The notes below the pieces were generated by a model. It saw nothing but the letters and a program-made list of their open reading frames with translations, was not told the origin of the DNA and ran no database searches. The position numbers were made by a program, and so were the translations under genes. From Verrucomicrobiaceae bacterium (GTDB taxonomy: Bacteria; Verrucomicrobiota; Verrucomicrobiia; Verrucomicrobiales; Verrucomicrobiaceae), in NCBI GenBank assembly GCA_947458455.1, contig CANGYJ010000004.1, positions 310,001-374,000 of the forward strand: a stretch of DNA of 64,000 nt, given 5' to 3'. Of the stretch, positions 1 through 64,000 are shown one piece after another; positions within the stretch are counted from its first letter, which is position 1; each line of letters begins with the position of its first letter.

Positions 1-622
1 TCTCCATCTTCTCACGCTTCCAGGCGTCCTTGGCGGCGGCCCGGCTGCTCACAAATTGAGGGTAGCTCTCCATGATCGTGTCCACGATGCGCAGCTTGTT
101 CGCTCGCAGCGAGGAGCCGGTCTCCGTGATGTCCACAATGGCATCGACGAGTTCCGGCACTTTCACCTCCGTGGCACCCCAGCTAAATTCGACCTCGGCC
201 TTCACGCCGTGGCTTTCCAGGTAGCGCTGCGTGAGGCCCACGGCCTCCGTGGCGATGCGCTTGCCCTGCAAATCCTTGACGCTCTGAATGGGAGAATCAT
301 CCGGCACCACGAGCACCCAGCGTGTGGGCTTCGAGGTGGCCTTCGAGTAGCGCAAATCGGTGATCACCTCCACATCGGCACCGTTTTCGGCGATCCAATC
401 ACGCCCGGTGATGCCGCAATCGAGGAAGCCATGATCCACATAGCGCCCGATCTCCTGTGCTCGCAGCAGGCGCAGTTCCAGCTCATCATCGTCCACCGTG
501 GGGCGATAGGAACGGCTGGAGACGACCACATTGAATCCCGCCCGCTTGAAAAGCTCGAGCGTAGGCTCCTGCAGGCTGCCCTTTGGCAGGCCGAGGCGGA
601 GAGTGTTTTTCGATTCAGACAT
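1..622 (-). CDS. hisG: ATP phosphoribosyltransferase HisG (partial, runs off left edge)
   Basis: First step of histidine synthesis: joins ATP and PRPP to give phosphoribosyl-ATP in the cytoplasm. The frame is open from an ATG at 622 to base 1 (207 codons) with no stop, so the C-terminal part lies outside the window. The N-terminus ([18 protein letters not shown]) and the conserved stretch [14 protein letters not shown] near residue 165 are typical of the family, as is the segment [12 protein letters not shown]. Length seen fits the two catalytic subdomains; whether a regulatory ACT-like domain follows cannot be told. It is the last of a run of minus-strand genes, 100 bp after the GHL10 gene. 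Confidence 0.95.
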
Positions 623-721
623 GTGGGGTTCCGGGGAAAGGGGGGCGGAGATTAACGGCTTTTCCCCGGCTGGCGAGGGTTTTTTCAGGGCCGTTTGTCT
701 CTCCAAGTGCCGCAAAAGGCT

Positions 722-2203
722 TTATTTCGTGGCGATACCCGCCTCACCGGCCTCCCAGGCCATGCCGCAGGCCCGAATCGCCACCGCCGTGGCTCCGGCT
801 GGCCATTCGGTGCTGAGCTGGTCTTTGAAGAAGGATTTCCACGTCACCCAACGGCCGCCGATCTGAGCCTGGAGCACCCACCAGCGAGTCTGCGACATCC
901 AGCGTTCGTCGCCGTGCTTCCACTCGACGTGCATTTTGCCCTCCGGCTGGGTTTTGCCGACGAGCGGGGCGGGCAGCAGCGCCTGGCTCAGCCACGGCGA
1001 AGACGGCGGGATGGCGTGCGTGGTGTAGGCACGCTCCATCGTGTAGGTGGCGATCTTGCCGGTGTTCTTGTGCAAAGCACCGAAGTTCCAATGAAAGTGC
1101 CCGGGGGTCATTTTGAGGCCGCGTTCACGCAGCACACTCATCTGGCGGAGGATTTCACCGGCGACGCGATCGGTGCCGATGTTCGAGGTGTTCATGCCAG
1201 GCCAGATGTGACGGCCTTGCGTGTTCTGCTCCAGCCACCAGTCGTAGTAGGTGGTGAAGCCGAGCTTCGGCCGGTCGATGGTCCAGTAGAGCTGCGGGGT
1301 GAAATAATCGACCCAGCCGTTTTGCAGCCACTTCTTCGAGTCCGCGCCGAGGTCCTCATACGGATCGAGACCACCGCCAGTGCCTTCGGGATGATTCGGA
1401 CGCCACAGGCCGAAGGGGCTGATGCCGAACTTCACATAGCGTTTGATGGCTTTGATGCCCTCGTAAGTGGCCTGCACGGTCTGATCCACATTCTGGCGTC
1501 GCCAGGCGGTGAGTTCCAAAGGACCGCCCGTGGCTTTGTAGCGGGCGTAAGTGTCCGCATCGGGGAATTCGACCTTCTTTTTGTCCGGGCCGGTGATTGG
1601 GTAGGGGTAGAAGTAATCGTCGATGTGAATGCCATCCACATCGTAGCGACGCGTCACATCCAACATGACGGCGACGGCCTGCTGACGCACCTCCGGCACG
1701 CCAGGGTTCATCCACCAGTCGATGTTGTATTTCATCGTCCACTCCGGGTGCTTGCGGCGGATGTGATCCGCGCTTGGCGCATGCTTTTCACCGGCGAGCG
1801 CCCGGTAAGGATTGAACCAGGCATGCAGCTCCATGCCACGTTTGTGCGCCTCGTTAACGGCGAACTCAAGCGGGTCCCAACCGGGTGATTTACCCATCGC
1901 TCCCATCAAGAAGGGTGACCACGGTTCGATCTCGGAGGCATACATGGCATCGCCCGCAGGCCGCACCTGGAAGATGAGCGCATTGAGGCGCAGCTTCGCG
2001 GCGGAGTCGATCAGCGTGAGGAGCTGCTCCTTCTGCTTCGCCACGGGCAAACCGGGCTCGCTGGGCCAGTTGATGTTCCGCACCGTGGCGATCCACGAGC
2101 CGCGGAGTTCGCGAGCGGGAGGTGGGACGGCGTTTTGAGCACGCAAAGCTCCCGCAAAGCCGAAACAGGCCGCGATCAAGGTGGTGCCAAGTTTTGAAGT
2201 CAT
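722..2203 (-). CDS. GHL10 (DUF187) family glycoside hydrolase-like secreted protein
   Basis: 493 aa. A signal peptide covers about residues 1-22 (ends ALRAQ), so the product is exported. From residue 33 (RELRGSWIATVRNINWPS) it follows the GHL10/DUF187 family, a TIM-barrel group that includes the E. coli YddW type: QVRPAGDAMY, the GMELHAWFNPYRA segment and VDGIHIDDYFYPYP are recognisable, the last carrying probable active-site acids. A small C-terminal domain (after about residue 400) may be Ig or fibronectin-like. The substrate is unknown; family members are thought to act on polysaccharide or peptidoglycan. It lies 24 bp after the PQQ-propeller gene on the same strand, suggesting co-transcription. 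Confidence 0.85.
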   Translation of the reverse strand: MTSKLGTTLIAACFGFAGALRAQNAVPPPARELRGSWIATVRNINWPSEPGLPVAKQKEQLLTLIDSAAKLRLNALIFQVRPAGDAMYASEIEPWSPFLMGAMGKSPGWDPLEFAVNEAHKRGMELHAWFNPYRALAGEKHAPSADHIRRKHPEWTMKYNIDWWMNPGVPEVRQQAVAVMLDVTRRYDVDGIHIDDYFYPYPITGPDKKKVEFPDADTYARYKATGGPLELTAWRRQNVDQTVQATYEGIKAIKRYVKFGISPFGLWRPNHPEGTGGGLDPYEDLGADSKKWLQNGWVDYFTPQLYWTIDRPKLGFTTYYDWWLEQNTQGRHIWPGMNTSNIGTDRVAGEILRQMSVLRERGLKMTPGHFHWNFGALHKNTGKIATYTMERAYTTHAIPPSSPWLSQALLPAPLVGKTQPEGKMHVEWKHGDERWMSQTRWWVLQAQIGGRWVTWKSFFKDQLSTEWPAGATAVAIRACGMAWEAGEAGIATK

Positions 2204-2227
2204 CGCTTTATCCTAACCCCATGGCTT

Positions 2228-3526
2228 TCACTTCGCGATTCGATACAGCGCCTTATCCGTGCGGATGAAGAGTGCCTCGCCGTCGGTGGATGGGCTGGCC
2301 ATGATGGAGCCGTCGAGGGTGTTTTGGGAGAGCAGTTGGAAGATGCGGCCAGCTTTGACGAGGCTCACCACGCCTTCGCGGCTGCCGATGAGGATCTTGT
2401 CGTTGGCTAAAATCGGGCTGGAACTGAATTTGCCGCCCAAACGCTCGCGGTACATGGCCTCGCCTGTCTGCGTGTCCACACAGCTCAGGATGCCGCCGTC
2501 ATCGACATAGTAGAGCAGGCCGTCGTGCAGCAGCGGCGAGCACATCTTCGGGGCGTTCTTGTTGTTCTGCCAAGCCACCTCGGGTGTGGCAGCACCAGCG
2601 TGTTTCAAGGCGGTGATGTTCGATTTGCCGAAGGCGGTGCTGAAATAGATCCTGTTGTCATCGGCCACGGGCACGGTGGACATGGAAAAGCCCAGCTCGC
2701 CGTAGTGGACCTTCCAAAGCTCTTTTCCGGTGGCCGGATCATAGCCGTAGATGTTGTTCGCCGCGGAGCTCACCAGCACCGGAATGCCGCCACTCTGGAT
2801 CACCAGCGGTGTGCCATAGGCCTTCTTTTGCTGCGGACGCGGGTCCATCTCGCCACTGCGCATGGTCTTCCACGCCACCTTGCCTGTCTCCGTGTCAAAA
2901 GCCGCGATGAACTGCGTGTCGCTGCCATCGAAGTGGGCGATGAGGCGGTTCTTCCACAGCACCGCCGTCGAGCCGGGGCCATTTTCGTGCATGATGTGCA
3001 GCTCTTCGTTTTTCCACAGCACCTTTTGCGTGGCCGTATCAAGACAGACCGTGCCGAATGAACCGAAGTGCGCATACAATTTGCCACCCGCGAGCACCGG
3101 CGTGGGCGAGGCGTAGCTGTTGAGCTGATGCGCCCACTGCGGCTCCTTCACGTTCAGCAATTCGATGTCGTGCAGCAGCTTCCCGCTTTCACGATCCACC
3201 TCCAGCGCCCGCAGGCTCAGCGATTCGAGCACGACGAGCGGCTGATCACCCGTGTTCGTTTTCAAGCGACGCTCCGCTTCTTCCTTGGTGGCTACCTTCT
3301 CAATCGCCGTCGTCATCCAGATCACATCGCCACCGATCACCGGCGTGGAATGTCCGCGACCTGGCAGCTCCGTCTTCCACGTCACGTTGCTCGTTTCGCT
3401 AAAGGTCTCCGGCAGCTTCGCGATGGTCGCCACACCTTGTCCCGAAGGCCCACGCCACTCCGGCCAATCGGCGGCGGCCACGTTCAAAGAGGAAACGGCA
3501 AGGCAGAGCAATAGTCGGGAGGTCAT
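2228..3526 (-). CDS. Secreted PQQ-like beta-propeller protein
   Basis: 432 aa with a signal peptide (residues 1-19, ends NVAAA). The mature N-terminus DWPEWRGPSGQGVA is the usual start of the planctomycete/verrucomicrobial PQQ-binding-like propeller proteins. Repeated blades contain the motif of this fold, such as FDTETGKVAWK, YDPATGKELWK and VDTQTGEAMYRE. There is no catalytic residue set typical of true quinoprotein dehydrogenases, so a scaffold or binding role resembling BamB is more likely than an enzyme. It precedes the GHL10 gene with a 24-bp gap and sits downstream of the fabF terminator. Confidence 0.85.
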   Translation of the reverse strand: MTSRLLLCLAVSSLNVAAADWPEWRGPSGQGVATIAKLPETFSETSNVTWKTELPGRGHSTPVIGGDVIWMTTAIEKVATKEEAERRLKTNTGDQPLVVLESLSLRALEVDRESGKLLHDIELLNVKEPQWAHQLNSYASPTPVLAGGKLYAHFGSFGTVCLDTATQKVLWKNEELHIMHENGPGSTAVLWKNRLIAHFDGSDTQFIAAFDTETGKVAWKTMRSGEMDPRPQQKKAYGTPLVIQSGGIPVLVSSAANNIYGYDPATGKELWKVHYGELGFSMSTVPVADDNRIYFSTAFGKSNITALKHAGAATPEVAWQNNKNAPKMCSPLLHDGLLYYVDDGGILSCVDTQTGEAMYRERLGGKFSSSPILANDKILIGSREGVVSLVKAGRIFQLLSQNTLDGSIMASPSTDGEALFIRTDKALYRIAK

Positions 3527-3594
3527 GCGAGAGACTCAACGTGGCCGACGAAAGGGCTTTCACAAGCAGCAGGCCTTTCTCACGAGACAAAAAA

Positions 3595-3620
3595 GGCGCT
3601 GGATCATGCGATCCAGCGCC
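3595..3620 (-). terminator. Rho-independent terminator of fabF
   Basis: Perfect 11-bp inverted repeat (arms 3595-3605 and 3610-3620) with a 4-base loop. Read on the minus strand it is followed by a run of six T, 28 bases after the fabF stop. This separates fabF from the propeller gene. Confidence 0.85.
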
Positions 3621-3647
3621 GAAGAGCGTTTCGAGCTGTCTTGAAGC

Positions 3648-4895
3648 TTAGTCGAGCTTCTTGATGAGCAGCGCCGAGTTGTGGCCGCCGAAGCCAAAGC
3701 TGTTGCTGAGGGCGGCGGTGAGCTTGGCGGGGCGGGCGGTGTTCGCGACCACATCGACATCGACCTCGGGGTCGAGGTTTTCGACGTTGATCGTGGGTGG
3801 GACCACTTGATCGCGAAGCGCCATGATGCAGGCCGCGAGTTCGATGCCGCCAGCGGCTCCGAGAAGGTGACCGGTCATCGACTTCGTGCCGGAGACGAGC
3901 AGGCCTTTCTGAGCGTATTCGCCGAAGGTGCGCTTGATGGCACGCAGCTCACAAAGATCGCCGACAGGCGTGGAGGTGGCGTGGGCATTGATGTAGCTCA
4001 CATCGGTGGCGTTGAGCTTGGCGTGGCGCAGGGCCATTTCCATGCACTTCGAGGCACCGAGACCTTCAGGATGCGGGGCGGTGAGGTGGTAGGCATCAGC
4101 CGTGACGCCGTAACCGGCCAGCTCAGCGTAAATCGTGGCTCCGCGCTTCTTGGCGTGCTCGTATTCTTCAATGACGACGACGCCGGCACCTTCACCCATG
4201 ACGAAACCATCGCGGTTGATGTCCCAGGGGCGGGAGGCACGTTCGGGCTCGTCATTGCGCATGGAGAGCGCTTTCATGTTGCCGAAGCCGGAGAGGCCGC
4301 AGGGACGGATGGAGGCTTCCGAGCCACCGCAGATGATGGCATCGGCATCGCCGAATTTGATGATGCGCCAGGCTTCGCCGATGTTGTTGTTGGAGGTCGC
4401 ACAGGCGGTGGTGATGCACATGTTCGGCCCCATGAAGCCGAATTCCGTGGCGATCATGCCGGTGGCGATGTTCGTGATCATCATCGGGATGAGGAAGGGG
4501 CTCACGCGGCCGGGTCCCTTGTTCAAAAGGATCTCATACTGCGTTTCGATGGTGCTCAGGCCACCGATGCCGCTGCCGACCATCACACCGATGCGATGGG
4601 GATCGAGGGCGTCCGGGTTCAATCCGGCGTCTTTGGCAGCCATTTTGGAGGCGGCCATGGCGAGCTGGAAGAAGCGGTCCGCCCGGCGGGCCTCCTTGTG
4701 GTTGTTGAAGAAGGGCGTGGGGTCAAAATCCACGACTTCGCCGGCGATTTTGCAGTCGTACTTCTCGGTGTCCATCGACTGAATGCGACGGATGCCGCTC
4801 TTGCCGGCGACGAGGTTCTTCCAGAAGTCGTCCTTATTGTTGCCGAGGGGGGAGACGACTCCGAGCCCGGTGATGACGACGCGACGTTCGCTCAT
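3648..4895 (-). CDS. fabF: 3-oxoacyl-[acyl-carrier-protein] synthase II
   Basis: 415 aa condensing enzyme of type II fatty acid synthesis: joins malonyl-ACP to the growing acyl-ACP in the cytoplasm. The thiolase fold is clear: N-terminal RRVVITGLGVVSPLGN, nucleophile Cys165 in TTACATSNN, then the two histidines in NAHATSTPVGD and TGHLLGAAGG, and the closing NSFGFGGHNS. Length matches the family. I chose the ATG at 4895 because the family starts at this point; the frame extends 17 codons further upstream without homology. It follows the pst operon on the same strand after 87 bp, and ends at its own terminator, so it may be independently transcribed. Confidence 0.97.
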   Translation of the reverse strand: MSERRVVITGLGVVSPLGNNKDDFWKNLVAGKSGIRRIQSMDTEKYDCKIAGEVVDFDPTPFFNNHKEARRADRFFQLAMAASKMAAKDAGLNPDALDPHRIGVMVGSGIGGLSTIETQYEILLNKGPGRVSPFLIPMMITNIATGMIATEFGFMGPNMCITTACATSNNNIGEAWRIIKFGDADAIICGGSEASIRPCGLSGFGNMKALSMRNDEPERASRPWDINRDGFVMGEGAGVVVIEEYEHAKKRGATIYAELAGYGVTADAYHLTAPHPEGLGASKCMEMALRHAKLNATDVSYINAHATSTPVGDLCELRAIKRTFGEYAQKGLLVSGTKSMTGHLLGAAGGIELAACIMALRDQVVPPTINVENLDPEVDVDVVANTARPAKLTAALSNSFGFGGHNSALLIKKLD

Positions 4896-4982
4896 GAGTG
4901 TGTGCTGTGAGGGGTTAATAGGAGGGCGAGAGAACACGGGATGCACCTCCGGGCAAGGGAAAAGCTGCCCTCACCGTCTTCG

Positions 4983-5768
4983 CTACACGAGGCGGCCGGT
5001 CACATAGTCCTCGGTGAGCTTGTTTCCAGGCTTGGTAAAGAGGTCCAGCGTATCGCCGGTTTCGATGACCTTGCCTTTGTAAAAGAAGGTGGTGCGGTCG
5101 GCAATGCGCTTCGCCTGCTCCATGTTGTGGGTGACGATGACGAAGGTGTAACTCCCCCGCAGGCTCAAGATGAGCTCTTCGATCTTCGCCGTGGCGATGG
5201 GGTCCAGCGCGGCGCAGGGCTCATCCATCAAAAGGATGCGTGGCTGGAGGGCGATGGCTCTGGCGATGCACAGACGCTGCTGCTGGCCGCCGGAGAGGCC
5301 GGTGGCGAGCTCCTGGAGGCGGTCTTTGACCTCCTCCCAGAGGGCGGCGGCCTTCAGGCTGCGTTCGGCGGCATCCATCAGCTCGGCTTTATCGGTGATG
5401 CCAGCGACGCGGAGGCCATAGACGGCGTTTTCAAAGATGCTGCGCGGGAAGGGATTGTACTTCTGGAACACCATGCCAATCTGACGGCGCAGCGCGATGG
5501 GGTCCACCTCCGGCGAGTAGAGATCGACGCCATCCACCTTGATCGTGCCGCTGACGACGCGGGCACTATCGACGAGGTCATTGATGCGGTTGATGCTGCG
5601 CAGCAGCGTGCTCTTGCCACAGCCGGATGGTCCGATGAAGGCCGTCACGTCCTCGCTGCGGATTGGCAGATCGACATCGAAGAGCACCTGATGATCTCCG
5701 TAAGCGTAGTTGAAGCGCTCGACGGAGATGATGGGGTGTGGTGTGGCGGATGGAGAATCGGTGGGCAA
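4983..5768 (-). CDS. pstB: Phosphate ABC transporter ATPase PstB (copy 1)
   Basis: 261 aa cytoplasmic ATPase that powers phosphate uptake through PstA/PstC. Walker A is GPSGCGKST near residue 52, Q-loop and PstB-specific [12 protein letters not shown] follow, the ABC signature is [16 protein letters not shown], Walker B is [13 protein letters not shown], and the H-loop is IVTHNMEQA. The protein is full length. It is the last pst gene, 183 bp after a second pstB; the two proteins are clearly homologous but differ throughout, so they are paralogues rather than a recent duplication. Confidence 0.96.
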
Positions 5769-5800
5769 GAGAGAGCGGTCAGAGGTAAAAGGTGGCTGTC

Positions 5801-5951
5801 AATTCGTCCTCGTCCTCCTACTCGAACTCGTCCTGGATGAACGAGCATTCGAGGGAAGACGAGCATTCGAGTAGTTTCAGGACGTTCGGAGCATGGGGTG
5901 AAGGCGGAGCGGAAAAATCGAGGACGAGTAGGAGGACGAGTTCGAGGACGA
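5801..5951. repeat. Complex repeat between the two pstB genes
   Basis: The gap between the pstB genes is built of simple repeats. GTCCTCCTACTCG near 5811-5825 returns inverted as CGAGTAGGAGGAC near 5924-5937, each inside a longer GTCCTCGTCC-type tract. Between them ACGAGCATTCGAG occurs twice as a direct repeat (5841-5853 and 5859-5871). The right tract touches the stop codon of the upstream pstB. On RNA this would fold into a long imperfect hairpin within the pst transcript. I see no gene here. Confidence 0.7.
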
Positions 5952-6785
5952 CTAACTGAACGTCCCGCGAAGATACGAATCGGTCAGTTTCTCGCGGGGA
6001 TTGGTGAAGAGTTCCTCGGTGGGGGCAAATTCGACGAGCTTGCCGAGGTGGAGGAAGGCGGTGAAATCGCTCACACGCACGGCTTGCTGCATGTTGTGGG
6101 TGACGATGACGACGGTGTAATCACGGGCGAGCTGGGTGATGAGTTCTTCGATCTTGAGCGTGGCGATGGGATCGAGCGCGGAGCAGGGCTCATCCATGAG
6201 AAGCACATCCGGCATGGTGGCGATAGCTCGGGCGATGCAGAGGCGCTGCTGCTGGCCGCCGGAAAGGCCAAGGGCATGGGCGTGGAGACGGTCTTTCAGC
6301 TCGTCCCAAAGGGCGGCCTGCGTGAGCGAACGCTCCACCGCTTCGTCGATGGCCGTTTTGTCCTTCACACCATGCACGCGGAGACCGTAGGCCACGTTTT
6401 CGTAGATGGTCTTCGGGAAAGGATTCGACTTCTGGAAGACCATGCCCACCTGCTTGCGGAGCTGCGTGAGATCGACATCGGCATCGTGGATGTTCTTGCC
6501 TTTGACGAGGATCTCGCCCTTCGAAACGCGGGCTCCAGCCACGCGGTCGTTCATGCGGTTGATGCAGCGCAGCAGCGTGCTCTTCCCACAGCCGGAGGGA
6601 CCGATCAAAGCGGTGACGCGGTGGTATTCGACATCGAGATGGATGCCCTGCAGCGCCGCCTTGCTGCCATAGCAAAAGTCCATGTCGTGGATTCGGACGA
6701 CAGGAGCGGGAGAACTTTGAACATTCAACATGGAACGTTGAACCTTCAACGGCCCTGCATCGCTCGATGGAGATTGCTTGGTCAT
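5952..6785 (-). CDS. pstB: Phosphate ABC transporter ATPase PstB (copy 2)
   Basis: 277 aa ATPase of the phosphate transporter. Walker [10 protein letters not shown], the PstB-type [15 protein letters not shown], signature [16 protein letters not shown], Walker [14 protein letters not shown] and H-loop IVTHNMQQA are all present, so it should be active. The N-terminus is odd: about residues 13-25 ([13 protein letters not shown]) are encoded by an AT-rich GAACATTCAACATGG repeat, and the usual ribosome-binding region is a second copy of that repeat. The start may therefore be the ATG at 6785 or the one at 6731 inside the repeat. It follows pstA by 44 bp. Confidence 0.95.
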
Positions 6786-6822
6786 TCAATGTTCAACGTT
6801 GAAAGTTCGATGTTCAATGTTC
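6714..6822. repeat. TTGAACATTCAA-type repeat pair at the pstA/pstB junction
   Basis: Two AT-rich clusters of the words GAACATTCAAC, GTTGAACCTTC and CAATGTTCAACGTTGAA flank a short unique stretch. The left one (about 6714-6750) lies inside the pstB reading frame; the right one (about 6785-6822) fills the gap to pstA. Such MLNVQ/FNVEH-encoding repeats are a familiar dispersed element in Verrucomicrobia and relatives. The cluster contrasts sharply with the G+C-rich surroundings. Confidence 0.75.
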
Positions 6823-6829
6823 TGAGCGG

Positions 6830-7999
6830 TCACCATTTGTATTTCTTTCTCAAGTGGATGCGCAGCCAGATGGACGTGGCGGCGAGGGAGGCGACGAGGA
6901 TGAGGAAAACGAAGACGGAGCCGTATTGGGCCTGCTCGGAGTATTCGTTTTGCGGGATCTTCGCGGCGAGGGTGTAGATGTGATACGGCAGCGCCTGGAC
7001 GCTCTCGGTGAAGACGCCGAGGCAACGCTGCACGCTCTGCTCCCAGTGAGCAAACATCCCGGCATCCGCCGGCAGTGGCGGGAGGTCTTTTTGCCACGGC
7101 AGCTTGTCTTTAAAGGCCAGCGCAGCGGTGAACATGATCGGCGCGGTCTCGCCAGCGGCACGGGCGATGCCGAGGATCGTCGAGGTCAAAATGCCGGGTG
7201 TGGCAAAGGGCAGCACGCTGCGCCAGATCGTCTGCCAGCGGGTGGCTCCGAGGGCCATGCTGGTCTCGCGGAAGCCCTGTGGCACGGCTTGGAGGCACTG
7301 CTCGCTGGCGGTGATGATGACGGGCAGGATGACGAAGGCCAGGGTGAAGCCGCCGGAGAGCACGCAGGTGTCCCAGCCTTGGAAGCTGAGGTTCGTGAAG
7401 CCGAGCGGGATGACGAAGACGGCACGATCCGCCGGCAGATCGGTCAAAACCGGGGCGGTGAGCACGAAAGCGCCCAAACCGAACAAGCCGAAAACCACCG
7501 AGGGCACGCCAGCGAGGTTCAAAATGGCGAGACGGACCATTTCGATGAATTTGCCCTTCTTCGCATACTCGCTGAGGTAGATGGCGCAACAGACGCCGAG
7601 GAAAAGCGCGACGGTGACGCTGACGAGGACGAGCAGGGCGGTGCCGACGATGGGACCGAGGATGCCGCCGCCGGCATAGGAGATGGTTTTTTCGCTGCGA
7701 AGCTCATTTCCGAGCTGCTTTTTGATCGTTTCAGCCTCTTGGGGAGAGGTTTGGGTGACACGGCCTTGCTTGTCCTCGATGACGTGGAGCGTGCCCGGCA
7801 GCTCGGTGAGGAAGCTGGTGTCGATATACGGGAATTCGGGCTTCAGAAGCGCGGGCAGGCCTTTGTGGCTGATGTGGGCGAAAATGGCCACCGTGACGAA
7901 AACCACGAAATAACTGCCCAATCGCAGCAGCCAGCGCATGGCGGTTTCACGCCTGCGGGCACTGTCATTGTCGCCGGAGAATGGATTGGAGGCGCTCAT
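6830..7999 (-). CDS. pstA: Phosphate ABC transporter permease PstA
   Basis: 389 aa inner-membrane permease pairing with PstC to carry phosphate. TM1 is at about residues 22-42 (LLRLGSYFVVFVTVAIFAHIS), followed by a roughly 80-residue extracytoplasmic loop before the conserved GGGILGPIVGTALLVLVSVTVA. The permease EAA-type loop (FRETSMALGATRWQTIWRSVLP) and GETAPIMFTAAL are the PstA signatures. The start at 7999 is fixed by an ATGA overlap with the pstC stop (ATG 7999-7997, TGA 7998-7996), which implies translational coupling. The longer frame upstream has no homology. Confidence 0.96.
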   Translation of the reverse strand: MSASNPFSGDNDSARRRETAMRWLLRLGSYFVVFVTVAIFAHISHKGLPALLKPEFPYIDTSFLTELPGTLHVIEDKQGRVTQTSPQEAETIKKQLGNELRSEKTISYAGGGILGPIVGTALLVLVSVTVALFLGVCCAIYLSEYAKKGKFIEMVRLAILNLAGVPSVVFGLFGLGAFVLTAPVLTDLPADRAVFVIPLGFTNLSFQGWDTCVLSGGFTLAFVILPVIITASEQCLQAVPQGFRETSMALGATRWQTIWRSVLPFATPGILTSTILGIARAAGETAPIMFTAALAFKDKLPWQKDLPPLPADAGMFAHWEQSVQRCLGVFTESVQALPYHIYTLAAKIPQNEYSEQAQYGSVFVFLILVASLAATSIWLRIHLRKKYKW

Positions 8000-9846
8000 G
8001 ATTTCGGAGTCTCCAATCGTCTGGCAAAGGCTCGGGCGCACCAGTTGACCACGAGCGAAATGATGAACAGCAGGATGCCCACCATGAAAAGCGCCTGCCA
8101 GTGGCCGGAGCCACGGGAGACTTCGCCGAGTTCCTGAGCGATGATGCCGGTGAGAGTGTGCGCTGGCTGGAAAACGACGCCGAGGCCATCACCGAAGTCC
8201 GGAATGGCGATGCGGTTACCGGCGACGAGCAGCACCACCATGGTCTCGCCGATCACGCGACCGAGGCCGAGCAGAATGCCGGCGAGGATGCCGCTCAAGG
8301 CGGCGGGGACGATGACGCGGAAAACGGTTTGCAGCTTGGTGGCTCCGAGGGCCTCGCTGGCGGCTGCGTAGGACTGCGGGACGCTGTTGAGGGCGTCCTC
8401 AGCCAAACTGAACATGGTGGGCACGGCCATCAAGGCGAGCAGGCAGCCCGCGTTGAACATGTTCAGCCGTTCCTCAATGGGAAAACCCGGCAGCCAGGCG
8501 AGCAGCGGCCAGTGGCTGACGGATTTGATGAGATCTCCCAGGAGGGCGATGCCGATGAAGCCGAGCACGATGGACGGGATGGCCTGGATGAATTCGATCA
8601 CAGGTTTGATGTACTCTTTTTCACGATCACTGGCAAACTGGCTGGTGTACACCGCCGCCGCGATGCTCAGCGGCGTGGCGATGAGAAGCGCAATGACCGA
8701 GATGAGCACGGATCCTGTCAACAACGGCACCACACCGTAAAAATCCTGCCAAGGGCTGTTCGTGATCCAGTGGGGGCCGAAGCAAAACCCCAGCGCGGCA
8801 TGAAACATGGACACGGTGTGCATGCCGTCCCACTCGAGCACCTTTTCACGTATCCCGGCGGTCTGCACAGCTTGCTCAGGCAGCAGTTCCCTCACCTGAG
8901 CGAGCAATTCGGCCGCCTCTTCAGAGCGTGTTTCGGCCGGCAGCGCGGCCTGCGCCTGCTTCAGGCGGCTGCCATAGTCATCGAGCCGCGTCAGCAGGGT
9001 CTCACGGGCATCAAGAATGGGTTTGAGCTGATCCGGGAAATGCACCTCCGGCTGGTCACGCGAGGAGAGGCGCTTCTGCGCGAGTTCCTTGGTATTGCGG
9101 GCGTGTTTGTGAAGCGGGACGAGTGTTTCGTAGAGAGCCGCCGGAGCCTGCTCGCAGGCGGCGACGGCAGCGGAGAGCGGCGCGAACTGCGCACGCGCAG
9201 CGGTGTCCTGCCTAGCAAACTCGGCCTCCAGGGCGGTGAGCATCGGTAGCAGCTCGGTGTTTTCCGGCGTGAGGGTGGCGAGCTCGCGGCGAAACTGCTC
9301 AACCTCACGTGAACTGAGCACAGACGGGATGGGGATCGACATCGCCGCTCTGCTGGTGGCCTGGCGGAGCTGATCACGCGGGTCGGCGAGTGTCTCGGGA
9401 GGCGCGGAAGCGGTGAGCACGACTTCGAGCGCGGCCCGTTCCGGCGCGGACATGGCCTGTACCTTGCCGATAAGCACGACGACAGCATCACGCCTTTGCT
9501 TAGCCTCACCTGTCAAGGTCGCTAGCTCATGGGCGAGCGCGCGGCGCAGCAGGCTGGTGGATTTGTCCTGCATTTCACGCACGGGCTGCTCCAAGAGATC
9601 ACACAGCTCCATGCCAGACTTCCGATAGACATCGAGGCTCGCGCGATAGGTGGAAAGAAAGCCCGCGCCGTCCCGCAGCAGGAAGACCATGATGAGAACC
9701 AGCACGATGATCGCCACGCTGGCCATGGCGGAAAAGAACCGCCGCACCAGCGAGGCCCGCGTGATGCCGAAGAGAGAAAAGCCTTTCTTGCGCAGCAGCA
9801 ACGGGCCGAGTGGCCTGGAGGCGGGTTGCTGACTGACGGGAGACAT
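7996..9846 (-). CDS. pstC: Phosphate ABC transporter permease PstC, enlarged form
   Basis: 616 aa from the ATG at 9846; a GTG at 9921 in the same frame would overlap pstS by 32 bp and is less likely. It is about twice the length of E. coli PstC. After TM1 (near residues 37-60) comes an insertion of about 320 residues, rich in Glu, Ala, Leu and Arg and probably helical or coiled coil on the periplasmic side. The standard permease core begins near GVVPLLTGSVLISVIALLIA and holds PSIVLGFIGIALLG, SEALGATKLQTVFRVIVPAAL and GETMVVLLVAGN. It forms the channel with PstA. Confidence 0.94.
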   Translation of the reverse strand: MSPVSQQPASRPLGPLLLRKKGFSLFGITRASLVRRFFSAMASVAIIVLVLIMVFLLRDGAGFLSTYRASLDVYRKSGMELCDLLEQPVREMQDKSTSLLRRALAHELATLTGEAKQRRDAVVVLIGKVQAMSAPERAALEVVLTASAPPETLADPRDQLRQATSRAAMSIPIPSVLSSREVEQFRRELATLTPENTELLPMLTALEAEFARQDTAARAQFAPLSAAVAACEQAPAALYETLVPLHKHARNTKELAQKRLSSRDQPEVHFPDQLKPILDARETLLTRLDDYGSRLKQAQAALPAETRSEEAAELLAQVRELLPEQAVQTAGIREKVLEWDGMHTVSMFHAALGFCFGPHWITNSPWQDFYGVVPLLTGSVLISVIALLIATPLSIAAAVYTSQFASDREKEYIKPVIEFIQAIPSIVLGFIGIALLGDLIKSVSHWPLLAWLPGFPIEERLNMFNAGCLLALMAVPTMFSLAEDALNSVPQSYAAASEALGATKLQTVFRVIVPAALSGILAGILLGLGRVIGETMVVLLVAGNRIAIPDFGDGLGVVFQPAHTLTGIIAQELGEVSRGSGHWQALFMVGILLFIISLVVNWCARAFARRLETPKS

Positions 9847-9889
9847 GGGCGGAGCGGCAAAAGGGGAAAGAGCGGACGGGAAAGGAGGA

Positions 9890-10711
9890 CTATCGCGCCT
9901 TCGATTTCGGAACAAAGCCACAGCTTGAGACGATCACGTCACCGGCAGGGGTATTGATGTAATCCATGAAAGCTTTGACCATGCCAGATGGCTCGCCGCG
10001 GGTGTAGAGGTAGGTGGGGCGTGAGTAAGCGTAGCTTTTCACCATCGCGGGCACGGGCAGCACGCCATCGATGGAAACGATGCGCACCCCCTTCGCATCC
10101 GCATAGGCATAGCCGACGTAACCGACACCGTTGACGTTCGCTCCCACCTCGGCGGCGATCTGTTCATTGCCGGCCATTTTCTGCGTGCGGGTGCCGTATT
10201 CCAGATCTCCAAGAGCCAGTGACATGAAGTCTTTGTAGGCACCCGAGGAAGTGTTGCGCGTGTAGGCGGAAACCCGGCCCGGTTTGCCTTCCAGCTCCGA
10301 CCAGTCACGGATTTCTCCGGTGAAGATCTGCCGGACCTGCTGACGAGTGAGATTGGTGACCGGGTTATCCTCGTTGACCACGATGACGATCAGGTCCCAC
10401 GCGATTTCCATTTCGCGCAGGACGATGCCCTTCGACTCGCAGAACCGTGTTTCCTCCGCCTTGATACGCCTGCTGGACATGCCGATATCGGCCGTGTCGG
10501 ACGCGAGATTGGTGAACGCCGTCGAGGAACCCTCCGCCGCGATGTCAAAGCTAAGCTGGCGGCCGTGGCTCAGCTTAAACTGCTCCGCGAGCTGCGGCAC
10601 CAGCTTGGCACCCAAGGTATCTGATCCCCGAATGCGGAGCGTCTGCTGCGCTTGTATTCCCGAAACCAAGCAGGCCCAGGCGGCAACAGCGAGCAGGAGG
10701 GAAGTTTTCAT
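9890..10711 (-). CDS. pstS: Phosphate-binding protein PstS
   Basis: 273 aa periplasmic receptor that delivers phosphate to PstCA. Signal peptide residues 1-21 (ends GIQAQ) and no lipobox, so it is soluble. The mature N-terminus LRIRGSDTLGAKLVPQLAEQF and the phosphate-contact segments EGSSTAFTNL, DIGMSSRRI and NTSSGAYKDF are those of the PstS/SphX type, as is GYVGYAYA. It is the first gene of the operon pstS-pstC-pstA-pstB-pstB. No phoU, phoB or phoR is nearby, and I could not recognise a Pho box in the leader. Confidence 0.95.
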   Translation of the reverse strand: MKTSLLLAVAAWACLVSGIQAQQTLRIRGSDTLGAKLVPQLAEQFKLSHGRQLSFDIAAEGSSTAFTNLASDTADIGMSSRRIKAEETRFCESKGIVLREMEIAWDLIVIVVNEDNPVTNLTRQQVRQIFTGEIRDWSELEGKPGRVSAYTRNTSSGAYKDFMSLALGDLEYGTRTQKMAGNEQIAAEVGANVNGVGYVGYAYADAKGVRIVSIDGVLPVPAMVKSYAYSRPTYLYTRGEPSGMVKAFMDYINTPAGDVIVSSCGFVPKSKAR

Positions 10712-10736
10712 AGATCATGCAGACAACGCTCCCGCC

Positions 10737-10755
10737 CGGCTCTAAAAAAGAGCCG
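10737..10755 (-). promoter_or_regulatory. Hairpin in the pstS leader
   Basis: Perfect 7-bp inverted repeat CGGCTCT/AGAGCCG with a 5-base loop, 26 bases before the pstS start. On the minus strand the loop is TTTTT and no T run follows, so it is not a clear terminator. It could be a leader stem-loop or a regulator site. The remaining divergent region up to terC (10756-10907) shows nothing I can name. Confidence 0.35.
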
Positions 10756-10907
10756 TAAACTGGGGGCATTCTCAGTAATTGCGCACCTGCCTATGGATGC
10801 CCCGTTGGTATCGTGACGTTTTCGCCACAATTGATCCGGGAGAAGCCGCTGGCCGAAGCAGGGGCGAGGCCTGAAACCGCTGGAAAGCCCCGCGCTGGGC
10901 GGCATAG

Positions 10908-11765
10908 ATGGCCGCTCTCATGATCCCCGATCTCCTCGCCGCCACAGACCTCTGGCTAAACTTCAAAGAAGCCCTTCCCGTCATCCTTTCCCTCATCGTC
11001 ATTGAGGGGCTACTCTCGGTGGATAACGCACTCGCCATCGCCGCGATGGCCAGGCACCTCGATGAGAAGAAGCGGCAGGTGGCGATGAACATCGGCTACA
11101 TCGGCGCTTACGGCTTCCGCGTGGTGGCGTTGCTGGTGGCGAGCTGGATCATCGAGAACCACTGGATCATGCTGCTCGGTGCTCTCTACCTCGTGTGGCT
11201 GATGTGCGCTCATTTCGTGGGGCAAAAAGGGCAGGAGGAGAACGAGGGCGAGGCCGTGAACGTGCATCACCGCACCTTCGGAGCCACCATCGTGATGATT
11301 TCGCTCATGGATTTGAGCCTCAGTGTGGACAACGTCGTCGCCGCCATTGCTTTGAGCCCGAAGGACCTGTGGCCAGTGTATGTGGGTGTCACCATTGGCA
11401 TCATCGCCCTGCGCCTCATCGCCGGTGTGGCGGTGAAGATGATCGAAAAGTATCCCGTGCTGGAGCACACGGCTTTCATCCTCGTGGGTTATGTGGGCTT
11501 GCTGCTTTTGACGGAGCTTCAGTTTGAGCACTGGTTCCACCAGTTCTCGCCCACGGAGCTGAAGATCGGCAAATTTGCCGGCATCCTTGTTTTGACCGCT
11601 CTGACGATCGCTTGGTCGCGACTGGAGTGGCTACAAAAGCTGCTCAAACCCTTCCTGCAGCTCGTTTTGATCCCGATGAACCTCATCGCCTCCCTCATCG
11701 GCGCGGTAATCGTGGTCATCACAGCGCCCTTCAAGCTCATCTGGAGCCGCCTGCGCCCGCAGTGA
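10908..11765 (+). CDS. TerC family integral membrane protein
   Basis: 285 aa with about seven membrane segments. The two family signatures are present: EGLLSVDNALAIAAMA near residue 33 and LMDLSLSVDNVVAAIALS near residue 132, each with the Asp-Asn pair thought to bind metal. TerC-type proteins are linked to manganese export or metal loading of secreted proteins and to tellurite resistance; which applies here is unknown. A second ATG at 10920 is also possible. The gene diverges from pstS, with 196 bp between them. Confidence 0.9.
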   Translation: MAALMIPDLLAATDLWLNFKEALPVILSLIVIEGLLSVDNALAIAAMARHLDEKKRQVAMNIGYIGAYGFRVVALLVASWIIENHWIMLLGALYLVWLMCAHFVGQKGQEENEGEAVNVHHRTFGATIVMISLMDLSLSVDNVVAAIALSPKDLWPVYVGVTIGIIALRLIAGVAVKMIEKYPVLEHTAFILVGYVGLLLLTELQFEHWFHQFSPTELKIGKFAGILVLTALTIAWSRLEWLQKLLKPFLQLVLIPMNLIASLIGAVIVVITAPFKLIWSRLRPQ

Positions 11766-11821
11766 TATTTTTTGCGGCTTTCGTGGGCATTCGCAGGTAT
11801 AACCAGCGCATTATTTGACGC

Positions 11822-14800
11822 GTGAAGCCTGATCCCTCCCAATCCGCCCCGCCTGCCGCCACGCTTGATGAGCTCGGCAGCATGGCCACCATCGTGACGC
11901 ACACCACGCCGAAGGGCGGCCCGGTGACTCTCCCCTCCCAGGCGGCCACCATCGAGACCTCGCCGGACATGCCCACCATCGCGGTGGCCAATCCGAGCCG
12001 TCAGCTCCCCGCCGCCACGATGCATTCCTCCAGCTCGATGGCCTCCATGGGAGGCAAATCGAGGGCGCAAATGGCCATGGAATCCGTCTCCGGCCAGGAC
12101 GGCTGGATCGGCGACCGCTTTCGCCTCCTCGATAAGCTGGGCGAGGGAGGTTTCGGTGTCGTTTACCGTGCGGAGCAGGTGAAGCCCATCCAGCGCCTCG
12201 TGGCGATCAAGATCCTCAAAGGCGGCATGGATAGCGCCGTCGTCTTTGGTCGCTTCGCCGCCGAGCGGCAGACGCTGGCACTCATGGAGCATGAGAACAT
12301 CGCCCGCGTCTTCGATGCCGGGGAGACCGACAACGGCATGCCGTACTTCGTCATGGAACTGGTCAAAGGCCGCTCCATCACCAGCTACTGCAATCAGAAC
12401 GAGCTCGACCTGCGCCACCGGCTGGAGCTTTTCATCCCCGTCTGTCAGGCGGTGCATTACGCGCATCAAAAGAGCATCATCCACCGCGATCTAAAGCCCG
12501 CGAACATCCTCATCACCGATGAAGGCGATCGCATCACGCCAAAGGTCATCGATTTCGGCATCGCCAAGGTCGTCGAAGGCCGTGACATCTCCCAGGCGGA
12601 TTTCACCGGCGTGGACCAGCTCGTCGGTACGCCCGGTTACATCTCCCCGGAGCAAATCGAGCACGGCAGCAGCCATGTGGATACCCGCAGTGATGTGTAC
12701 GCGCTCGGCGGCATCCTTTTCGAACTGCTCACCGGCAAGGCTCTCATCAGTCCAGCGGACATCGCCTCCAAGCCGATCCACATTTTGCTCCGTGAACTGG
12801 CTGAGCGGGATGCTCCCAAAGCCTCCACCCATGTTCCGGAACTCGCTGGCGATCTCGATTGGATCGTGATGAAGGCCCTCGAGCGTGATCCTGAACGCCG
12901 CTACGGCAGCGCGGACGATCTCGCGGAGGACATCTCACGCTTTCTCACCTATCAGCCAATCTCCGCCCGCCCGCCGAGCCGCTCGTATCTCATCGGCCGC
13001 TTCATCCGTCGTCACCGCATCGGGGTGGCCGCCAGTGCCGCCATCGCCACCGCCGTGCTGGCGGGCGGCATCACCAGCACCGCGCTCTACTTGGAATCGG
13101 AAAAGAACCGCACCCGTGCCGAGAAGGCCGGTGATGACCTCCGCACCTCCTACAGCCAGAGCGATGAGCAGATGGCGCGGCAGTTCACCGAACGCGGCCA
13201 GTTCGCCGAGTCCGTGGCATACCTGACCCGCTCCCTGCGCACCGATCCACGGAACAGCCTCTCCTCCACCAATCTGCTCTCCCTGCTCTCCAATGTGCAT
13301 CTCATGCATCCCGTGACGCATAAGCTGCCGCTGCCGGAAGGGGCGCAGGAGGCACGCATGACCGCCTTTAGCCGCCAGACCGGCGTGGCGCTAGCCGTGA
13401 GCATGGTCATGTCCGAGCGACTCCAGGCACCGATGCAAAATGTGCGCCTGCCTGTTCACGAGGTCATCAGCACCTGGGACATCAAAAAGGGCGCCTCATC
13501 CCGCGTCGATCATCCGCAGCCGGATGACGTGCAGGTGACCTGCCTCGAAATCACCCGCGATGGCAAACAAGCCGTCATCACCAAAACGGATGGCGCCGTC
13601 GAGCTGTGGTCCTTGGCCGATGGCAAGCGCCGCCTGCTCCAGCCCAAGCTGCCAAGCCTCGCCCTCTCCATGGCACTCTCCGCCGATGGTTCCACCCTCG
13701 CCGTCGGCAGTGAGACCGTCGTCGAAAAGGGCGGCCTCGGCGTCTGCCAAGTCTGGGACCTCCGCGAGCCGCAAAAACCCGCCCGCGAATTCACCCATCC
13801 GAAGGCTATCACTGCACTCGACATCGATTCAGCCGGTGAAGTCATCGTCGCCGCCAGCAATGAAGGCATCGCACAGACCTGGGATCTCACCCGAATGGTC
13901 ACCATCGGTGCCCCCATCGAAATCGACGAGAGTGACAAAGGCCTCTCCTGCGTCTCCCTGCATCGCGGGAAGCAGATCGTGGCCGCCGGCACCAACAGCG
14001 GCACCGTTTACGTCGGCAACTACACCACCAACGAACTCGCCACCGCCCCGCTCACCCATCCTGGAGCCGCGCTCAACGTGCGCATCGCCGCCGATGGAAA
14101 ATCCCTGCACGTCGGCGATGCCGCAGGCTTCATGCACGCGTGGAATCTCGGCAGTTCCCAGCCCATTCACCCCGCCGTCAAACACGATGGCGAAATCGCC
14201 ACCGCCAAGCTGGCGGATGCCTCCGGCCTCGTCGTCAGCGTCTCCAAGCATGGCGAAGTGCAGGTGTGGAACTCCCGCACCGGCCAGCGCATCTCCCAGC
14301 GCCTCCAGCACAGCGTCTCCGATGCCTGCATCACCGATGATGACACCATGCTCATGCTCGCCCCGCGCATGGAGTCCTTCGTTCAGGTCTGGAACATCCA
14401 CGAAGCGATGAGCAGCCGCACCTTCGTCGATGCGCCGGAGAAGCCGCTCATACCGAAGCCGGAGCCGCCAGAAAATGCGCCGCCCTTTGTGCGCAGCTCC
14501 GTGGCCGCCGCCTGGAACCGATCGCAGACCCACATCATCGCCGCCGATGTGGACGGTCATGTCAGCGTCTTTTCCGGCGAGAAGTGGGACCCTTTTGGAA
14601 AGCCCTTCCGCCATGCACCCGCCGTGGGTGCCGTGGCGCTGACCAAAGATGGCAAGACGGCCATCACCTCAGGTCGCGATCAGGTCGTGCGGGTGTGGAA
14701 TGTCGAGACCGGCGAGGCGCTCGCCGCCCTGCCGCATGATTCCTTTGTCGAGGTGCTCGCCCTCGCTCCCGACGACGAGACGCTCGCCACCTTCACCGAA

Positions 14801-15253
14801 AAGGGAGACATGCGAGTGTGGCGCTTCCGCACCGGCGAAGGTCTCACGCCCGCCATCCGCCATGGCACCGGCTTCGTGCAGGCCCGCGTGAGTGACGATG
14901 GGAAAGAAGTGCTCTTCCGCCTCGAAAAGCTCGGCTGGTTTACCATGCCCATGCCCGTGCAGGACGCCGTGCTACCCGAATGGTTCCTCCGCTATGCCGA
15001 AACCCTGGCTGGAAATCGCCTAACCACCACCGGCCGCCTCGAAGAACTCGAGCTCACCGAGTACGAAAAAGCTCTCGCCGAGGCGGATCAAGCCGCGAAA
15101 GGCCAGGACGCCGCCTCACGCCTCCTCCGCTGGCTCACCGCCGATCCCACCCAACGCCCGCTCAATCCGCAAGCCGACCAGCCCTTGCCCGACTACCTCA
15201 AAAAACTCGAAGCCATCCCCGCCGCCGCCGAGGAGCTGAAACGCTTTCAGTAG
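11822..15253 (+). CDS. Hanks-type serine/threonine kinase with WD40 propeller domain
   Basis: 1143 aa, GTG start. A Ser/Thr/Pro-rich N-terminal tail (1-95) is followed by a complete kinase domain (about 98-375): glycine loop LGEGGFGVVYRAE, Lys130 in VAIK, HRDLKPAN with Asp223, DFG with Asp244 and the GTPGYISPEQ activation segment. One transmembrane helix lies at about 399-421. The rest (about 450-1080) carries WD40-like blades, e.g. VQVWNSRTGQRI, VRVWNVETGEAL and MRVWRFRTGEGL, on the extracytoplasmic side if the kinase is cytoplasmic. It probably senses an envelope ligand through the propeller and phosphorylates cytoplasmic targets. 56 bp separate it from terC. Confidence 0.9.
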   Translation: MKPDPSQSAPPAATLDELGSMATIVTHTTPKGGPVTLPSQAATIETSPDMPTIAVANPSRQLPAATMHSSSSMASMGGKSRAQMAMESVSGQDGWIGDRFRLLDKLGEGGFGVVYRAEQVKPIQRLVAIKILKGGMDSAVVFGRFAAERQTLALMEHENIARVFDAGETDNGMPYFVMELVKGRSITSYCNQNELDLRHRLELFIPVCQAVHYAHQKSIIHRDLKPANILITDEGDRITPKVIDFGIAKVVEGRDISQADFTGVDQLVGTPGYISPEQIEHGSSHVDTRSDVYALGGILFELLTGKALISPADIASKPIHILLRELAERDAPKASTHVPELAGDLDWIVMKALERDPERRYGSADDLAEDISRFLTYQPISARPPSRSYLIGRFIRRHRIGVAASAAIATAVLAGGITSTALYLESEKNRTRAEKAGDDLRTSYSQSDEQMARQFTERGQFAESVAYLTRSLRTDPRNSLSSTNLLSLLSNVHLMHPVTHKLPLPEGAQEARMTAFSRQTGVALAVSMVMSERLQAPMQNVRLPVHEVISTWDIKKGASSRVDHPQPDDVQVTCLEITRDGKQAVITKTDGAVELWSLADGKRRLLQPKLPSLALSMALSADGSTLAVGSETVVEKGGLGVCQVWDLREPQKPAREFTHPKAITALDIDSAGEVIVAASNEGIAQTWDLTRMVTIGAPIEIDESDKGLSCVSLHRGKQIVAAGTNSGTVYVGNYTTNELATAPLTHPGAALNVRIAADGKSLHVGDAAGFMHAWNLGSSQPIHPAVKHDGEIATAKLADASGLVVSVSKHGEVQVWNSRTGQRISQRLQHSVSDACITDDDTMLMLAPRMESFVQVWNIHEAMSSRTFVDAPEKPLIPKPEPPENAPPFVRSSVAAAWNRSQTHIIAADVDGHVSVFSGEKWDPFGKPFRHAPAVGAVALTKDGKTAITSGRDQVVRVWNVETGEALAALPHDSFVEVLALAPDDETLATFTEKGDMRVWRFRTGEGLTPAIRHGTGFVQARVSDDGKEVLFRLEKLGWFTMPMPVQDAVLPEWFLRYAETLAGNRLTTTGRLEELELTEYEKALAEADQAAKGQDAASRLLRWLTADPTQRPLNPQADQPLPDYLKKLEAIPAAAEELKRFQ

Positions 15254-15308
15254 TCTTCCGCATTCACTCTTGCCAAAAACCCGCCATCCATCGCATAACC
15301 ACGCCCGC

Positions 15309-15791
15309 ATGAAAAAGCTCCTCGTCCTTTCCTTCCTCCTCGCGTCCCTCGCCAGCAGCTTCGCCGAGCTCACCGCCTCTCACACCGGCGCCGTCGAAAA
15401 ACTCCTCATCGTCATGGAGACGGAAAAAGTGCTCGCCAAATCCCTCGCCAGCGGACTTCAAGCCGGACTCGGCGTGAACGAAGACCAGATCAAGGCGCTG
15501 CCCAAAGAACAGCAGGACAAATTCAAAGGCGCCATGGAGAAGGTCATGACCGCCGTCATGGCCGAGATGAGCTGGGAAAAGCTCAAGCCCGGCCTCATCG
15601 AGGCTTACGGCAAAAACTTCAGCGAGAAAGAAGCCCTCGAAGTCACCGCCATGATGGAATCGCCTGCGGGTAAGCTTTACGTCTCGAAACAAGCCGCCAT
15701 GGCCGGAGACGTCGCCAAGATCACCCAGGAGCGCATGAAGGAGCTCACGCCAAAAATCATGCAGATCATGCAGTCTGAAATGCAGAAGTAG
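15309..15791 (+). CDS. DUF2059 family exported protein
   Basis: 160 aa. Signal peptide at residues 1-19 (MKKLLVLSFLLASLASSFA), which decides the start at 15309 over the longer frame from 15270. The rest is helical and contains the DUF2059 pattern: a YGKNFSEKEALEVTAMMESPAGKLYVSKQ segment in which a short helix-turn is followed by MESPAGK. Family members are small periplasmic proteins of unknown role. It follows the kinase by 55 bp and precedes a secreted propeller by 33 bp, so the three may share a transcript. Confidence 0.8.
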   Translation: MKKLLVLSFLLASLASSFAELTASHTGAVEKLLIVMETEKVLAKSLASGLQAGLGVNEDQIKALPKEQQDKFKGAMEKVMTAVMAEMSWEKLKPGLIEAYGKNFSEKEALEVTAMMESPAGKLYVSKQAAMAGDVAKITQERMKELTPKIMQIMQSEMQK

Positions 15792-15824
15792 CATGCCGCC
15801 GATCACGGCATATCCTCCCGCACC

Positions 15825-16832
15825 ATGACCGCACGCCTCCTTCCCGCCGCGCTCTCCTTCTTGCTCCTCGCAGCCTTGCCCGCCACCGCGCAGCAAGCTG
15901 AGGTCGTCTCCACGCAAAAGATCTGGGATAAGTCCGCCCACCAGGGTTTCACGGACCTCGTCCGCTTCCAGAACCTCTTCTACTGCAGCTTCCGCGAGGG
16001 CGAGAGCGCCACCAAAGGCCCCGGCACCATCCGCCTCATGATCTCCGCCAGCGGTGATACTTGGGTGGACCACATCACGCTCAACGAAAGCGGCGTGGAC
16101 CTGCGTGATCCCAAATTGGTCGTCACGCCTGACAACAAACGCCTTTATCTGATCTGCGCTGGCATGGGTGCCGATGGCGGAAGGCAGTCCCGCTACTGCA
16201 CCAGCCTCGATGGCAAGGTGTGGACGCCCTTCCAAAAGCTCCTCGCCAAAGGGGACACCCTCTGGCGTGTGACCATCAACCCGGCGGACAACCGCTTCTA
16301 CGGTGTCAGCTACAACATCCATCCGAACTCCGGCGGTCCTGCGCCCGAAAAAGAATACTCGCTCAAAGGCTACGCCAGCACCGATGGCTCCGTGTGGCAG
16401 CTCGCCTCCATCCTGAACGTTCCCGGCCAGCCCACCGAGACCACCCTGCGCTTCCTCAAAGACGGTAGCGCCATGGCACTCGTGAATCGCGAAGGTGGAA
16501 ACCGCCTCGGTGCCCTCGGCATGTCCAAAGCACCCTACCGCGACTGGACATGGACACCGCTCAAGCAACCCATCGGCGGCCCAAACTTCATCGAACTGCC
16601 TGATGGCCGCCTCATCGCCGGCTCGCGTGGCTTTGGAGCCACCCCCGGCCCTCACATGGTGCTCTACAAAATGACCCCCGCAGGCATCGATCCACTCATC
16701 GAGCTGCCCAGCAGCGGTGATTGCAGTCATCCCGGCCTTTGGTGGCATGACGGCATGCTCCACGTCATCTACTACTCCAGTCACGAGGACGCCAAAGCCG
16801 CCATCTACCACGCCAAAGTGCGCTTGAAATGA
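15825..16832 (+). CDS. Secreted sialidase-fold beta-propeller protein
   Basis: 335 aa with a signal peptide (1-23, ends ATAQQ). Repeated Asp-box-like motifs (SASGDTW, SLDGKVW, STDGSVW) and the opening GFTDLVRFQNLFYCSFREGE point to the six-bladed BNR/sialidase fold. The arginine triad and the RIP motif of true GH33 sialidases are not evident, so another glycan or a lyase-like activity, or simple binding, is possible. It lies 33 bp after the DUF2059 gene. Confidence 0.75.
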   Translation: MTARLLPAALSFLLLAALPATAQQAEVVSTQKIWDKSAHQGFTDLVRFQNLFYCSFREGESATKGPGTIRLMISASGDTWVDHITLNESGVDLRDPKLVVTPDNKRLYLICAGMGADGGRQSRYCTSLDGKVWTPFQKLLAKGDTLWRVTINPADNRFYGVSYNIHPNSGGPAPEKEYSLKGYASTDGSVWQLASILNVPGQPTETTLRFLKDGSAMALVNREGGNRLGALGMSKAPYRDWTWTPLKQPIGGPNFIELPDGRLIAGSRGFGATPGPHMVLYKMTPAGIDPLIELPSSGDCSHPGLWWHDGMLHVIYYSSHEDAKAAIYHAKVRLK

Positions 16833-16919
16833 GATGGCACGCCATGTGCGAAGCCTTGTGTTTTACGTCTTGACCAACGCCGCTGCGCTCGTGCATCCTC
16901 GCCGCCGCTTCCTCCCTGG

Positions 16920-17888
16920 ATGAATCTTCGTGAACAACTCCGCAATCTCCTGCCCGATCTCCTTCCGGATGATCCGGCGGATGCCATCAAAGGCACGGAA
17001 CTCATCCGCCTCGTCCGCTTGCGTTTGGGCGATGGTTACAGCGATGCCACGCTGCGCTATCACTTCTCCATCCTCAGCTACGATCCCACCTCCCCCATCG
17101 CGAAGGTCGATCAAGGTCAGGGTTACTATCAGCGGCAAAAGAAGCTCGGCGGTTCGAACGGCGTCATCCGCCAAACGTTCTTCGATGATGCCAGCGAGGG
17201 CGATCAGGTCTGGTCACGCTACCTGCGCCTCGTGGCCATTTACGAGCGTCTTTGCCTCCTGCGAGGCCACTATCCCTTCCTGCTAAACCGCACCAGCAGC
17301 GGCGCCCCCAGCATGGAGGGTGAATGGGATGTGCCTGACCTCGTCGTCGCCGAGTGGGATCTCGATCCCGCGGCGGAAGACGGTGCCCGCTTTGACGAAA
17401 GCATGCTCAACCTGCGTCGTCATCTCGGCGGGCCAGAGGTCGGCATCTCCGGCGTGCGCCTCCAGCTCGGTGTGACGCTCGATACCTTCAGCGCGGATTT
17501 CTTCCAGGCCCTCAGCGCCACCCGCTGGACGCTGCAAAGCGAGCTCGTCATTGCCGAGCCGCTGCCCGATGAGGCCCTCGTCGATGCGCTGCGCAGTCTC
17601 GGCCATCAGTTCGGCGTCGGCATCAGCACCCTCGGCATTCCGCTCACCCAGCTCGATGCGCTGCCCTCCGCCAAGGACATTCGTGCGATGAGCTCCAATG
17701 AGTTCGAGCACGTCCACAACCGCCTCCACGTCCAGAAGATCACCATCGCCAGCCCGCGTCACGCCATCGACTGGCACTCCCTCTCCGCGCTGCGCAAAAA
17801 GCACGAACCCGTCGCCGAAATGGTTCGCTGGCTCTCCGATTGCCTCGCCAAACGCCAGCCCGAATGGGCCGGTGGCGTGGTGAGGTGA
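16920..17888 (+). CDS. HTH protein with a possible degenerate nuclease-fold domain
   Basis: 322 aa, no signal peptide. Residues 1-70 look like a winged helix (GTELIRLVRLRLGDGYSDATLRYHFS). The middle and C-terminal part is reminiscent of the COG2958-type arrangement, in which an HTH is followed by a PD-(D/E)xK-like domain: VPDLVVAEWD, then FFQALSATRW, then a block ending HQFGVGISTL. The strand where the family usually carries E-x-K reads RLQLGVTLD, so catalysis may be lost. The family match is my own pattern judgement and is uncertain. It precedes the toxin-antitoxin pair by 43 bp. Confidence 0.55.
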   Translation: MNLREQLRNLLPDLLPDDPADAIKGTELIRLVRLRLGDGYSDATLRYHFSILSYDPTSPIAKVDQGQGYYQRQKKLGGSNGVIRQTFFDDASEGDQVWSRYLRLVAIYERLCLLRGHYPFLLNRTSSGAPSMEGEWDVPDLVVAEWDLDPAAEDGARFDESMLNLRRHLGGPEVGISGVRLQLGVTLDTFSADFFQALSATRWTLQSELVIAEPLPDEALVDALRSLGHQFGVGISTLGIPLTQLDALPSAKDIRAMSSNEFEHVHNRLHVQKITIASPRHAIDWHSLSALRKKHEPVAEMVRWLSDCLAKRQPEWAGGVVR

Positions 17889-17931
17889 AGAGCGGCGTTG
17901 AAATCCGTCCCGTGAGAAGGTAGCATCCTGA

Positions 17932-18174
17932 ATGCCTGCCGCCTACAACTTGTCCCAAGCACGGAAACAGCTTCCCGCGTTGATGAAGGAATCATTGGAG
18001 CGCCCTGTGCCTCTCACTCGAAACAAGCAAGTCGTCGGTTTCCTGCTCTCGCGTGAACGGATGGAGTCGCTACTCGAAACCATCGAAGTGGTACAGGATC
18101 GGAAGGCCATGAAAGCCATTCGTGATTACGAGGCGGGCAAGACTACGTTTCATCCGCTCAGTGCGCTTGGATGA
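17932..18174 (+). CDS. Phd/YefM-type antitoxin
   Basis: 80 aa. The N-terminus AYNLSQARKQLPALMKESLERPVPLTRNKQ follows the Phd/YefM DNA-binding fold, with the typical xxExxxxL arrangement replaced by ERMESLLETIE near the middle. The C-terminal tail (about 55-80) would bind and mask the toxin. Its stop overlaps the next start by ATGA at 18171-18174, the usual layout of type II toxin-antitoxin operons. The pair is probably autoregulated by the complex. Confidence 0.8.
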   Translation: MPAAYNLSQARKQLPALMKESLERPVPLTRNKQVVGFLLSRERMESLLETIEVVQDRKAMKAIRDYEAGKTTFHPLSALG

Positions 18175-18458
18175 AAGCTCGCGTCCAGTTGTCCGATCAG
18201 GTGCTGGCTCACATCGGGAAACAGGCCCCGCAGCCCCGGAAGCGACTTCGTGATGCTCTCCACCGGCTGGCAGAAGGCCGTGCAGACATCAAAGCGCTCG
18301 AGGGCAGGCTCTCGGACTATCATCGGCTCCGAGCCGGTTCCCACCGCGTGGTCTTTCGCTACCGGGTCGAGCATGGCCATCCGGTGGCTGACTGCATCTT
18401 TGCCGCCGAACGATCCCTCGTTTACCAACTGTTCGAGCAGGGCCTGTCACCAGCATGA
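18171..18458 (+). CDS. RelE/ParE-superfamily toxin
   Basis: 95 aa basic protein. It has the two-helix start (VLAHIGKQAPQPRKRLRDALHRLAEG), then ALEGRLSDYHRLRAGSHRVVFRY, the beta-sheet core of RelE/ParE toxins with conserved Arg residues, and a C-terminal strand. It would cleave ribosome-bound mRNA (RelE type) or poison gyrase (ParE type); the LSDYHRLRAGSHRVVF pattern favours RelE. It is translated by coupling to the antitoxin. Confidence 0.82.
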   Translation: MKARVQLSDQVLAHIGKQAPQPRKRLRDALHRLAEGRADIKALEGRLSDYHRLRAGSHRVVFRYRVEHGHPVADCIFAAERSLVYQLFEQGLSPA

Positions 18459-18557
18459 CCGCCAGACAGGCTGCTTATCCTTGGGAGCACTATGGATCCG
18501 TTTTCGATCATTGCCGGGCCGCTTCCTCTCGGACCAAAAAGAAGCCCTGACCATCCA

Positions 18558-19094
18558 TCACACCTTGAGCACCTGCTTCACCGCTTGCAGGATCGTCTCG
18601 ACCTCCGCCAGCCTTCCCACGCCCTCGTAACCGCAGGCGAGCATGCCTTCGGCGGGCTCCACAAACTGCGCTCCGTAGCCGCGAAGCGTCTCCACATTCT
18701 TCAGCGTGGCGGGATGCTGCCACATCTTGCCGTTCATGGCCGGAGCGATCAAAATCGGAGCACGCGTGGCGAGGGCGATGGCCGTCAGCGCATCATTCGC
18801 GAAGCCATGCGCTAGGCTGGCGAGCACATTGGCACTCGCCGGAGCGATGAGGAGGAGGTCGGCCTCATCGGCAAGCTGGATATGCCCCGGCTGCCAGCCT
18901 TCTTTTTCGGCAAAGAGATCCGTGATGACGGGATTCTTGCTCAGCGTGCTCAAAGTCAGCGGCGTGACGAATTCGAGCGCGGCTTTCGTCAGCACGCACG
19001 TCACGCGATGGCCGGCCTTGGTGAGCTGGCTGGCGAGGTCCGCCGCCTTGTAGGCCGCGATGGAGCCGGTGATGCCGAGGATGATACGGGACAT
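18558..19094 (-). CDS. coaC: Phosphopantothenoylcysteine decarboxylase-type flavoprotein (CoaC domain only)
   Basis: 178 aa from the ATG at 19094 (MSRIILGITGSIAAYK, the family start). It is a flavoprotein of the HFCD group that decarboxylates phosphopantothenoylcysteine during coenzyme A synthesis. Seen: ITGSIAAYKAADL for FMN binding, the catalytic His in GHIQLADEADLLLIAPASAN, the PAMNGKMWQHPA substrate clamp and ACGYEGVGRL with the reactive Cys. Most bacteria fuse this to a CoaB synthetase domain; that domain is absent here and must be encoded elsewhere. It ends convergently with the toxin gene. Confidence 0.88.
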   Translation of the reverse strand: MSRIILGITGSIAAYKAADLASQLTKAGHRVTCVLTKAALEFVTPLTLSTLSKNPVITDLFAEKEGWQPGHIQLADEADLLLIAPASANVLASLAHGFANDALTAIALATRAPILIAPAMNGKMWQHPATLKNVETLRGYGAQFVEPAEGMLACGYEGVGRLAEVETILQAVKQVLKV

Positions 19095-19190
19095 GGTTTC
19101 AGCTAGTTCACGGGCCATCGCCGGTCAACTGGCCGCTTGCCTTCACGCGAGCGAGAGCGCACTGTCGCCTCCCCCCAACCCACTCTAGGC

Positions 19191-19691
19191 ATGCGTTGTC
19201 CCAAATGCAGCAGTTCCCAGGATAAAGTGATCGACTCTCGCGAGGCGCGGGAAGGCTCTGCCATCCGCCGGCGGCGGGAGTGCATGAAGTGCGGTTTCCG
19301 CTTCACGACCTATGAAATCATCGAACGCGAGGAGCTGCGCGTGGTGAAGCGCAATGGCGCCCGCGAGAATTTCAACCGCGACAAGCTCCTCAGCGGTGTG
19401 CGCAAGGCCTGCGAGAAGCGCCCCGTGAAGATGGAGGACATCGAGCAGCTCGTGGACGACATCGCCACGGAGCTGGCGGAGGAAGGCTACCGCGAAATCC
19501 CGAGCACCGTGATCGGGGCGAAGCTCATGCGAGGCCTCGAAGCCCTCGATCATGTGGCCTATGTGCGCTACGCCAGCGTTTACCGCCAGTTTGAGGACGT
19601 GGGTGAGTTCATCGACGAGATCCAAAGCCTCGGGAAACGTCGGCTGCGCGAAAAAGGCCAGGTCGAGCTCTTCAATCCGAAGAAGAGCTGA
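19191..19691 (+). CDS. nrdR: Transcriptional repressor NrdR
   Basis: 166 aa. An N-terminal zinc ribbon (CPKC near residue 3 and CMKCGFRFTTYE near 31) is followed by an ATP-cone (VVKRNGARENFNRDKLLSGVRKAC and onwards). It senses ATP/dATP and represses ribonucleotide reductase genes. The start at 19191 matches the family (MRCPKCSS); upstream codons have no homology. A C-terminal extension after YRQFEDVGEFIDEI is usual. Its 3' end overlaps the end of the convergent histidine kinase gene by 20 bp. Confidence 0.95.
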   Translation: MRCPKCSSSQDKVIDSREAREGSAIRRRRECMKCGFRFTTYEIIEREELRVVKRNGARENFNRDKLLSGVRKACEKRPVKMEDIEQLVDDIATELAEEGYREIPSTVIGAKLMRGLEALDHVAYVRYASVYRQFEDVGEFIDEIQSLGKRRLREKGQVELFNPKKS

Positions 19692-21675
19692 GTTCCAAAT
19701 TCGCCAACGCCGTGCCGAGGCGGACGCATTCCTTCTTGAGTTTCTCCAGCAGGGCGCGGGCACCAAAGAGATCCCCATCCTGGGCCAGGTGACAGAGGTG
19801 CGAGGCTGTTTCAGATGCCCGCGTGGCCGTGTACACGCCGAGCATGCCTTTGAGCGAATGCGCGGCCTCATACAGCGCGACGGCATTTCCGACAGAGATG
19901 GCCGTGGAGGCATCCTGGAGGAATTTGCCTGAGTCTTCCGCGTAGATCGCGATGAGCTCGCGGGCCATTTCCGGGCCTCCAGCCGACGCGATGAAGTCTT
20001 CGGATTTGAAGGCTGGGCCACGTTTTTTGGGCTTCGCCGCCTCGGCGGGTGCTCCGGTGATCTCCAAGCGCGGCGGGGCGGCGGTGCGGCCATGCATGAA
20101 GCGCTCCACGGCATGCAGCAGCTCGGCGCTGTGGATCGGTTTGGAGACGTAATCATCCATCCCGGCGGCGATGCATTGCTCACGGTCGCCTTTGAGGGCG
20201 TTCGCTGTCATCGCGATGATGGGAATGTGGCCGCCGTGCTTCTCCTCGATCTGGCGGATGGCCGCCGTGGCCTGAAAGCCATTCATCTCCGGCATGTGTA
20301 CATCCATGAGAATGGCATCGAAGAGCACATCACGCACGAGTTCGACCGCCTCCTGGCCGTTGCTGGCGATCTCGACATGATGACCGCGCTCTTCAAGCAG
20401 CTTCGCCGCCACGAGCTGGTTCACACGGCCGTCTTCCACGACGAGCACCTTCATGGATTTCTCCGCCAGACCGAGCAGCGGCCCGGTGGCAGATGCAGCG
20501 GGATGATCGACGCTGTCTTGCGTGGCTTCGCCAAACACCGCGGTGAAGTGGAAGGTGCTACCTCGGCCGGCCTCGCTCTCCACCCAGATGCGGCCCTGCA
20601 TGAGCTCCACGAGATCACGGCAGATGGCCAGGCCGAGGCCGGTGCCCCCGTAACGGCGATTTGTGTTCGTTTCTGCCTGGGTGAAGGCATCAAAGATGCG
20701 GCCCTGCACCTCTGGCGAGATGCCGATGCCGCTATCGTGGATCTCGAAATGCAGCGTCGTCTTGTCAAGCGCCCGGGATTCAATGCGCACCCGCACGATG
20801 ATCTCACCGCGATCGGTGAACTTGATCGCGTTCCCCACGAGATTGATCAAAATTTGCCGCAAACGGCCGTCATCACCGAGGAGGATCGTCGGCACATCCT
20901 CCGCCACCTGGTGCGTGAGGCTGAGATTTTTCTGCATGGCCCGCACGCCGAGGGCCAGCAGCGTGTCCGCGATGGTGTGGCGCAGGTCAAAGTCCTGCTC
21001 ATCGAGCTCCATCTTGCCCGCTTCGATCTTCGAGAAATCGAGCACGTCATTCAGCAGCGCCAGCAGGCTCTCGGCGGAGTTTTTGAGCATTAAGAGATAC
21101 TCGTGCTGCTTGGGATCGAGCTGCGTGTTCAGCAGCAGTTCGCTCATGCCGATGATCCCATTCATCGGCGTGCGGATTTCATGGCTCATGTTGGCCAAGA
21201 AAGCGCTCTTCGCTCGGTTCGCAGCCTCCGCAGCCAAGCGTGCATGGCGGAGCTGTTCCTCGGCCAGCTTTTGCTCCGTGATGTCCGTATGCGAGCCGGC
21301 CATGCGGTAGGGCTTTCCCTCAGGATCACGCAGCGCCCGGCCGCGAGCCAGCACCCAGCGCCACGAGCCGTCCTTGTGCAGAAAGCGAAACTCCACCGCG
21401 TAACGATCCAGCGGACCATCGAGGTAGTCCTTCACCGTCTTCATGACGCGGTCGTGATCCTCGGGATGCAGGCGTGATTCAAAGCTGGCAAACTCGTTCG
21501 CCAGCTCGTGGTCCTCGTAGCCAATCATGAGCTTCCATCGCGGGGAGAAAAACACCTCGCCGCTGCGGATGTCCCAGTCCCAGATGCCGTCATTCGTGCC
21601 GCGTACCGCCAGGGCAAAGCGTTCCTCGCTCGCGGTGGCGAACGGAGGCAGGTCGTCGGTGATGAGCGGGGGCAT
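19672..21675 (-). CDS. Hybrid histidine kinase (PAS-HisKA-HATPase-REC-HPt)
   Basis: 667 aa cytoplasmic protein from the ATG at 21675. Order: PAS with PAC (about 15-135), HisKA with His165 in MSHEIRTPMNG, HATPase with N box (LVGNAIKFTD) and G boxes (DSGIGIS, GGTGLGLA), receiver with Asp458 in ILMDVHMPEMNG, and an HPt domain with His606 in AAHSLKGMLG. A complete His-Asp-His phosphorelay is therefore in one chain, passing to an unlinked response regulator. No membrane segment is seen. The longer upstream frame is unlikely because it would run into the divergent oxidoreductase gene. Confidence 0.93.
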   Translation of the reverse strand: MPPLITDDLPPFATASEERFALAVRGTNDGIWDWDIRSGEVFFSPRWKLMIGYEDHELANEFASFESRLHPEDHDRVMKTVKDYLDGPLDRYAVEFRFLHKDGSWRWVLARGRALRDPEGKPYRMAGSHTDITEQKLAEEQLRHARLAAEAANRAKSAFLANMSHEIRTPMNGIIGMSELLLNTQLDPKQHEYLLMLKNSAESLLALLNDVLDFSKIEAGKMELDEQDFDLRHTIADTLLALGVRAMQKNLSLTHQVAEDVPTILLGDDGRLRQILINLVGNAIKFTDRGEIIVRVRIESRALDKTTLHFEIHDSGIGISPEVQGRIFDAFTQAETNTNRRYGGTGLGLAICRDLVELMQGRIWVESEAGRGSTFHFTAVFGEATQDSVDHPAASATGPLLGLAEKSMKVLVVEDGRVNQLVAAKLLEERGHHVEIASNGQEAVELVRDVLFDAILMDVHMPEMNGFQATAAIRQIEEKHGGHIPIIAMTANALKGDREQCIAAGMDDYVSKPIHSAELLHAVERFMHGRTAAPPRLEITGAPAEAAKPKKRGPAFKSEDFIASAGGPEMARELIAIYAEDSGKFLQDASTAISVGNAVALYEAAHSLKGMLGVYTATRASETASHLCHLAQDGDLFGARALLEKLKKECVRLGTALANLELSSSSD

Positions 21676-21772
21676 GCGGTGGGCTGGGCGTGGAAGATGA
21701 ACCGCAACCGCGCCGCTGTCGAATGCGCAGGCGTTGCACGTTTGACCTTTTTCCCTTCGTTCCACTGCTCGC

Positions 21773-22942
21773 ATGAACCGCCGCCATCTCCTCACCGCCC
21801 TCGCCGCCGCCCCACTCACCTCGTTCGCCGCCGAAACGAAGCTCCGCGTGGCCCTCATCGGCCACACCGGCCGTGGAAACTACGGCCACGGCCTCGACAC
21901 GATGTGGAAAGCCATCCCCGCCACCGAAATCATCGCCATCGCCGATGCCGATGCGAAGGGCCTGGAGGCCGAGTTAAAGAAAATCGGCACCGGCAAAGGC
22001 TTCGCCGATTACCACGCCATGCTCGCCGAAGTGAAGCCCGACCTCGTCGCCATCGGTCCACGGCACATCGACCAGCATCGCGACATGCTCCTCGCCGCGA
22101 TTCAAAACGGCGCGAAGGGCATCTACATCGAAAAACCCTTCGTTCGCAGCCCCGCCGAGGCTGATGAGGTCATCGCCGCCGCCGAAAAAACCGGCACCAA
22201 GATCGCCATCGCCCATCGCAACCGCTACCACCCGGTGATGAGCACCATCACCCGTCTCATCGAGGCCGGCGAGATCGGCCGCGTGCTCGAAATGCGAGGT
22301 CGCGGCAAGGAAGACACCCGTGGCGGCTCGTTGGACCTTTGGGTGCTCGGCTCTCACCTCTTCAATCTCGCCACCCTGTTCGGCGGAGAGCCTCTCGCCT
22401 GCACGGCGGGCGTCTATCAGGATGGAAAACCCATCACCAAGGCACAGGTGAAAGAGGGTGATGAAGGCATCGGCTCCCTCGCTGGCAACGAAGTCCATGC
22501 CCGCTTTGAACTGGCCCAAGGCATCCCCCTCTTTTTCGACTCGGTTCAAAGCGCGGGGGTCAAAGAAGCCGGTTTCGGCCTGCAAATCATCGGCACGAAA
22601 GGCGTCATCGACTTTCGCATCGACCAGGAACCCGTCGCCCACCTACGACCCGGCAATCCTTTCCAGCCCGATCTGAAGGCCCGCCCCTGGCTGCCCATCA
22701 CCACCGCCGGCATCGGCCAACCTGAGCCCATCGCCCAACTCGGCAAAAAGCTCTCCAGCCACGAAGCCGCCGGGTTGGATCTCATCGCCGCCAGCCAAGA
22801 AAACCGCGCCCCGCTATGCGATGCCGTGCAGGGCCGCCAAACCATCGAAATGATCTGCGCCGTCTTCGAATCCCACCGCCTCAACGGCCAGCGGGTGACG
22901 CTGCCGCTTAAAACCCGGGTGAATCCGCTCACGCTGATGTGA
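21773..22942 (+). CDS. Gfo/Idh/MocA family oxidoreductase, probably Tat-exported
   Basis: 389 aa. The N-terminus NRRHLLTALAAAP resembles a twin-arginine signal, as in exported glucose-fructose oxidoreductase-like enzymes. The Rossmann part starts at LRVALIGHTGRGNYGHG and includes IYIEKPFVRSPAEADE with the EKP motif that contacts the nicotinamide. A C-terminal alpha/beta domain follows from about residue 160. It would oxidise or reduce a sugar derivative with NAD(P); the substrate is unknown. It is divergent from the histidine kinase with 97 bp between starts. Confidence 0.87.
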   Translation: MNRRHLLTALAAAPLTSFAAETKLRVALIGHTGRGNYGHGLDTMWKAIPATEIIAIADADAKGLEAELKKIGTGKGFADYHAMLAEVKPDLVAIGPRHIDQHRDMLLAAIQNGAKGIYIEKPFVRSPAEADEVIAAAEKTGTKIAIAHRNRYHPVMSTITRLIEAGEIGRVLEMRGRGKEDTRGGSLDLWVLGSHLFNLATLFGGEPLACTAGVYQDGKPITKAQVKEGDEGIGSLAGNEVHARFELAQGIPLFFDSVQSAGVKEAGFGLQIIGTKGVIDFRIDQEPVAHLRPGNPFQPDLKARPWLPITTAGIGQPEPIAQLGKKLSSHEAAGLDLIAASQENRAPLCDAVQGRQTIEMICAVFESHRLNGQRVTLPLKTRVNPLTLM

Positions 22943-22993
22943 TCAGCACGTTTCTTGCGGCATGAGTCCACCTGTGCCAGAATCCGCTCCGTT

Positions 22994-23251
22994 ATGAACG
23001 CTTTTGCCAGTCTCGACAAACTGCTCGATCCGGCCCGCCCTTGCTTCACCGCAGAGACGGCGGCGAACATCCTGCAAATCGAACCTGACTCCGAGCGCCT
23101 GACTCGCATGGAAGCCCTCGCCGCCAAGGCGAACGAGGGACGGCTCACCCGCGAGGAGGAGACGGAATATCGCAGCTTCATCTCCGCCGGAAAGATGATG
23201 TCGATCCTCAAACTCCAGGCCCGCCTTTTTCTCCAACGCCAGGCCGCCTAA
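22994..23251 (+). CDS. Small conserved protein paired with HNH endonuclease
   Basis: 85 aa from the ATG at 22994. No catalytic motif. The C-terminal half, ALAAKANEGRLTREEETEYRSFI then GKMMSILKLQARLFL, matches a small-protein type that I recognise as commonly encoded just upstream of HNH endonuclease genes. The HNH gene starts 3 bp after the stop. Function is unknown; an accessory or inhibitory partner is conceivable. Confidence 0.65.
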   Translation: MNAFASLDKLLDPARPCFTAETAANILQIEPDSERLTRMEALAAKANEGRLTREEETEYRSFISAGKMMSILKLQARLFLQRQAA

Positions 23252-23254
23252 CGC

Positions 23255-23656
23255 ATGGATGCCAGCACGCGGCTCAACGTGCGGCAGCGGGCCGGAAATC
23301 GCTGCGAATACTGCCGCCTCCGTCAGCAGGATGAGGAGGAAAACCCGTTTCATACCGAGCACATCATCGCCAAGCAGCACGCTGGCTCAGATGATCTCGA
23401 AAACCTCTCGCTGGCATGCAGCCAGTGCAATGCCATCAAAGGACCGAACCTCTCCAGCATCGATCCTGACACTGGATTGCTCACGCGACTGTTTCATCCT
23501 CGTCAGGATCGCTGGGAAGATCACTTCCGCCGAGACGGAGCTTACCTTCTCGGTCTCACCGATGTGGGCCGTACAACTGCCTGGCTGCTTCGTTTCAATG
23601 ACGCGGACAACTTGAGGCAGCGAGAGCTACTGCTGGAGCTTGGCGAACTCGATTAA
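23255..23656 (+). CDS. HNH endonuclease
   Basis: 133 aa. The HNH fold is clear: first zinc cysteines in GNRCEYCRLRQ, the catalytic His in FHTEHIIAKQHAG, Asn in DDLENLSLACSQCNAIKG with the second cysteine pair. The rest (PRQDRWEDHF and GRTTAWLLRFN) is typical of small solitary HNH proteins found as multiple copies in planctomycete, cyanobacterial and verrucomicrobial genomes. Whether it acts on invading DNA or is a remnant of a mobile element is unknown. Its stop shares the palindrome TTAA with the convergent acyl carrier protein gene. Confidence 0.85.
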   Translation: MDASTRLNVRQRAGNRCEYCRLRQQDEEENPFHTEHIIAKQHAGSDDLENLSLACSQCNAIKGPNLSSIDPDTGLLTRLFHPRQDRWEDHFRRDGAYLLGLTDVGRTTAWLLRFNDADNLRQRELLLELGELD

Positions 23657-23904
23657 CTAGCCCGCTTCCGATTTAAAAACCCCGCGAGCGCTTCCGCCGT
23701 GGCAAAATGATCTCGCGAGAGCTCGGCGGGCCCGATGACGATGCCAAAGTGTACTTCGATTTGCAGCATGAGCTGCATCAGCGCCATCGAATCGAGGCCC
23801 AAGGCAAAGAGATCCGCCTCGGGCGTGATCGGCTCGTCGGGTTCGAGGAGGTGCTCGGAGGTGAGCAGGTGGATCACATCCTCAGCAGTGATGGGGGCGG
23901 GCAT
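23653..23904 (-). CDS. Acyl carrier protein (specialised)
   Basis: 83 aa with the phosphopantetheine attachment Ser39 in GLDSMALMQ; the usual motif is DSL. Helices around it (ITPEADLFALGLDS and LMQLMLQIEVHFGI) fit the ACP fold. It is not next to fab genes; instead it follows an MFS transporter by 27 bp on the same strand, so it is probably a carrier for a special acyl or aminoacyl group rather than the main fatty acid ACP. Confidence 0.85.
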   Translation of the reverse strand: MPAPITAEDVIHLLTSEHLLEPDEPITPEADLFALGLDSMALMQLMLQIEVHFGIVIGPAELSRDHFATAEALAGFLNRKRAS

Positions 23905-23931
23905 GGAGGGCGAAAGGTCAAAAACAAGGCT

Positions 23932-25257
23932 TCACTCCACCGGCTCGTCCAGCAGGCCGGCCTCTTCTTTTTCCTGCGGCAGCAGCAGCGCGATGGCTGC
24001 GGCGGGCACAAAGAGCCAGCCAGCATAGTAGAGGGCCGTGTGGTAATCCCCCACCGGAGCGTAGAGCTTGAAGACCACCGTTCCACCTGCCGCCACGATG
24101 CGGCCGATGTTGTAGCAGAAGCCCGCACCCGTCGTGCGCAGCAGCGTGGGGAAAAGCGGCGGCAGGCACATCGTGAAGAGGCCAAACACACCCTGACACA
24201 GGCCGATCACGGCATACCACCAGAGCAACTGCGAATGCGTCCACGCCTCGGAACTGTGAAACGCGGCCAGCATCGCCAGCCCGTAGGCCAGCAGCATCAC
24301 TACGATGGCCGTGCGGTAGCTCCACAGCTTCGCCAGCGCCCCGGCGATGTAGTTGCCAATGATCGAGCCGCACATGATCCACACCAGCGCCTCCACCACC
24401 GCATTCATTTGATCCGGTCCGCTCAGCGATTTCACCTCCGGCAGCGCCCGGATGAGGCTCTGCTGCCAGAACATGAAGGCCCAGTGCGCCGTCAAAGACA
24501 CCGCGCAGATGATGAGCACGCGCCAGGTCGTGCCCGCCACCTTCGGCCCGAAGAGCTCTCGTATCTCCGGCGGTTTTCGATCCTTCGCCGCGTGCGTCCA
24601 TTCCTCTGTCTCCGGCACCGCCTTCCGAATCCACAGCGTGATCAGCGCCGGCAGGATGCCCACGAGGAAGACGATGCGATGGCTCATCGCATCGGTCATC
24701 CATCCCTGGTTCACCATCCAGGCAAAGGAAGCCCCGGCCACGCAGGCCAGCAGCACGCCCATGTTCACCGCCGTTTGCAGCGTCGCGGCGATCCACGGGC
24801 GCCAGTTCTTCGGCCACGTCTCGGAAAGCAGCGAGGCTCCCACCGCCCACTCGCCGCCGATGCCCAGCGCCGAGAGGAAGCGGCAGATCAAGAGATGCCA
24901 CCACTCCGTGCAGAAGGCCGAGAGACCGGTAAAGCCTGCATAGAACAAAATGGTGAGCACCAGCGTGCGACTGCGACCCAGCACATCGCCAAGACGGCCA
25001 AAGAAACCGCCACCGAGCGCCCAGCCGACCAGAAACGCCGCCTGAATGATCGAGGCCTTCGTATCCACATCCTTCGGCGCAGCCGCAATGCCGTCATTCA
25101 TGAGCAAAGCCGCCACGAAGGGCGTGGCGACGAGCGTGTAGATGTGCATGTCCAACCCATCGAAGAGCCAGCCCAGCCACGCGGCGAGACCGGAGCGTTT
25201 TTGATGCGGCGAAAGATCGCTCAGGCGTTTGATTTCGGTGGTGGCTGATTGGGACAT
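23932..25257 (-). CDS. Major facilitator superfamily transporter
   Basis: 441 aa from the ATG at 25257 with about twelve membrane helices. The first helix region AAWLGWLFDGLDMHIYTLVATPF and the loop-2 motif GRLGDVLGRSRTLVL are like the sialate/aromatic-acid type proton symporters. Given a GH33 sialidase about 1 kb away, sialic acid or another acid sugar is a reasonable but unproven substrate. It is co-directional with the acyl carrier protein gene. Confidence 0.85.
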   Translation of the reverse strand: MSQSATTEIKRLSDLSPHQKRSGLAAWLGWLFDGLDMHIYTLVATPFVAALLMNDGIAAAPKDVDTKASIIQAAFLVGWALGGGFFGRLGDVLGRSRTLVLTILFYAGFTGLSAFCTEWWHLLICRFLSALGIGGEWAVGASLLSETWPKNWRPWIAATLQTAVNMGVLLACVAGASFAWMVNQGWMTDAMSHRIVFLVGILPALITLWIRKAVPETEEWTHAAKDRKPPEIRELFGPKVAGTTWRVLIICAVSLTAHWAFMFWQQSLIRALPEVKSLSGPDQMNAVVEALVWIMCGSIIGNYIAGALAKLWSYRTAIVVMLLAYGLAMLAAFHSSEAWTHSQLLWWYAVIGLCQGVFGLFTMCLPPLFPTLLRTTGAGFCYNIGRIVAAGGTVVFKLYAPVGDYHTALYYAGWLFVPAAAIALLLPQEKEEAGLLDEPVE

Positions 25258-25309
25258 GCGGGCGCGAGTCTTTCGCAGCCCGCTTGGAATGGCAAGCATT
25301 CCTGAAAAA

Positions 25310-25370
25310 AGCTGACAGCAAATGAGGACAGAACATAAACTCCATTTTTTGTCCCCGTCTGCTGTCAGCT
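25310..25370. repeat. Left flanking repeat of GxxExxY cassette, long hairpin
   Basis: 61-base imperfect inverted repeat: AGCTGACAGCA (25310-25320) pairs perfectly with TGCTGTCAGCT (25360-25370) and the pairing extends to about 24 bp with few mismatches. Its right part, 25327-25370, recurs at 26196-26239 in the same orientation with 4 differences in 44. The repeat pair brackets the gene at 25385. Confidence 0.85.
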
Positions 25371-25384
25371 AAATAACTGCGACC

Positions 25385-26185
25385 ATGCCTATCACCCCTC
25401 AACATTTCTTCAAGCCGCTCAACCAAGCCGAGTTCGGTCAGCTCTCGTATGAAGTGTTTGCCGATGTGATTTCCATCCGCCGAGACTTGGGCCGCTTTTT
25501 CGATGAGAAGCATTACAAGAAGGCACTGGCCTCCATACGGCCTGACGTGCTTCTGGAAGCGCCGATTCCAGTTAGCCACGGCAGCTTCAAGAAGTGCTAC
25601 TTTCTCGATGTGGTGCTCTGCCTAGGCGGTGTTTTTGAGTTTAAAGTCATCGAAGCCTTCAATTCTAGGCACAAAGCTCAGTTGCTCCACTATCTCATGC
25701 TTGCTGAGCTGTGGCACGGCATGCTGATCAACGTCAGACCCGAGAAAATGCAGCGTGATTTCGTCAACCATCATCTCCGTCACGGAGACCGGCAGCAGTT
25801 TCGATTGGTGACCAGTCAATTGCAGCGCGGGCTGCCAGGCTCGGAGCAGTTCGTGCAAATCCTGACCGACCTGCTTCATGATTGCGGAACCTCCCTTGAT
25901 CTGAGTCTATACGAAGAAGGAATCACCCATTTCTGTGGCGGAGAATCCGCCTTGATCCGGCCCGCGATGGTCCATTTCAATGGTCAGCCACTCGGTCCCC
26001 AGAAGCTGCGCTTCATCACGGAAAAGACGGCGTTCAAACTTACGGCTTTTGATCGCGAACTTAGCCAAAAACGCTTCGCCACCCATCTTCAACAGCTCGT
26101 AAACCATGCCGACATTGAAAGCATGATCTGGGCGAATGTCTGTCGAAACGAAGTCACCATCCAATCCCTCATCCCTGAACGCTAG
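25385..26185 (+). CDS. GxxExxY-like PD-(D/E)xK nuclease-fold protein
   Basis: 266 aa, no signal peptide. The N-terminal half resembles GxxExxY proteins: the LSYEVFADVISIRRDLGRFF opening, Asp75 in YFLDVVLCL, then Glu85-x-Lys87 in VFEFKVIEAF, followed by HKAQLLHYLMLAELWHGMLINV. Those residues make a plausible PD-(D/E)xK site. Usual GxxExxY proteins are about 125 aa; here a further 140 residues of unknown fold follow. The gene is flanked by 44-bp direct repeats and is poorer in G+C than its surroundings (31 of 60 bases in 25441-25500), so it looks like an inserted cassette. Function is unknown. Confidence 0.7.
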   Translation: MPITPQHFFKPLNQAEFGQLSYEVFADVISIRRDLGRFFDEKHYKKALASIRPDVLLEAPIPVSHGSFKKCYFLDVVLCLGGVFEFKVIEAFNSRHKAQLLHYLMLAELWHGMLINVRPEKMQRDFVNHHLRHGDRQQFRLVTSQLQRGLPGSEQFVQILTDLLHDCGTSLDLSLYEEGITHFCGGESALIRPAMVHFNGQPLGPQKLRFITEKTAFKLTAFDRELSQKRFATHLQQLVNHADIESMIWANVCRNEVTIQSLIPER

Positions 26186-26195
26186 CAAGTGCAGC

Positions 26196-26239
26196 GACAA
26201 AACATAAACTCCATTTTCTGTCCCCATTTGCTGTCAGCT
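26196..26239. repeat. Right flanking repeat of GxxExxY cassette
   Basis: Direct copy of 25327-25370 with 4 mismatches. It starts 11 bases after the stop of the nuclease-fold gene and ends 15 bases before the sialidase ATG. The left arm of the hairpin seen in the other copy is degenerate here. Confidence 0.85.
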
Positions 26240-26254
26240 CAATCCTTTCCCCCC

Positions 26255-27406
26255 ATGATCCGCTCCCTCCTCCTCACGCTTTTCGCTTCCATCGCCAGCG
26301 CCGAGCCCTTGCTCGAAAAAGTCGATGTCTTCCCTGCCAACACGAACGGCATCGCCCGCTATCGCATTCCTGGCATCGTGGTGACGCCAAAGGGCACCGT
26401 GTTGGCCTACTCAGAGGCGCGGCGGAACAGCAGCTCCGATTGGGGCGAGATCGAGATCCATCTGCGCCGCTCCACGGATGGTGGAAAGACGTGGGAAGCT
26501 GGAAAGCACATCGCCCATCACGGCGCACGCCTGGAAGGCAATCCGCACAAGAAAAAGGACGGCGGCGAGAAGGAACAGACGGTGAACAACCCGGTCGCCA
26601 TCGTGGATCGGGACACGGGCGCTATCGAGTTCCTCTACTGCATCAACTACGCCCGCTGCTACGCCATGCGCAGCACCGATGACGGCCTCACCTGGAGCAC
26701 GCCGGTGGATGTCACGGCCACGTTTGAGCCGTTTCGGAAGCACTACGACTGGAAAGTCATCGCCACCGGCCCTGGGCATGGCATTCAGCTCAAAAGCGGA
26801 CGCCTCGTCGTGCCCATCTGGCTCGCTTACGGCAAGGAAGGCGATCATTCACCCTCCGCTGCCGCCACGATCTACAGCGACGATCATGGCAAAACCTGGC
26901 TTGCTGGCGATCTCGCCGTGCCAAACAACAGCGAGTTCGGCAATCCGAATGAAACCATGCTCGCGGAGCTTTCCGATGGCGGCGTGATGCTCGTCACGCG
27001 CAGCGTCTCGAAGCCGAATCGCAAAATTATCACCACCAGCCCGAATGGAGCCACCGGCTGGAGCAAGCCCACGTTTCACGATCAACTCTGGGAGCCAATC
27101 TGCATGGCCAGCATCACCGCCCATCCCGCGAAGCCCGGCACGCTGATCTACTCCAATCCCCACACGCTGAAACTCGACAAAGACGGCCAAGAAACGCCCG
27201 CAGGCCGAGGCAAACGCGAAAACCTCAGCATCAAACTCAGCCGCGACGACGGCCAAACCTGGCCCATCAGCAAAACACTCGACGACGGCCCCAGCGCCTA
27301 CTCCGACCTCGCCGTGCTGCCGGATGGCACTGTGCTCTGCCTTTGGGAAACGAAGAACGACATCCAATGCGCCCGCTTCAACCTCGACTGGATCACCACG
27401 CCATGA
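26255..27406 (+). CDS. Exo-alpha-sialidase (GH33)
   Basis: 383 aa with signal peptide 1-16 (ends ASIASA), which fixes the start at 26255 rather than upstream inside the repeat. The RIP motif (YRIPGIV) and four Asp boxes (STDGGKTW, STDDGLTW, SDDHGKTW, SRDDGQTW) define a bacterial sialidase-type six-bladed propeller; ARYRIPG, EARR and later arginines are candidates for the Arg triad. It would release terminal sialic acid from host or dissolved glycans outside the cytoplasm. It overlaps the following sulfatase by ATGA, so the two are translated together. Confidence 0.88.
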   Translation: MIRSLLLTLFASIASAEPLLEKVDVFPANTNGIARYRIPGIVVTPKGTVLAYSEARRNSSSDWGEIEIHLRRSTDGGKTWEAGKHIAHHGARLEGNPHKKKDGGEKEQTVNNPVAIVDRDTGAIEFLYCINYARCYAMRSTDDGLTWSTPVDVTATFEPFRKHYDWKVIATGPGHGIQLKSGRLVVPIWLAYGKEGDHSPSAAATIYSDDHGKTWLAGDLAVPNNSEFGNPNETMLAELSDGGVMLVTRSVSKPNRKIITTSPNGATGWSKPTFHDQLWEPICMASITAHPAKPGTLIYSNPHTLKLDKDGQETPAGRGKRENLSIKLSRDDGQTWPISKTLDDGPSAYSDLAVLPDGTVLCLWETKNDIQCARFNLDWITTP

Positions 27407-28983
27407 AGCAACTAGCCGTCTTCCTTTCGTCATTCCTCATTCTGGTTTCGTCATTCGCGGCTTCGCCGCGTCCGAACGTCCTCTTCATCTACGCCGACGA
27501 CTGGGGCTTCGGCGATCTCGCCTGCCACGGGCATCCGCATGTGAAGACGCCGAACCTCGACCGCCTCGCACGCGAGGGCACGGACTTCCATCAGTTCACC
27601 GTGTGCAATCCGGTTTGCTCGCCCAGCCGCACCGCCATCGTCACCGGGCAGTATCCGGCGCGGCATGGCGTGCATCAGCACTTCGCGGGTCATGCGGAAA
27701 ATGTCGCTCGCGGCATGCCGGACTGGCTTGATCCAAAGGCACCGCTGCTGCCGCGAGCGCTGCACGAGGCGGGCTACGCCACCGCGCACTACGGCAAATG
27801 GCATCTCAGCGGCCAGGAGAAGAGCATGAGCGCTCCGCTGCCTGCCGAATACGGCTACGACGATGCCGCCGTGTGGGTTGGGCCGGGTCGCGATGTGTTT
27901 GAAGGCACGAGCCTCGCCAACGTGCCCGCCAAAGACGGCCCCATTTACCAAACCACCGCCGCCACGGAGCATGCGCTGCGCTTCATCCGCAGCGTCAAAG
28001 ATAAACCCTTCTACCTCAACCTCTGGCTGCACGAGACCCATCACCTCGTCGCCGCCTCCGACGAGGACAAAAAAGAATACCCCGATACCGCCGAGCCGCA
28101 GCGCACCTACTACTCAGCCGTCACGCGTGCCGACAAGCAAATCGGCCGCGTGCTTGCTCTGCTGGATGAACTCAAGCTCGCCAACAACACGCTCGTCTTC
28201 TTCTCCAGCGACAACGGCCCCGAAAACTCACACGCCAAGCCCGGCGAAAAGTTTTATCACAGCGTCGGCACCACCGGCGGCCTTCGTGGGCGGAAGCGCA
28301 GCCTCTACCTCGGCGGCGTCAACGTGCCCTTCATCGTCCGCTGGCCCGGCGTCGTGCCCGCAGGCCGCGTGGACAAGACCAGCGTGCTCGCCGGTGTCGA
28401 TGCCATGCCCACGATCCTCGCCGCGCTTGAGGTAAAAGCGCCCGCTGGTTATCAAAGCGATGGCCTCAACGTCCTCGCCGCGCTCAAAGGCGAGTCCTTC
28501 CAACGCGAAGCTCCCGTCTTCTGGGAATGGCGCGGCCCGCATTCTCAGGAAGCCGATTGGCCCACGCACGCCATCCGCGATGGCGATCACGTCCTGCTCC
28601 ACAATGAGGACTTCACCCGCGTGGAGCTCTACAACGCTATCACCGACCGCGGCCAGCAGCACGACATCGCCTCGCAGAACCCGGAGATCGTTACCGCGCT
28701 CAAAGCGAAGCTCGATGCGTGGCGTAAGACGCTCCCCACGCCCTTCAAACAGTCCGGCAGCCGCGCCGCGGCCCTCAAACCAACACCAGCAGCGAAAAAA
28801 GCGCCCGTCGTGGACCGCGCCGCCGCTTTCCAGCGCTGGGACAAAAACACCGACGGCATTCTAACCCTCGAAGAATACACCCACGGCCTCGCGAAGAAGG
28901 ACGACGCCCCGAAACGCTTCAAGGCCTTCGACAAGAACAGCGATGGCAAACTGACTCGCGAAGAGTTTGTCGGGGTGAAGTGA
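27403..28983 (+). CDS. Secreted sulfatase with C-terminal EF hands
   Basis: 526 aa. Signal peptide 1-20. The type I sulfatase site is Cys72 in CSPSRTAIVTGQ (C-x-S-x-R would be SPSR here), the cysteine being converted to formylglycine. Metal-binding FIYADDWGFGDLACHG and the GKWHLSGQ motif are present. After a Lys/Ala/Pro-rich linker two EF-hand loops occur at about 480-491 (DKNTDGILTLEE) and 510-521 (DKNSDGKLTREE), probably binding calcium for stability or anchoring. The start at 27403 is set by ATGA overlap with the sialidase stop. It likely desulfates sulfated glycans. Confidence 0.93.
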   Translation: MKQLAVFLSSFLILVSSFAASPRPNVLFIYADDWGFGDLACHGHPHVKTPNLDRLAREGTDFHQFTVCNPVCSPSRTAIVTGQYPARHGVHQHFAGHAENVARGMPDWLDPKAPLLPRALHEAGYATAHYGKWHLSGQEKSMSAPLPAEYGYDDAAVWVGPGRDVFEGTSLANVPAKDGPIYQTTAATEHALRFIRSVKDKPFYLNLWLHETHHLVAASDEDKKEYPDTAEPQRTYYSAVTRADKQIGRVLALLDELKLANNTLVFFSSDNGPENSHAKPGEKFYHSVGTTGGLRGRKRSLYLGGVNVPFIVRWPGVVPAGRVDKTSVLAGVDAMPTILAALEVKAPAGYQSDGLNVLAALKGESFQREAPVFWEWRGPHSQEADWPTHAIRDGDHVLLHNEDFTRVELYNAITDRGQQHDIASQNPEIVTALKAKLDAWRKTLPTPFKQSGSRAAALKPTPAAKKAPVVDRAAAFQRWDKNTDGILTLEEYTHGLAKKDDAPKRFKAFDKNSDGKLTREEFVGVK

Positions 28984-29013
28984 TCTCACGCCAACGATGA
29001 AGGCGGCAGCATA

Positions 29014-29137
29014 GTAGCCATCTCGCTCCGCGAGATGAGCGAAACGCTTTCGACCTTCACCACGCTGTCAGATGCCGGTCACGCGTGGAGTTTGCCACGC
29101 GCCCCGTTCCTCTCGCGGAGCGAGAGGAGTACTTTGC
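29014..29137. repeat. REP-like hairpin doublet between sulfatase and valS
   Basis: Two facing units. The left unit has head GTAG (29014-29017) and an 8-bp stem with TCC loop (29019-29037). The right unit has an 8-bp stem with GGA loop (29109-29127) and, read on the minus strand, a GTAC head (29129-29132) preceded by GCAAA. About 70 bases of other sequence lie between. The arrangement is like a REP/BIME pair. The rest of the 173-bp gap holds nothing else I can name; the doublet could also act as terminator for both convergent genes. Confidence 0.75.
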
Positions 29138-29156
29138 TTCGCCGAATCGGAATCGA

Positions 29157-31931
29157 TCAGCCCAGCGCTTCGAGCATCACTTTGAGCTTCGCGAGCTTCT
29201 CTTCCCAGTCGGCCTTCCGCTGCTGATGCTCATCGAGCACCTTCTGCGGGACTTTGGAGGTGAAGTTCGTGTCGGCGAGCTTGGCGGTGACCTTTTCGAG
29301 CTCGGATTCGACCTTGGCGACTTCTTTGCCGACGCGGGCCGTTTCGGCGTCCACGTCGATCAAACCGTCGAGAGGCAGGAAAAGCTCGCCGAGAGGCGTC
29401 AGAGCCGCTGGCGTGCCTTTTTTCGGCTGGAAGGCCGAATCGACCTCCAGAGGCTCCGCATTGAGAAGGATGCGCAGGACCTCGATTTCGTGCGCGGGCA
29501 GCTCCGAGGCCGGTTTGAGCACGAAACGCACCTTCTTGTTGATGTTGAAGGTGCTCTTGAGGCCACGACCCAGCTCGACGGCCTTGTACTTGTCGTTCGC
29601 GGCCTGCTCGTCTTCGGGAAGGATGCCGAAGTGGGCGAGTTCGTCCGCATCGAGCGGTTTCGGCCAAACGGCGAACATGATGCTCTGGCCGCCCTGGTTG
29701 TCAGGAAGGTCGGCGTTGAAGCCCATGCCGTGCCACAGCTCTTCGGTGATGAACGGCATGAAGGGATGGAAGAGACGCAGCGTGTGCCCGAGCACGAAGT
29801 CGATGACGGCGAGGGTGTTCTCGCGGCGGGAGTGTGGTGCAGGCGTCCCGCCTGCCTCAGCCGAGACGGCTGATCCACTTTGCAGCACGGCTTTGCTCGC
29901 TTCGATGTACCAGTCGCAATACTCGCTCCAGAAGAAGCGGTAGAGCGTGGCAGTGGCGTCGCTGAAGCGGTATTCCTCCAAAGCGGTGCTGACCTCGGCG
30001 ATGGCGGTGTTGAGGCGTAGGAGGATCCATTTGTCGTCGCTGCTGAGCAGGGCGGCGCTGATCTCGGCTTCGGTGCTGTACACCGCCTCTCCGAGGCGGC
30101 TCTCGGAACCTTCGCCTCGGAGAGGCGAGGTACTTTGCATCTGCCTGAACCGGGCGGCGTTCCAGAGCTTGGTGCAGAAGTTGCGGCCGAGCTCGACGTT
30201 CTTTTCGTCGAAGCAGATGTCCTGGCCCAGCGGGGCGCTGCGCATGATGCCAAAGCGCAACGCATCCGCGCTGTAGCTGGCGATCAGCTCCAGCGGATCG
30301 GGCGAATTGCCGAGCGATTTGGACATTTTGCGGCCCTGCTTGTCGCGGATAATGCCGGTGAAATAGACGTTCTTGAACGGCAGCTCGCCCATCCACTCGA
30401 AGCCCGCCATGATCATGCGGGCGACCCAGAAGAAGATGATGTCCGGCCCCGTGACGAGATCGGTCGTGGGGTAGAAAGCCTTCAACGTGGAGGTCTTCTC
30501 CGGCCATCCCATTGTGGCGAACGGCCACAGCCAGGAGCTGAACCAAGTGTCGAGGACGTCGGGGTCTTGTTCCCAGTTTTCGGGATCGGCGGGGGGTTCG
30601 ACGCCACAGTGAATGGATCCGTCAGATAGGTCAGATCGGTCCGATCCTTTTTTATACCACACCGGAATCCGATGCCCCCACCAGACTTGGCGGCTGATGC
30701 ACCAATCCTGGAGGCCGGTCATCCAGTGGTCATAGACCTTGGCCCAGCGGTCGGGGTGGAATTTCATCTCGCCATTGGCCACGACGGCCTGGCTTTCCTT
30801 CACGCTCGGGTATTTGAGGAACCACTGCTCGCTCAAACGGCTCTCGATGGGCACGTCGGCACGCTCGGAGTAGCCGAGGTTGTTCTGATACGGCTCCTCT
30901 TTGACGAGGCTGCCAATCTCCGCGAGTAGCTCGGCGGCGCGTTTGCGGGCGGCGAAGCGCTCCATGCCGGCGAGGTCCTTGCCAGCGAGCTCGTTGAGCA
31001 CGCCGTTCGGGTGCATGACATCGACAGCGGGCAGGTTGTGACGCTGCGCGATCTCAAAGTCGGCCTTGTCATGCGCGGGCGTGACTTTCAGCACGCCGGT
31101 GCCGAAGGTGAAATCGACATGCTCATCGGCGATGATCGGCAGCAATGCTTGATTCTCGATCGGCAACGGACGGCGCACATGTTTGCCGATGAGATGGGCG
31201 TAGCGCTCGTCCTTCGGATTGACGGCGATGGCGGTGTCTCCAGGGATCACTTCCGGCCGTGTGGTGGCGATGGTGAGCCAGGTGCCGGGTTCCTCGACAA
31301 CTTCGACTTTGAAGTGATACATGATGGCGTTTTGCGCCTTCATGACGACCTCCTCATCGCTGAGCGCGGTGAGGGAGGAGGGGCACCAGTTTACCATGCG
31401 CTTGCCACGGTAGATGAGGCCCTTTTTGTAGAGATCGACGAACACGCGCATGACGCAGGCGTTGTAGTCGTCGTCAAAGGTGAAGCGCTCGCGGCTCCAG
31501 TCGCAGGAGGCGCCGAGTTTCTTGAGCTGCTCGATGATGATGCCGCCGTGCTTTTCCTTCCACTCCCAGATCTTCGCCACGAGACCCTCGCGGCCGAGAT
31601 CGTCGCGATGCTTGATGACACCCTGCTTTTTCAGCGTCTTTTCGACGACGTTTTGCGTGGCGATGCCGGCGTGGTCGGTGCCGGGCAGCCAGAGCACTTC
31701 CTTCCCGAGCATGCGGGCGCGACGGGCGAGGATGTCCTGAATGGTGTTGTTCAGCACGTGGCCAAGCGTGAGGATGCCCGTGACGTTCGGCGGCGGGATG
31801 ACGATGGAGTAAGCCGGGCGCTTCTCGCTCACACGAGCGGGATCGGCTTCAAAGCATTTGTCATCCAGCCAGCGCTGATACCAGCGGGCTTCGACGTCGG
31901 CTGGCGTGTAGGTCTTGTCGAGTTCGGGCAT
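29157..31931 (-). CDS. valS: Valyl-tRNA synthetase
   Basis: 924 aa class I enzyme charging tRNA(Val). The HIGH-like motif is in PPPNVTGILTLGHVL near residue 46, editing domain follows, KMSKS is in GRKMSKSLGNSPDP, and a C-terminal coiled coil ends the protein. The start at 31931 (MPELDKTYTP) matches the family; the frame is open 46 codons upstream through repeat DNA. Three short stretches appear inserted in frame: about residues 429-439 (SDRSDLSDGS), 598-618 and 683-700, each encoded by palindromic repeat DNA and lying in loops between conserved blocks. The enzyme is essential, so it must tolerate them. Confidence 0.96.
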   Translation of the reverse strand: MPELDKTYTPADVEARWYQRWLDDKCFEADPARVSEKRPAYSIVIPPPNVTGILTLGHVLNNTIQDILARRARMLGKEVLWLPGTDHAGIATQNVVEKTLKKQGVIKHRDDLGREGLVAKIWEWKEKHGGIIIEQLKKLGASCDWSRERFTFDDDYNACVMRVFVDLYKKGLIYRGKRMVNWCPSSLTALSDEEVVMKAQNAIMYHFKVEVVEEPGTWLTIATTRPEVIPGDTAIAVNPKDERYAHLIGKHVRRPLPIENQALLPIIADEHVDFTFGTGVLKVTPAHDKADFEIAQRHNLPAVDVMHPNGVLNELAGKDLAGMERFAARKRAAELLAEIGSLVKEEPYQNNLGYSERADVPIESRLSEQWFLKYPSVKESQAVVANGEMKFHPDRWAKVYDHWMTGLQDWCISRQVWWGHRIPVWYKKGSDRSDLSDGSIHCGVEPPADPENWEQDPDVLDTWFSSWLWPFATMGWPEKTSTLKAFYPTTDLVTGPDIIFFWVARMIMAGFEWMGELPFKNVYFTGIIRDKQGRKMSKSLGNSPDPLELIASYSADALRFGIMRSAPLGQDICFDEKNVELGRNFCTKLWNAARFRQMQSTSPLRGEGSESRLGEAVYSTEAEISAALLSSDDKWILLRLNTAIAEVSTALEEYRFSDATATLYRFFWSEYCDWYIEASKAVLQSGSAVSAEAGGTPAPHSRRENTLAVIDFVLGHTLRLFHPFMPFITEELWHGMGFNADLPDNQGGQSIMFAVWPKPLDADELAHFGILPEDEQAANDKYKAVELGRGLKSTFNINKKVRFVLKPASELPAHEIEVLRILLNAEPLEVDSAFQPKKGTPAALTPLGELFLPLDGLIDVDAETARVGKEVAKVESELEKVTAKLADTNFTSKVPQKVLDEHQQRKADWEEKLAKLKVMLEALG
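29834..29883. repeat. REP-like hairpin doublet inside valS (first)
   Basis: Facing units with GTGG heads (29834-29837, and 29875-29878 on the other strand). Hairpins: 7-bp stem, TCC loop, 29839-29855; 6-bp stem, AGA loop, 29858-29872. It ends ACTTTGC like the other doublets. It codes for about 17 residues without a stop, between two helices of the anticodon-binding domain. Confidence 0.8.
30078..30138. repeat. REP-like hairpin doublet inside valS (second)
   Basis: Facing units with GTAC heads at 30078-30081 and (other strand) 30130-30133. Both hairpins have 7-bp stems: TCC loop, 30083-30099, and GGA loop, 30112-30128. It ends TACTTTGC. The reading frame of valS passes through it as about 20 residues (SPLRGEGSESRLGEAVY). 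Confidence 0.82.
30615..30647. repeat. GATC-type palindromic insertion inside valS
   Basis: Stretch of GATC/TCAGAT words: GGATC at 30615 pairs with GATCC at 30643, and GATCGG-T-CCGATC (30634-30646) is a perfect hairpin-type palindrome. It encodes SDRSDLSDGS in frame. Such SD-repeat coding sequences are known as dispersed repeats in related genomes. Confidence 0.65.
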
Positions 31932-32019
31932 AAAAGGGGCGCGAAGATGGGGCGGAATGCCCCAGGCGCAAGGGAAGCATAGGGCGCAGAGCGAAGGGCA
32001 TGGAGCCACGAAAACATCA

Positions 32020-32167
32020 CCCCTCACCCCAGCCCTCTCCCCCGAAGGCTGCTGGGCTGTCATTCCCACTCTTGGCGGGGGCGAGGGAGTGCGCTTTCAG
32101 GTCCCTCTCCCCGCTCAGTACATACAATCGCTCCCAGCATTGTTGCGGGGAGAGGCTAGGTGAGGGG
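32020..32167. repeat. MITE-like element between bioB and valS
   Basis: 148 bp with imperfect terminal inverted repeats: CCCCTCACCCCAGCCCTCTC at the left end and its complement GGGGAGAGGCTAGGTGAGGGG at the right. A CCCTCTCCCC-type word recurs inside. No coding capacity. It resembles the CCCTCACCC/GGGTGAGGG family of non-autonomous repeats seen in many bacteria. The rest of the 280-bp gap (31932-32211) shows no gene; the valS promoter must lie here. Confidence 0.7.
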
Positions 32168-32211
32168 AGCTTCAGAAGTGACTCTTCGCCCTTTGCTCTT
32201 GGCGCTGGCCT

Positions 32212-33252
32212 TTACGCGGCGCAGCCAGCCGTGGCGTGCTCTTCTTGGTGACAAGAATGATCGCAGCAGGGGCTCAGCGGCACGCCGTCCATGGACTGGG
32301 GGGCTTCGAGGCCGGGATTCGGCTCCAGCGGCATGAGGCCGAGGTCGCGGAGGAGCTTCAGGTCCTCGTTCGCACGCGGGTTGGCGGTGGTGAGGAGCTT
32401 GTCGCCGTAGAAGATGGAGTTCGCCCCGGCGAAGTAAGCCAGCGCCTGGGCCTCGCGGCTGAGGTTGGTGCGACCGGCGCTGAGGCGGACCTTGGCCTTC
32501 GGAATGGCGATGCGCGTCACGGCGATCATGCGGATGAAAGCGAAGGCATCGACGACCTCGTTATCGCCCAGCGGGGTGCCTTTGATGGGCATCAGCGCAT
32601 TGATCGGCACGCTCTCGGGCTGCGGATTGAAGTTGGCGATGACTTCCAGCATCTTCAGGCGGTCCTCGATGGTCTCGCCAAGGCCGAGGATGCCGCCGCA
32701 GCAGACGGACATGCCAGCGTCCTGCGCATGGCGGATCGTGCGGAGGCGGTCTTCAAAGCTGTGCGTGCTGACGATGTTCGGGTAGTGCTCGGGGGAGGTG
32801 TCCACGTTGTGGTTGTAGGCGGTCACACCGGCTTCCTTGAGGTCGGCGGCCTCATCGGCACCGAGTTCGCCAAGGGTGACGCAGACTTCCATGCCGAGCT
32901 TCGAAACGTCGCGGACGATGTCGAGCACCTGATCGAATTTCGACGTGCCTTTGCGCACGCCTTTCCAGGCCGCGCCCATGCAGAAGCGGGTGGAGCCGTT
33001 GGCCCGGGCGGCGAGAGCACGCTCCATGACCTGTTCCTTCGGCATCAGTTTCTCCGCCTGCACCCCGGTGGTGTAGCGGGCGCTTTGGGCGCAGTAGCCG
33101 CAGTCCTCGCTGCAACCGCCCGTCTTGATGCTCAGCAGCGTGCAGAGCTGCACCGCGTTGTCCGTCCAATGCTCATCATGCACGGCGCGGGCCTGCTTGA
33201 GGAGGTTGAAGAAGGGCTGGTGATAGATGCGGTGAAGCTCGGCAAAGGTCAT
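32212..33252 (-). CDS. bioB: Biotin synthase
   Basis: 346 aa radical SAM enzyme that inserts sulfur into dethiobiotin. The SAM-cluster motif CSEDCGYC gives Cys47, Cys51 and Cys54; YNHNVDTSPEHYPNIVSTHSFEDRL, GGILGLGE and NALMPIKGTPLG are standard family blocks. The C-terminal tail is His/Cys-rich. The start at 33252 (MTFAELHRIY) fits the family. No other bio gene is next to it. It is transcribed toward valS and divergent from rsfS, 155 bp apart. Confidence 0.96.
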   Translation of the reverse strand: MTFAELHRIYHQPFFNLLKQARAVHDEHWTDNAVQLCTLLSIKTGGCSEDCGYCAQSARYTTGVQAEKLMPKEQVMERALAARANGSTRFCMGAAWKGVRKGTSKFDQVLDIVRDVSKLGMEVCVTLGELGADEAADLKEAGVTAYNHNVDTSPEHYPNIVSTHSFEDRLRTIRHAQDAGMSVCCGGILGLGETIEDRLKMLEVIANFNPQPESVPINALMPIKGTPLGDNEVVDAFAFIRMIAVTRIAIPKAKVRLSAGRTNLSREAQALAYFAGANSIFYGDKLLTTANPRANEDLKLLRDLGLMPLEPNPGLEAPQSMDGVPLSPCCDHSCHQEEHATAGCAA

Positions 33253-33407
33253 GGCTGGGGGGGGAAGTGCGCCGGATACTTGGCGCAAACGGCCGGGATG
33301 CACGGGAAAAGTGCCTCAAAGGTCATCCAACCCGCCTTCGGGTGCTGGGACGCTGTTTGCAAAAGTCCTGTGCAGAGAGCGGATTCTTGGTTAAGGCAGC
33401 GGCCAAC

Positions 33408-33908
33408 ATGGACGACCTCGACCTCGCCCGCGCCTGCGCGGAATTTGCTGATGACAAAAAAGCGGAAAACATCCGCATTCTCGACCTGCGCGGGCTTTCG
33501 CCCGTGACGGACTGGCTGGTGCTGTGCAGCGCCCTCTCCGCCCCGCAGCTCCGCGCCGTGCGGGATCACATCGAGGACGAGATGAAGGAGCATCACCGCG
33601 AGCGCCCGCTCTACCGCGATGGCAACTACGAAAGCCAGTGGATGATCCTCGATTACGGCAATGTGACGGTTCACATCCTTTCACCCGAAAAACGCGAGTA
33701 CTACGCTCTCGAGGAGCTTTGGGGTGATGCGGTGGAAGTCACGCTCACCGGCACCGATCCCGCCGGGCCGCCGCCCGAGGCCAAACCCCGCACAAGGACC
33801 GTCAAACCCAAGGCCGCCAAGAAAGCCCCGGTGAAGAAAAAGCCTGCGGCAAAGAAGCCCGCCGCGAAGAAGACGGCCAAAAAGGCTGCGAAGAAGGCCC
33901 GCAAGTAA
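33408..33908 (+). CDS. rsfS: Ribosomal silencing factor RsfS with lysine-rich tail
   Basis: 166 aa. Residues 1-115 are RsfS/DUF143: ENIRILDLRGLSPVTDWLVLCSA, YRDGNYESQWMILDYGNVTVHIL and YALEELWGDA, which bind L14 on the large subunit and block subunit joining during starvation. After about residue 125 there is an added tail of Lys, Ala and Pro repeats (KKAPVKKKPAAKK) that looks like histone H1 and is absent from the usual 105-130 aa proteins. The tail could bind rRNA or DNA. The start at 33408 follows the family. alkC begins 2 bp after its stop. Confidence 0.92.
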   Translation: MDDLDLARACAEFADDKKAENIRILDLRGLSPVTDWLVLCSALSAPQLRAVRDHIEDEMKEHHRERPLYRDGNYESQWMILDYGNVTVHILSPEKREYYALEELWGDAVEVTLTGTDPAGPPPEAKPRTRTVKPKAAKKAPVKKKPAAKKPAAKKTAKKAAKKARK

Positions 33909-33910
33909 GC

Positions 33911-35008
33911 ATGCCCTCCGAAGATTCGCCGCCGCCGCAGCTCAAGGACTGGTTTGATGACGCCCGTCATCGCCAGCTCGCGAAGGCGCTGGCGAAGATC
34001 GAGACCGGTTTTGATGCCAAAGGTTTCCTGAAGCTCGTGCTCACCGGCCTCGACGAGCGTAGCCTGATGCAGCGGCTGCATCAATGCGCCCTCGCCACCG
34101 AGGCGTCCCTGCCCGGCGACTACCGGCGGAAGGTGGCAGTGCTGCAAAAGCTGGCTCCGCAGATCGGTCACGAGTTCGTGAGCATCTTCCTGGGCGACTT
34201 CGTGGCGACGTTTGGCCTCGCTGACTTCGATTTCTCGATGGAGGCACTCCGCTTCTTCACCGGCTTCGGTTCGGCGGAGTTCGCGGTGCGGTCGTTCATC
34301 GTCGCCGATCAAAAACGGGCGCTGGCGACGATGCGGCGCTGGGCTGCCGATGCGGATGAAAAGGTGCGCCGCCTCGCCAGCGAAGGTTCACGGCCACGCC
34401 TGCCCTGGGGCATGAAATTGACCGCCCTCGTTCGCGACCCGGAGCCGACGGCGACCATCCTCGAAGCGCTGAAGGACGATGAATCGCTCTTCGTCCGCCG
34501 CTCGGTGGCGAATCATCTCAACGACATCACGAAGGATCATCCCGAACGTGTTTTGGCCCGTTTGGAAGCCTGGGACCTCGACCGCGAAGAACGGCGCTGG
34601 ATCGCCAAGCACGCCTGCCGCACGCTCATCAAGCGCGGCCATCCTCGAGCCTTGAAACTCTTCGGCTTCGGCAAAAAAGCCGAGCTGGAGGCTGAGCTGA
34701 AGCTTTCTCCGACGGAGCTCGCTCTGGGTGAGCGCCTGCACATCACCGCCGAGATCACCTCGACGACGGCGAAGTCTCAGCGCCTCGCCATCGACTACGT
34801 CATCCACTACGTGAAGGCCCGTGGAGCCGCCTTTGAGAAAGTCTTCAAATGGACGGAGATCGATCTGCCGCCCCGTGGAGAGATCACGCTGACCAAATCC
34901 CAAGTCATCCGAGATTTCACCACTCGCAAACACCACCCTGGTCATCATCGCGTCGAGCTCCAGATCAATGGTCAACGCGTGGCGGCGGCGGGGTTTGATT
35001 TGAAGTGA
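33911..35008 (+). CDS. AlkC-type DNA alkylation repair glycosylase with Ig-like domain
   Basis: 365 aa. Residues 1-250 form HEAT-like repeats of the AlkD/AlkC family; ASEGSRPRLPWG and DDESLFVRRSVANHLNDITKDHP match the AlkC group. The last 110 residues (GERLHITAEITSTTAKSQ to VAAAGFDLK) look like an Ig-like beta sandwich, as reported for some AlkC enzymes. Such glycosylases remove 3-methyl-adenine or -cytosine. It is 2 bp after rsfS and overlaps the end of queG by 44 bp. Confidence 0.8.
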   Translation: MPSEDSPPPQLKDWFDDARHRQLAKALAKIETGFDAKGFLKLVLTGLDERSLMQRLHQCALATEASLPGDYRRKVAVLQKLAPQIGHEFVSIFLGDFVATFGLADFDFSMEALRFFTGFGSAEFAVRSFIVADQKRALATMRRWAADADEKVRRLASEGSRPRLPWGMKLTALVRDPEPTATILEALKDDESLFVRRSVANHLNDITKDHPERVLARLEAWDLDREERRWIAKHACRTLIKRGHPRALKLFGFGKKAELEAELKLSPTELALGERLHITAEITSTTAKSQRLAIDYVIHYVKARGAAFEKVFKWTEIDLPPRGEITLTKSQVIRDFTTRKHHPGHHRVELQINGQRVAAAGFDLK

Positions 35009-36011
35009 TCTGCTCGATCGCCCACGCGGCGTGCTCGGCAATGAGTGGATGTGGATCAGCAGCGGCGAGTTGGAGGGCGGGGAGGTCTTCAGAGGTGCCG
35101 GTGTTGCCGAGGGCGACGCAGACGTTCCGCAGGAAGGCGTGGCGTTTGATGCGCTTGATGGGGGATTTGGCGAAGAGCGCGCGAAAGTCGTCTTCGGTGA
35201 GGGAGAGGAAGTCGCGGAGGGATTTGGCGAAGACGCTCTGGCGGGCTTGGAAGGCGGCTTCGTGGCTGGTTTGGGCGAAGCGGTTCCACGGGCAGGCGTC
35301 GAGGCAGTCATCGCAGCCGTAGATGCGGTCGCCGATGGCTTTTCGGAATTCGAGCGGGATGCTGCCCTTGTGCTCGATGGTGAGGTAGGAGACGCAGCGG
35401 CGGGCGTCCATGGTGCGCGGGCCGGTGATGGCCTGTGTGGGGCAGGCGTCGATGCAGCGGGTGCATTTGCCGCAAAGATCGCGGGCGGGCTCATCGGGCG
35501 GCAGCTCGTGCGTGGTGAGCACTTCGGCGAGGAAGAACCAGGTGCCGAGCTGTCGATGAATCTGCATGGTGCTTTTGCCACCCCAGCCGAGCCCGGCCTC
35601 GCTGGCAAAGTCACGCTCCAAAATGGGGCCGGTATCGACATAGCGGCGCGTGGTGCCACCGTGCGTGGTGAGGAAGTCTTCGAGGGCTTTGAGGCGCTTC
35701 TCGATGAGGTCGTGGTAGTCGTCATTCCACGCGTAGCGGCCGATGCGGTAGTCGGTGACGGGCTTGGGGCCTTGGAAGTAGTTCATGGCGAGCACGATGA
35801 CGCTTTTCGCGCCTTCGAGCACGAGACGCGGATCACCTCGGCGCTCGATGTTTTTGGCCATCCAGGCCATTTCGCCATGTTTGCCCTCGGCGATCCATTG
35901 TTCGTAAAGCTCGCGATGCGCCGCCGGAGCCGCCACAGCCACCCGGCAGTCGTCAAAGCCCAACTCGCGTGCTTTCACACGGAGGGCGGCTTTGAGTTCG
36001 GAGGGCGTCAT
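34965..36011 (-). CDS. queG: Epoxyqueuosine reductase
   Basis: 348 aa iron-sulfur and cobalamin enzyme that reduces epoxyqueuosine to queuosine in tRNA wobble positions. Two 4Fe-4S motifs are seen, CGKCTRCIDACP and CDDCLDACPWN. The N-terminal part (VIVLAMNYFQG, RYAWNDDYHD, GGKSTMQIH) is that of QueG. The C-terminal part would be HEAT-like. The start at 36011 (MTPSELKAAL) is chosen by homology. It is antisense to the end of alkC. Confidence 0.94.
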   Translation of the reverse strand: MTPSELKAALRVKARELGFDDCRVAVAAPAAHRELYEQWIAEGKHGEMAWMAKNIERRGDPRLVLEGAKSVIVLAMNYFQGPKPVTDYRIGRYAWNDDYHDLIEKRLKALEDFLTTHGGTTRRYVDTGPILERDFASEAGLGWGGKSTMQIHRQLGTWFFLAEVLTTHELPPDEPARDLCGKCTRCIDACPTQAITGPRTMDARRCVSYLTIEHKGSIPLEFRKAIGDRIYGCDDCLDACPWNRFAQTSHEAAFQARQSVFAKSLRDFLSLTEDDFRALFAKSPIKRIKRHAFLRNVCVALGNTGTSEDLPALQLAAADPHPLIAEHAAWAIEQITSNQTPPPPRVDH

Positions 36012-36065
36012 GAACTGCATCCTTCTTTTGCAGCGGGCGTTTCTCAATGCTCAATTTGCCGCTTC

Positions 36066-37097
36066 ATGTCTCCCTGCCCGCATCTTCCGCCACTCGACCG
36101 CGTGTACACGTCGGGTGACATCGCGGCGCTAGGGAAGGAGCGGGGGCGGAGGTTTGTCGAGACCTGCCTGAAGTATGCGCAGTGCCTCTGGATCGAGGGT
36201 TTTCCGGCGAAGAGCATCCTGCTCCTCAATCGCGCCATGTCCGTGCCATGCGATGAGGTGGAGCCGCCGTATCGGGCGATGGCGTGGATGCTGCAAAACC
36301 GGCCTGCGAATCGCTTCATCGGCAATCCGCGACGGCATTGGCAGCATTACGCCACGCGGATGAATGAAGGCCACAAGGAGCTGCGCATCTGGCGGGCCTG
36401 GGCGTGCTGGTTTCTCGCCTGCCGGATTTTGCCGGAGGCGGAGTTTCCGGGTGATCACGAGCAGATCCGCGAGGAGGGCATCGTGGAACCTTCGAGGCTC
36501 GACATCGCCGCGCATCTGCCTCCGGCGGATCTCGCGGCGTGGCAGGCGGTGAGTGGTGGAGAGGCTGAAGAGCCGCCGCCAATCCGCATCCGCCGCATCG
36601 AGGCCAACGAGCTGCCGGTGGTGAAGCGTCTGGCGCATGACATTTGGTATGCCTGCTATCCGGGCATCATTCCCGTGGGCCAGATCGATTACATGCTGAG
36701 CATCTGGTATGAGCCGGGGGCGATGGCGCGGGAGATGGCGATGCGTGGGGTGTGGTTCGCGCTCATCGAGGCGGAGAATTTCGGCCCGGTGGGCTATGTG
36801 AGCTTTGAAAAGGTGCCGGACGAGCGGGTGGTTTTCATCAACAAGCTCTACATCCAGCCTGCGATGCAGGGTCGCGGCCTCGGCGCGGCGGCGTTGAGCT
36901 GGATCGCGGATCGTGCACGTGAGATGGGTGCGGATCACCTGCGCTTGCGGGTGAACAAACGCAACGCCGCCGCCATCCGCTCGTATCTGCGCAGTGGCTT
37001 TGTCTTCCAAGAGGATGTCGTGACGGACATCGGCAGTGGTTATGTGATGGATGATTATGTGATGGAGAAGGGGATCGCGGAGCGGCCACGTCGCTGA
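36066..37097 (+). CDS. GNAT acetyltransferase with N-terminal domain of unknown function
   Basis: 343 aa. The C-terminal part (about 180-335) is a GNAT domain: VVFINKLYIQPAMQGRGLGAAAL is the acetyl-CoA motif A and RLRVNKRNAAAIRSYLRSGF motif B. The first 170 residues (DRVYTSGDIAALGKERGRR to RLDIAAHLPP) are a separate domain rich in Trp and Arg; I do not recognise it as a named family. The start at 36066 is the first ATG with homology-like content. It is divergent from queG with 54 bp between starts. Confidence 0.8.
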   Translation: MSPCPHLPPLDRVYTSGDIAALGKERGRRFVETCLKYAQCLWIEGFPAKSILLLNRAMSVPCDEVEPPYRAMAWMLQNRPANRFIGNPRRHWQHYATRMNEGHKELRIWRAWACWFLACRILPEAEFPGDHEQIREEGIVEPSRLDIAAHLPPADLAAWQAVSGGEAEEPPPIRIRRIEANELPVVKRLAHDIWYACYPGIIPVGQIDYMLSIWYEPGAMAREMAMRGVWFALIEAENFGPVGYVSFEKVPDERVVFINKLYIQPAMQGRGLGAAALSWIADRAREMGADHLRLRVNKRNAAAIRSYLRSGFVFQEDVVTDIGSGYVMDDYVMEKGIAERPRR

Positions 37098-37108
37098 AGT
37101 TCGATTTT

Positions 37109-37199
37109 TGCCGCAGAGGGGCAAAGAGGCAGAGGGCGCGGGTTTTTTGATCCTTCATTCTCTCTGCGCCCTTTGCTCCTCCGCCCCTTTGCGGTGAAA
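37109..37199. repeat. Imperfect inverted repeat downstream of the GNAT gene
   Basis: GCAGAGGGGCAAAGAGGCAG and its neighbours (37109-37139) are nearly complementary to GCGCCCTTTGCTCCTCCGCC and onwards (37167-37199). It belongs to the CAGAGGCGCAGAGGGCGC class of dispersed repeats. A T run inside the loop suggests it could also end GNAT transcription. No gene is seen in the gap up to 37282. Confidence 0.6.
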
Positions 37200-37282
37200 C
37201 CGAGCCTCTGAGCGGAGTCGAAATGCCCAAACAGCATTCTCCTTGTCAGGCGCAGTCCTGCTCGGCATTTTCGGACCTTCGT

Positions 37283-39115
37283 ATGCCTCCTCCCGATGAC
37301 AACTCCCTGCGGACTACCGGCGGCAATTGGCGCTGGGAGCCGCCCGCCACCGCTGAGGTGCAGCGCATGCTGCCACAGTATGAAGTGGAAAAGCTGATCG
37401 GTCGCGGAGGCATGGGTGCGGTGTATCGCGGCATCCAGCTCAGTCTCGAGCGGCCGGTGGCGATCAAGCTGCTGCCGCCGGTCATTGAGAAGCAGGACCC
37501 AGCCTTCGCGGAGCGCTTCAAGAACGAGGCGAAGCTGATGGGCCGCCTGAACCATCCCGCGATCGTGAGCGTGTATGACTTCGGCCGCACGAACGAAGGC
37601 CAGCTCTACTTCGTGATGGAGTACATCGACGGCACGGACGTGCAGCAGATGATCGCCTCGCATGGGAAACTGCCTGCGGATCATGCGCTGGCCATCACGG
37701 CGCATGTTTGCGATGCGCTTGGGTATGCGCACAAGCAGGGCGTCATTCATCGCGACATCAAACCCTCGAACATCCTCATCGACAGCGACGGCCGCGTGAA
37801 GGTGGCGGACTTTGGCCTGGCCAAGGTGGCAGGTGATGATGGGCACTCGCGTGGTCTCACCCAGACGGGCATGACGATGGGCACGCCGGACTATGTGGCC
37901 CCCGAATCGCTTATCCTCGGCATCCAAGTAGACGGACGCGCCGATCTGTATGCGGTGGGCGTGATGCTTTACCAGATGCTCACGGGTGATCTGCCGCGCG
38001 GGATGTTCAAGATGCCCTCGCAGAAGGTGCCGGGAGTCGATCCACGCTTTGACCGCATCGTGCGGCGTGCGCTGGAGCAGGACCGCGAGGAGCGGTATCA
38101 AAGCAGCGGTGAAATCCGCCGTGATCTCGATGTGATCCTCACCACGCCGCTCGTGGAATCCGGCCAGCAATCCAGCTCCGCCATTCCGCGACAGGCCGCC
38201 CAAGAAGTGCCAGGCCGTGGGAAGCTGCCCGCGCATTTACAGCGCCAGCCGAGAGCACCGCTGCATCAAGAGGAGGTATTCGAGGAGCTGCCGAGGCGCT
38301 CGTCTTCGCTGCCGTATGTCATTGCCGTAGCGGTCATCGTGCTGGGCGGCGGCTGGGCCGTACTTCATCAGCCTGCGAGCACCGAAACACCCGTCGAAGA
38401 GCCCAAAGCCGTCGAAACGCCCGTTCCTGTAAGCCTACCTGAGCCGCCGAAACCGGTTCCCGTGACCACGCCAAAGCCCGTGGCCGTCGTCACCCCTCCC
38501 ACCACACCACCGAGCATGCCGGTGACATCGTCGGTGACGCCAACGCCCGCTCCGAAACCGGCCCCGCTCATCCCCACGCCTCGGCCAAGCACGCCGCCAG
38601 CGGCCACCCCCGTCCCGACGGGGATCATTGGTGCCGGGCTGCCCACCGTCCAAAGGCTCTCTCTACTCGAAGAGACCTTTCAGGACACCTTCGATAGCAA
38701 GGTGAACGTGACTTACAGCACCAGCATCAAGGATCTCGGCGTGAAGTACCTCACCCGGCTGCAAACGGACTTCAACACCGCCTTGCAAGCCCGCCGGGCC
38801 GCCGATGCCGCCGCCCTCGAAGAGGAGCGGAAACGCTTCGCCACGCATGAATTCATGCCCAGCATCGACCCGCCGGGCCTCGCGAAAATCGTCATCGAAC
38901 TGCGTGACATTTACCGCGACGCCGAAAAAGCCCTCACTCAGAAGCGGGAAGCCGATTCCCTGCCGGAATACGACCACTACCTCAGCGCCCTCAGCATCCT
39001 CGAAAACGAGGCCCTGGTGCAACGCCGTGCCGAAGACGCCGCGAGAATCCGCGTGAAGCGGGATGACGTGATGGCCCGCCGAAAGCAACGGGCGGCCCGC
39101 ATCTCTTCGCGGTAA
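37283..39115 (+). CDS. Membrane-anchored serine/threonine protein kinase
   Basis: 610 aa from the ATG at 37283; an ATG at 37223 in the same frame is also possible. Kinase domain about 34-290: [12 protein letters not shown], Lys62 in [12 protein letters not shown] with Asp158, DFG with Asp176 and [11 protein letters not shown] membrane helix is at about 344-361. Outside it there is a long Pro/Thr/Ala-rich linker and a helical C-terminal region (about 460-600) ending with basic residues. The N-terminal [10 protein letters not shown] motif before the kinase is common in verrucomicrobial kinases. Targets are unknown. Confidence 0.9.
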
Positions 39116-39182
39116 GGTTTGTCACCCTCACCAGGTCCGCTGCATTGACAAGGCCCCCGCCCGCCTCTTGATTCCACGCCTC

Positions 39183-39845
39183 ATGATCCCCACCAGCCAC
39201 GATTTTCCCTCCGTCATCGCCCCATCGAACGCCTACATGGTCCCCACCGTCATCGAGGCGGACGGCCGCGGCGAGCGTGCCTATGACATCTACTCCCGCC
39301 TGCTGAAGGACCGCATCATCTTCCTCGGCGGCGAGGTGAATGACACGATGGCCTCCATCATCATCGCCCAGCTCCTCTTCCTCCAGATGCAGGACCCGAA
39401 GAAGGACATCAACATCTACGTCAACAGCCCCGGCGGCAGCGTGACCGCCGGCCTCGCCATTTACGACACGATGCAGTTCCTCACCTGCGATGTCTGCACC
39501 TACAGCATCGGCCTCGTGGCCTCCATGGGTGCCGTTTTGCTGGCCGCCGGCACCAAGGGCAAGCGCTATGCCCTGCCAAACTCCGACATCATGATCCATC
39601 AGGTCTCCGGTGGTGCTCGCGGCACGGCCAGCGATGTGGAGCGCACGGTGGAATACATGTTTGGCCTCAAAAAGCGCCTCAACCGCATCCTCGCTCATCA
39701 CACCGGCAAGTCCGTCGAGCAGATCGAACGTGACGCCGATCGTGACAACTACATGTCCGCCTCCCAAGCCGCCGAATACGGCCTTGTGGACAAGGTGCTC
39801 GAATCCAAGCGTGATCTTACCGGTGTGAGTGGCGAGGCGAAGTAG
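39183..39845 (+). CDS. clpP: ATP-dependent Clp protease proteolytic subunit
   Basis: 220 aa. Serine peptidase with Ser in [14 protein letters not shown], His in [11 protein letters not shown] and Asp in DRDNYMSA; forms the two-ring chamber fed by ClpX or ClpA. Other blocks ([30 protein letters not shown]) are canonical. The ATG at 39183 is preferred over a TTG at 39168. It stands alone, followed by a strong terminator; no clpX or tig is adjacent in the window. Confidence 0.96.
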
Positions 39846-39870
39846 GCGCCCCTTCCCAGCTTGAAATGAA

Positions 39871-39900
39871 AACGCCCGGCCTGTGATCAGGCCGGGCGTT
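39871..39900. terminator. Bidirectional terminator of clpP and the convergent sulfatase
   Basis: Perfect 13-bp inverted repeat (39871-39883 and 39888-39900) with loop TGAT. Flanked by AAAA on the left and TTTT on the right, so it can serve both strands: 26 bases after the clpP stop and just beyond the sulfatase stop. Confidence 0.93.
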
Positions 39901-39915
39901 TTGCTTGGGTTGAGA

Positions 39916-41487
39916 CTACTCCGCCTTTTTTCTGCCTTTGCCCTTCTTCTTGGGCTGCTCAGGCGGCTGGGGTTCATTCTCGAAGGCTTTATTTCCATGC
40001 GCAAAGCGGGGCGGAGGCATGGTTTCGCCGAGTTCTTTTTGCAGGCGAAGGATTTCTATCTTCAGCTCCTTCACGGTGTCGGCGTAGGCGGGATCGTCGT
40101 AGAAGCTCTTCGTCTCCAGCGGGTCTTTCTGGCGGTCGAGCAGCTCCCAGTCGTCCACATCGGGTTTGTAGTAATGGATGAGCTTGTAGCGATCTGTGAT
40201 GACGCCGTAATGCGGGCGCACGCGGTGCGGCACGGGATACTCGTAGTAGTGGTAGTAGTGCGATTTGCGCCAATCGGCGGGCGTCTCGCCTTTCATGATG
40301 GGCACGAGGCTGCGGCCATGCAGGCCTTTCATGGGAGGTGCGCCGGCCATATCAGTGAAGGTGCTGGCGAGATCGACAAGGCTGGTGAGCTGCGAATTGC
40401 TGCTGCCAGGCGGGATGACGCCAGGCCAGCGGGCGAGGAAGGGCGTGCGCACGGACTCTTCAAAGACCCAGCGTTTGTCGAACCAGCCGTGTTCGCCCAA
40501 ATAAAAGCCCTGATCGCTGCTGAGCATGACGACGGTGTTCTTCGTGAGATCGTTTTTGTCGAGATAATCGAGCACGCGGCCCACGTTTTCGTCCACGGCC
40601 TTCACGCAGGCCAAATAGTCGTGCATGTAGCGCTGGTAACGCCACTTCACGAGGTCGCGGCCCGTGGGAGCGGCGGCGGCGTATTTGGCATTGCGAGGCT
40701 CGTAGTAGGCATTCCAAACCTTCTTTTGCTGCGGCGTGAGGTTGCCCGGCATGACGAGTTTGGCATCGCGTTCGGTGAAAGTGCGGTCGATACCCATGTC
40801 GTGATCACTCACGGCTTTGCTGCGGCCGCTGTAGGCGTCGAAAAGCGTTTCCGGTTCGTCATAGACGCGGTCCTTGTCAAAGCCGAGCAGACGGAGCGGT
40901 GGCTCCCACTCGCGGTGCGGGGCTTTGTGCTGGCACATCATCATGAAGGGCTTTGTTTTGTCGCGGGAGTCGAGCCACTTCAGCGTCAGGTCGCCGATGA
41001 TGTCGGTGCAGTAGCCTTCATACTTCACGGGCTTGCCGTTTTCGATCATGGGCGGGTTGTAGTAAGCGCCCTGTCCGGGGAGGACGTTCCAGTAGTCGTA
41101 ACCGACGGGATCGGTCATGAGGTGCCATTTACCGATGACAGCCATCTGGTAGCCGCTTTTCTGCATGACCTTCGGGAAGGTGGGCTGGCTGCTGTCGAAC
41201 TTGCTGTTGCTGTTGTTGTAGAAGCCGTTGGCGTGCGAGTACTTGCCGGTCTGGATGACGGCACGCATGGGGCCGCAGATGGAGTTCGTCACGAGGCAGC
41301 GGTCAAAGCGCATGCCTTCTTTGGCGAGGCGATCCATGTTCGGCGTGTCGAGCAGCTTGCGCTTGTCGCCATAGGCGCTGATGGCCTGGAGAGCGAGGTC
41401 ATCGCAGAAGATAAAGACGATATTGGGCCGCTCGGCGGCACGAAGGGTAACCGCCAAGGTGAGTAGGGCGAGAAGAGTGCGAATCAT
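39916..41487 (-). CDS. Secreted sulfatase
   Basis: 523 aa from the ATG at 41487 (a TTG lies just upstream). Signal peptide 1-18. Cys71 in SICGPMRAVIQTG is the formylglycine residue (C-x-P-x-R type). Metal ligands are in IVFIFCDDLALQAISAYG, GKWHLMTDP and LSSDQGFYLGEHGW. The C-terminal tail after about 495 is Lys/Pro-rich. It is a different subfamily from the sulfatase at 27403, with no EF hands. It sits between clpP and an L,D-transpeptidase and is probably monocistronic. Confidence 0.93.
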   Translation of the reverse strand: MIRTLLALLTLAVTLRAAERPNIVFIFCDDLALQAISAYGDKRKLLDTPNMDRLAKEGMRFDRCLVTNSICGPMRAVIQTGKYSHANGFYNNSNSKFDSSQPTFPKVMQKSGYQMAVIGKWHLMTDPVGYDYWNVLPGQGAYYNPPMIENGKPVKYEGYCTDIIGDLTLKWLDSRDKTKPFMMMCQHKAPHREWEPPLRLLGFDKDRVYDEPETLFDAYSGRSKAVSDHDMGIDRTFTERDAKLVMPGNLTPQQKKVWNAYYEPRNAKYAAAAPTGRDLVKWRYQRYMHDYLACVKAVDENVGRVLDYLDKNDLTKNTVVMLSSDQGFYLGEHGWFDKRWVFEESVRTPFLARWPGVIPPGSSNSQLTSLVDLASTFTDMAGAPPMKGLHGRSLVPIMKGETPADWRKSHYYHYYEYPVPHRVRPHYGVITDRYKLIHYYKPDVDDWELLDRQKDPLETKSFYDDPAYADTVKELKIEILRLQKELGETMPPPRFAHGNKAFENEPQPPEQPKKKGKGRKKAE

Positions 41488-41568
41488 GGGCAATGAAGTG
41501 GGGCGTGTGAACGCTTGCCTATCAAGGCTTCTTCAAGACAAAGCTGCAAAAATGCCTTGAGGCGCAGC

Positions 41569-42186
41569 TCAGCGCATGATCGTCACGCGAGTGCCCACTG
41601 GGGCGTTTTGGTAGATCGTCTGCGCCATGTCATAGGGCAGGCGAATGCAGCCGTGGGAGGCGGGGGAGCCAGGATTTGGAATCGCTCCGGCATGCATGCC
41701 GATGCCGTAGCCGGTGAGGCGCATCCAGTAGGGCATCTTGGCTCCCTGGAAACGACCGCCGCGGGCGGAGTGGACGCCAGCGGTGGCATTGCTGCGAAGA
41801 ACAGAGCCATTGGAGCTGACGATGCTGCCGTAGCGGTTGGAGCGCTTATCGACCTGCTTTTCGAGGATGCGGAAAGTGCCGGTGGGCGTGTTGAAGCCGC
41901 TGCGACCCGTGGCGACGTAGGTCCAGCCGAGGTTTTCACCGCCTTTGTAGAGGTAGGCCTTCTGCTCGCTGAGGTCGATGATGACGGTGCTCAGCCTTGG
42001 GCTGCCATTGCCATGCCACACATAAAGCGGCGAGCTAGAGGCCTGCACGGGCTGAACAATGAGCGGACGGCGAATGACCTCACGCTGGCTGGGGAAGAGG
42101 GAGGCCAGCGAGACTCGGCTGGGCAGTGTACACTGGCTCAGCATGAGAGCAGCGGCGGTCGAAAGAAGAATACGTGCAGCTTTCAT
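41569..42186 (-). CDS. L,D-transpeptidase (YkuD domain) lipoprotein
   Basis: 205 aa. A lipoprotein signal ends at LMLSQC (Cys19), so it should be membrane-anchored. The YkuD catalytic motif SHGCIRLPYDMA gives the active Cys, and the His before it is in NPGSPASHG. It makes 3-3 cross-links or attaches proteins to peptidoglycan in the periplasm. A short family core with AYLYKGGENLGWTYVATGR is visible. 73 bp upstream lies the end of the FG-GAP gene on the same strand. Confidence 0.92.
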   Translation of the reverse strand: MKAARILLSTAAALMLSQCTLPSRVSLASLFPSQREVIRRPLIVQPVQASSSPLYVWHGNGSPRLSTVIIDLSEQKAYLYKGGENLGWTYVATGRSGFNTPTGTFRILEKQVDKRSNRYGSIVSSNGSVLRSNATAGVHSARGGRFQGAKMPYWMRLTGYGIGMHAGAIPNPGSPASHGCIRLPYDMAQTIYQNAPVGTRVTIMR

Positions 42187-42259
42187 AGCGGGTCGATTTT
42201 AGAAGCAAAAGCCGCGTCACCGCAAGCGAGCAGCTCCAACGAGTGAAGACAAAACTGTT

Positions 42260-43444
42260 TCACTGGTTCCGCTGATTCCAGTAAATCTTAAGATTCTTGC
42301 TACGACGGCCCGAGCCGATGATCTCCAAATCGCGGTCGCCATCGAGATCAGTACACACGGCGTCTTCACAAGCCATGCCTCCCTCGTCGATGAAGGCGTT
42401 TTGCCAGCCGTTGCCATCCTCCTTGGTGGTCCAGAAAAGCTTCACAGCGACCTTGCCAATCTTCTGCTGCGCCCGCCAGCCGACGACGATCTGGCGGTTG
42501 TTCAAGCCGAGAAGGTCATGCGTGGCAATGGCGTGACCATCGACGAGATCGCTCGAAAGCACGCGGCGCTGCCATGTGCCGTTTTTGGGTCCATCGACGG
42601 GTGGAGTGTAGAGCACGAGGTTCTCGCCATGCATGGGCTCAATGGTGACGACATAAGGCTGGCCACCGGCGAAGGCTCCATAGCGCACTTCGCCCGCGCC
42701 TTGGAGGTCGGGATTGTCCTTCGGATGCTGGGCGATCCATTGTTCCTTCCAGCCGTTGTCGGTGGGGTCGAGGCGCACGACGCCTTCGCGTCCGCAAAGA
42801 AGCAAACTCTCGGCCTCGGTGCCCATGGCGGGGATGATATCGAGGTTGTGAGTCTTGTGCATGGTGCCCTGAACGAGGGTGGTGTTCCATGCTTTGCGCG
42901 GATCTTCGGGCATGTGATAGGCCAGTACCTGCACGCCAACTCCCTCGGCGTTTTTGTCATTTCCTCGACCATGCAACGGCACGACGACGAGGTCGTAGCG
43001 GCCGGAGCGATTGCGCACCCATTTCATGCGATGGGTGGTGGGTTCGTGAGAGAGCTGCACAGGCTCCCAGCGCTGCGTGCGGTCGGCTGGCGGGATCAAA
43101 TAAAACACCGCACCGCTGCCGGTAGTGTCGCTAGGGTTCCATTCGGCCCCGACGGCAATCTCGCATTTGCCATCGCCATTGATGTCGCGGGCGGCGATGC
43201 AGACGTGGTCCTTCTCGGTGAGTTTTTCGGCGATGATGTGCTTCTTCCACGTCGGGTTTTCATACCAGACGATGACGTTGCTATCGGCGAGGAGGATATC
43301 CGCGCGCTGATCCCCATTCACATCACCGATGGCGAGGCCGTAACCAATGCCGACTTCGGCATCGATGAGCTGTTCTTTGAAATTCGGTGTTTGCGCCTGC
43401 GAGGCGGCCGTGAGGAGGGTGGCGAGAAGAAGCGCGTTTTTCAT
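42260..43444 (-). CDS. Secreted FG-GAP/VCBS-repeat protein
   Basis: 394 aa with signal peptide 1-18 (MKNALLLATLLTAASQAQ), which sets the start at 43444. Calcium-binding propeller motifs recur: GDVNGDQRADILLAD, RDINGDGKCEIAVGA and TDLDGDRDLEIIGSG. Such seven-bladed integrin-like propellers bind proteins or glycans; this one has no visible catalytic domain. Proteins of this kind often accompany sulfatases in Verrucomicrobia and Planctomycetes. Confidence 0.85.
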   Translation of the reverse strand: MKNALLLATLLTAASQAQTPNFKEQLIDAEVGIGYGLAIGDVNGDQRADILLADSNVIVWYENPTWKKHIIAEKLTEKDHVCIAARDINGDGKCEIAVGAEWNPSDTTGSGAVFYLIPPADRTQRWEPVQLSHEPTTHRMKWVRNRSGRYDLVVVPLHGRGNDKNAEGVGVQVLAYHMPEDPRKAWNTTLVQGTMHKTHNLDIIPAMGTEAESLLLCGREGVVRLDPTDNGWKEQWIAQHPKDNPDLQGAGEVRYGAFAGGQPYVVTIEPMHGENLVLYTPPVDGPKNGTWQRRVLSSDLVDGHAIATHDLLGLNNRQIVVGWRAQQKIGKVAVKLFWTTKEDGNGWQNAFIDEGGMACEDAVCTDLDGDRDLEIIGSGRRSKNLKIYWNQRNQ

Positions 43445-43517
43445 GCGAAGGCTCAGCGTAGTCGAAAACGACCTTTGGAGGCAAGCACGCAATGAGACGG
43501 AGGAATGGAGTGTTGGA

Positions 43518-43545
43518 GTAGTGCGGGCAGGAGTGCCCGCATCAC
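43518..43545. repeat. Single REP-like hairpin
   Basis: GTAG head followed by an 8-bp perfect stem TGCGGGCA-GGAG-TGCCCGCA (43522-43541) and TCAC. The 24 bases from 43522 are identical to 56992-57015, inside another gene. Just upstream (43503-43520) is a GGAATGGAGTGTTGGAGTAG tract like that at 54297. Together they fill the gap between the FG-GAP and methyltransferase genes. Confidence 0.75.
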
Positions 43546-43550
43546 GGGTC

Positions 43551-44300
43551 CTAGGTTACCTTGCGCCGCCAGCGCATGCCGAGGGCGACGCTCCATTGGT
43601 ATTTGCGGGCGTGCTCGCGGATGAGGAAGGGCATGTCGCAGGTCTTGGAGAGGTCGAAATGTGGTTCGAGGAGGGAGGTGAGCCATTCGCGGGTGGAGCC
43701 TTGAGGCCAGTTTCCGCGTGGGGTGAAGTCTTCGAGCCAGGTGCAGGGCGTGGTGAGCAAAAGCTGGCCGCCGGGCCGCACGAGGGATGGAAGGCGCTCG
43801 ATGAGCTTGAGCGGATCCGTGAGACGGCAGAAGAGATTGGCGGCGTGGACGATGTCGTAATCGCCGAGATCGGCGCGGAGGTTCATGGCATCGCCCTGCT
43901 CGAAGGTGACGTGGTCACGACGGAGGTTGTCTGGCACACGAGCGATGAGCGAAGTTCTGGCGCTGCCTTCATCGACGCGGTCGTAAGGCATGCTGCCATC
44001 ACGAGCGAGCGTGGCGGCGGCATCGACGAAGCTTTGTGAGTAGTCGATGCCCAAAACGCGGACGCCGAAGTTGGCGAGTTCGAAGCTGGAACGTCCAACG
44101 GCACAACCGAGATCCAGAGCGACGGCTTCACAAGGCGTGCGCGGGAGGTCGATGAGATCCATGACGGTACGGACGGGGAAATTCAGCGCTTCACGCGGAC
44201 CGTTTTCCCATGGCAGCACCTCGGCAGGCGTGCCGTAGTGAAACAGCAGGTATTCATCGAGTAGGCGACGGGTTTCGTAGATGTTTTCGGAGGCGGACAT
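43551..44300 (-). CDS. Putative 4-mercaptohistidine N1-methyltransferase (OvoA C-domain-like)
   Basis: 249 aa class I SAM methyltransferase: LDLGCAVGRSSFELA is the SAM loop and VRVLGIDYSQSFVDAA motif II. The opening NIYETRRLLDEYLLFHYG and the ending WSVALGMRWRRK resemble the methyltransferase that is fused to OvoA in ovothiol synthesis. No sulfoxide synthase (OvoA core) gene is in the window, so either it lies elsewhere or the substrate differs. The family name is from memory of the motifs. It follows the FG-GAP gene region on the same strand. Confidence 0.65.
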   Translation of the reverse strand: MSASENIYETRRLLDEYLLFHYGTPAEVLPWENGPREALNFPVRTVMDLIDLPRTPCEAVALDLGCAVGRSSFELANFGVRVLGIDYSQSFVDAAATLARDGSMPYDRVDEGSARTSLIARVPDNLRRDHVTFEQGDAMNLRADLGDYDIVHAANLFCRLTDPLKLIERLPSLVRPGGQLLLTTPCTWLEDFTPRGNWPQGSTREWLTSLLEPHFDLSKTCDMPFLIREHARKYQWSVALGMRWRRKVT

Positions 44301-44316
44301 GATCGGGGGAAAAGAA

Positions 44317-44343
44317 CAGGGCGTCTCAATGAGAGACGCCCTG
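44317..44343 (-). terminator. Terminator of the ExbB/ExbD operon
   Basis: Perfect 11-bp inverted repeat (44317-44327 and 44333-44343), 5-base loop, followed on the minus strand by TTCTTTTCC. It lies 35 bases after the stop of the last gene. Confidence 0.85.
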
Positions 44344-44377
44344 GGAAATTACGCGAGGTTTCACGCTCTGGATGGTC

Positions 44378-46513
44378 TTACTTGTCGAAGAAGGACTTCT
44401 CTTCGGTATCAGCGACCTTGAGATAGCGGTAATACACTTCGAGCTGGAGGGTGCAGAGGCACTGGCGGTAAATTTCATCGGCGGCATCGCCTGCGGGATA
44501 GTTCGGGCGGCCACGCTTGAAGCTGCCATCAGGCTGCTGGGCGCTGAGGATCTGCGGCAAGAACTGCTGATTGTAGAATTTCCACTCCTCACCGCCGACC
44601 TGGAAGAAGGCTTGGGTGTAGTAGTACCAGCAGTAAAGGTTGCAGTTCTTGTTCCAATCGAGCGGCTCGGCCGCGAGGAACTCGTGCATGAACTTCACGG
44701 CCTTCTTCGTGGCGGCGGATTTGTTCTTGGCCATGGTTTCGAGAGCGAGAATGCCCACGCCGGTGAGCGACCACTGGTTGTAATGCTTGTCGCGATCTGC
44801 CCCGCCGAAGCCACCATCCTTCGTCTGCATGCTTTCCATGTACTCGATCATCTTTTTGATGCAGCTTTCGAGGCCGTCGATCTTCAGTTTGGTGTTTTTG
44901 GCGGCTTTCACGGCCTGGAACTGCCAACCGACGACGGAGAGATCGTTCGCTGCTTTGTTATAGACGATTTCCTTGCCGCCGTAGCCCCAGCCGCCTTTGG
45001 GCGATTGGTTGTCGATGATGACTTTCACGCCCTTCTCGAAGGCTTCACGCATGCCGGGGAGGGATTTGGATCCAAGACGGGCCAACGTGTACATTTCGCC
45101 GAGAGCATAAGTGGCGATGCCGTGCTCGTAAGTGCCTGCGCCGCCCTTTTCACCCATCCAAGTCTCGGAGATGATGCCGTGGGGGTTCTTCTTGCTGAGC
45201 TCGATGAGGTAGGTGATGCCGTTCGTCACGTTCTCGCCGTAGAAGGGAGAATCGGGCGTCTCGCAGCGGCCAAGGAAGCACAGAAGGGCGAGGCCGGTGT
45301 AGGCGGCTTTGTTGGAACGGCCCCAGGAGCCATCGGGATTCTGTTTTCCTTTGAGCCATTCGAGCGAGGCGCTCACCGCCTGCTCGCACTCGGGGCTGCC
45401 GCCGTTTTGACGGAGCTTTTCCAAACGCTCCTGCGTGCTGCAACGGCTGCGCATCGAAGGGGGAAGGCTCACGAAACCATTCGCGCCACCCATGCCGATG
45501 CCTTTGCCAAAGCCGCCACCGGCTCCCGCGCCGCCAAAGCCGCCGCTGCCCATCGAACCACCACCGAGCATGCTGGTGGCATCGGGAATATCGAGGGCAT
45601 CCGGCGGTGCTTCTGGCAGGGAGATGTCCGCGTTCACGCTCGTCGTGACGATCTTCTTCATCGGCGTCGTCTTGCTGATGCTGCTGCGTTTCTTCTGCTG
45701 CACCTTGTGCTGGAGATCCTGACTGGCCGCCGCGCCCTGCTGGGTGCCGCCGCCGGGAAGAAAATCGACCTGCTTCTCCTGCATTTTTTGCGCCACCACG
45801 ATGAGGCCCATGGCGATGAGGATGCCCGCGTGGACAAAGATCGAAAGCGTAAGCGAACCACCGCCGACCTTCTTCCACATCTTCACGAAGGCGTTTTGTG
45901 GCTTCGCAGGCTCGATGTGATGAACGGCTTCGGGATGGAAGACCTCGGTGGGACCAAACTCGCCGTGGTGATGCGCGGCATCATCGGGAATCGCCGTCGC
46001 TGTGGCGACGGCAGAATCGGTGGGAGCCGGCGTCGCAACGACCGGGGCTGCTGGCGTAGGCTGAGCTGGAGCCGCTGGCTTTGGAGCGGCGGGCTTCGGT
46101 GCTGCAGGGGCAGTGGCACCAGGAGCAGGTGGCGGGGCCACCGCCGGCATGGGCATGGTGGGCGGCGGCATCATGCCGGGCATCTGCGGATAGCCGGGTG
46201 GCATCTGAGGGTATCCCTGCGGCATTTGCGGATAGCCGGGTGGCATCTGAGGGTATCCCTGCGGCATTTGCGGATAGCCGGGTGGCATCTGAGGATAACC
46301 CTGCGGCATCTGCGGGTAGCCCTGAGGCATGGGGTAGCCCGGTGGATAACCCATCGTCATCGGGCCGGTCATGTGCGGCGGATAACCGGGAGGCGGCGCG
46401 TATCCTGGCGGCATCTGCGGGTAGCCCTGAGGCATCGGCTGGGTGGCACCGGGATGCGGATAGGGAGCGGCTCCGGGTTGCGCGGGTGGCTGCTGGTTGG
46501 GATCAGGGTTCAT
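44378..46513 (-). CDS. TonB-like membrane anchor with prenyltransferase/squalene-cyclase-type toroid domain
   Basis: 711 aa. Residues 1-210 are Pro/Gly/Tyr-rich, with seven 7-residue repeats of GYPQMPP/Q at about 62-112. Basic KMWKK precedes one membrane helix (about 219-241) containing S224-IFV-H228, the SxxxH motif by which TonB anchors interact with ExbB/ExbD. A Gly-rich linker (about 315-345) follows, then an alpha/alpha toroid (about 360-700) with repeats such as PDGSWGRSNKAAYTGLALL and KDGGFGGADRDKHYNQWSLTG. No DxDD catalytic motif of squalene cyclases was noticed, so it may bind rather than react. Last gene of the operon, 104 bp after exbD2. Confidence 0.85.
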   Translation of the reverse strand: MNPDPNQQPPAQPGAAPYPHPGATQPMPQGYPQMPPGYAPPPGYPPHMTGPMTMGYPPGYPMPQGYPQMPQGYPQMPPGYPQMPQGYPQMPPGYPQMPQGYPQMPPGYPQMPGMMPPPTMPMPAVAPPPAPGATAPAAPKPAAPKPAAPAQPTPAAPVVATPAPTDSAVATATAIPDDAAHHHGEFGPTEVFHPEAVHHIEPAKPQNAFVKMWKKVGGGSLTLSIFVHAGILIAMGLIVVAQKMQEKQVDFLPGGGTQQGAAASQDLQHKVQQKKRSSISKTTPMKKIVTTSVNADISLPEAPPDALDIPDATSMLGGGSMGSGGFGGAGAGGGFGKGIGMGGANGFVSLPPSMRSRCSTQERLEKLRQNGGSPECEQAVSASLEWLKGKQNPDGSWGRSNKAAYTGLALLCFLGRCETPDSPFYGENVTNGITYLIELSKKNPHGIISETWMGEKGGAGTYEHGIATYALGEMYTLARLGSKSLPGMREAFEKGVKVIIDNQSPKGGWGYGGKEIVYNKAANDLSVVGWQFQAVKAAKNTKLKIDGLESCIKKMIEYMESMQTKDGGFGGADRDKHYNQWSLTGVGILALETMAKNKSAATKKAVKFMHEFLAAEPLDWNKNCNLYCWYYYTQAFFQVGGEEWKFYNQQFLPQILSAQQPDGSFKRGRPNYPAGDAADEIYRQCLCTLQLEVYYRYLKVADTEEKSFFDK
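46180..46328. repeat. In-frame 21-bp tandem repeats
   Basis: Seven tandem units of 21 bp, alternating between two versions so that a 42-bp period is seen. They encode GYPQMPP and GYPQMPQ in the N-terminal region of the toroid protein. Adjacent copies are almost identical at DNA level, so copy number may vary between strains. Confidence 0.85.
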
Positions 46514-46617
46514 GACGGATTTCTGATGGAGGGTTCAAGAGTTCAGATTCCATGCTCACGCATGGGCTGGCGGGCATCTTGGGGTGCGATGAGAATTTCC
46601 TGCCCGGAGCAAAAGGA

Positions 46618-47115
46618 TCAGAAGCCGGTATCGCCACCGACGGAGAAGGTCACGTTGGAGACGCGAGCGATGGCGAGGGAGTTCAGCACGTCGATGACAC
46701 GCTCGTACTTGGCCTGCTCCTCGGCTTCGATGGTGACGATGACTTTGGCGCTGCGGTTATCCGCCTCCTGTTTGAGGCGCTTCAGCGTGGCGGTCATGTT
46801 GGGGAGCTTGTCGAGATCGGGAGCCGCAGGCTTGGCGGGGCCGGGATTGTCGAATTCTTCCTCGTTGAGGAGCACGATGCCGGATTCCTCGATTTTGATG
46901 ATGATTTCATCGGGCATTTCCTGCGGGGCATCGGCGCTGGCGGGAGCCACGCCGGGGAGCTGGCTCTTGAGCTCCATCTCCTTTTTCTGGGAGCCGGCCA
47001 TCACCATGAAGAAAAGCATGATGACGAACACGACATCGATCATCGGGGCGATCTGGAAGCCCAGGGCGGTTCCATCATGCTCGATTTCGTTCTTCTTCTT
47101 TCCGTGGGCGGACAT
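46618..47115 (-). CDS. exbD: ExbD/TolR family protein (second)
   Basis: 165 aa. A short cytoplasmic start, then the single membrane helix FQIAPMIDVVFVIMLFFMVM with the proton-relay Asp27, and a periplasmic domain. The periplasmic part is longer than in the neighbour and contains a Pro/Ala-rich stretch. It works with ExbB to use the proton motive force. 12 bp after exbD1, so co-translated. Confidence 0.9.
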   Translation of the reverse strand: MSAHGKKKNEIEHDGTALGFQIAPMIDVVFVIMLFFMVMAGSQKKEMELKSQLPGVAPASADAPQEMPDEIIIKIEESGIVLLNEEEFDNPGPAKPAAPDLDKLPNMTATLKRLKQEADNRSAKVIVTIEAEEQAKYERVIDVLNSLAIARVSNVTFSVGGDTGF

Positions 47116-47127
47116 GGCAGCGGGAGT

Positions 47128-47562
47128 TTACTGGTTAAGGGCGGAGAAGGAGATGTCGTCGATGCCGGACTGGGCGATGACGGCCATGACTTTTTGGACT
47201 TCGACGGCGGGGAGAGCCTTGTCACCGCGGATGATGACGCGGTAGGAAGCGTTTCTGGCCTTCAAATCGGTGAGTAGCTCCACGAGAGCATCCGTTTGCG
47301 GATACTCACGATCTTGGAGCACGAGGGTGGATTGCTGCCGGGTGTTGTTCCAGCGTACGTTAATGATGCCCTCGTTGGCGAGGTTTTTCTCCTTCTTCTT
47401 GGCCGCACCGGCCACGGGAGGAGTGATCTCCTTATCGATCTTCGCCACCTGCGAGGAGGTGATGCTCATGAAGAAGATGAGGAGAACTAGTAGGACGTCG
47501 ATCATCGGAGCGATTTGAAACTCCGGTTCGCCCCCTTCCATATTGCCGCCGCCGCCGCCCAT
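47128..47562 (-). CDS. exbD: ExbD/TolR family protein (first)
   Basis: 144 aa. Membrane helix FQIAPMIDVLLVLLIFFMSI with Asp22 for proton transfer; periplasmic domain from about residue 45 (VIIRGDKALPAVEVQKVMAVIAQSG is typical ExbD). A glycine-rich start (MGGGGGN) is unusual; an internal ATG at codon 8 is an alternative start. Paired with a second ExbD 12 bp downstream, which suggests a heteromeric ExbD in the motor. Confidence 0.9.
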   Translation of the reverse strand: MGGGGGNMEGGEPEFQIAPMIDVLLVLLIFFMSITSSQVAKIDKEITPPVAGAAKKKEKNLANEGIINVRWNNTRQQSTLVLQDREYPQTDALVELLTDLKARNASYRVIIRGDKALPAVEVQKVMAVIAQSGIDDISFSALNQ

Positions 47563-47656
47563 AGTGGTATGAAGTTAAAGGTGAGATGTAAAAAGTGAGA
47601 AGTACTCCCGGGAGGGAGACGCGGGAGTGCCGCGTCTCCTTGGGGTGAGATAGAAA

Positions 47657-48493
47657 TTACGCAGCCACGGCAGCCGGAGCGGCCTCGCCACCCGCGACCC
47701 AGTTTGGCACGGCGGCATAGAATTCTTCTTCGCCGACGTGGGCACCTTTGAGGTGTTCGTAAGGCATCTTGCGGAAGAGAGCCTGCAGGCACTCCTGGAG
47801 GCCGCCCATACCGCCCTGGAGACGGTTACGGAGGAAGTAGAACACAAGGAAGGCAGGCACGGCGATCACGAGACCGGTGGCGGTAGCGACGAGCACCTCA
47901 CCGATGTGGCCGGAGAGGGCACCCACGTCCGAAGCGCCAGATTTACCCAGCTCAGCGAAAGCGCCTTTCATACCAGCCACCGTGCCGATGAGACCGATCA
48001 TCGGGGTACACACACCGATAACGGAGAGGTAGTTGATGCGGGTCTGGATGGAGGCGTTCACCTTGTTGATTTCGGCAAACATGGCGGTTTCCACGGCTTC
48101 TTCGCCGTCACCCGCGAAGCTGAGGCAGACGCGGCTCACATCGCAGAAGGAGGAATTGTTGTTCTTCGCAAACTGGTAAGCACCGACGTAATCACCGCTG
48201 CGGAAGAGGTCTTGCATTTGAGCCACATGGGCTGGAGGAGCGAGCTTCTTCACGCCGGTGCGGCCCCAAGTATCGACCGTGAGCCAGACCATGGCGACGG
48301 AGCAGATAAGGAGGGGATACATCACCCAACCGCCCTGGATAAAGAGCGTGATAAGGGAATCACCCTGCGGATGAGCATGGGCATCAGCGGCGGCAGCGGC
48401 TTCCTGAGCGGAAGCGAAGCCAGTGAGAACACCCAGCGCCAATACGAGCAACGGAGCGGCAGGGACGAGACGGGAACGGAGGAGGCGTGTCAT
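47657..48493 (-). CDS. exbB: ExbB/TolQ/MotA family proton channel protein
   Basis: 278 aa. The N-terminal hydrophobic segment looks like a signal peptide (ends FASAQ); a His/Ala-rich stretch follows. Three membrane helices then fit ExbB: GGWVMYPLLICSVAMVWL, TPMIGLIGTVAGM, and VATATGLVIAVPAFLVFYFL. It forms the pentameric channel around ExbD. The gene is preceded 54 bp upstream by a TPR protein and followed 94 bp downstream by exbD1. Confidence 0.93.
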   Translation of the reverse strand: MTRLLRSRLVPAAPLLVLALGVLTGFASAQEAAAAADAHAHPQGDSLITLFIQGGWVMYPLLICSVAMVWLTVDTWGRTGVKKLAPPAHVAQMQDLFRSGDYVGAYQFAKNNNSSFCDVSRVCLSFAGDGEEAVETAMFAEINKVNASIQTRINYLSVIGVCTPMIGLIGTVAGMKGAFAELGKSGASDVGALSGHIGEVLVATATGLVIAVPAFLVFYFLRNRLQGGMGGLQECLQALFRKMPYEHLKGAHVGEEEFYAAVPNWVAGGEAAPAAVAA

Positions 48494-48547
48494 GTTTGAG
48501 TAACGAGGTGGAGGGTTATGATGGGGGGGGTGTGAGAAAATGTGGAG

Positions 48548-49513
48548 TTATTTTTTTGGCTCTACGGCAGTTTTTGCAGGCTCGGCGGCTTCTTTGGGCT
48601 TCTCAGCGCCTGCGGTGGACTTTTCATCCTTCTTGCCGTCCTTGCTTTCATCCTTCGTCTGCTTCGAGGGATCTTCGTTCTTCATGCCAGCGATGGAGGC
48701 TTTTTCCTTCGTGGCACGCTCGGCGATGAGAGAGCCGGGATAGGAGGCGATGAGACGGGTGAAAAAGGAGCCTGCGTCCTCAAAACGGCCCATCTTCACG
48801 AGCATGAGGGCAGCCTGTAGCTCGGCCTCTGGCACACGCTGCATCTGCGTGCCGTAGAAAACGGGGATGCGCAGGTAGGCGAGCAGGGCCTTTTCCCATT
48901 CCTTCTTCTTCACATGCACATCAGCGATGATGTTCCAGAGGGCGGCACCGACGGCGGAATCATCCGTCTCCTTCAAAATGCTCTCCGCCTCGGCCACGAT
49001 GGTCAGATAATCGGAGGAGGTCTGACGGTCGATATCGAGCTGGATGATGCGCAGGCGCATCTTTTGAGCATCCGTGAGCTTCAAATTACGAGCGGAGGGC
49101 ATAAGCTTGATGACATCATCAAATTTTCCGCCGGCGTTCAGCGCTTCGATGTAGGCGAAGTAGATATCGACATACCAGTTCCCTTCGACGTCCTTGAAGT
49201 TCTCGAAGAAGTCCTTCCCTTTTTTCAGCACGTTGATGGCGTCTTCGGTTTTGCCTTTGGCGAGAAGGTCCTGCGAGTCCGTGAGCTCGGCGGGGTAGGG
49301 CCATTCGAGGGAGTCGATGTTCTGCCGCATGATTTCACTCTTGGCGGTGGCCTCGCCGATCTTGATGGTGCGGATGATTTTCTCTCCTTCGAGGGAGAAT
49401 TCGTTCGAGAAGACCTTGCTGCCGTCTTTCAAGACGATGGCCTGGGCACGGGCGAAACCGGCGGAGGCGAGTAGAAGGCCGCAAACAGCGAAAAACAGGG
49501 AAACGGAGCGCAT
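48548..49513 (-). CDS. Exported TPR-like protein of the ExbB/ExbD operon
   Basis: 321 aa from the ATG at 49513, with signal peptide 1-23 (ends FARAQ). After a beta-rich start (AIVLKDGSKVFSNEF), helical repeats resembling TPRs follow from about residue 70 (AINVLKKGKDFFENF, KEWEKALLAYLRIPVFY). The last 45 residues are Lys/Glu/Asp-rich and disordered. It probably acts as a periplasmic scaffold, comparable in position to CpoB in the Tol system. 30 bp after the large TPR gene. Confidence 0.75.
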   Translation of the reverse strand: MRSVSLFFAVCGLLLASAGFARAQAIVLKDGSKVFSNEFSLEGEKIIRTIKIGEATAKSEIMRQNIDSLEWPYPAELTDSQDLLAKGKTEDAINVLKKGKDFFENFKDVEGNWYVDIYFAYIEALNAGGKFDDVIKLMPSARNLKLTDAQKMRLRIIQLDIDRQTSSDYLTIVAEAESILKETDDSAVGAALWNIIADVHVKKKEWEKALLAYLRIPVFYGTQMQRVPEAELQAALMLVKMGRFEDAGSFFTRLIASYPGSLIAERATKEKASIAGMKNEDPSKQTKDESKDGKKDEKSTAGAEKPKEAAEPAKTAVEPKK

Positions 49514-49543
49514 GACGGTCAAAAGTGAGGCTTCAGTGGCGGT

Positions 49544-52477
49544 TTAGAGCGTGGCGATGAGGCGTTGGGCTTCCTTGGTCTCCGGCTTTTCTTTGAGATC
49601 GGCCCGGTTGATCATCTCTTGGAGCGTATTGCGAGCCTCCTCTTTCTTGCCGAGGGCGATAAAGGACTTGGCAGAGCCGAGGTAGGCCTTGGCCATCTCG
49701 TCCTTCCAGCGCTGGTGGGCGATGAAGACACGCTGGTAGTAGGCGATGGCGGCTTCGTGCTTGTTTTGAGCGGCCTCAATGTCGCCGAGCATGCGCAGGG
49801 CGTTCGCCGTGGGTTCGCCGCGCCATTCTTTGGTCTGGGCGATCTGTTCGTAGAGCTTTTTGGCGTCGTCGTATTTCTTCAGCTTCGCGGAGGCCTTGGC
49901 GACACCTTGGGAGGACTGGAGGATATAGGCGCTGCCTTGGTATTCGCTGGCAGCTTTGAAGAGTTCCAGCGCTTTGTCGTAGTTGTTCTTTTCGAACTCG
50001 ATCTCGGCGAGGCCCACGGGAGCGCCATCCGAGTATTCGGTGTTCTTGAACACATCACGGAGGCGGACGTAGCAGGCGGTCGCCTTGTCGAGATCGCCCT
50101 TGGTACGGGCATTGTCACCCACGATGGCGAGGAGCATCGGGCTGAGGTCTTCGGCCTTGGCCACCTCGACGAGGATGTTGAAGAACTTGCTCGTCTTGTC
50201 TGGCAGCTTCATCGCCTTTGCCAGCCAGGTCTTGGCAAACAGGATGCGCATGGCGGCGGTGCCGTTGTTGAGTTCTTTCGGAGGCGTGAGCAACTCTTCG
50301 AGCTTCTTTTCCACCTCTTCAAAGGTCTGCTCATACTCCGGCACCTTCGGTGTGGCAGGGGCGGGGGCGGCTTCAGCTGGTTTTACATTCGGATCAGGCG
50401 CGGGTGCGGGGGCGGCACGACGGCGTTTCGGCGTCACCACGTTCACGAGCTGCTGAATCAGGCCTTCGACCTGCTGGTTGGCGGCGTTGGAGATGCGCTG
50501 CTTGATGTGCTCAGAGAGGAGCTTTTGGGCTTCCTCAGGCTTCTGATCCTTGATGTGGGAGCGGCTGATCCAAAGGATGGCTTTGAGGGAGAGTTCCTCG
50601 TTGTCCTTTTTCGTGTTGTAGTAACGCTGCCACATGCCGGCGAGCTTCTTCCACTCGTTCTGGCCCACATAGAGGTCCGTGAGCTGATCCATGACGTAGT
50701 TTTGCACGTCGTCGGTCTTTGCTTTGTCCACGGCGGCCTCGAACTGCTTCGTGGCGTTCTCGTAATCGGCCTTCTGGTTGTAAATATCGCCAAGGAGGGC
50801 ATGTACCTGGCCCACGTTTTGATCGTTCGGATGCTCCTCGGTGATCTTGGTGAGCATTTCCTGCGCCTTGTCCTTCTTACCTTCCTGGAAGGTGATGAAA
50901 GCGAGGCGGTATTTGGCATCGCAGAGGTAGTTTCCTTTGGGATTCTCCTTGATGTAGGTCTCCAGAGCTTTGACCACGTTCTTGTAATCGTTCTGGTAGA
51001 AGTAACTCAGGGCGATGCGGTAGAGGCACTCGTCCTTGTAAACGCTGTCCTTGTTCGCTGCCATGAGGGCATCGAAGGCGGCGCGGCCCTGCTCAAAGCG
51101 CTGCAATTCAAACAGCACGATGCCGCTGAGGTAACGGAGACGCTCTTGGTCCGCCTTGGGGAAGCCGGAGGCCTTGTTGAAGGCGCGTTCGGCTTCTTCG
51201 AGCTGGCCGTTTTGATAGGCGAGCATGCCGTACATCTCGGAAATCTGGCCCAGCTCGCTGCTGTCCGGGAAGTTCTCGATGAATTTCTCGCAAAGCGCCC
51301 GCGCCTCTGGAATGCGCTTCAGGGCGGCATTCACCATGATGAGGCCGTACATGCAGCGATCACGCTGGGGGAAGTCTTTGAACTCATCGACGATGGTGGT
51401 GAAGGCTAGGATGGACTGCCACATGCGACTGGCGTCTCCGGCGGCACCTTCCGCAGGCGGCTGACCCATCTCAAAATAGCAGCGGCCGAGGCGGTAGTAG
51501 AGCGAGGCATCGTAATCCGTGCGCTTTTCGATCTCCGCCAGGATTTCCTGCCCAGCCTTAAGCTTCGCTTCGAGTTCAGCTTTTTGATCGCCTTTGGACA
51601 CTTTGAGCTTCGCTTCGATCTTCGCGATCTGCTCCCTCTGGATGCGGGAGATCTCGCTCTTGCGGCGGACGAGCTGGTAGGCGTTCAGGGCATCCTGGAA
51701 GGCCTTTTTCTCCATCATCTGGTCGCCCAGTTGGAGGTAGATGTTGTTCATCTGGGCGATGTTGTCGCCGCCGGAGGCAAAGTTCCGCACCTTGTCCATG
51801 AGGGCACTGGCTTCGTCGAGCTTGCCACCGGCCACATAGAGCTGGGAGGCCATCATGGCCGCCTGGATGGATTCCGGGCTGCGTACGCCATCGGCGAGCA
51901 CGGCGGAGAGGATTTGGAGGGCGTCCTCCGTCTTGTTTTCCGCCTTGTAATGATCCGCGATGATCAGGCCAGCCTCGGCTTTCTTCTCGGGAGACTTGCC
52001 CACGACTTCTTTGAGCACGGCCACCCCTTTTTCTCCCTCTTTGGACTTCAAATAGGCACGGCCCAAGGCCATGCGCACATCCGTGATGCTGCCACCTTCG
52101 GGGAACTCCTTCACATAGAGTTCGAGGGACTCGATGGCCTTCGCGAAGTCCTCCAGGTTGAAGAAGCAGGCACCCTTGGCGTAGAGGATGCCTTCGAAAG
52201 GCTTGTTGTTCAGGTTCTTCTCCGCCTGAGCGATCTTGGAGAGAGCTTCCTGATACTTGGCCTCGGTGAAGAGCTTCACCGCCTCATTCATGAGTGCTTC
52301 CGTTTCCTGAGCGATGTTCAGAGCACCGCCAGCAGCAGGAGCACCAGGGGCTGCCGGAGGGGCTCCAGGAGCAGCGGGTGGCTGACCAGGAGCGGCTGGC
52401 GGGGTCGTGGGTGCCTGTCCCATGACAGAGACACAGGCGGCGAGGGAGGCGAGCGTGACGCGAAGGGGAAGCTTCAT
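49544..52477 (-). CDS. Large exported TPR-repeat protein
   Basis: 977 aa. Signal peptide 1-20 (ends VMGQA), then a Pro/Ala/Gly linker and many TPR units from about residue 50 to 960, e.g. FAKAIESLELYVKEFPEG, YENATKQFEAAVDKAK and YDKALELFKAASEYQGS. A Pro/Ala-rich interruption occurs around residue 680-710. No enzyme motif. First gene of the operon; its length and solenoid suggest a periplasmic assembly platform. No lipobox is seen. Confidence 0.85.
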   Translation of the reverse strand: MKLPLRVTLASLAACVSVMGQAPTTPPAAPGQPPAAPGAPPAAPGAPAAGGALNIAQETEALMNEAVKLFTEAKYQEALSKIAQAEKNLNNKPFEGILYAKGACFFNLEDFAKAIESLELYVKEFPEGGSITDVRMALGRAYLKSKEGEKGVAVLKEVVGKSPEKKAEAGLIIADHYKAENKTEDALQILSAVLADGVRSPESIQAAMMASQLYVAGGKLDEASALMDKVRNFASGGDNIAQMNNIYLQLGDQMMEKKAFQDALNAYQLVRRKSEISRIQREQIAKIEAKLKVSKGDQKAELEAKLKAGQEILAEIEKRTDYDASLYYRLGRCYFEMGQPPAEGAAGDASRMWQSILAFTTIVDEFKDFPQRDRCMYGLIMVNAALKRIPEARALCEKFIENFPDSSELGQISEMYGMLAYQNGQLEEAERAFNKASGFPKADQERLRYLSGIVLFELQRFEQGRAAFDALMAANKDSVYKDECLYRIALSYFYQNDYKNVVKALETYIKENPKGNYLCDAKYRLAFITFQEGKKDKAQEMLTKITEEHPNDQNVGQVHALLGDIYNQKADYENATKQFEAAVDKAKTDDVQNYVMDQLTDLYVGQNEWKKLAGMWQRYYNTKKDNEELSLKAILWISRSHIKDQKPEEAQKLLSEHIKQRISNAANQQVEGLIQQLVNVVTPKRRRAAPAPAPDPNVKPAEAAPAPATPKVPEYEQTFEEVEKKLEELLTPPKELNNGTAAMRILFAKTWLAKAMKLPDKTSKFFNILVEVAKAEDLSPMLLAIVGDNARTKGDLDKATACYVRLRDVFKNTEYSDGAPVGLAEIEFEKNNYDKALELFKAASEYQGSAYILQSSQGVAKASAKLKKYDDAKKLYEQIAQTKEWRGEPTANALRMLGDIEAAQNKHEAAIAYYQRVFIAHQRWKDEMAKAYLGSAKSFIALGKKEEARNTLQEMINRADLKEKPETKEAQRLIATL

Positions 52478-52602
52478 GCGATTCAGACGATTACCGGTGC
52501 GGGAAAACTAATGGAAAGGGAGGACGTGACGGTTTTTTTGAAAAACGGGACGGCGAGACTAGCAGCCACCCCTCTTTTGTCACGAATTAATGCAGGACGC
52601 AA

Positions 52603-52632
52603 AAACGCCCACAGTTAGAACTGCGGGCGTTT
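52603..52632 (-). terminator. Terminator of the sialate O-acetylesterase gene
   Basis: 14-base arms AAACGCCCACAGTT and AACTGCGGGCGTTT with one G-T type mismatch. Followed on the minus strand by TTTTT. It lies 36 bases beyond the stop of the esterase and 125 bases before the large TPR gene, so that operon has its own promoter in 52478-52602. Confidence 0.85.
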
Positions 52633-52667
52633 ATTTCAAAATTCGCGGCTTCGAAGCCAAGATTCAC

Positions 52668-54227
52668 TCATTTCGCCGGACCAGCGGGCTTGGTGATCAT
52701 GGGGAAATCATCCGTGCGGAAGGGCGTGACGGGCAGGCCCTCCTTGCTGAAGAGATTGCACACCGGATTGTCGCTCCAGGCATAGCGGACGGCGACGGGC
52801 TTGGCGACGCCGGGGGCGGTGACTTCGATCTTGTCGGCTCCGAGGAGCTTGCCGGTGGCCCAGACCCATTTCTTGTCTTCACCGCAGACGGCAAGGCCCT
52901 TCACTTCCTGCACGTCGAAGGTGTAAAGATTGCTGCCAAAGGTATCGAGGGTGACGATGGCTTTGTTGCCTTGGATCTCGACACTCTTGTACTCGGGGCT
53001 GCGGAAGGGAATTTTGACGCCGTAGTCTTTCGCCAAAGCGAGACGCACGAGGCGGTCGGAAACGTCGCGCTTGTTGCGGGGGTGGATGTCGCGGCCTTCG
53101 CCGATGTCGATGATGATGGCCTGGCCGCCGTTCTTGATGGTGTTTTGCGTCTTCGTCTGGCTTTCACGCAGCTCGGCCCAGTCGCTATCGCCGGGAAGAG
53201 GCTGCTCGGGTTTGAAGTCGGCGAGCTGCACCCAGTAGAAGGGGAAATCGCCCTGCTTCCACTCGTCACGCCAATGCTGAATCATGAGGGGGAAGAGGTA
53301 GCCGTATTCATAGGCACGGGAGGCATTGCTCTCGCCCTGATACCAGATCGCCCCCTTGATGCCGTAGCCAATGGTGGGGAGCAAAACGCCGTTGTAGATG
53401 TTCGCGGGGCGGCTGTTGCCGGAAAGCTGCTGCTGCGGGCTTTGCGGGGCACGCTCGCGGAATTCGGCCTTCTTCGCCTTGGCCTCGTCGGCACGCTTTT
53501 TCCAAGCGGCGAGGGCGGTTTCGTATTTCGTCTTCGCGGCGTCGCTGGTGAGGTCTTTTTCACGAACGGCCCAGCCGTCCATGAGGGTTTTGAAGCGGGC
53601 ATCCTTCTCCAGGATATCGCGGCGCACCCAGGCCTCCGCCGCACTGCCGCCCCAAGCGTTGTCGATGAGACCCACGGGCACATCGAGCGTTTGATGAAGC
53701 GTGCGGCCAAAGAAGAAGCCGACCGCGCTGAATTCTCCCGCATTGGCCGGCGAGCACTCCGCCCAAGCACCCTTGAAATCGTCCTGCGGCTCCTGCGTAC
53801 CGACCTGCGGCACAGAGATGAGGCGGATGTTGGGGTGTTTCGCCGTGGCGATCTCCAAATCGGCGTCATACGACTGGGAAAGGCTCCACTGCATGTTCGA
53901 CTGGCCGGAGCAGACCCAAACCTCGCCGACGAGGATGTTTTTGAGCTCCACCTTGTTCGTGCCCTTGATGTTCATCGTCGCCGGTTTGGCGTTCGCGGGC
54001 ACAGGATCGAGTTTGACGGTCCATTTGCCCTTCGCATCAGCCTCGCCGGTCTTCGTCTGGCCGGCAAAGGTCACCGTCACCTTCGTGCCGGGCGTGTCCC
54101 AGCCCCAGATCGGGTTCGTTTGCTTCTGCTGAAGCACCATGTTGTCGCCAATGATGGCGGGGAGTTTGATTTCCGCGTGCGCGGCAGCCGCGAACGCGAG
54201 GAGGGAGAGGATCGAGAGACGTTTCAT
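52668..54227 (-). CDS. Sialate O-acetylesterase-like SGNH hydrolase
   Basis: 519 aa. Signal peptide 1-18. N-terminal beta domain LPAIIGDNMVLQQKQ, then the SGNH block 1 EVWVCSGQSNMQWSL with the nucleophile Ser. YQGESNASRAY and the DIGEGRDIHPRNK block supply Asn/Glu and catalytic Asp-x-x-His. It removes O-acetyl groups from sialic acids or other glycans, which would let sialidases act. It follows no obvious partner gene; its own terminator ends it. Confidence 0.9.
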   Translation of the reverse strand: MKRLSILSLLAFAAAAHAEIKLPAIIGDNMVLQQKQTNPIWGWDTPGTKVTVTFAGQTKTGEADAKGKWTVKLDPVPANAKPATMNIKGTNKVELKNILVGEVWVCSGQSNMQWSLSQSYDADLEIATAKHPNIRLISVPQVGTQEPQDDFKGAWAECSPANAGEFSAVGFFFGRTLHQTLDVPVGLIDNAWGGSAAEAWVRRDILEKDARFKTLMDGWAVREKDLTSDAAKTKYETALAAWKKRADEAKAKKAEFRERAPQSPQQQLSGNSRPANIYNGVLLPTIGYGIKGAIWYQGESNASRAYEYGYLFPLMIQHWRDEWKQGDFPFYWVQLADFKPEQPLPGDSDWAELRESQTKTQNTIKNGGQAIIIDIGEGRDIHPRNKRDVSDRLVRLALAKDYGVKIPFRSPEYKSVEIQGNKAIVTLDTFGSNLYTFDVQEVKGLAVCGEDKKWVWATGKLLGADKIEVTAPGVAKPVAVRYAWSDNPVCNLFSKEGLPVTPFRTDDFPMITKPAGPAK

Positions 54228-54296
54228 GAGGTCAGAGAGGGCGCAAAGAACGCCCCTAGCCGACGCTTCATTTCAAGAAGCCCGCGAACGCCTCCA

Positions 54297-54352
54297 GAGT
54301 TGGAGTCATGGAGTGCTGGAGGATTGGAATCCATGACTCCACCACTCCAAAA
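54297..54352. repeat. GGAGTCATGGAGTG-type inverted repeat
   Basis: GTTGGAGTCATGGAGTGCTGG is followed by its near complement CCATGACTCCACCACTCC in the 60-base stretch between the esterase and trpC. Related words occur at 43503-43520. No gene here. Confidence 0.55.
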
Positions 54353-54371
54353 CTCCATCCCCCTTCCCCGC

Positions 54372-55166
54372 TCACGCATCCCTCGTTGCCACCGGCACAC
54401 GCAGCGCGGGCAGATCGATCATGATGTTTGGGCTGCGCATCAAAGTCTCGCCGACGAGCAAAGCATCCGCGCCGGCCTCGGCGAGGCGAATGGCATCCGC
54501 CACCGTCTTGATGCCGCTCTCGGCCACCAGCACGACATCGTCTGGCACTTCCTCGGCGAGCTTTTCAGTGGTGCCGAGATCGACCGTGAAATGCTTCAAG
54601 TTGCGATTGTTCACGCCGATGATGCGGGCGTCGGTCGCCAGGGCACGTTCGAGCTCTGGCAGGTCGTGCACCTCGACGAGCGCATCGAGCTGGAAGGTAC
54701 TCGCCACCTCCAGCAGGTGCTCCAGCGTTGGCTGGTCCAATGCGGCCACGATGAGCAGGATGGCATCCGCTCCGGCCACCACGGCCTCAAAGATCTGCGC
54801 CTCATGAATGATGAAATCCTTCCGCAAGCACGGGATGTCCACCTGCTCGCGAATGAGCGTGAGATACTCCAGGCGGCCCTGGAAATACTTTTCATCGGTG
54901 AGCACCGAGAGAGCATTCGCGCCCGCTTTTTCATAACCACGGGCAATCGTGAGCGGATCAAAGTCCGCCGCGATGGTGCCAGCGGAAGGCGAGGCACGCT
55001 TCACCTCGGCGATCATGCTCAGGCGGGTGGGATTGGCACGCAGGGCATCGTAAAACGAGCGCACGTCATCCCGCAGTGCGGCGGCGGCGCGGAGCTTCTC
55101 CGCACGGGGCAGGAGGCGCTGCACTTCGAGATGCTTTTGGGCGATGATTTCGTCCAGTTTGTTCAT
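54372..55166 (-). CDS. trpC: Indole-3-glycerol phosphate synthase
   Basis: 264 aa TIM barrel that makes indole-3-glycerol phosphate in tryptophan synthesis. The catalytic Lys in IAEVKRASPSAG, Lys in LRKDFIIHEAQI and Glu/Asn in GVNNRNLKHF and VAESGI are in place. Start at 55166 (MNKLDEIIAQK) by homology. No other trp gene is adjacent. It is preceded by a decayed gene remnant. Confidence 0.96.
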   Translation of the reverse strand: MNKLDEIIAQKHLEVQRLLPRAEKLRAAAALRDDVRSFYDALRANPTRLSMIAEVKRASPSAGTIAADFDPLTIARGYEKAGANALSVLTDEKYFQGRLEYLTLIREQVDIPCLRKDFIIHEAQIFEAVVAGADAILLIVAALDQPTLEHLLEVASTFQLDALVEVHDLPELERALATDARIIGVNNRNLKHFTVDLGTTEKLAEEVPDDVVLVAESGIKTVADAIRLAEAGADALLVGETLMRSPNIMIDLPALRVPVATRDA

Positions 55167-55242
55167 GAGGGACGCCACAGTGCGGGCGAACCGCCTCCGT
55201 GCAACCCGTCTTCACCTCCTCGCCGGAGGTTTTTCTGGCTCT

Positions 55243-55410
55243 TCACTCCTCCGCAGGCAGGTGGCCGATCACACGCGGCTTTCCCGCGCCTTCCCACACC
55301 TGCATCGCCGGGCCTTGTTCGTCCGGCGCGATGTAAAACAACCTCGGCTTCCCGTTCACCCCCGACGCGCAAAAGCCTTCCAGCCGGTCCGAGCCAAGGG
55401 CGGCGGTGCT
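55243..55410 (-). pseudogene. C-terminal remnant of a secreted protein gene
   Basis: A stop-free stretch of 55 codons reads GSDRLEGFCASGVNGKPRLF then YIAPDEQGPAMQVWEGAGKP and ends PAEE-stop. It looks like the end of a real protein, but has no start codon or upstream homology; an in-frame stop lies at 55411-55413. It lies between the large unknown gene and trpC on the same strand. Probably a truncated relic. The parent family is not recognised. Confidence 0.45.
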
Positions 55411-55456
55411 TCATGCCGCGCCGAAGCCGATCCTCGCCACGACTGTCAAACTCTCC

Positions 55457-57847
55457 TTACTCATACTTCAACTGAGCCGTCGCTGAGCAGGCTTTGTCAG
55501 CGGTGACGCGGAGCCAGCGAGCTTGCACGGCGGGTTCAAAGGTGAGGCTGGTGGATTCGCCGGGGGAGATTTCGCGATGCTGGTAGGTCACCCATAGGCC
55601 GGTGCCGGTGAGATCGAGTTCGATGTGGAAGCTCACAGGTTCGTTTTGATCATGGCTGAGCGTCAATGTGCGCTGGTCATACGCCCACATCAGATACGGA
55701 TCGCTCTTTTGATCGGCTTTGACCTTCGTGGCCTTCCAAGGGCCGCCTTCGCCGCGAGGTTTACCGAGTTTCCAGAGGTCGTCGATGGCTCCGGCCCACA
55801 GGGCGGCTTTGCCGTCGTCGCTGCGGAGGATGTGGTCGCTGGCTTTGGCGTCCGGAGAGATGCCACTCATCAAAAAGAGGCCGCGATAACCGCCGAAGTC
55901 GGTGACACGCAGATTGTGCGAGCAGATGGGGCGGATCTTCGCGAAGCCATCGGCATTTTCGGCGGGCAGTTCGAAGAAGGCGCCGCAGGCGCTGAGCATG
56001 TCCCGCTCGGTGGCGACCTCGCGGCACACACGCAGCTCGCCGGCGTTCGTGACGGCGTCGTAGGCTTTGGAAGCACGCGGCAAGCGCCAGCGACGGCCAC
56101 GGTCATCGACGACGAGCACGCTGGCTTCATCCAGCGTGATGACGTTCTTCGGAATGGCGACGGCTTTTTCGACAAAGGCCTTCGCTTTGGCATCTTCGAC
56201 GCGTTTGAGGGCCAAATCGGCTCCCAGCTCGTAGTAGCCGTCTTTCGTCGCCAAACTCAGCGTGCGCTTGTTTTCGCCGCGAGGCCGGAAAAGGCCAGTT
56301 TGAGCGTTTTCATCGCCAATTCGGGCGATGCCGTCGAACATCGCATCGGGCTGGGTGCCGCGTTCATCGCCGTTCGTGAGCGTGACGAAGACGCTGAAGT
56401 CCTTCGAGTCAGCCCCAGCCTCGGTTCGCAGCCAGTCATCGTCACTCATGATGTCCGTGCGCGCGGATTCGCCGGTGGCGTGATTGATGACCCAGAGGCT
56501 GCGGTGCTTCCATCCTGCGACGAGAAATAGATCAGCCTTCTGCCCCTTCTTCACGCTCTCATGCAGCCACACCGCGCCGCTGGCATGCGCAGGGCCGAGC
56601 TTGTCAGGCGTGTCGGGGCTGGTGAACCACACATTGCTCTGCGACTGACCGACGCTGTCGATTTTGCCCTTCACGCTGCGCTTATTGAGGAACTCCGACT
56701 TCGCGGAGTCATCGCAGCCGAAGACGAGGCGGTCGTTCCAGCGGGTGAAGTCGCCGATCACCTTCATGTAAGCGCTGCGGGCGCGGATGCCGTTCGTGTT
56801 TGCGGCAGAGAAGGTCTTCGGGAAGCTCCAAAAGGCACCGTGCATGGTCATGAGCAGGTTCTCTTCGCCGATGTCGCGGATGCGCGGCCATTCGGTGTTC
56901 CAGCCGTGGGCACCGTCGTAGCTGTGGCTGACCTTGGGCAAGCGGAAGGATTTCCAAGTGGGGCGGGCACTCTTGCCCGCCGAAGTGTCACTGCGGGCAG
57001 GAGTGCCCGCATCACTGTCCAGCAGCATGAGGATCAGCGATTTCGCATCCCAGCCGATGCTCCACACGGGGGCGTTGGGATCGCCACCGTGAATGCCGCC
57101 GGGGCCGGTAACCTCGGTGAATTGATGGCGCCGCACGAGTTGCCAATCGCCGCTGCCGTTCCATTCACCGAGCGCCCCGCTGGGCGTGGTGGGATCGGTG
57201 AGCACGCGCTTGTCGCGGTCGCCGTTGTTGGCGTAGATGACGCGGCCTTGGGAGGTGTAGAGGCCTTTGCCGTGGTAGCCGGGCAGTTGGGAATCGAGCT
57301 TGGAGAGCGGGGTTTCGACTTTGAAGCCCTTTTTGACGCCATTGCCGTCGCGGATGAAGTTTTTCACCGCGAGCGTCTTCACATCGACCTCGTAGAGGCC
57401 TTCTTCCATCGTGGCGTAGTAGATTTTGCCGGCGGGATCGCTGAGGTGCCGCGCATTGCCGGTGAGGCGACCCGGCATGATGCTCGGTGGGATCACGCGC
57501 ACGCCGCGCTGCGCATCGATGACATACGGCCCAATGAAAAGCTGCTGCGACTCGCCATGGATCATGCGGTTCGCCGGCGTGCCGCCGACGCTTTCCGGTC
57601 GCACAATTTGAGTCAGGTCCGGCGTGATCTCGTAGAGCTTGTCGCTCGAACCGAACGGCAGATGCGGCCCATAGGTGATGACCCACAGCCGGTCCGCCCA
57701 CGGCACCACCGCGCCCGTGCCGCACTCGCCCTCATTGTTGAACATGGCGAGCGAGGGGTAGATGCCGCTGATCCTGCGCGGCTCCTGGGCCAGAGCATTG
57801 ACCACGGAACACACGCAATACACGGAAAGCAGAAGGTTGGGCTTCAT
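55457..57847 (-). CDS. Large secreted protein of unknown function
   Basis: 796 aa with signal peptide 1-20 (ends NALAQ). I do not recognise a family. The content (GKIYYATMEEGLYEVDVKTL, SLWVINHATGE, LSLATKDGYYELG) suggests beta-propeller blades through about residue 700 and a terminal beta domain. It could bind or process a polymer outside the cell. A 20-residue stretch near 278-297 (SDAGTPARSDTSAGKSARP) is encoded by a REP-like hairpin doublet and is probably an in-frame insertion. It is divergent from the AraC regulator, 191 bp apart. Confidence 0.7.
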   Translation of the reverse strand: MKPNLLLSVYCVCSVVNALAQEPRRISGIYPSLAMFNNEGECGTGAVVPWADRLWVITYGPHLPFGSSDKLYEITPDLTQIVRPESVGGTPANRMIHGESQQLFIGPYVIDAQRGVRVIPPSIMPGRLTGNARHLSDPAGKIYYATMEEGLYEVDVKTLAVKNFIRDGNGVKKGFKVETPLSKLDSQLPGYHGKGLYTSQGRVIYANNGDRDKRVLTDPTTPSGALGEWNGSGDWQLVRRHQFTEVTGPGGIHGGDPNAPVWSIGWDAKSLILMLLDSDAGTPARSDTSAGKSARPTWKSFRLPKVSHSYDGAHGWNTEWPRIRDIGEENLLMTMHGAFWSFPKTFSAANTNGIRARSAYMKVIGDFTRWNDRLVFGCDDSAKSEFLNKRSVKGKIDSVGQSQSNVWFTSPDTPDKLGPAHASGAVWLHESVKKGQKADLFLVAGWKHRSLWVINHATGESARTDIMSDDDWLRTEAGADSKDFSVFVTLTNGDERGTQPDAMFDGIARIGDENAQTGLFRPRGENKRTLSLATKDGYYELGADLALKRVEDAKAKAFVEKAVAIPKNVITLDEASVLVVDDRGRRWRLPRASKAYDAVTNAGELRVCREVATERDMLSACGAFFELPAENADGFAKIRPICSHNLRVTDFGGYRGLFLMSGISPDAKASDHILRSDDGKAALWAGAIDDLWKLGKPRGEGGPWKATKVKADQKSDPYLMWAYDQRTLTLSHDQNEPVSFHIELDLTGTGLWVTYQHREISPGESTSLTFEPAVQARWLRVTADKACSATAQLKYE
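56958..57016. repeat. REP-like hairpin doublet inside the unknown secreted protein gene
   Basis: Two 8-bp perfect stems with 4-base loops: GGCGGGCA-CTCT-TGCCCGCC (56962-56981) and TGCGGGCA-GGAG-TGCCCGCA (56992-57011). A GTGG head precedes the first, and the second is followed by TCACTG. The second hairpin is identical to the one at 43522. The gene's frame continues through. Confidence 0.8.
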
Positions 57848-57947
57848 CTGGTCAGCAAAGCGAAGGCGGATGGGTGAGCAAATGCCGGTTGTTATGTCAG
57901 GACGAAATCGCTTACACTTTCCCCCCTTTTAAAAAACTCTCTTCTGC

Positions 57948-58020
57948 CTCTGTGCTTCTCCGTGCCCTCTGTGGTGAAACACAGCGGGGTCAACCACAGA
58001 GGGCACGGAGAAGCACAGAG
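57948..58020. repeat. Perfect 27-bp inverted repeat upstream of the AraC gene
   Basis: Arms 57948-57974 and 57994-58020 are exactly complementary, with a 19-base loop. The words CTCTGTGCTTCTCCGTGCCC belong to the same class as the repeat at 37109. The right arm ends 18 bases before the ATG of the regulator, so the mRNA leader would form a very stable hairpin. Confidence 0.85.
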
Positions 58021-58038
58021 ATTTCATCCATAGCTCAC

Positions 58039-58908
58039 ATGCCGCGACCACCTGAATTCACCGCCGATGCCTGGCGCAGCCTGCGCTGCGAGTGGCTGTG
58101 GGTGTATCGCGGGGCGGTGCCGGTGTGCGGGGTGTGGTCGGCAGAGATTCCGGTGCCGGCGGGCGTGTTTTTTGTGGAGCAGGCCAGCGGACGGATTCGT
58201 GCGGATGGCCAGGAGTTCGTGGTCAAGCGTGGCGAGGCCTTTTTCTCCGCGCCGGGGCCTCGCAAGCACTGGTTTGAGCCGGGGACGCGGCTGCTCTCGG
58301 TCGGGTTTCGATGCCTGTGGCCGGATGAGCGACCGGTTCTCCGCACGGGGCTGAATTTCGCCGCGAAGTCGGCCAAACTGCGCACCGCGACGCTCGAACT
58401 CTTTCGCCGCGTGCATCGCGGGCGCAAAGCGGTGACGTTTCGCGAGGCGGTGAAGCCGGTGGCAGAGGCGCTCGCCGGGTGGTCGGCGCGAGAGGCCGCG
58501 TTTTTGGAATGGTTCGCGGTTTGGAGCGCGGTGCTGCATGAAAACGGCATCGAGCCGGAGCCGCGTGTGGCTGCGAAAGGTCGGCGCGGCCGAGTGGAGC
58601 AGCTCAGCGCCTGGCTCGATACGCGCCCGCTGGATGAGACGACGCCAACGCTGCCGCCGAACTTCGGCCTGGGCCTGCGCCGGGCGGATCAACTGCTCCA
58701 GCAGCAGCTTGGCACCAGCCTGCGCGGCTATTTGGAGCGTCGGCGGCTGGATGCAGCTCGCGAGCGTGTGCTCGCAGCAAGCAGCACGCTCAAAGAGATC
58801 GCCTTTGAGCTAGGCTTTCGGCATGCCTCGCACTTCACGGCGTGGTTTCGGCGGCAGGTGGGCGTGTCGCCTTCGGTGCATCGAGCGGGCGGTTTGGAGG
58901 CGGCGTGA
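58039..58908 (+). CDS. AraC family transcriptional regulator
   Basis: 289 aa from the ATG at 58039. N-terminal cupin-like sensing domain (about 1-120; GRIRADGQEFVVKRGEAFF) and a C-terminal double HTH: GLRRADQLLQQQLGTSLRGYLERRR and LKEIAFELGFRHASHFTAWFRRQVGVSP, the latter the AraC signature. It likely controls a nearby sugar-related gene; the divergent unknown secreted protein at 55457 is the obvious candidate. A large inverted repeat lies just before its start. Confidence 0.88.
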   Translation: MPRPPEFTADAWRSLRCEWLWVYRGAVPVCGVWSAEIPVPAGVFFVEQASGRIRADGQEFVVKRGEAFFSAPGPRKHWFEPGTRLLSVGFRCLWPDERPVLRTGLNFAAKSAKLRTATLELFRRVHRGRKAVTFREAVKPVAEALAGWSAREAAFLEWFAVWSAVLHENGIEPEPRVAAKGRRGRVEQLSAWLDTRPLDETTPTLPPNFGLGLRRADQLLQQQLGTSLRGYLERRRLDAARERVLAASSTLKEIAFELGFRHASHFTAWFRRQVGVSPSVHRAGGLEAA

Positions 58909-58970
58909 TCGTCTTGAGCCTTTGACCTCGGTCAAATCACGCTTACCACAAGCGCCCGCCTTTCCGCCCC

Positions 58971-60821
58971 ATGCTCTCTGTTTCCAACGTCAGTAAAACC
59001 TACGCCGGCCGCACCCTCTTCAGCCAGGTGTCGTTTCATATCAATCGAGGCGAAAAGATCGGCCTCATCGGCCCGAATGGCGCGGGCAAATCGACGCTCT
59101 TCTCGCTGCTGCTTCAAGAATCGACGCCAGATGATGGCCGCGTGATGATGGAGCGCGGCATCACCTTCGGCTTCCTGCCGCAAGAGAGTGCGCCGGTGGA
59201 TGACGTGACGGTTTTGGAGCTGGCGACGGGGCATGTCGATGAGCATCAACGCTGGGAAGTGGAGCCCAAGGCGAAGCGCATCCTCAACGGCCTGGCGTTT
59301 CGTGAATCGGACTTCGAGCGGAATGCCCGCACGCTCAGCGGTGGCTGGGTGATGCGTGCGCACCTGGCCCGCCTGCTCGTGCAGGAGCCGGAAATGCTGC
59401 TGCTGGATGAGCCGACGAACCACCTCGACCTCGAATCGCTCATCTGGTTCCAAAATTACCTCCAGGGCTATCCGGGTGCCATTTTGATGATCTCGCATGA
59501 CCGCGAGTTCCTCAATGCGCTGTGTGATAGCATGCTCGAGATCGCCCACAGCAAGATCACGCGCTACACCGGCAACTACGACGACTACCTCCGCGAAAAG
59601 GCCGCCCGCATGGAACAGCTCCAGGGCGCTTACGAGAACCAGCAACGTGAACTCGCGAAGATGCAGGCCTGGGTGGATAAATTCAAAGCCAAGGCCAACT
59701 TTGCCTCCCGCGCCCAGGACAAGGCGAAGATGATTGACCGCATCGAGAAGATCGACGCGCCCATGGCGGATGCCAAGACGGTCAAATTCCGCTTCCCCCA
59801 GCCACCGCGCAGCGGCCAGCGTGTCATCCGCATGACCGGCATCGACTTCGCCTATGGCGAAACGCCCGTTTACAACGGCCTCGACCTCGAAATGGAGCGC
59901 GGACAGCGCACCGTGCTCGTCGGCCCGAACGGCGCGGGCAAATCGACGCTCCTCAAACTCCTCGCGGGCGCTTTGAACCCGCAGGCGGGCAACCGCGAGG
60001 TCGGTCACAACGTCAAGCTCGGCTACTTCGCCCAGTATCGCGGTGATGTGCTCAACATGCGCCACACCGTGCTGCAATCCGCCATGGATCTGCCGAGTCG
60101 CCCTGGCGAAAACCTTTGCCGCACCCTGCTCGGCTCCTTCCTGTTTCATGGCGACGATGTCTTCAAGCCCGTCGGCGTGCTCAGCGGCGGTGAAAAGAGC
60201 CGCCTCGTGCTCGTGCGCCTGCTGCTCGATCCGCCGAACTTCCTCCTCATGGACGAGCCCACGACGCATCTCGACATGGGCAGCATCGACGCCCTCATCG
60301 GCGCTCTCGATCAATACGAAGGCACGCTCGTTTTCATCAGCCATGACGTGCATTTCATCCGCCAGATGGCCAAGCAGGTCCTGCACGTCAGCGCCGGCGT
60401 GATCACGCCCTACGCCGGGGATTACCAATACTACCTGGACAAATCCAAGGCCGGCAGCGCCCGCGAAGCCCTCACCGCCACGCTGCACAACGCCCAGCCC
60501 ACCACCTTCACCGCCCCCGCCGTCCGCGAACCGCCGAAGACCAAAGAGCAAAAACGCCTCGAAGCCGAAGCCCGCAACGCCCGCAGCAAAGGCAAAAAAG
60601 ACGCCGAACAACGCGTCACCAAGATCGAAGCCGAACTGGCCGCCCTCGACAAACGCAAACACGAGATCGTCGAGCTCCTCCAGGACGAAGCCACCTACGC
60701 CGATGCCGTCCAATTCCGCGCCCTGAGTGCCGAACTCGAAGCCGTCGATCCCAAAGTCGCCAAACTGACAACCGAGTGGGAGAAAGCGGCCGAAGAGGTG
60801 GAGAAGCTGGCGGTGGTGTGA
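58971..60821 (+). CDS. ABC-F family ATPase
   Basis: 616 aa, two ATPase cassettes without membrane segments. Walker A GPNGAGKST at residues 34-42 and again near 320; signatures LSGGWVMRAHLARLL and LSGGEKSRLVLVRLLL; Walker B LLLDEPTNHLDL and FLLMDEPTTHLDM. A linker of about 75 residues joins them, and a C-terminal coiled coil (from about 525) is Lys/Glu-rich. ABC-F proteins act on the ribosome, as translation factors or resistance proteins. Which subfamily is not decided here. It follows the AraC gene by 62 bp. Confidence 0.94.
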   Translation: MLSVSNVSKTYAGRTLFSQVSFHINRGEKIGLIGPNGAGKSTLFSLLLQESTPDDGRVMMERGITFGFLPQESAPVDDVTVLELATGHVDEHQRWEVEPKAKRILNGLAFRESDFERNARTLSGGWVMRAHLARLLVQEPEMLLLDEPTNHLDLESLIWFQNYLQGYPGAILMISHDREFLNALCDSMLEIAHSKITRYTGNYDDYLREKAARMEQLQGAYENQQRELAKMQAWVDKFKAKANFASRAQDKAKMIDRIEKIDAPMADAKTVKFRFPQPPRSGQRVIRMTGIDFAYGETPVYNGLDLEMERGQRTVLVGPNGAGKSTLLKLLAGALNPQAGNREVGHNVKLGYFAQYRGDVLNMRHTVLQSAMDLPSRPGENLCRTLLGSFLFHGDDVFKPVGVLSGGEKSRLVLVRLLLDPPNFLLMDEPTTHLDMGSIDALIGALDQYEGTLVFISHDVHFIRQMAKQVLHVSAGVITPYAGDYQYYLDKSKAGSAREALTATLHNAQPTTFTAPAVREPPKTKEQKRLEAEARNARSKGKKDAEQRVTKIEAELAALDKRKHEIVELLQDEATYADAVQFRALSAELEAVDPKVAKLTTEWEKAAEEVEKLAVV

Positions 60822-60930
60822 TCAATCCTGGTTGCCGAACCGAAGTAGAAGGCGCTCAAAGTTCAGTTCACTGACATTTGCCAAGCTAAAAAGGCAACTT
60901 GAAGGTCAAAGTTGATTTTCTGATTGTGAA

Positions 60931-60960
60931 AATGTCGTTTTGACCGACTTCGTTGACATT
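60931..60960. promoter_or_regulatory. Possible operator upstream of fic
   Basis: AATGTC (60931-60936) and GACATT (60955-60960) form an inverted pair, and GACATT also occurs at 60873. This lies 9-38 bases before the Fic start in AT-rich DNA. The C-terminal winged helix of the Fic protein could bind here; this is only inference. Confidence 0.3.
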
Positions 60961-60968
60961 CATTCAGT

Positions 60969-62138
60969 ATGCCGAATCGCACCACAGGCCAGGAAGTCAC
61001 CGTCGCCACAGCGGGGGAGTCTTTTCGTGCCTACGTTCCCGCTCCTTTGCCTCCCGAGCCGGATTTGGTCTGGGATCAAGAACTGCGGCACCTAGCCGAG
61101 CAGGCAGCGATGGCTGTCGGCAGGCTGGACGGCATCTCCGCGCTGCTCCCTCAGCCAGATATTTTTCTGTACGCATATGTGCGGAAGGAAGCCGTCGTTT
61201 CATCGCAGATCGAAGGCACGCAATCGTCCCTGTCTGATCTGCTGTTGTACGAGCAGGCCGCGGCACCTGGCGTGCCGGTGGATGACGTGCAGGAGGTTTC
61301 GAATTATGTCGCCGCGCTCAACCATGGTCTAAAGCGTCTCCGCGAGGGCTTTCCGCTGTCGTTGCGGCTTATTCAGGAAATCCATGCCATCCTCATGTCC
61401 GGCGTGCGCGGGGGGATGAAGTCGCCCGGCGAATTTCGCCGCAGTCAGAACTGGATCGGCGGCAGCCGGCCCGGTACAGCACGATTTGTCCCGCCTCCGC
61501 CGGACGAGCTCATGAATTGCCTCGGTGCGCTGGAAAAATTCATGCACGATGATCCGGTGGCCACGCCCGCCTTGATCAAGGCGGCGCTGGTTCATGTGCA
61601 GTTTGAGACGATCCACCCCTTTCTCGATGGCAACGGCCGCCTAGGCCGCCTGCTCATCACCTTCCTGCTGTGCGCGGAGGGTGTTTTGAACGAGCCGCTT
61701 CTCTACCTCAGCCTTTATTTCAAAGAGAACCGTTCTGAATACTACGACCATCTGCAAAGCGTGCGTCGCACGGGTGACTGGGAAGGCTGGATGCGTTTCT
61801 TCCTCCGGGGAGTGAAGCAGACGGCTGATCAGGCCGTCAGCTCCGCGCGTCGCTTGCGCGATTTATTTGCTGCGGATTTGGAAAAGATCACTGCGGTAGG
61901 ACGTGCTGCGGCAAACATCATCCGCATCCATCAACAGTTGCAGCTTCAACCCGTAACCAGCGTCAACACCATCGCGGCGAAGCTCGACATGGCGGTGAAC
62001 ACCGCCCGCAGTGCTCTCACACAAATGCAGACCCTCGGCATCGTCCGCGAGATCACGGGCGGCAAATACGGCCGTCTTTATGCCTACGACGCCTATCTCA
62101 CGATCCTCAGCGAGGGCACGGAGCCGCTGCGTCGGTAG
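60969..62138 (+). CDS. Fic family protein
   Basis: 389 aa. The Fic motif HPFLDGNGRLGRLL with catalytic His lies near residue 220, and FIC_N-like sequence SSQIEGTQSSLSDLLLYEQA near residue 80 carries an inhibitory-helix-like S-x-I-E-G-T motif. The C-terminal 90 residues form a winged helix (VNTIAAKLDMAVNTARSALTQM). Such proteins transfer AMP to a target, kept in check by the SxxxEG(N/T) helix. The upstream 147 bp are AT-rich with AATGTC/GACATT words. It is not part of a clear operon. Confidence 0.92.
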   Translation: MPNRTTGQEVTVATAGESFRAYVPAPLPPEPDLVWDQELRHLAEQAAMAVGRLDGISALLPQPDIFLYAYVRKEAVVSSQIEGTQSSLSDLLLYEQAAAPGVPVDDVQEVSNYVAALNHGLKRLREGFPLSLRLIQEIHAILMSGVRGGMKSPGEFRRSQNWIGGSRPGTARFVPPPPDELMNCLGALEKFMHDDPVATPALIKAALVHVQFETIHPFLDGNGRLGRLLITFLLCAEGVLNEPLLYLSLYFKENRSEYYDHLQSVRRTGDWEGWMRFFLRGVKQTADQAVSSARRLRDLFAADLEKITAVGRAAANIIRIHQQLQLQPVTSVNTIAAKLDMAVNTARSALTQMQTLGIVREITGGKYGRLYAYDAYLTILSEGTEPLRR

Positions 62139-62155
62139 CTGGCAGCCTCACTCGA

Positions 62156-64000
62156 TCACACCCCGCGCCGAATGCCCCGTGTGGAAAGCACGTTGCGAAC
62201 GAGGCGCACCATATCGGCCGGCTCGTAGGGCTTGGGCAGGACGGCGGCGAAGCCGTAGGCGGCTGGTTTGGCCATGACGGGATCATCGCTGTAGCCGGAG
62301 CTGACGATGGCCACCACGTCGGGATCGAGCTGGCGGAGCTTTTCCATGGTGCGGACGCCGCCCATGCCGTTCGGGATGCTCAAATCGAGTACGACGAGGT
62401 CAAAGACGCGGCCTTGATTCATGCTCTCCTGATAGAGGCGCACGGTTTCGCTGCCTTCAGCACTTTCGGTGATCTCAAAGCCCTGGCTGGCGAGATTTCG
62501 CACGATGAGGTTTCGCACGAGCGGGTCGTCTTCGAGCACGAGGATGCGCGGCTGACTCACAGGAGCGTCCGGTGGGGCATCAAAGACCTGGCTGAGGCCG
62601 AAGCTATCTACCTCCTCCGCATCGGCATCGAGCGGCATGTAAAAGCGCACGGTGGTGCCACGCCCAGACTCGCTGCTCACAGTGATGGTGCCGCCGTGGG
62701 CCTTGGCGATGCTTTCACAGACGGTGAGACCGAGGCCGGTGGCGTTTTCGCTCTTCCGCGTGCTGAAGTAGGGCTCAAAGATGTGCGGCAAATGGTCAGC
62801 GAGGATGCCTTCACCCAAGTCCTGCACCTCGAGGGCAATGCCGGAGGGCTGGAAGTTTTGATCCGTGACGAGCTCGCCGGGGAACATCTGCGCATGATCC
62901 GGCACAAAGGCGCGGACGATGATCTGACCGCCGTCAGGCTGGGCCTGCTCGGCATTGCGGATGAGATTGCCGAGGAGGCGGCGCACCTGCGCGGGATCGA
63001 GCGGGATGGAGGGCAGGCCGGGCTGGACCTCAATGCGATAATCGATCCGCGCGGCGCGGGTGTGATGCGCGAAGAACTTGTCGATGAGGTCACCGATGTT
63101 CGTGAGGCGTTTAATCGGCGCTCCACCGCGAGCAAAGGTGAGCAGTTGCTGGACGAGATTCTGCGCCTGGAGCGTGGCCTGCTTCGCGGTGTGCAGCTCG
63201 GGCAGGGTAATGGCATTGCGCAGGCGCATCTCGGCGAGGGAGATATTGCCCAGCAGCACAGTGAGGAGATTGTTGAAATCGTGCGCGAAACCACGGGCCA
63301 GCAGACCGAGTGATTCCAGGCGGTCCATGCGACTGCGGCGCTCGGCTTCCTCGCGTTTCGCGGTCACATCCTGGATGAGCATGAGCATGCCCTCGCCAAA
63401 GGGATAACCACGCAGCTCCAGCCAGGCGCGTTTCGCCTCATAGTAGAGATCACGGCTCACCGGCTCGCGATGCATGAGCGCATGGGCAAAGGCCGCATGA
63501 TGCTCATCACGCACCGCCGCTGGCACGAGATCCCAAAACGACATGCCGAGCATCGCGGCGGAATCCCGCTCGAAGAGCTGGGTGGCGCTGGCATTGGCAT
63601 AAGTGAGCCGCCAGTGCGCATCGAGGGCCACGAGCGGATCGGAAATGCTCTCCACGATATCCACCAGCGGCGCGGAGGCGTGTGAAGGCGCCGCGACAGG
63701 TGCTGGCAGGGTTTCTTTCTCCTGTAAAAGAGGACGAAGAAGAATGATTAGACCGGTGAGCTGCCCATGCGCATCCCGGAGAGGCGTACAGCGATCCTGG
63801 ATCGGCACGCGGGTGCCGCTACGCGTGGTCAGCCACACGGTGCGCTCGGCTCCGGCGGCCTCGCCCTCACCGGAAAGCATCTCCGCTGGCTCGCCGGAGG
63901 TATGGAAGATGCGAAAAACTTCGTTCAGCGAACGCCCGGCAGCCTCATGGGGCGTCCAGCCCGTCACCCGGGCCGCCGCCGGATTCATGAAGACGATGCC
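62156..64000 (-). CDS. PAS sensor histidine kinase with receiver domain (partial, runs off right edge)
   Basis: The frame is open from the window edge to the stop at 62156; codons upstream of the first ATG (63988) read GIVF before MNPAA, typical PAS sequence, so the start lies outside. Seen: PAS ending near GLIILLRPL, a second PAS (SISDPLVALDAHWRLTYANASA), HisKA with His in GFAHDFNNLLTVLLG, HATPase (LIRNAEQAQPDGG, EPYFSTRKSENATGLGL) and a C-terminal receiver (ILVLEDDPLVRN, VVLDLSIPNGMGG). The NtrB-like FNNLL form without a second HPt suggests it signals to a separate regulator. Confidence 0.92.
   Translation of the reverse strand, partial: GIVFMNPAAARVTGWTPHEAAGRSLNEVFRIFHTSGEPAEMLSGEGEAAGAERTVWLTTRSGTRVPIQDRCTPLRDAHGQLTGLIILLRPLLQEKETLPAPVAAPSHASAPLVDIVESISDPLVALDAHWRLTYANASATQLFERDSAAMLGMSFWDLVPAAVRDEHHAAFAHALMHREPVSRDLYYEAKRAWLELRGYPFGEGMLMLIQDVTAKREEAERRSRMDRLESLGLLARGFAHDFNNLLTVLLGNISLAEMRLRNAITLPELHTAKQATLQAQNLVQQLLTFARGGAPIKRLTNIGDLIDKFFAHHTRAARIDYRIEVQPGLPSIPLDPAQVRRLLGNLIRNAEQAQPDGGQIIVRAFVPDHAQMFPGELVTDQNFQPSGIALEVQDLGEGILADHLPHIFEPYFSTRKSENATGLGLTVCESIAKAHGGTITVSSESGRGTTVRFYMPLDADAEEVDSFGLSQVFDAPPDAPVSQPRILVLEDDPLVRNLIVRNLASQGFEITESAEGSETVRLYQESMNQGRVFDLVVLDLSIPNGMGGVRTMEKLRQLDPDVVAIVSSGYSDDPVMAKPAAYGFAAVLPKPYEPADMVRLVRNVLSTRGIRRGV

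Follow-up and report, generated by a model that had tools for sequence, protein, structure and literature searches.

The operon at positions 44378-52477 of the window, the 64,000-nucleotide stretch of DNA analysed here, is real and conserved, and most likely encodes a force transducer of the Ton/Tol type whose tip is an (alpha/alpha)6 toroid. It is a variant, with another tip, of the vWA transducer operon of the PVC group, which was described as a force transducer in 2025 (Williams-Jones et al., PMC12204202). We consider it likely that the six genes encode a proton-driven envelope machine in which the toroid-tipped transducer is docked by its helix and grips a periplasmic or outer-membrane partner. 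ExbB and two ExbD proteins would form the inner-membrane motor, and the sixth protein would dock on this motor by a single helix through H228, aided by S224. A flexible Gly-rich linker would span the periplasm to the toroid, and turns of the motor would pull on or reshape the partner that the toroid holds. The two TPR proteins would assist in the periplasm, much as CpoB does in Tol-Pal, and the toroid would be one of several exchangeable tips on the motor lineage.

The six open reading frames all lie on the minus strand, in the order TPR-L, TPR-S, ExbB, ExbD, ExbD and toroid protein, and are separated by gaps of 21, 54, 94, 12 and 104 bases. The earlier note had described six co-directional genes closed by a terminator, and the open reading frames, the Pfam matches and the hairpin confirm this. 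The intrinsic-terminator-like hairpin at the operon end (44317..44343, minus strand) was found by a terminator-site scan and consists of 11 pairs, 8 of them G-C, followed by a T tract; of 20 terminator-like sites in all it is the strongest, where shuffled sequence averages 11.5 sites. The sole promoter-like site detected is on the strand opposite to the operon, and an Rfam search across the window gave no match.

TPR-L, the 977-aa first TPR protein (49544..52477), matches many Pfam TPR models and carries CpoB/YbgF-like repeats, with 102.1 bits against the NCBIfam model tol_pal_ybgF (cut-off 90.1). TPR-S, the second TPR protein (324 aa, 48548..49522), has weak Pfam TPR matches, one of four above cut-off; both proteins have starts that, judged by eye, resemble signal peptides. 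The ExbB/TolQ-type motor subunit (278 aa, 47657..48493; Pfam MotA_ExbB, 80.6 bits) can be aligned over residues 132-225 to solved TolQ chains and over residues 145-229 to solved ExbB. The two ExbD/TolR-type proteins, ExbD1 (144 aa, 47128..47562) and ExbD2 (165 aa, 46618..47115), score 63.3 and 63.2 bits against Pfam ExbD; ExbD1 also matches TolR chains, and for ExbD2 no solved PDB relative was found at E 0.001. An ExbB-ExbD motor is recognized by the ExbB core region and by the aspartate of the ExbD helix, and both are present here, the aspartate as D22 in ExbD1 and D27 in ExbD2. In NCBIfam, the top-scoring models for ExbB and for the two ExbD proteins are those of TolQ and TolR, yet the scores lie far under the cut-offs of those models.

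The sixth protein (711 aa, 44378..46513), by Pfam and AlphaFold a TonB-like transducer with a toroid tip, begins with a Pro/Tyr-rich extension (residues 1-205, 45899..46513) whose composition and charge predict a cytoplasmic location. Within its coding sequence lies a tandem repeat (46179..46330) of 3.4 copies of a 42-base unit, or alternatively of a 21-base unit, which encodes a PQGYPQMPPGYPQM-type repeat. The extension is followed by the one predicted membrane helix (residues 222-243, 45785..45850; helix prediction and AlphaFold), by a Gly-rich linker (residues 246-355, 45449..45778), predicted to be periplasmic and largely of low pLDDT, and by the toroid (residues 356-711, 44378..45448), which AlphaFold, Foldseek and VIA assign to a squalene-cyclase-like fold. 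The helix of the window protein starts near residue 222, compared with a median of 67 in 127 toroid proteins. In 123 of these 127 proteins a charge comparison places the positive flank before the helix, and therefore the topology should be N-in, C-out and the Pro-rich start should be cytoplasmic. The Pro-rich start described in the earlier note is present (32% Pro), but on the predicted cytoplasmic side, so that it would not correspond to the spacer of TonB; the periplasmic spacer would rather be the Gly-rich linker. The proposal that the toroid stands at the position of the TonB C-terminal domain is supported; no TonB_C or TolA C-terminal domain was found, Pfam giving toroid models only. SQHop_cyclase_C reaches 34.4 bits (cut-off 26.1) and Prenyltrans stays under its cut-off. 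The C-terminal matches are of the squalene-cyclase and prenyltransferase-toroid types, and NCBIfam adds a weak hit from a family of membrane proteins. Homology of the tip to TonB_C was rejected on the same Pfam result.

A match to the family profile was found in 143 of 288 genomes sampled from the phylum, some of them matching the toroid part only. From the match list 40 loci were picked by hand, about one per family, though some families recur, f1 six times, before linkage was inspected. In 23 of these 40 loci, and in 17 of 27 families of Verrucomicrobiota, an ExbB gene stands on the same strand no more than 6 kb upstream of the toroid gene, and such loci usually have a pair of ExbD genes and TPR genes as well, in unchanged order. 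By simple arithmetic (8 ExbB per 5.35 Mb), the chance of meeting ExbB within 6 kb upstream is about 0.5%. At the remaining 17 loci no ExbB was detected within this distance, a count that includes both toroid copies of G282, a genome of the window's own family, and that has to be read with two properties of the sample: 6 of the 40 stretches have less than 7 kb upstream of a toroid, and the motor-gene profiles were built from related operons and may miss very distant motor genes. The median gap between exbD and the tip gene is 71 bases (47 distinct cases, vWA-like included). Within the genus, 30 other genomes had an ExbB match and a stretch was taken from 21 of them. The toroid gene directly follows exbD2 in 15 of the 21 stretches (5 partial on the contig), and the contig ends before the tip position in four, so that 15 of 17 informative loci have the toroid; in the other two (L087, L093) no toroid follows exbD2. 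At one locus (L088) only the Pro-rich start of the toroid gene is on the contig. The arrangement is old and has been retained far beyond the genus. The two conditions that the earlier note named as refuting its idea, a toroid gene not kept with exbB and exbD and SxxxH residues not conserved, were both checked, and neither check refutes the idea outright. A search of plasmids for relatives from outside the phylum yielded one toroid-only match, with 25% identity, in Planctomyces sp.

Several irregular loci were seen along the way. The contigs of five genomes (G002, G007, G010, G027, G029) begin or break inside the toroid gene, probably due to the near-identical helix and linker of two copies, and such breaks can hide linkage in draft assemblies. 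A second, distant ExbB-ExbD set immediately follows the toroid operon at L178:11598-12862 and L274:10476-14155, and the operon at L264:4648-11341 has three exbD-like and two tandem toroid genes.

S224 and H228 are located as had been claimed, and form the single SxxxH of the whole protein, within its membrane helix. Among 140 distinct transducer proteins (141 with one record that appears twice, as L079 and L164, and was removed), drawn mostly from Verrucomicrobiaceae, 121 have H at the site of H228; at the site of S224, 116 have S and 21 have A. In 127 distinct helix segments, of the same predominant origin, His is kept at 85%, Ser at 81% and the third-best position at 54%; His is thus the best-conserved position of the helix and Ser the looser of the pair. 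All 13 distinct vWA-like relatives have the helix H, as do 38 of 43 operon-linked toroid proteins and 70 of 84 unlinked ones, contig ends being counted among the latter. The conservation of SxxxH anticipated in the earlier note therefore holds for the His, but Ser is often Ala and His is lost in 5 of the 43 linked proteins. In these five, motor genes are adjacent despite the lost His, with P in f37, f60 and f62, G in f47 and N in f51, one protein in each family; the operons concerned (L256, L259, L286, L289, L291) are otherwise intact. Either coupling has changed in these five operons or another residue took over. In the Akkermansia-like family f2, seven unlinked toroid proteins have V, A or I at the position and four operon-linked ones have H. 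Two small genomes of this family (L047, L057) carry tandem runs of toroid transducers with the helix motif SFLGV or SVLGA, with no ExbB adjoining in the stretch.

The 2025 paper presents an AF3 model that docks the transducer helix on the motor via the His (PMC12204202), and H228 may serve in the same way here. According to a review passage, TonB H20 probably has a structural role and not that of accepting a proton, and a paper cited in that review states in its title that Asn fully substitutes for TonB His20. By analogy, N at the His position may be tolerated, because that title reports full replacement; P and G are unexplained. The spacing of the SHLS motif was taken from TolA (S18, H22, L29, S33), and the other half of this motif, Leu at H+7 and Ser at H+11, is absent from the window protein, which has M235 and V239 there.

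The same motor genes are found with more than one kind of tip. In f4, a sister family, two of four genomes (L079 and L081, from G050 and G044) keep the helix and linker but end in a MIDAS-like domain with DTSGSM; these tips give weak vWA matches, and L166 is alike. After the motor genes of the other two f4 genomes (L080, L082) neither a toroid nor a vWA tip was found. In f3, five genomes have an operon of TPR, ExbB, two ExbD and a vWA-like protein; their vWA label is weak by Pfam, but in a small test the tips match those of f4. Pfam vWA is above cut-off in L192 only (33.8 bits) and below threshold in L079, L081, L166, L207, L206, L210, L213, L217, L044 and L052; L040 and L220 have no Pfam vWA match. 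In a small all-against-all test, the vWA-like C-terminal parts match each other with the exception of L040, for which none of the other ten gave a match. The motif DxSxS is present in all 13 distinct vWA-like proteins, and the vWA label given to several of them is a weak one.

In a quick tree of ExbB, the vWA-linked motors of f4 and the toroid-linked motors of the window's group form one fully supported clade, and a separate clade, also fully supported, holds 17 motors that are linked to toroids elsewhere in the phylum. The three tip labels need 12 changes on this tree, against a mean of 32.6 after shuffling; the label 'none' includes contig ends, so that the nine changes of the toroid label are an overcount. 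Since the vWA-linked motors of f4 share a clade with the window's toroid-linked motors, the tree indicates that the motor lineage predates its present tip in at least one of these families. At two loci of f3 (L044:6955-10775, L052:7706-12031) a toroid transducer adjoins a vWA-like transducer, both with AxxxH helices; the toroid proteins there have Pfam TPR above cut-off before the helix, the vWA-like partners have it weakly, and no motor gene was found in either stretch.

The genome of the window itself, a 5.35 Mb assembly whose named relatives belong to Verrucomicrobiaceae and include Prosthecobacter, has four proteins with a related helix and linker. Besides the operon protein, these are a second toroid protein (C5:362591), 86% identical across helix, linker and toroid and with no motor genes within 19 kb, a vWA protein that passes the Pfam cut-off (C9:59949), and a protein (C9:264056, L040) that has the DxSxS motif without a Pfam match or a match to the other vWA tips, and whose putative vWA nature is read from that motif. 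The genome encodes eight ExbB-type proteins, among which the one of the operon alone matches the window's ExbB at 1e-20; there is one motor of this type for the four tips. We compared the paralogues in the 10 genomes from which both toroid copies were taken. Between the copies of one genome, in all ten, the helix is 97.6-100%, the linker 96-100% and the toroid 75-87% identical, while between genomes the averages are 61%, 79% and 81-83% respectively. Identity at four-fold sites is 0.83 (helix), 0.86 (linker) and 0.62 (toroid) within genomes, against 0.37-0.39, 0.52 and 0.47-0.52 between them, so that a slight homogenisation is seen in the toroid as well. Between copies, the N-terminal extensions agree to 78-98%. 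The copies pair by genome in nine of ten cases in a tree of helix and linker and in none of ten in a tree of the toroid.

This pattern is most simply explained if gene conversion acts on the half that faces the motor and spares the tips. The near-identical halves fit two tips matched to one motor, and neutral conversion would look similar. A broader idea, plausible if a little short of probable, is that the unit TPR-TPR-ExbB-ExbD-ExbD would act as a socket driving tips of unrelated fold, namely two toroids, one vWA protein and one protein with a vWA-type motif, each with a related motor-facing half. Tips would have been swapped over evolution; conversion or selection would maintain the fit between the motor and these halves in the toroid copies, and the tips would become specialised for different envelope targets.

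AlphaFold, run on 34 sequences, predicts a confident 12-helix (alpha/alpha)6 barrel behind a disordered linker (mean pLDDT 72.8, pTM 0.67), with pLDDT mostly above 80 across the toroid. The top Foldseek match is squalene-hopene cyclase (E 5.8e-6, TM 0.39 by query length), and VIA likewise gives squalene-hopene cyclase (2sqc; Z 25.6, 286 residues, 3.0 A), with equal or nearly equal scores for other terpene cyclases and, about 2-3 Z units below, barrels of sugar-active proteins. Type II terpene cyclases have DxDD as their catalytic motif. This motif is absent from the window toroid, and its letters occur anywhere in only 4 of 161 toroids; cyclase chemistry of the DxDD kind is unlikely on this count, and type II terpene cyclase activity was rejected as the likely function. 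Over 47 toroids below 60% identity, a set of polar and aromatic residues is conserved (E418, T419, S422, Y462, E473, Y511, D524, S526, W530, Q533, Y627, Y630, Y631, Q634 and R696), as are structural Gly and Leu. By sequence and helix order, several of these residues stand where alternate helices begin, and may hence lie on one rim of the barrel. Because the conserved residues are polar and aromatic, we would guess that the toroid binds a glycan or a peptide and not a greasy substrate of the cyclase kind.

This fold leads to the alternative that survives best, although we consider it unlikely. The toroid would be a membrane-anchored periplasmic enzyme or binding protein for a glycan or an isoprenoid that shares its expression with the motor without being moved by it, and the His would be a relic or serve helix packing. 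The structural neighbours of the toroid are indeed nearly all enzymes (cyclases, epimerases, mannanases), polar and aromatic residues are conserved in it, and P or G stands in place of H in some operons. The own genome also has free toroid relatives without the helix and with signal-peptide-like starts (L193:7212-8318, L194:6906-7979, and L202:6605-7762, the last a weak match). Against this alternative, S and H stand out over all other helix positions, toroid proteins have the helix and linker in common with vWA-like ones and differ from them in the tip, the motor-facing halves of the paralogues are near-identical, and DxDD is missing.

A second alternative, which we regard as improbable, is a variant Tol system that would stabilise the outer membrane in division, with TPR-L in the role of CpoB and the toroid binding a Pal-like or TolB-like partner. 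The score of TPR-L above the tol_pal_ybgF cut-off and the preference of ExbB and ExbD for TolQ/TolR models, far under cut-off as it is, would agree with this, and the Ton role may already be taken in this genome, where the one TonB_C gene (C8:110332) adjoins another ExbB (C8:109738). On the other hand, the tol_pal_ybgF model is itself a TPR model and TPR-L is rich in TPR matches, and among the neighbours of 36 loci no recurrent TolB or Pal was found. In these 36 loci only one group, MutL-like, recurs in more than three families, and two more groups occur in three families each. The MutL-like gene, named by eye, lies within 150 bases after the toroid in six families (L280, L283, L285, L286, L290, L291). 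Conserved neighbours were judged uninformative as a clue to the target. The last alternative, in which a common ExbBD operon and a toroid gene unrelated to it are neighbours by chance, could appeal to the unlinked second copy of the genome and to the two genus loci without a toroid, but it is refuted by the synteny, with ExbB shortly before the toroid gene in 17 of 27 families and tip genes so close behind exbD, and was rejected as next to impossible.

The Ton and Tol systems are the textbook cases of energy transfer from the inner to the outer membrane. If the force-transducer reading is true, a phylum-wide sister system with an unrelated tip fold, together with tip exchange, would mark the motor as a socket of general use. 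The system also offers a test of the coupling parts (helix, linker) against the task part (tip) of TonB-like proteins. It further suggests where to look for the function of many toroid proteins whose annotation is likely to read prenyltransferase or squalene oxidase repeat protein, since the one record outside the phylum, the Planctomyces sp. match, carries such a name. The earlier note considered the role undescribed, and this stands in part: our literature search, made among open-licence PMC papers, found no paper on a toroid tip, and the words squalene and toroid are absent from the main text of PMC12204202, but that paper had already reported, in 2025, this operon with a vWA domain as its tip.

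Compared with known systems, the operon resembles Tol-Pal in that TPR proteins like CpoB/YbgF are encoded with the motor, but TPR-L is far longer (977 aa) and first in the operon, while CpoB is the last gene of the tol-pal operon. With TonB-ExbB-ExbD and TolA-TolQ-TolR it shares the motor and a transducer with one N-in helix in which S and H are four residues apart. Unlike TonB and TolA, the window system lacks a TonB_C or TolA C-terminal domain and has two ExbD genes; the L and the second S of SHLS are absent, and the Pro-rich part precedes the helix. The tip has the fold of squalene-hopene cyclase and type II terpene cyclases, with Z 25.6 to 2sqc and SQHop_cyclase_C over its cut-off, but it differs from these enzymes in having one barrel, no DxDD, a polar and aromatic conserved set, and a tether behind a helix and linker. 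Closest are the vWA transducers of the PVC group, whose operons, as PMC12204202 describes them, likewise have TPR, tolQ-like and two tolR-like genes and then a one-helix transducer with a conserved helix His and a disordered linker. The window system departs from them in its tip, which by Pfam and AlphaFold is an (alpha/alpha)6 toroid with no vWA domain.
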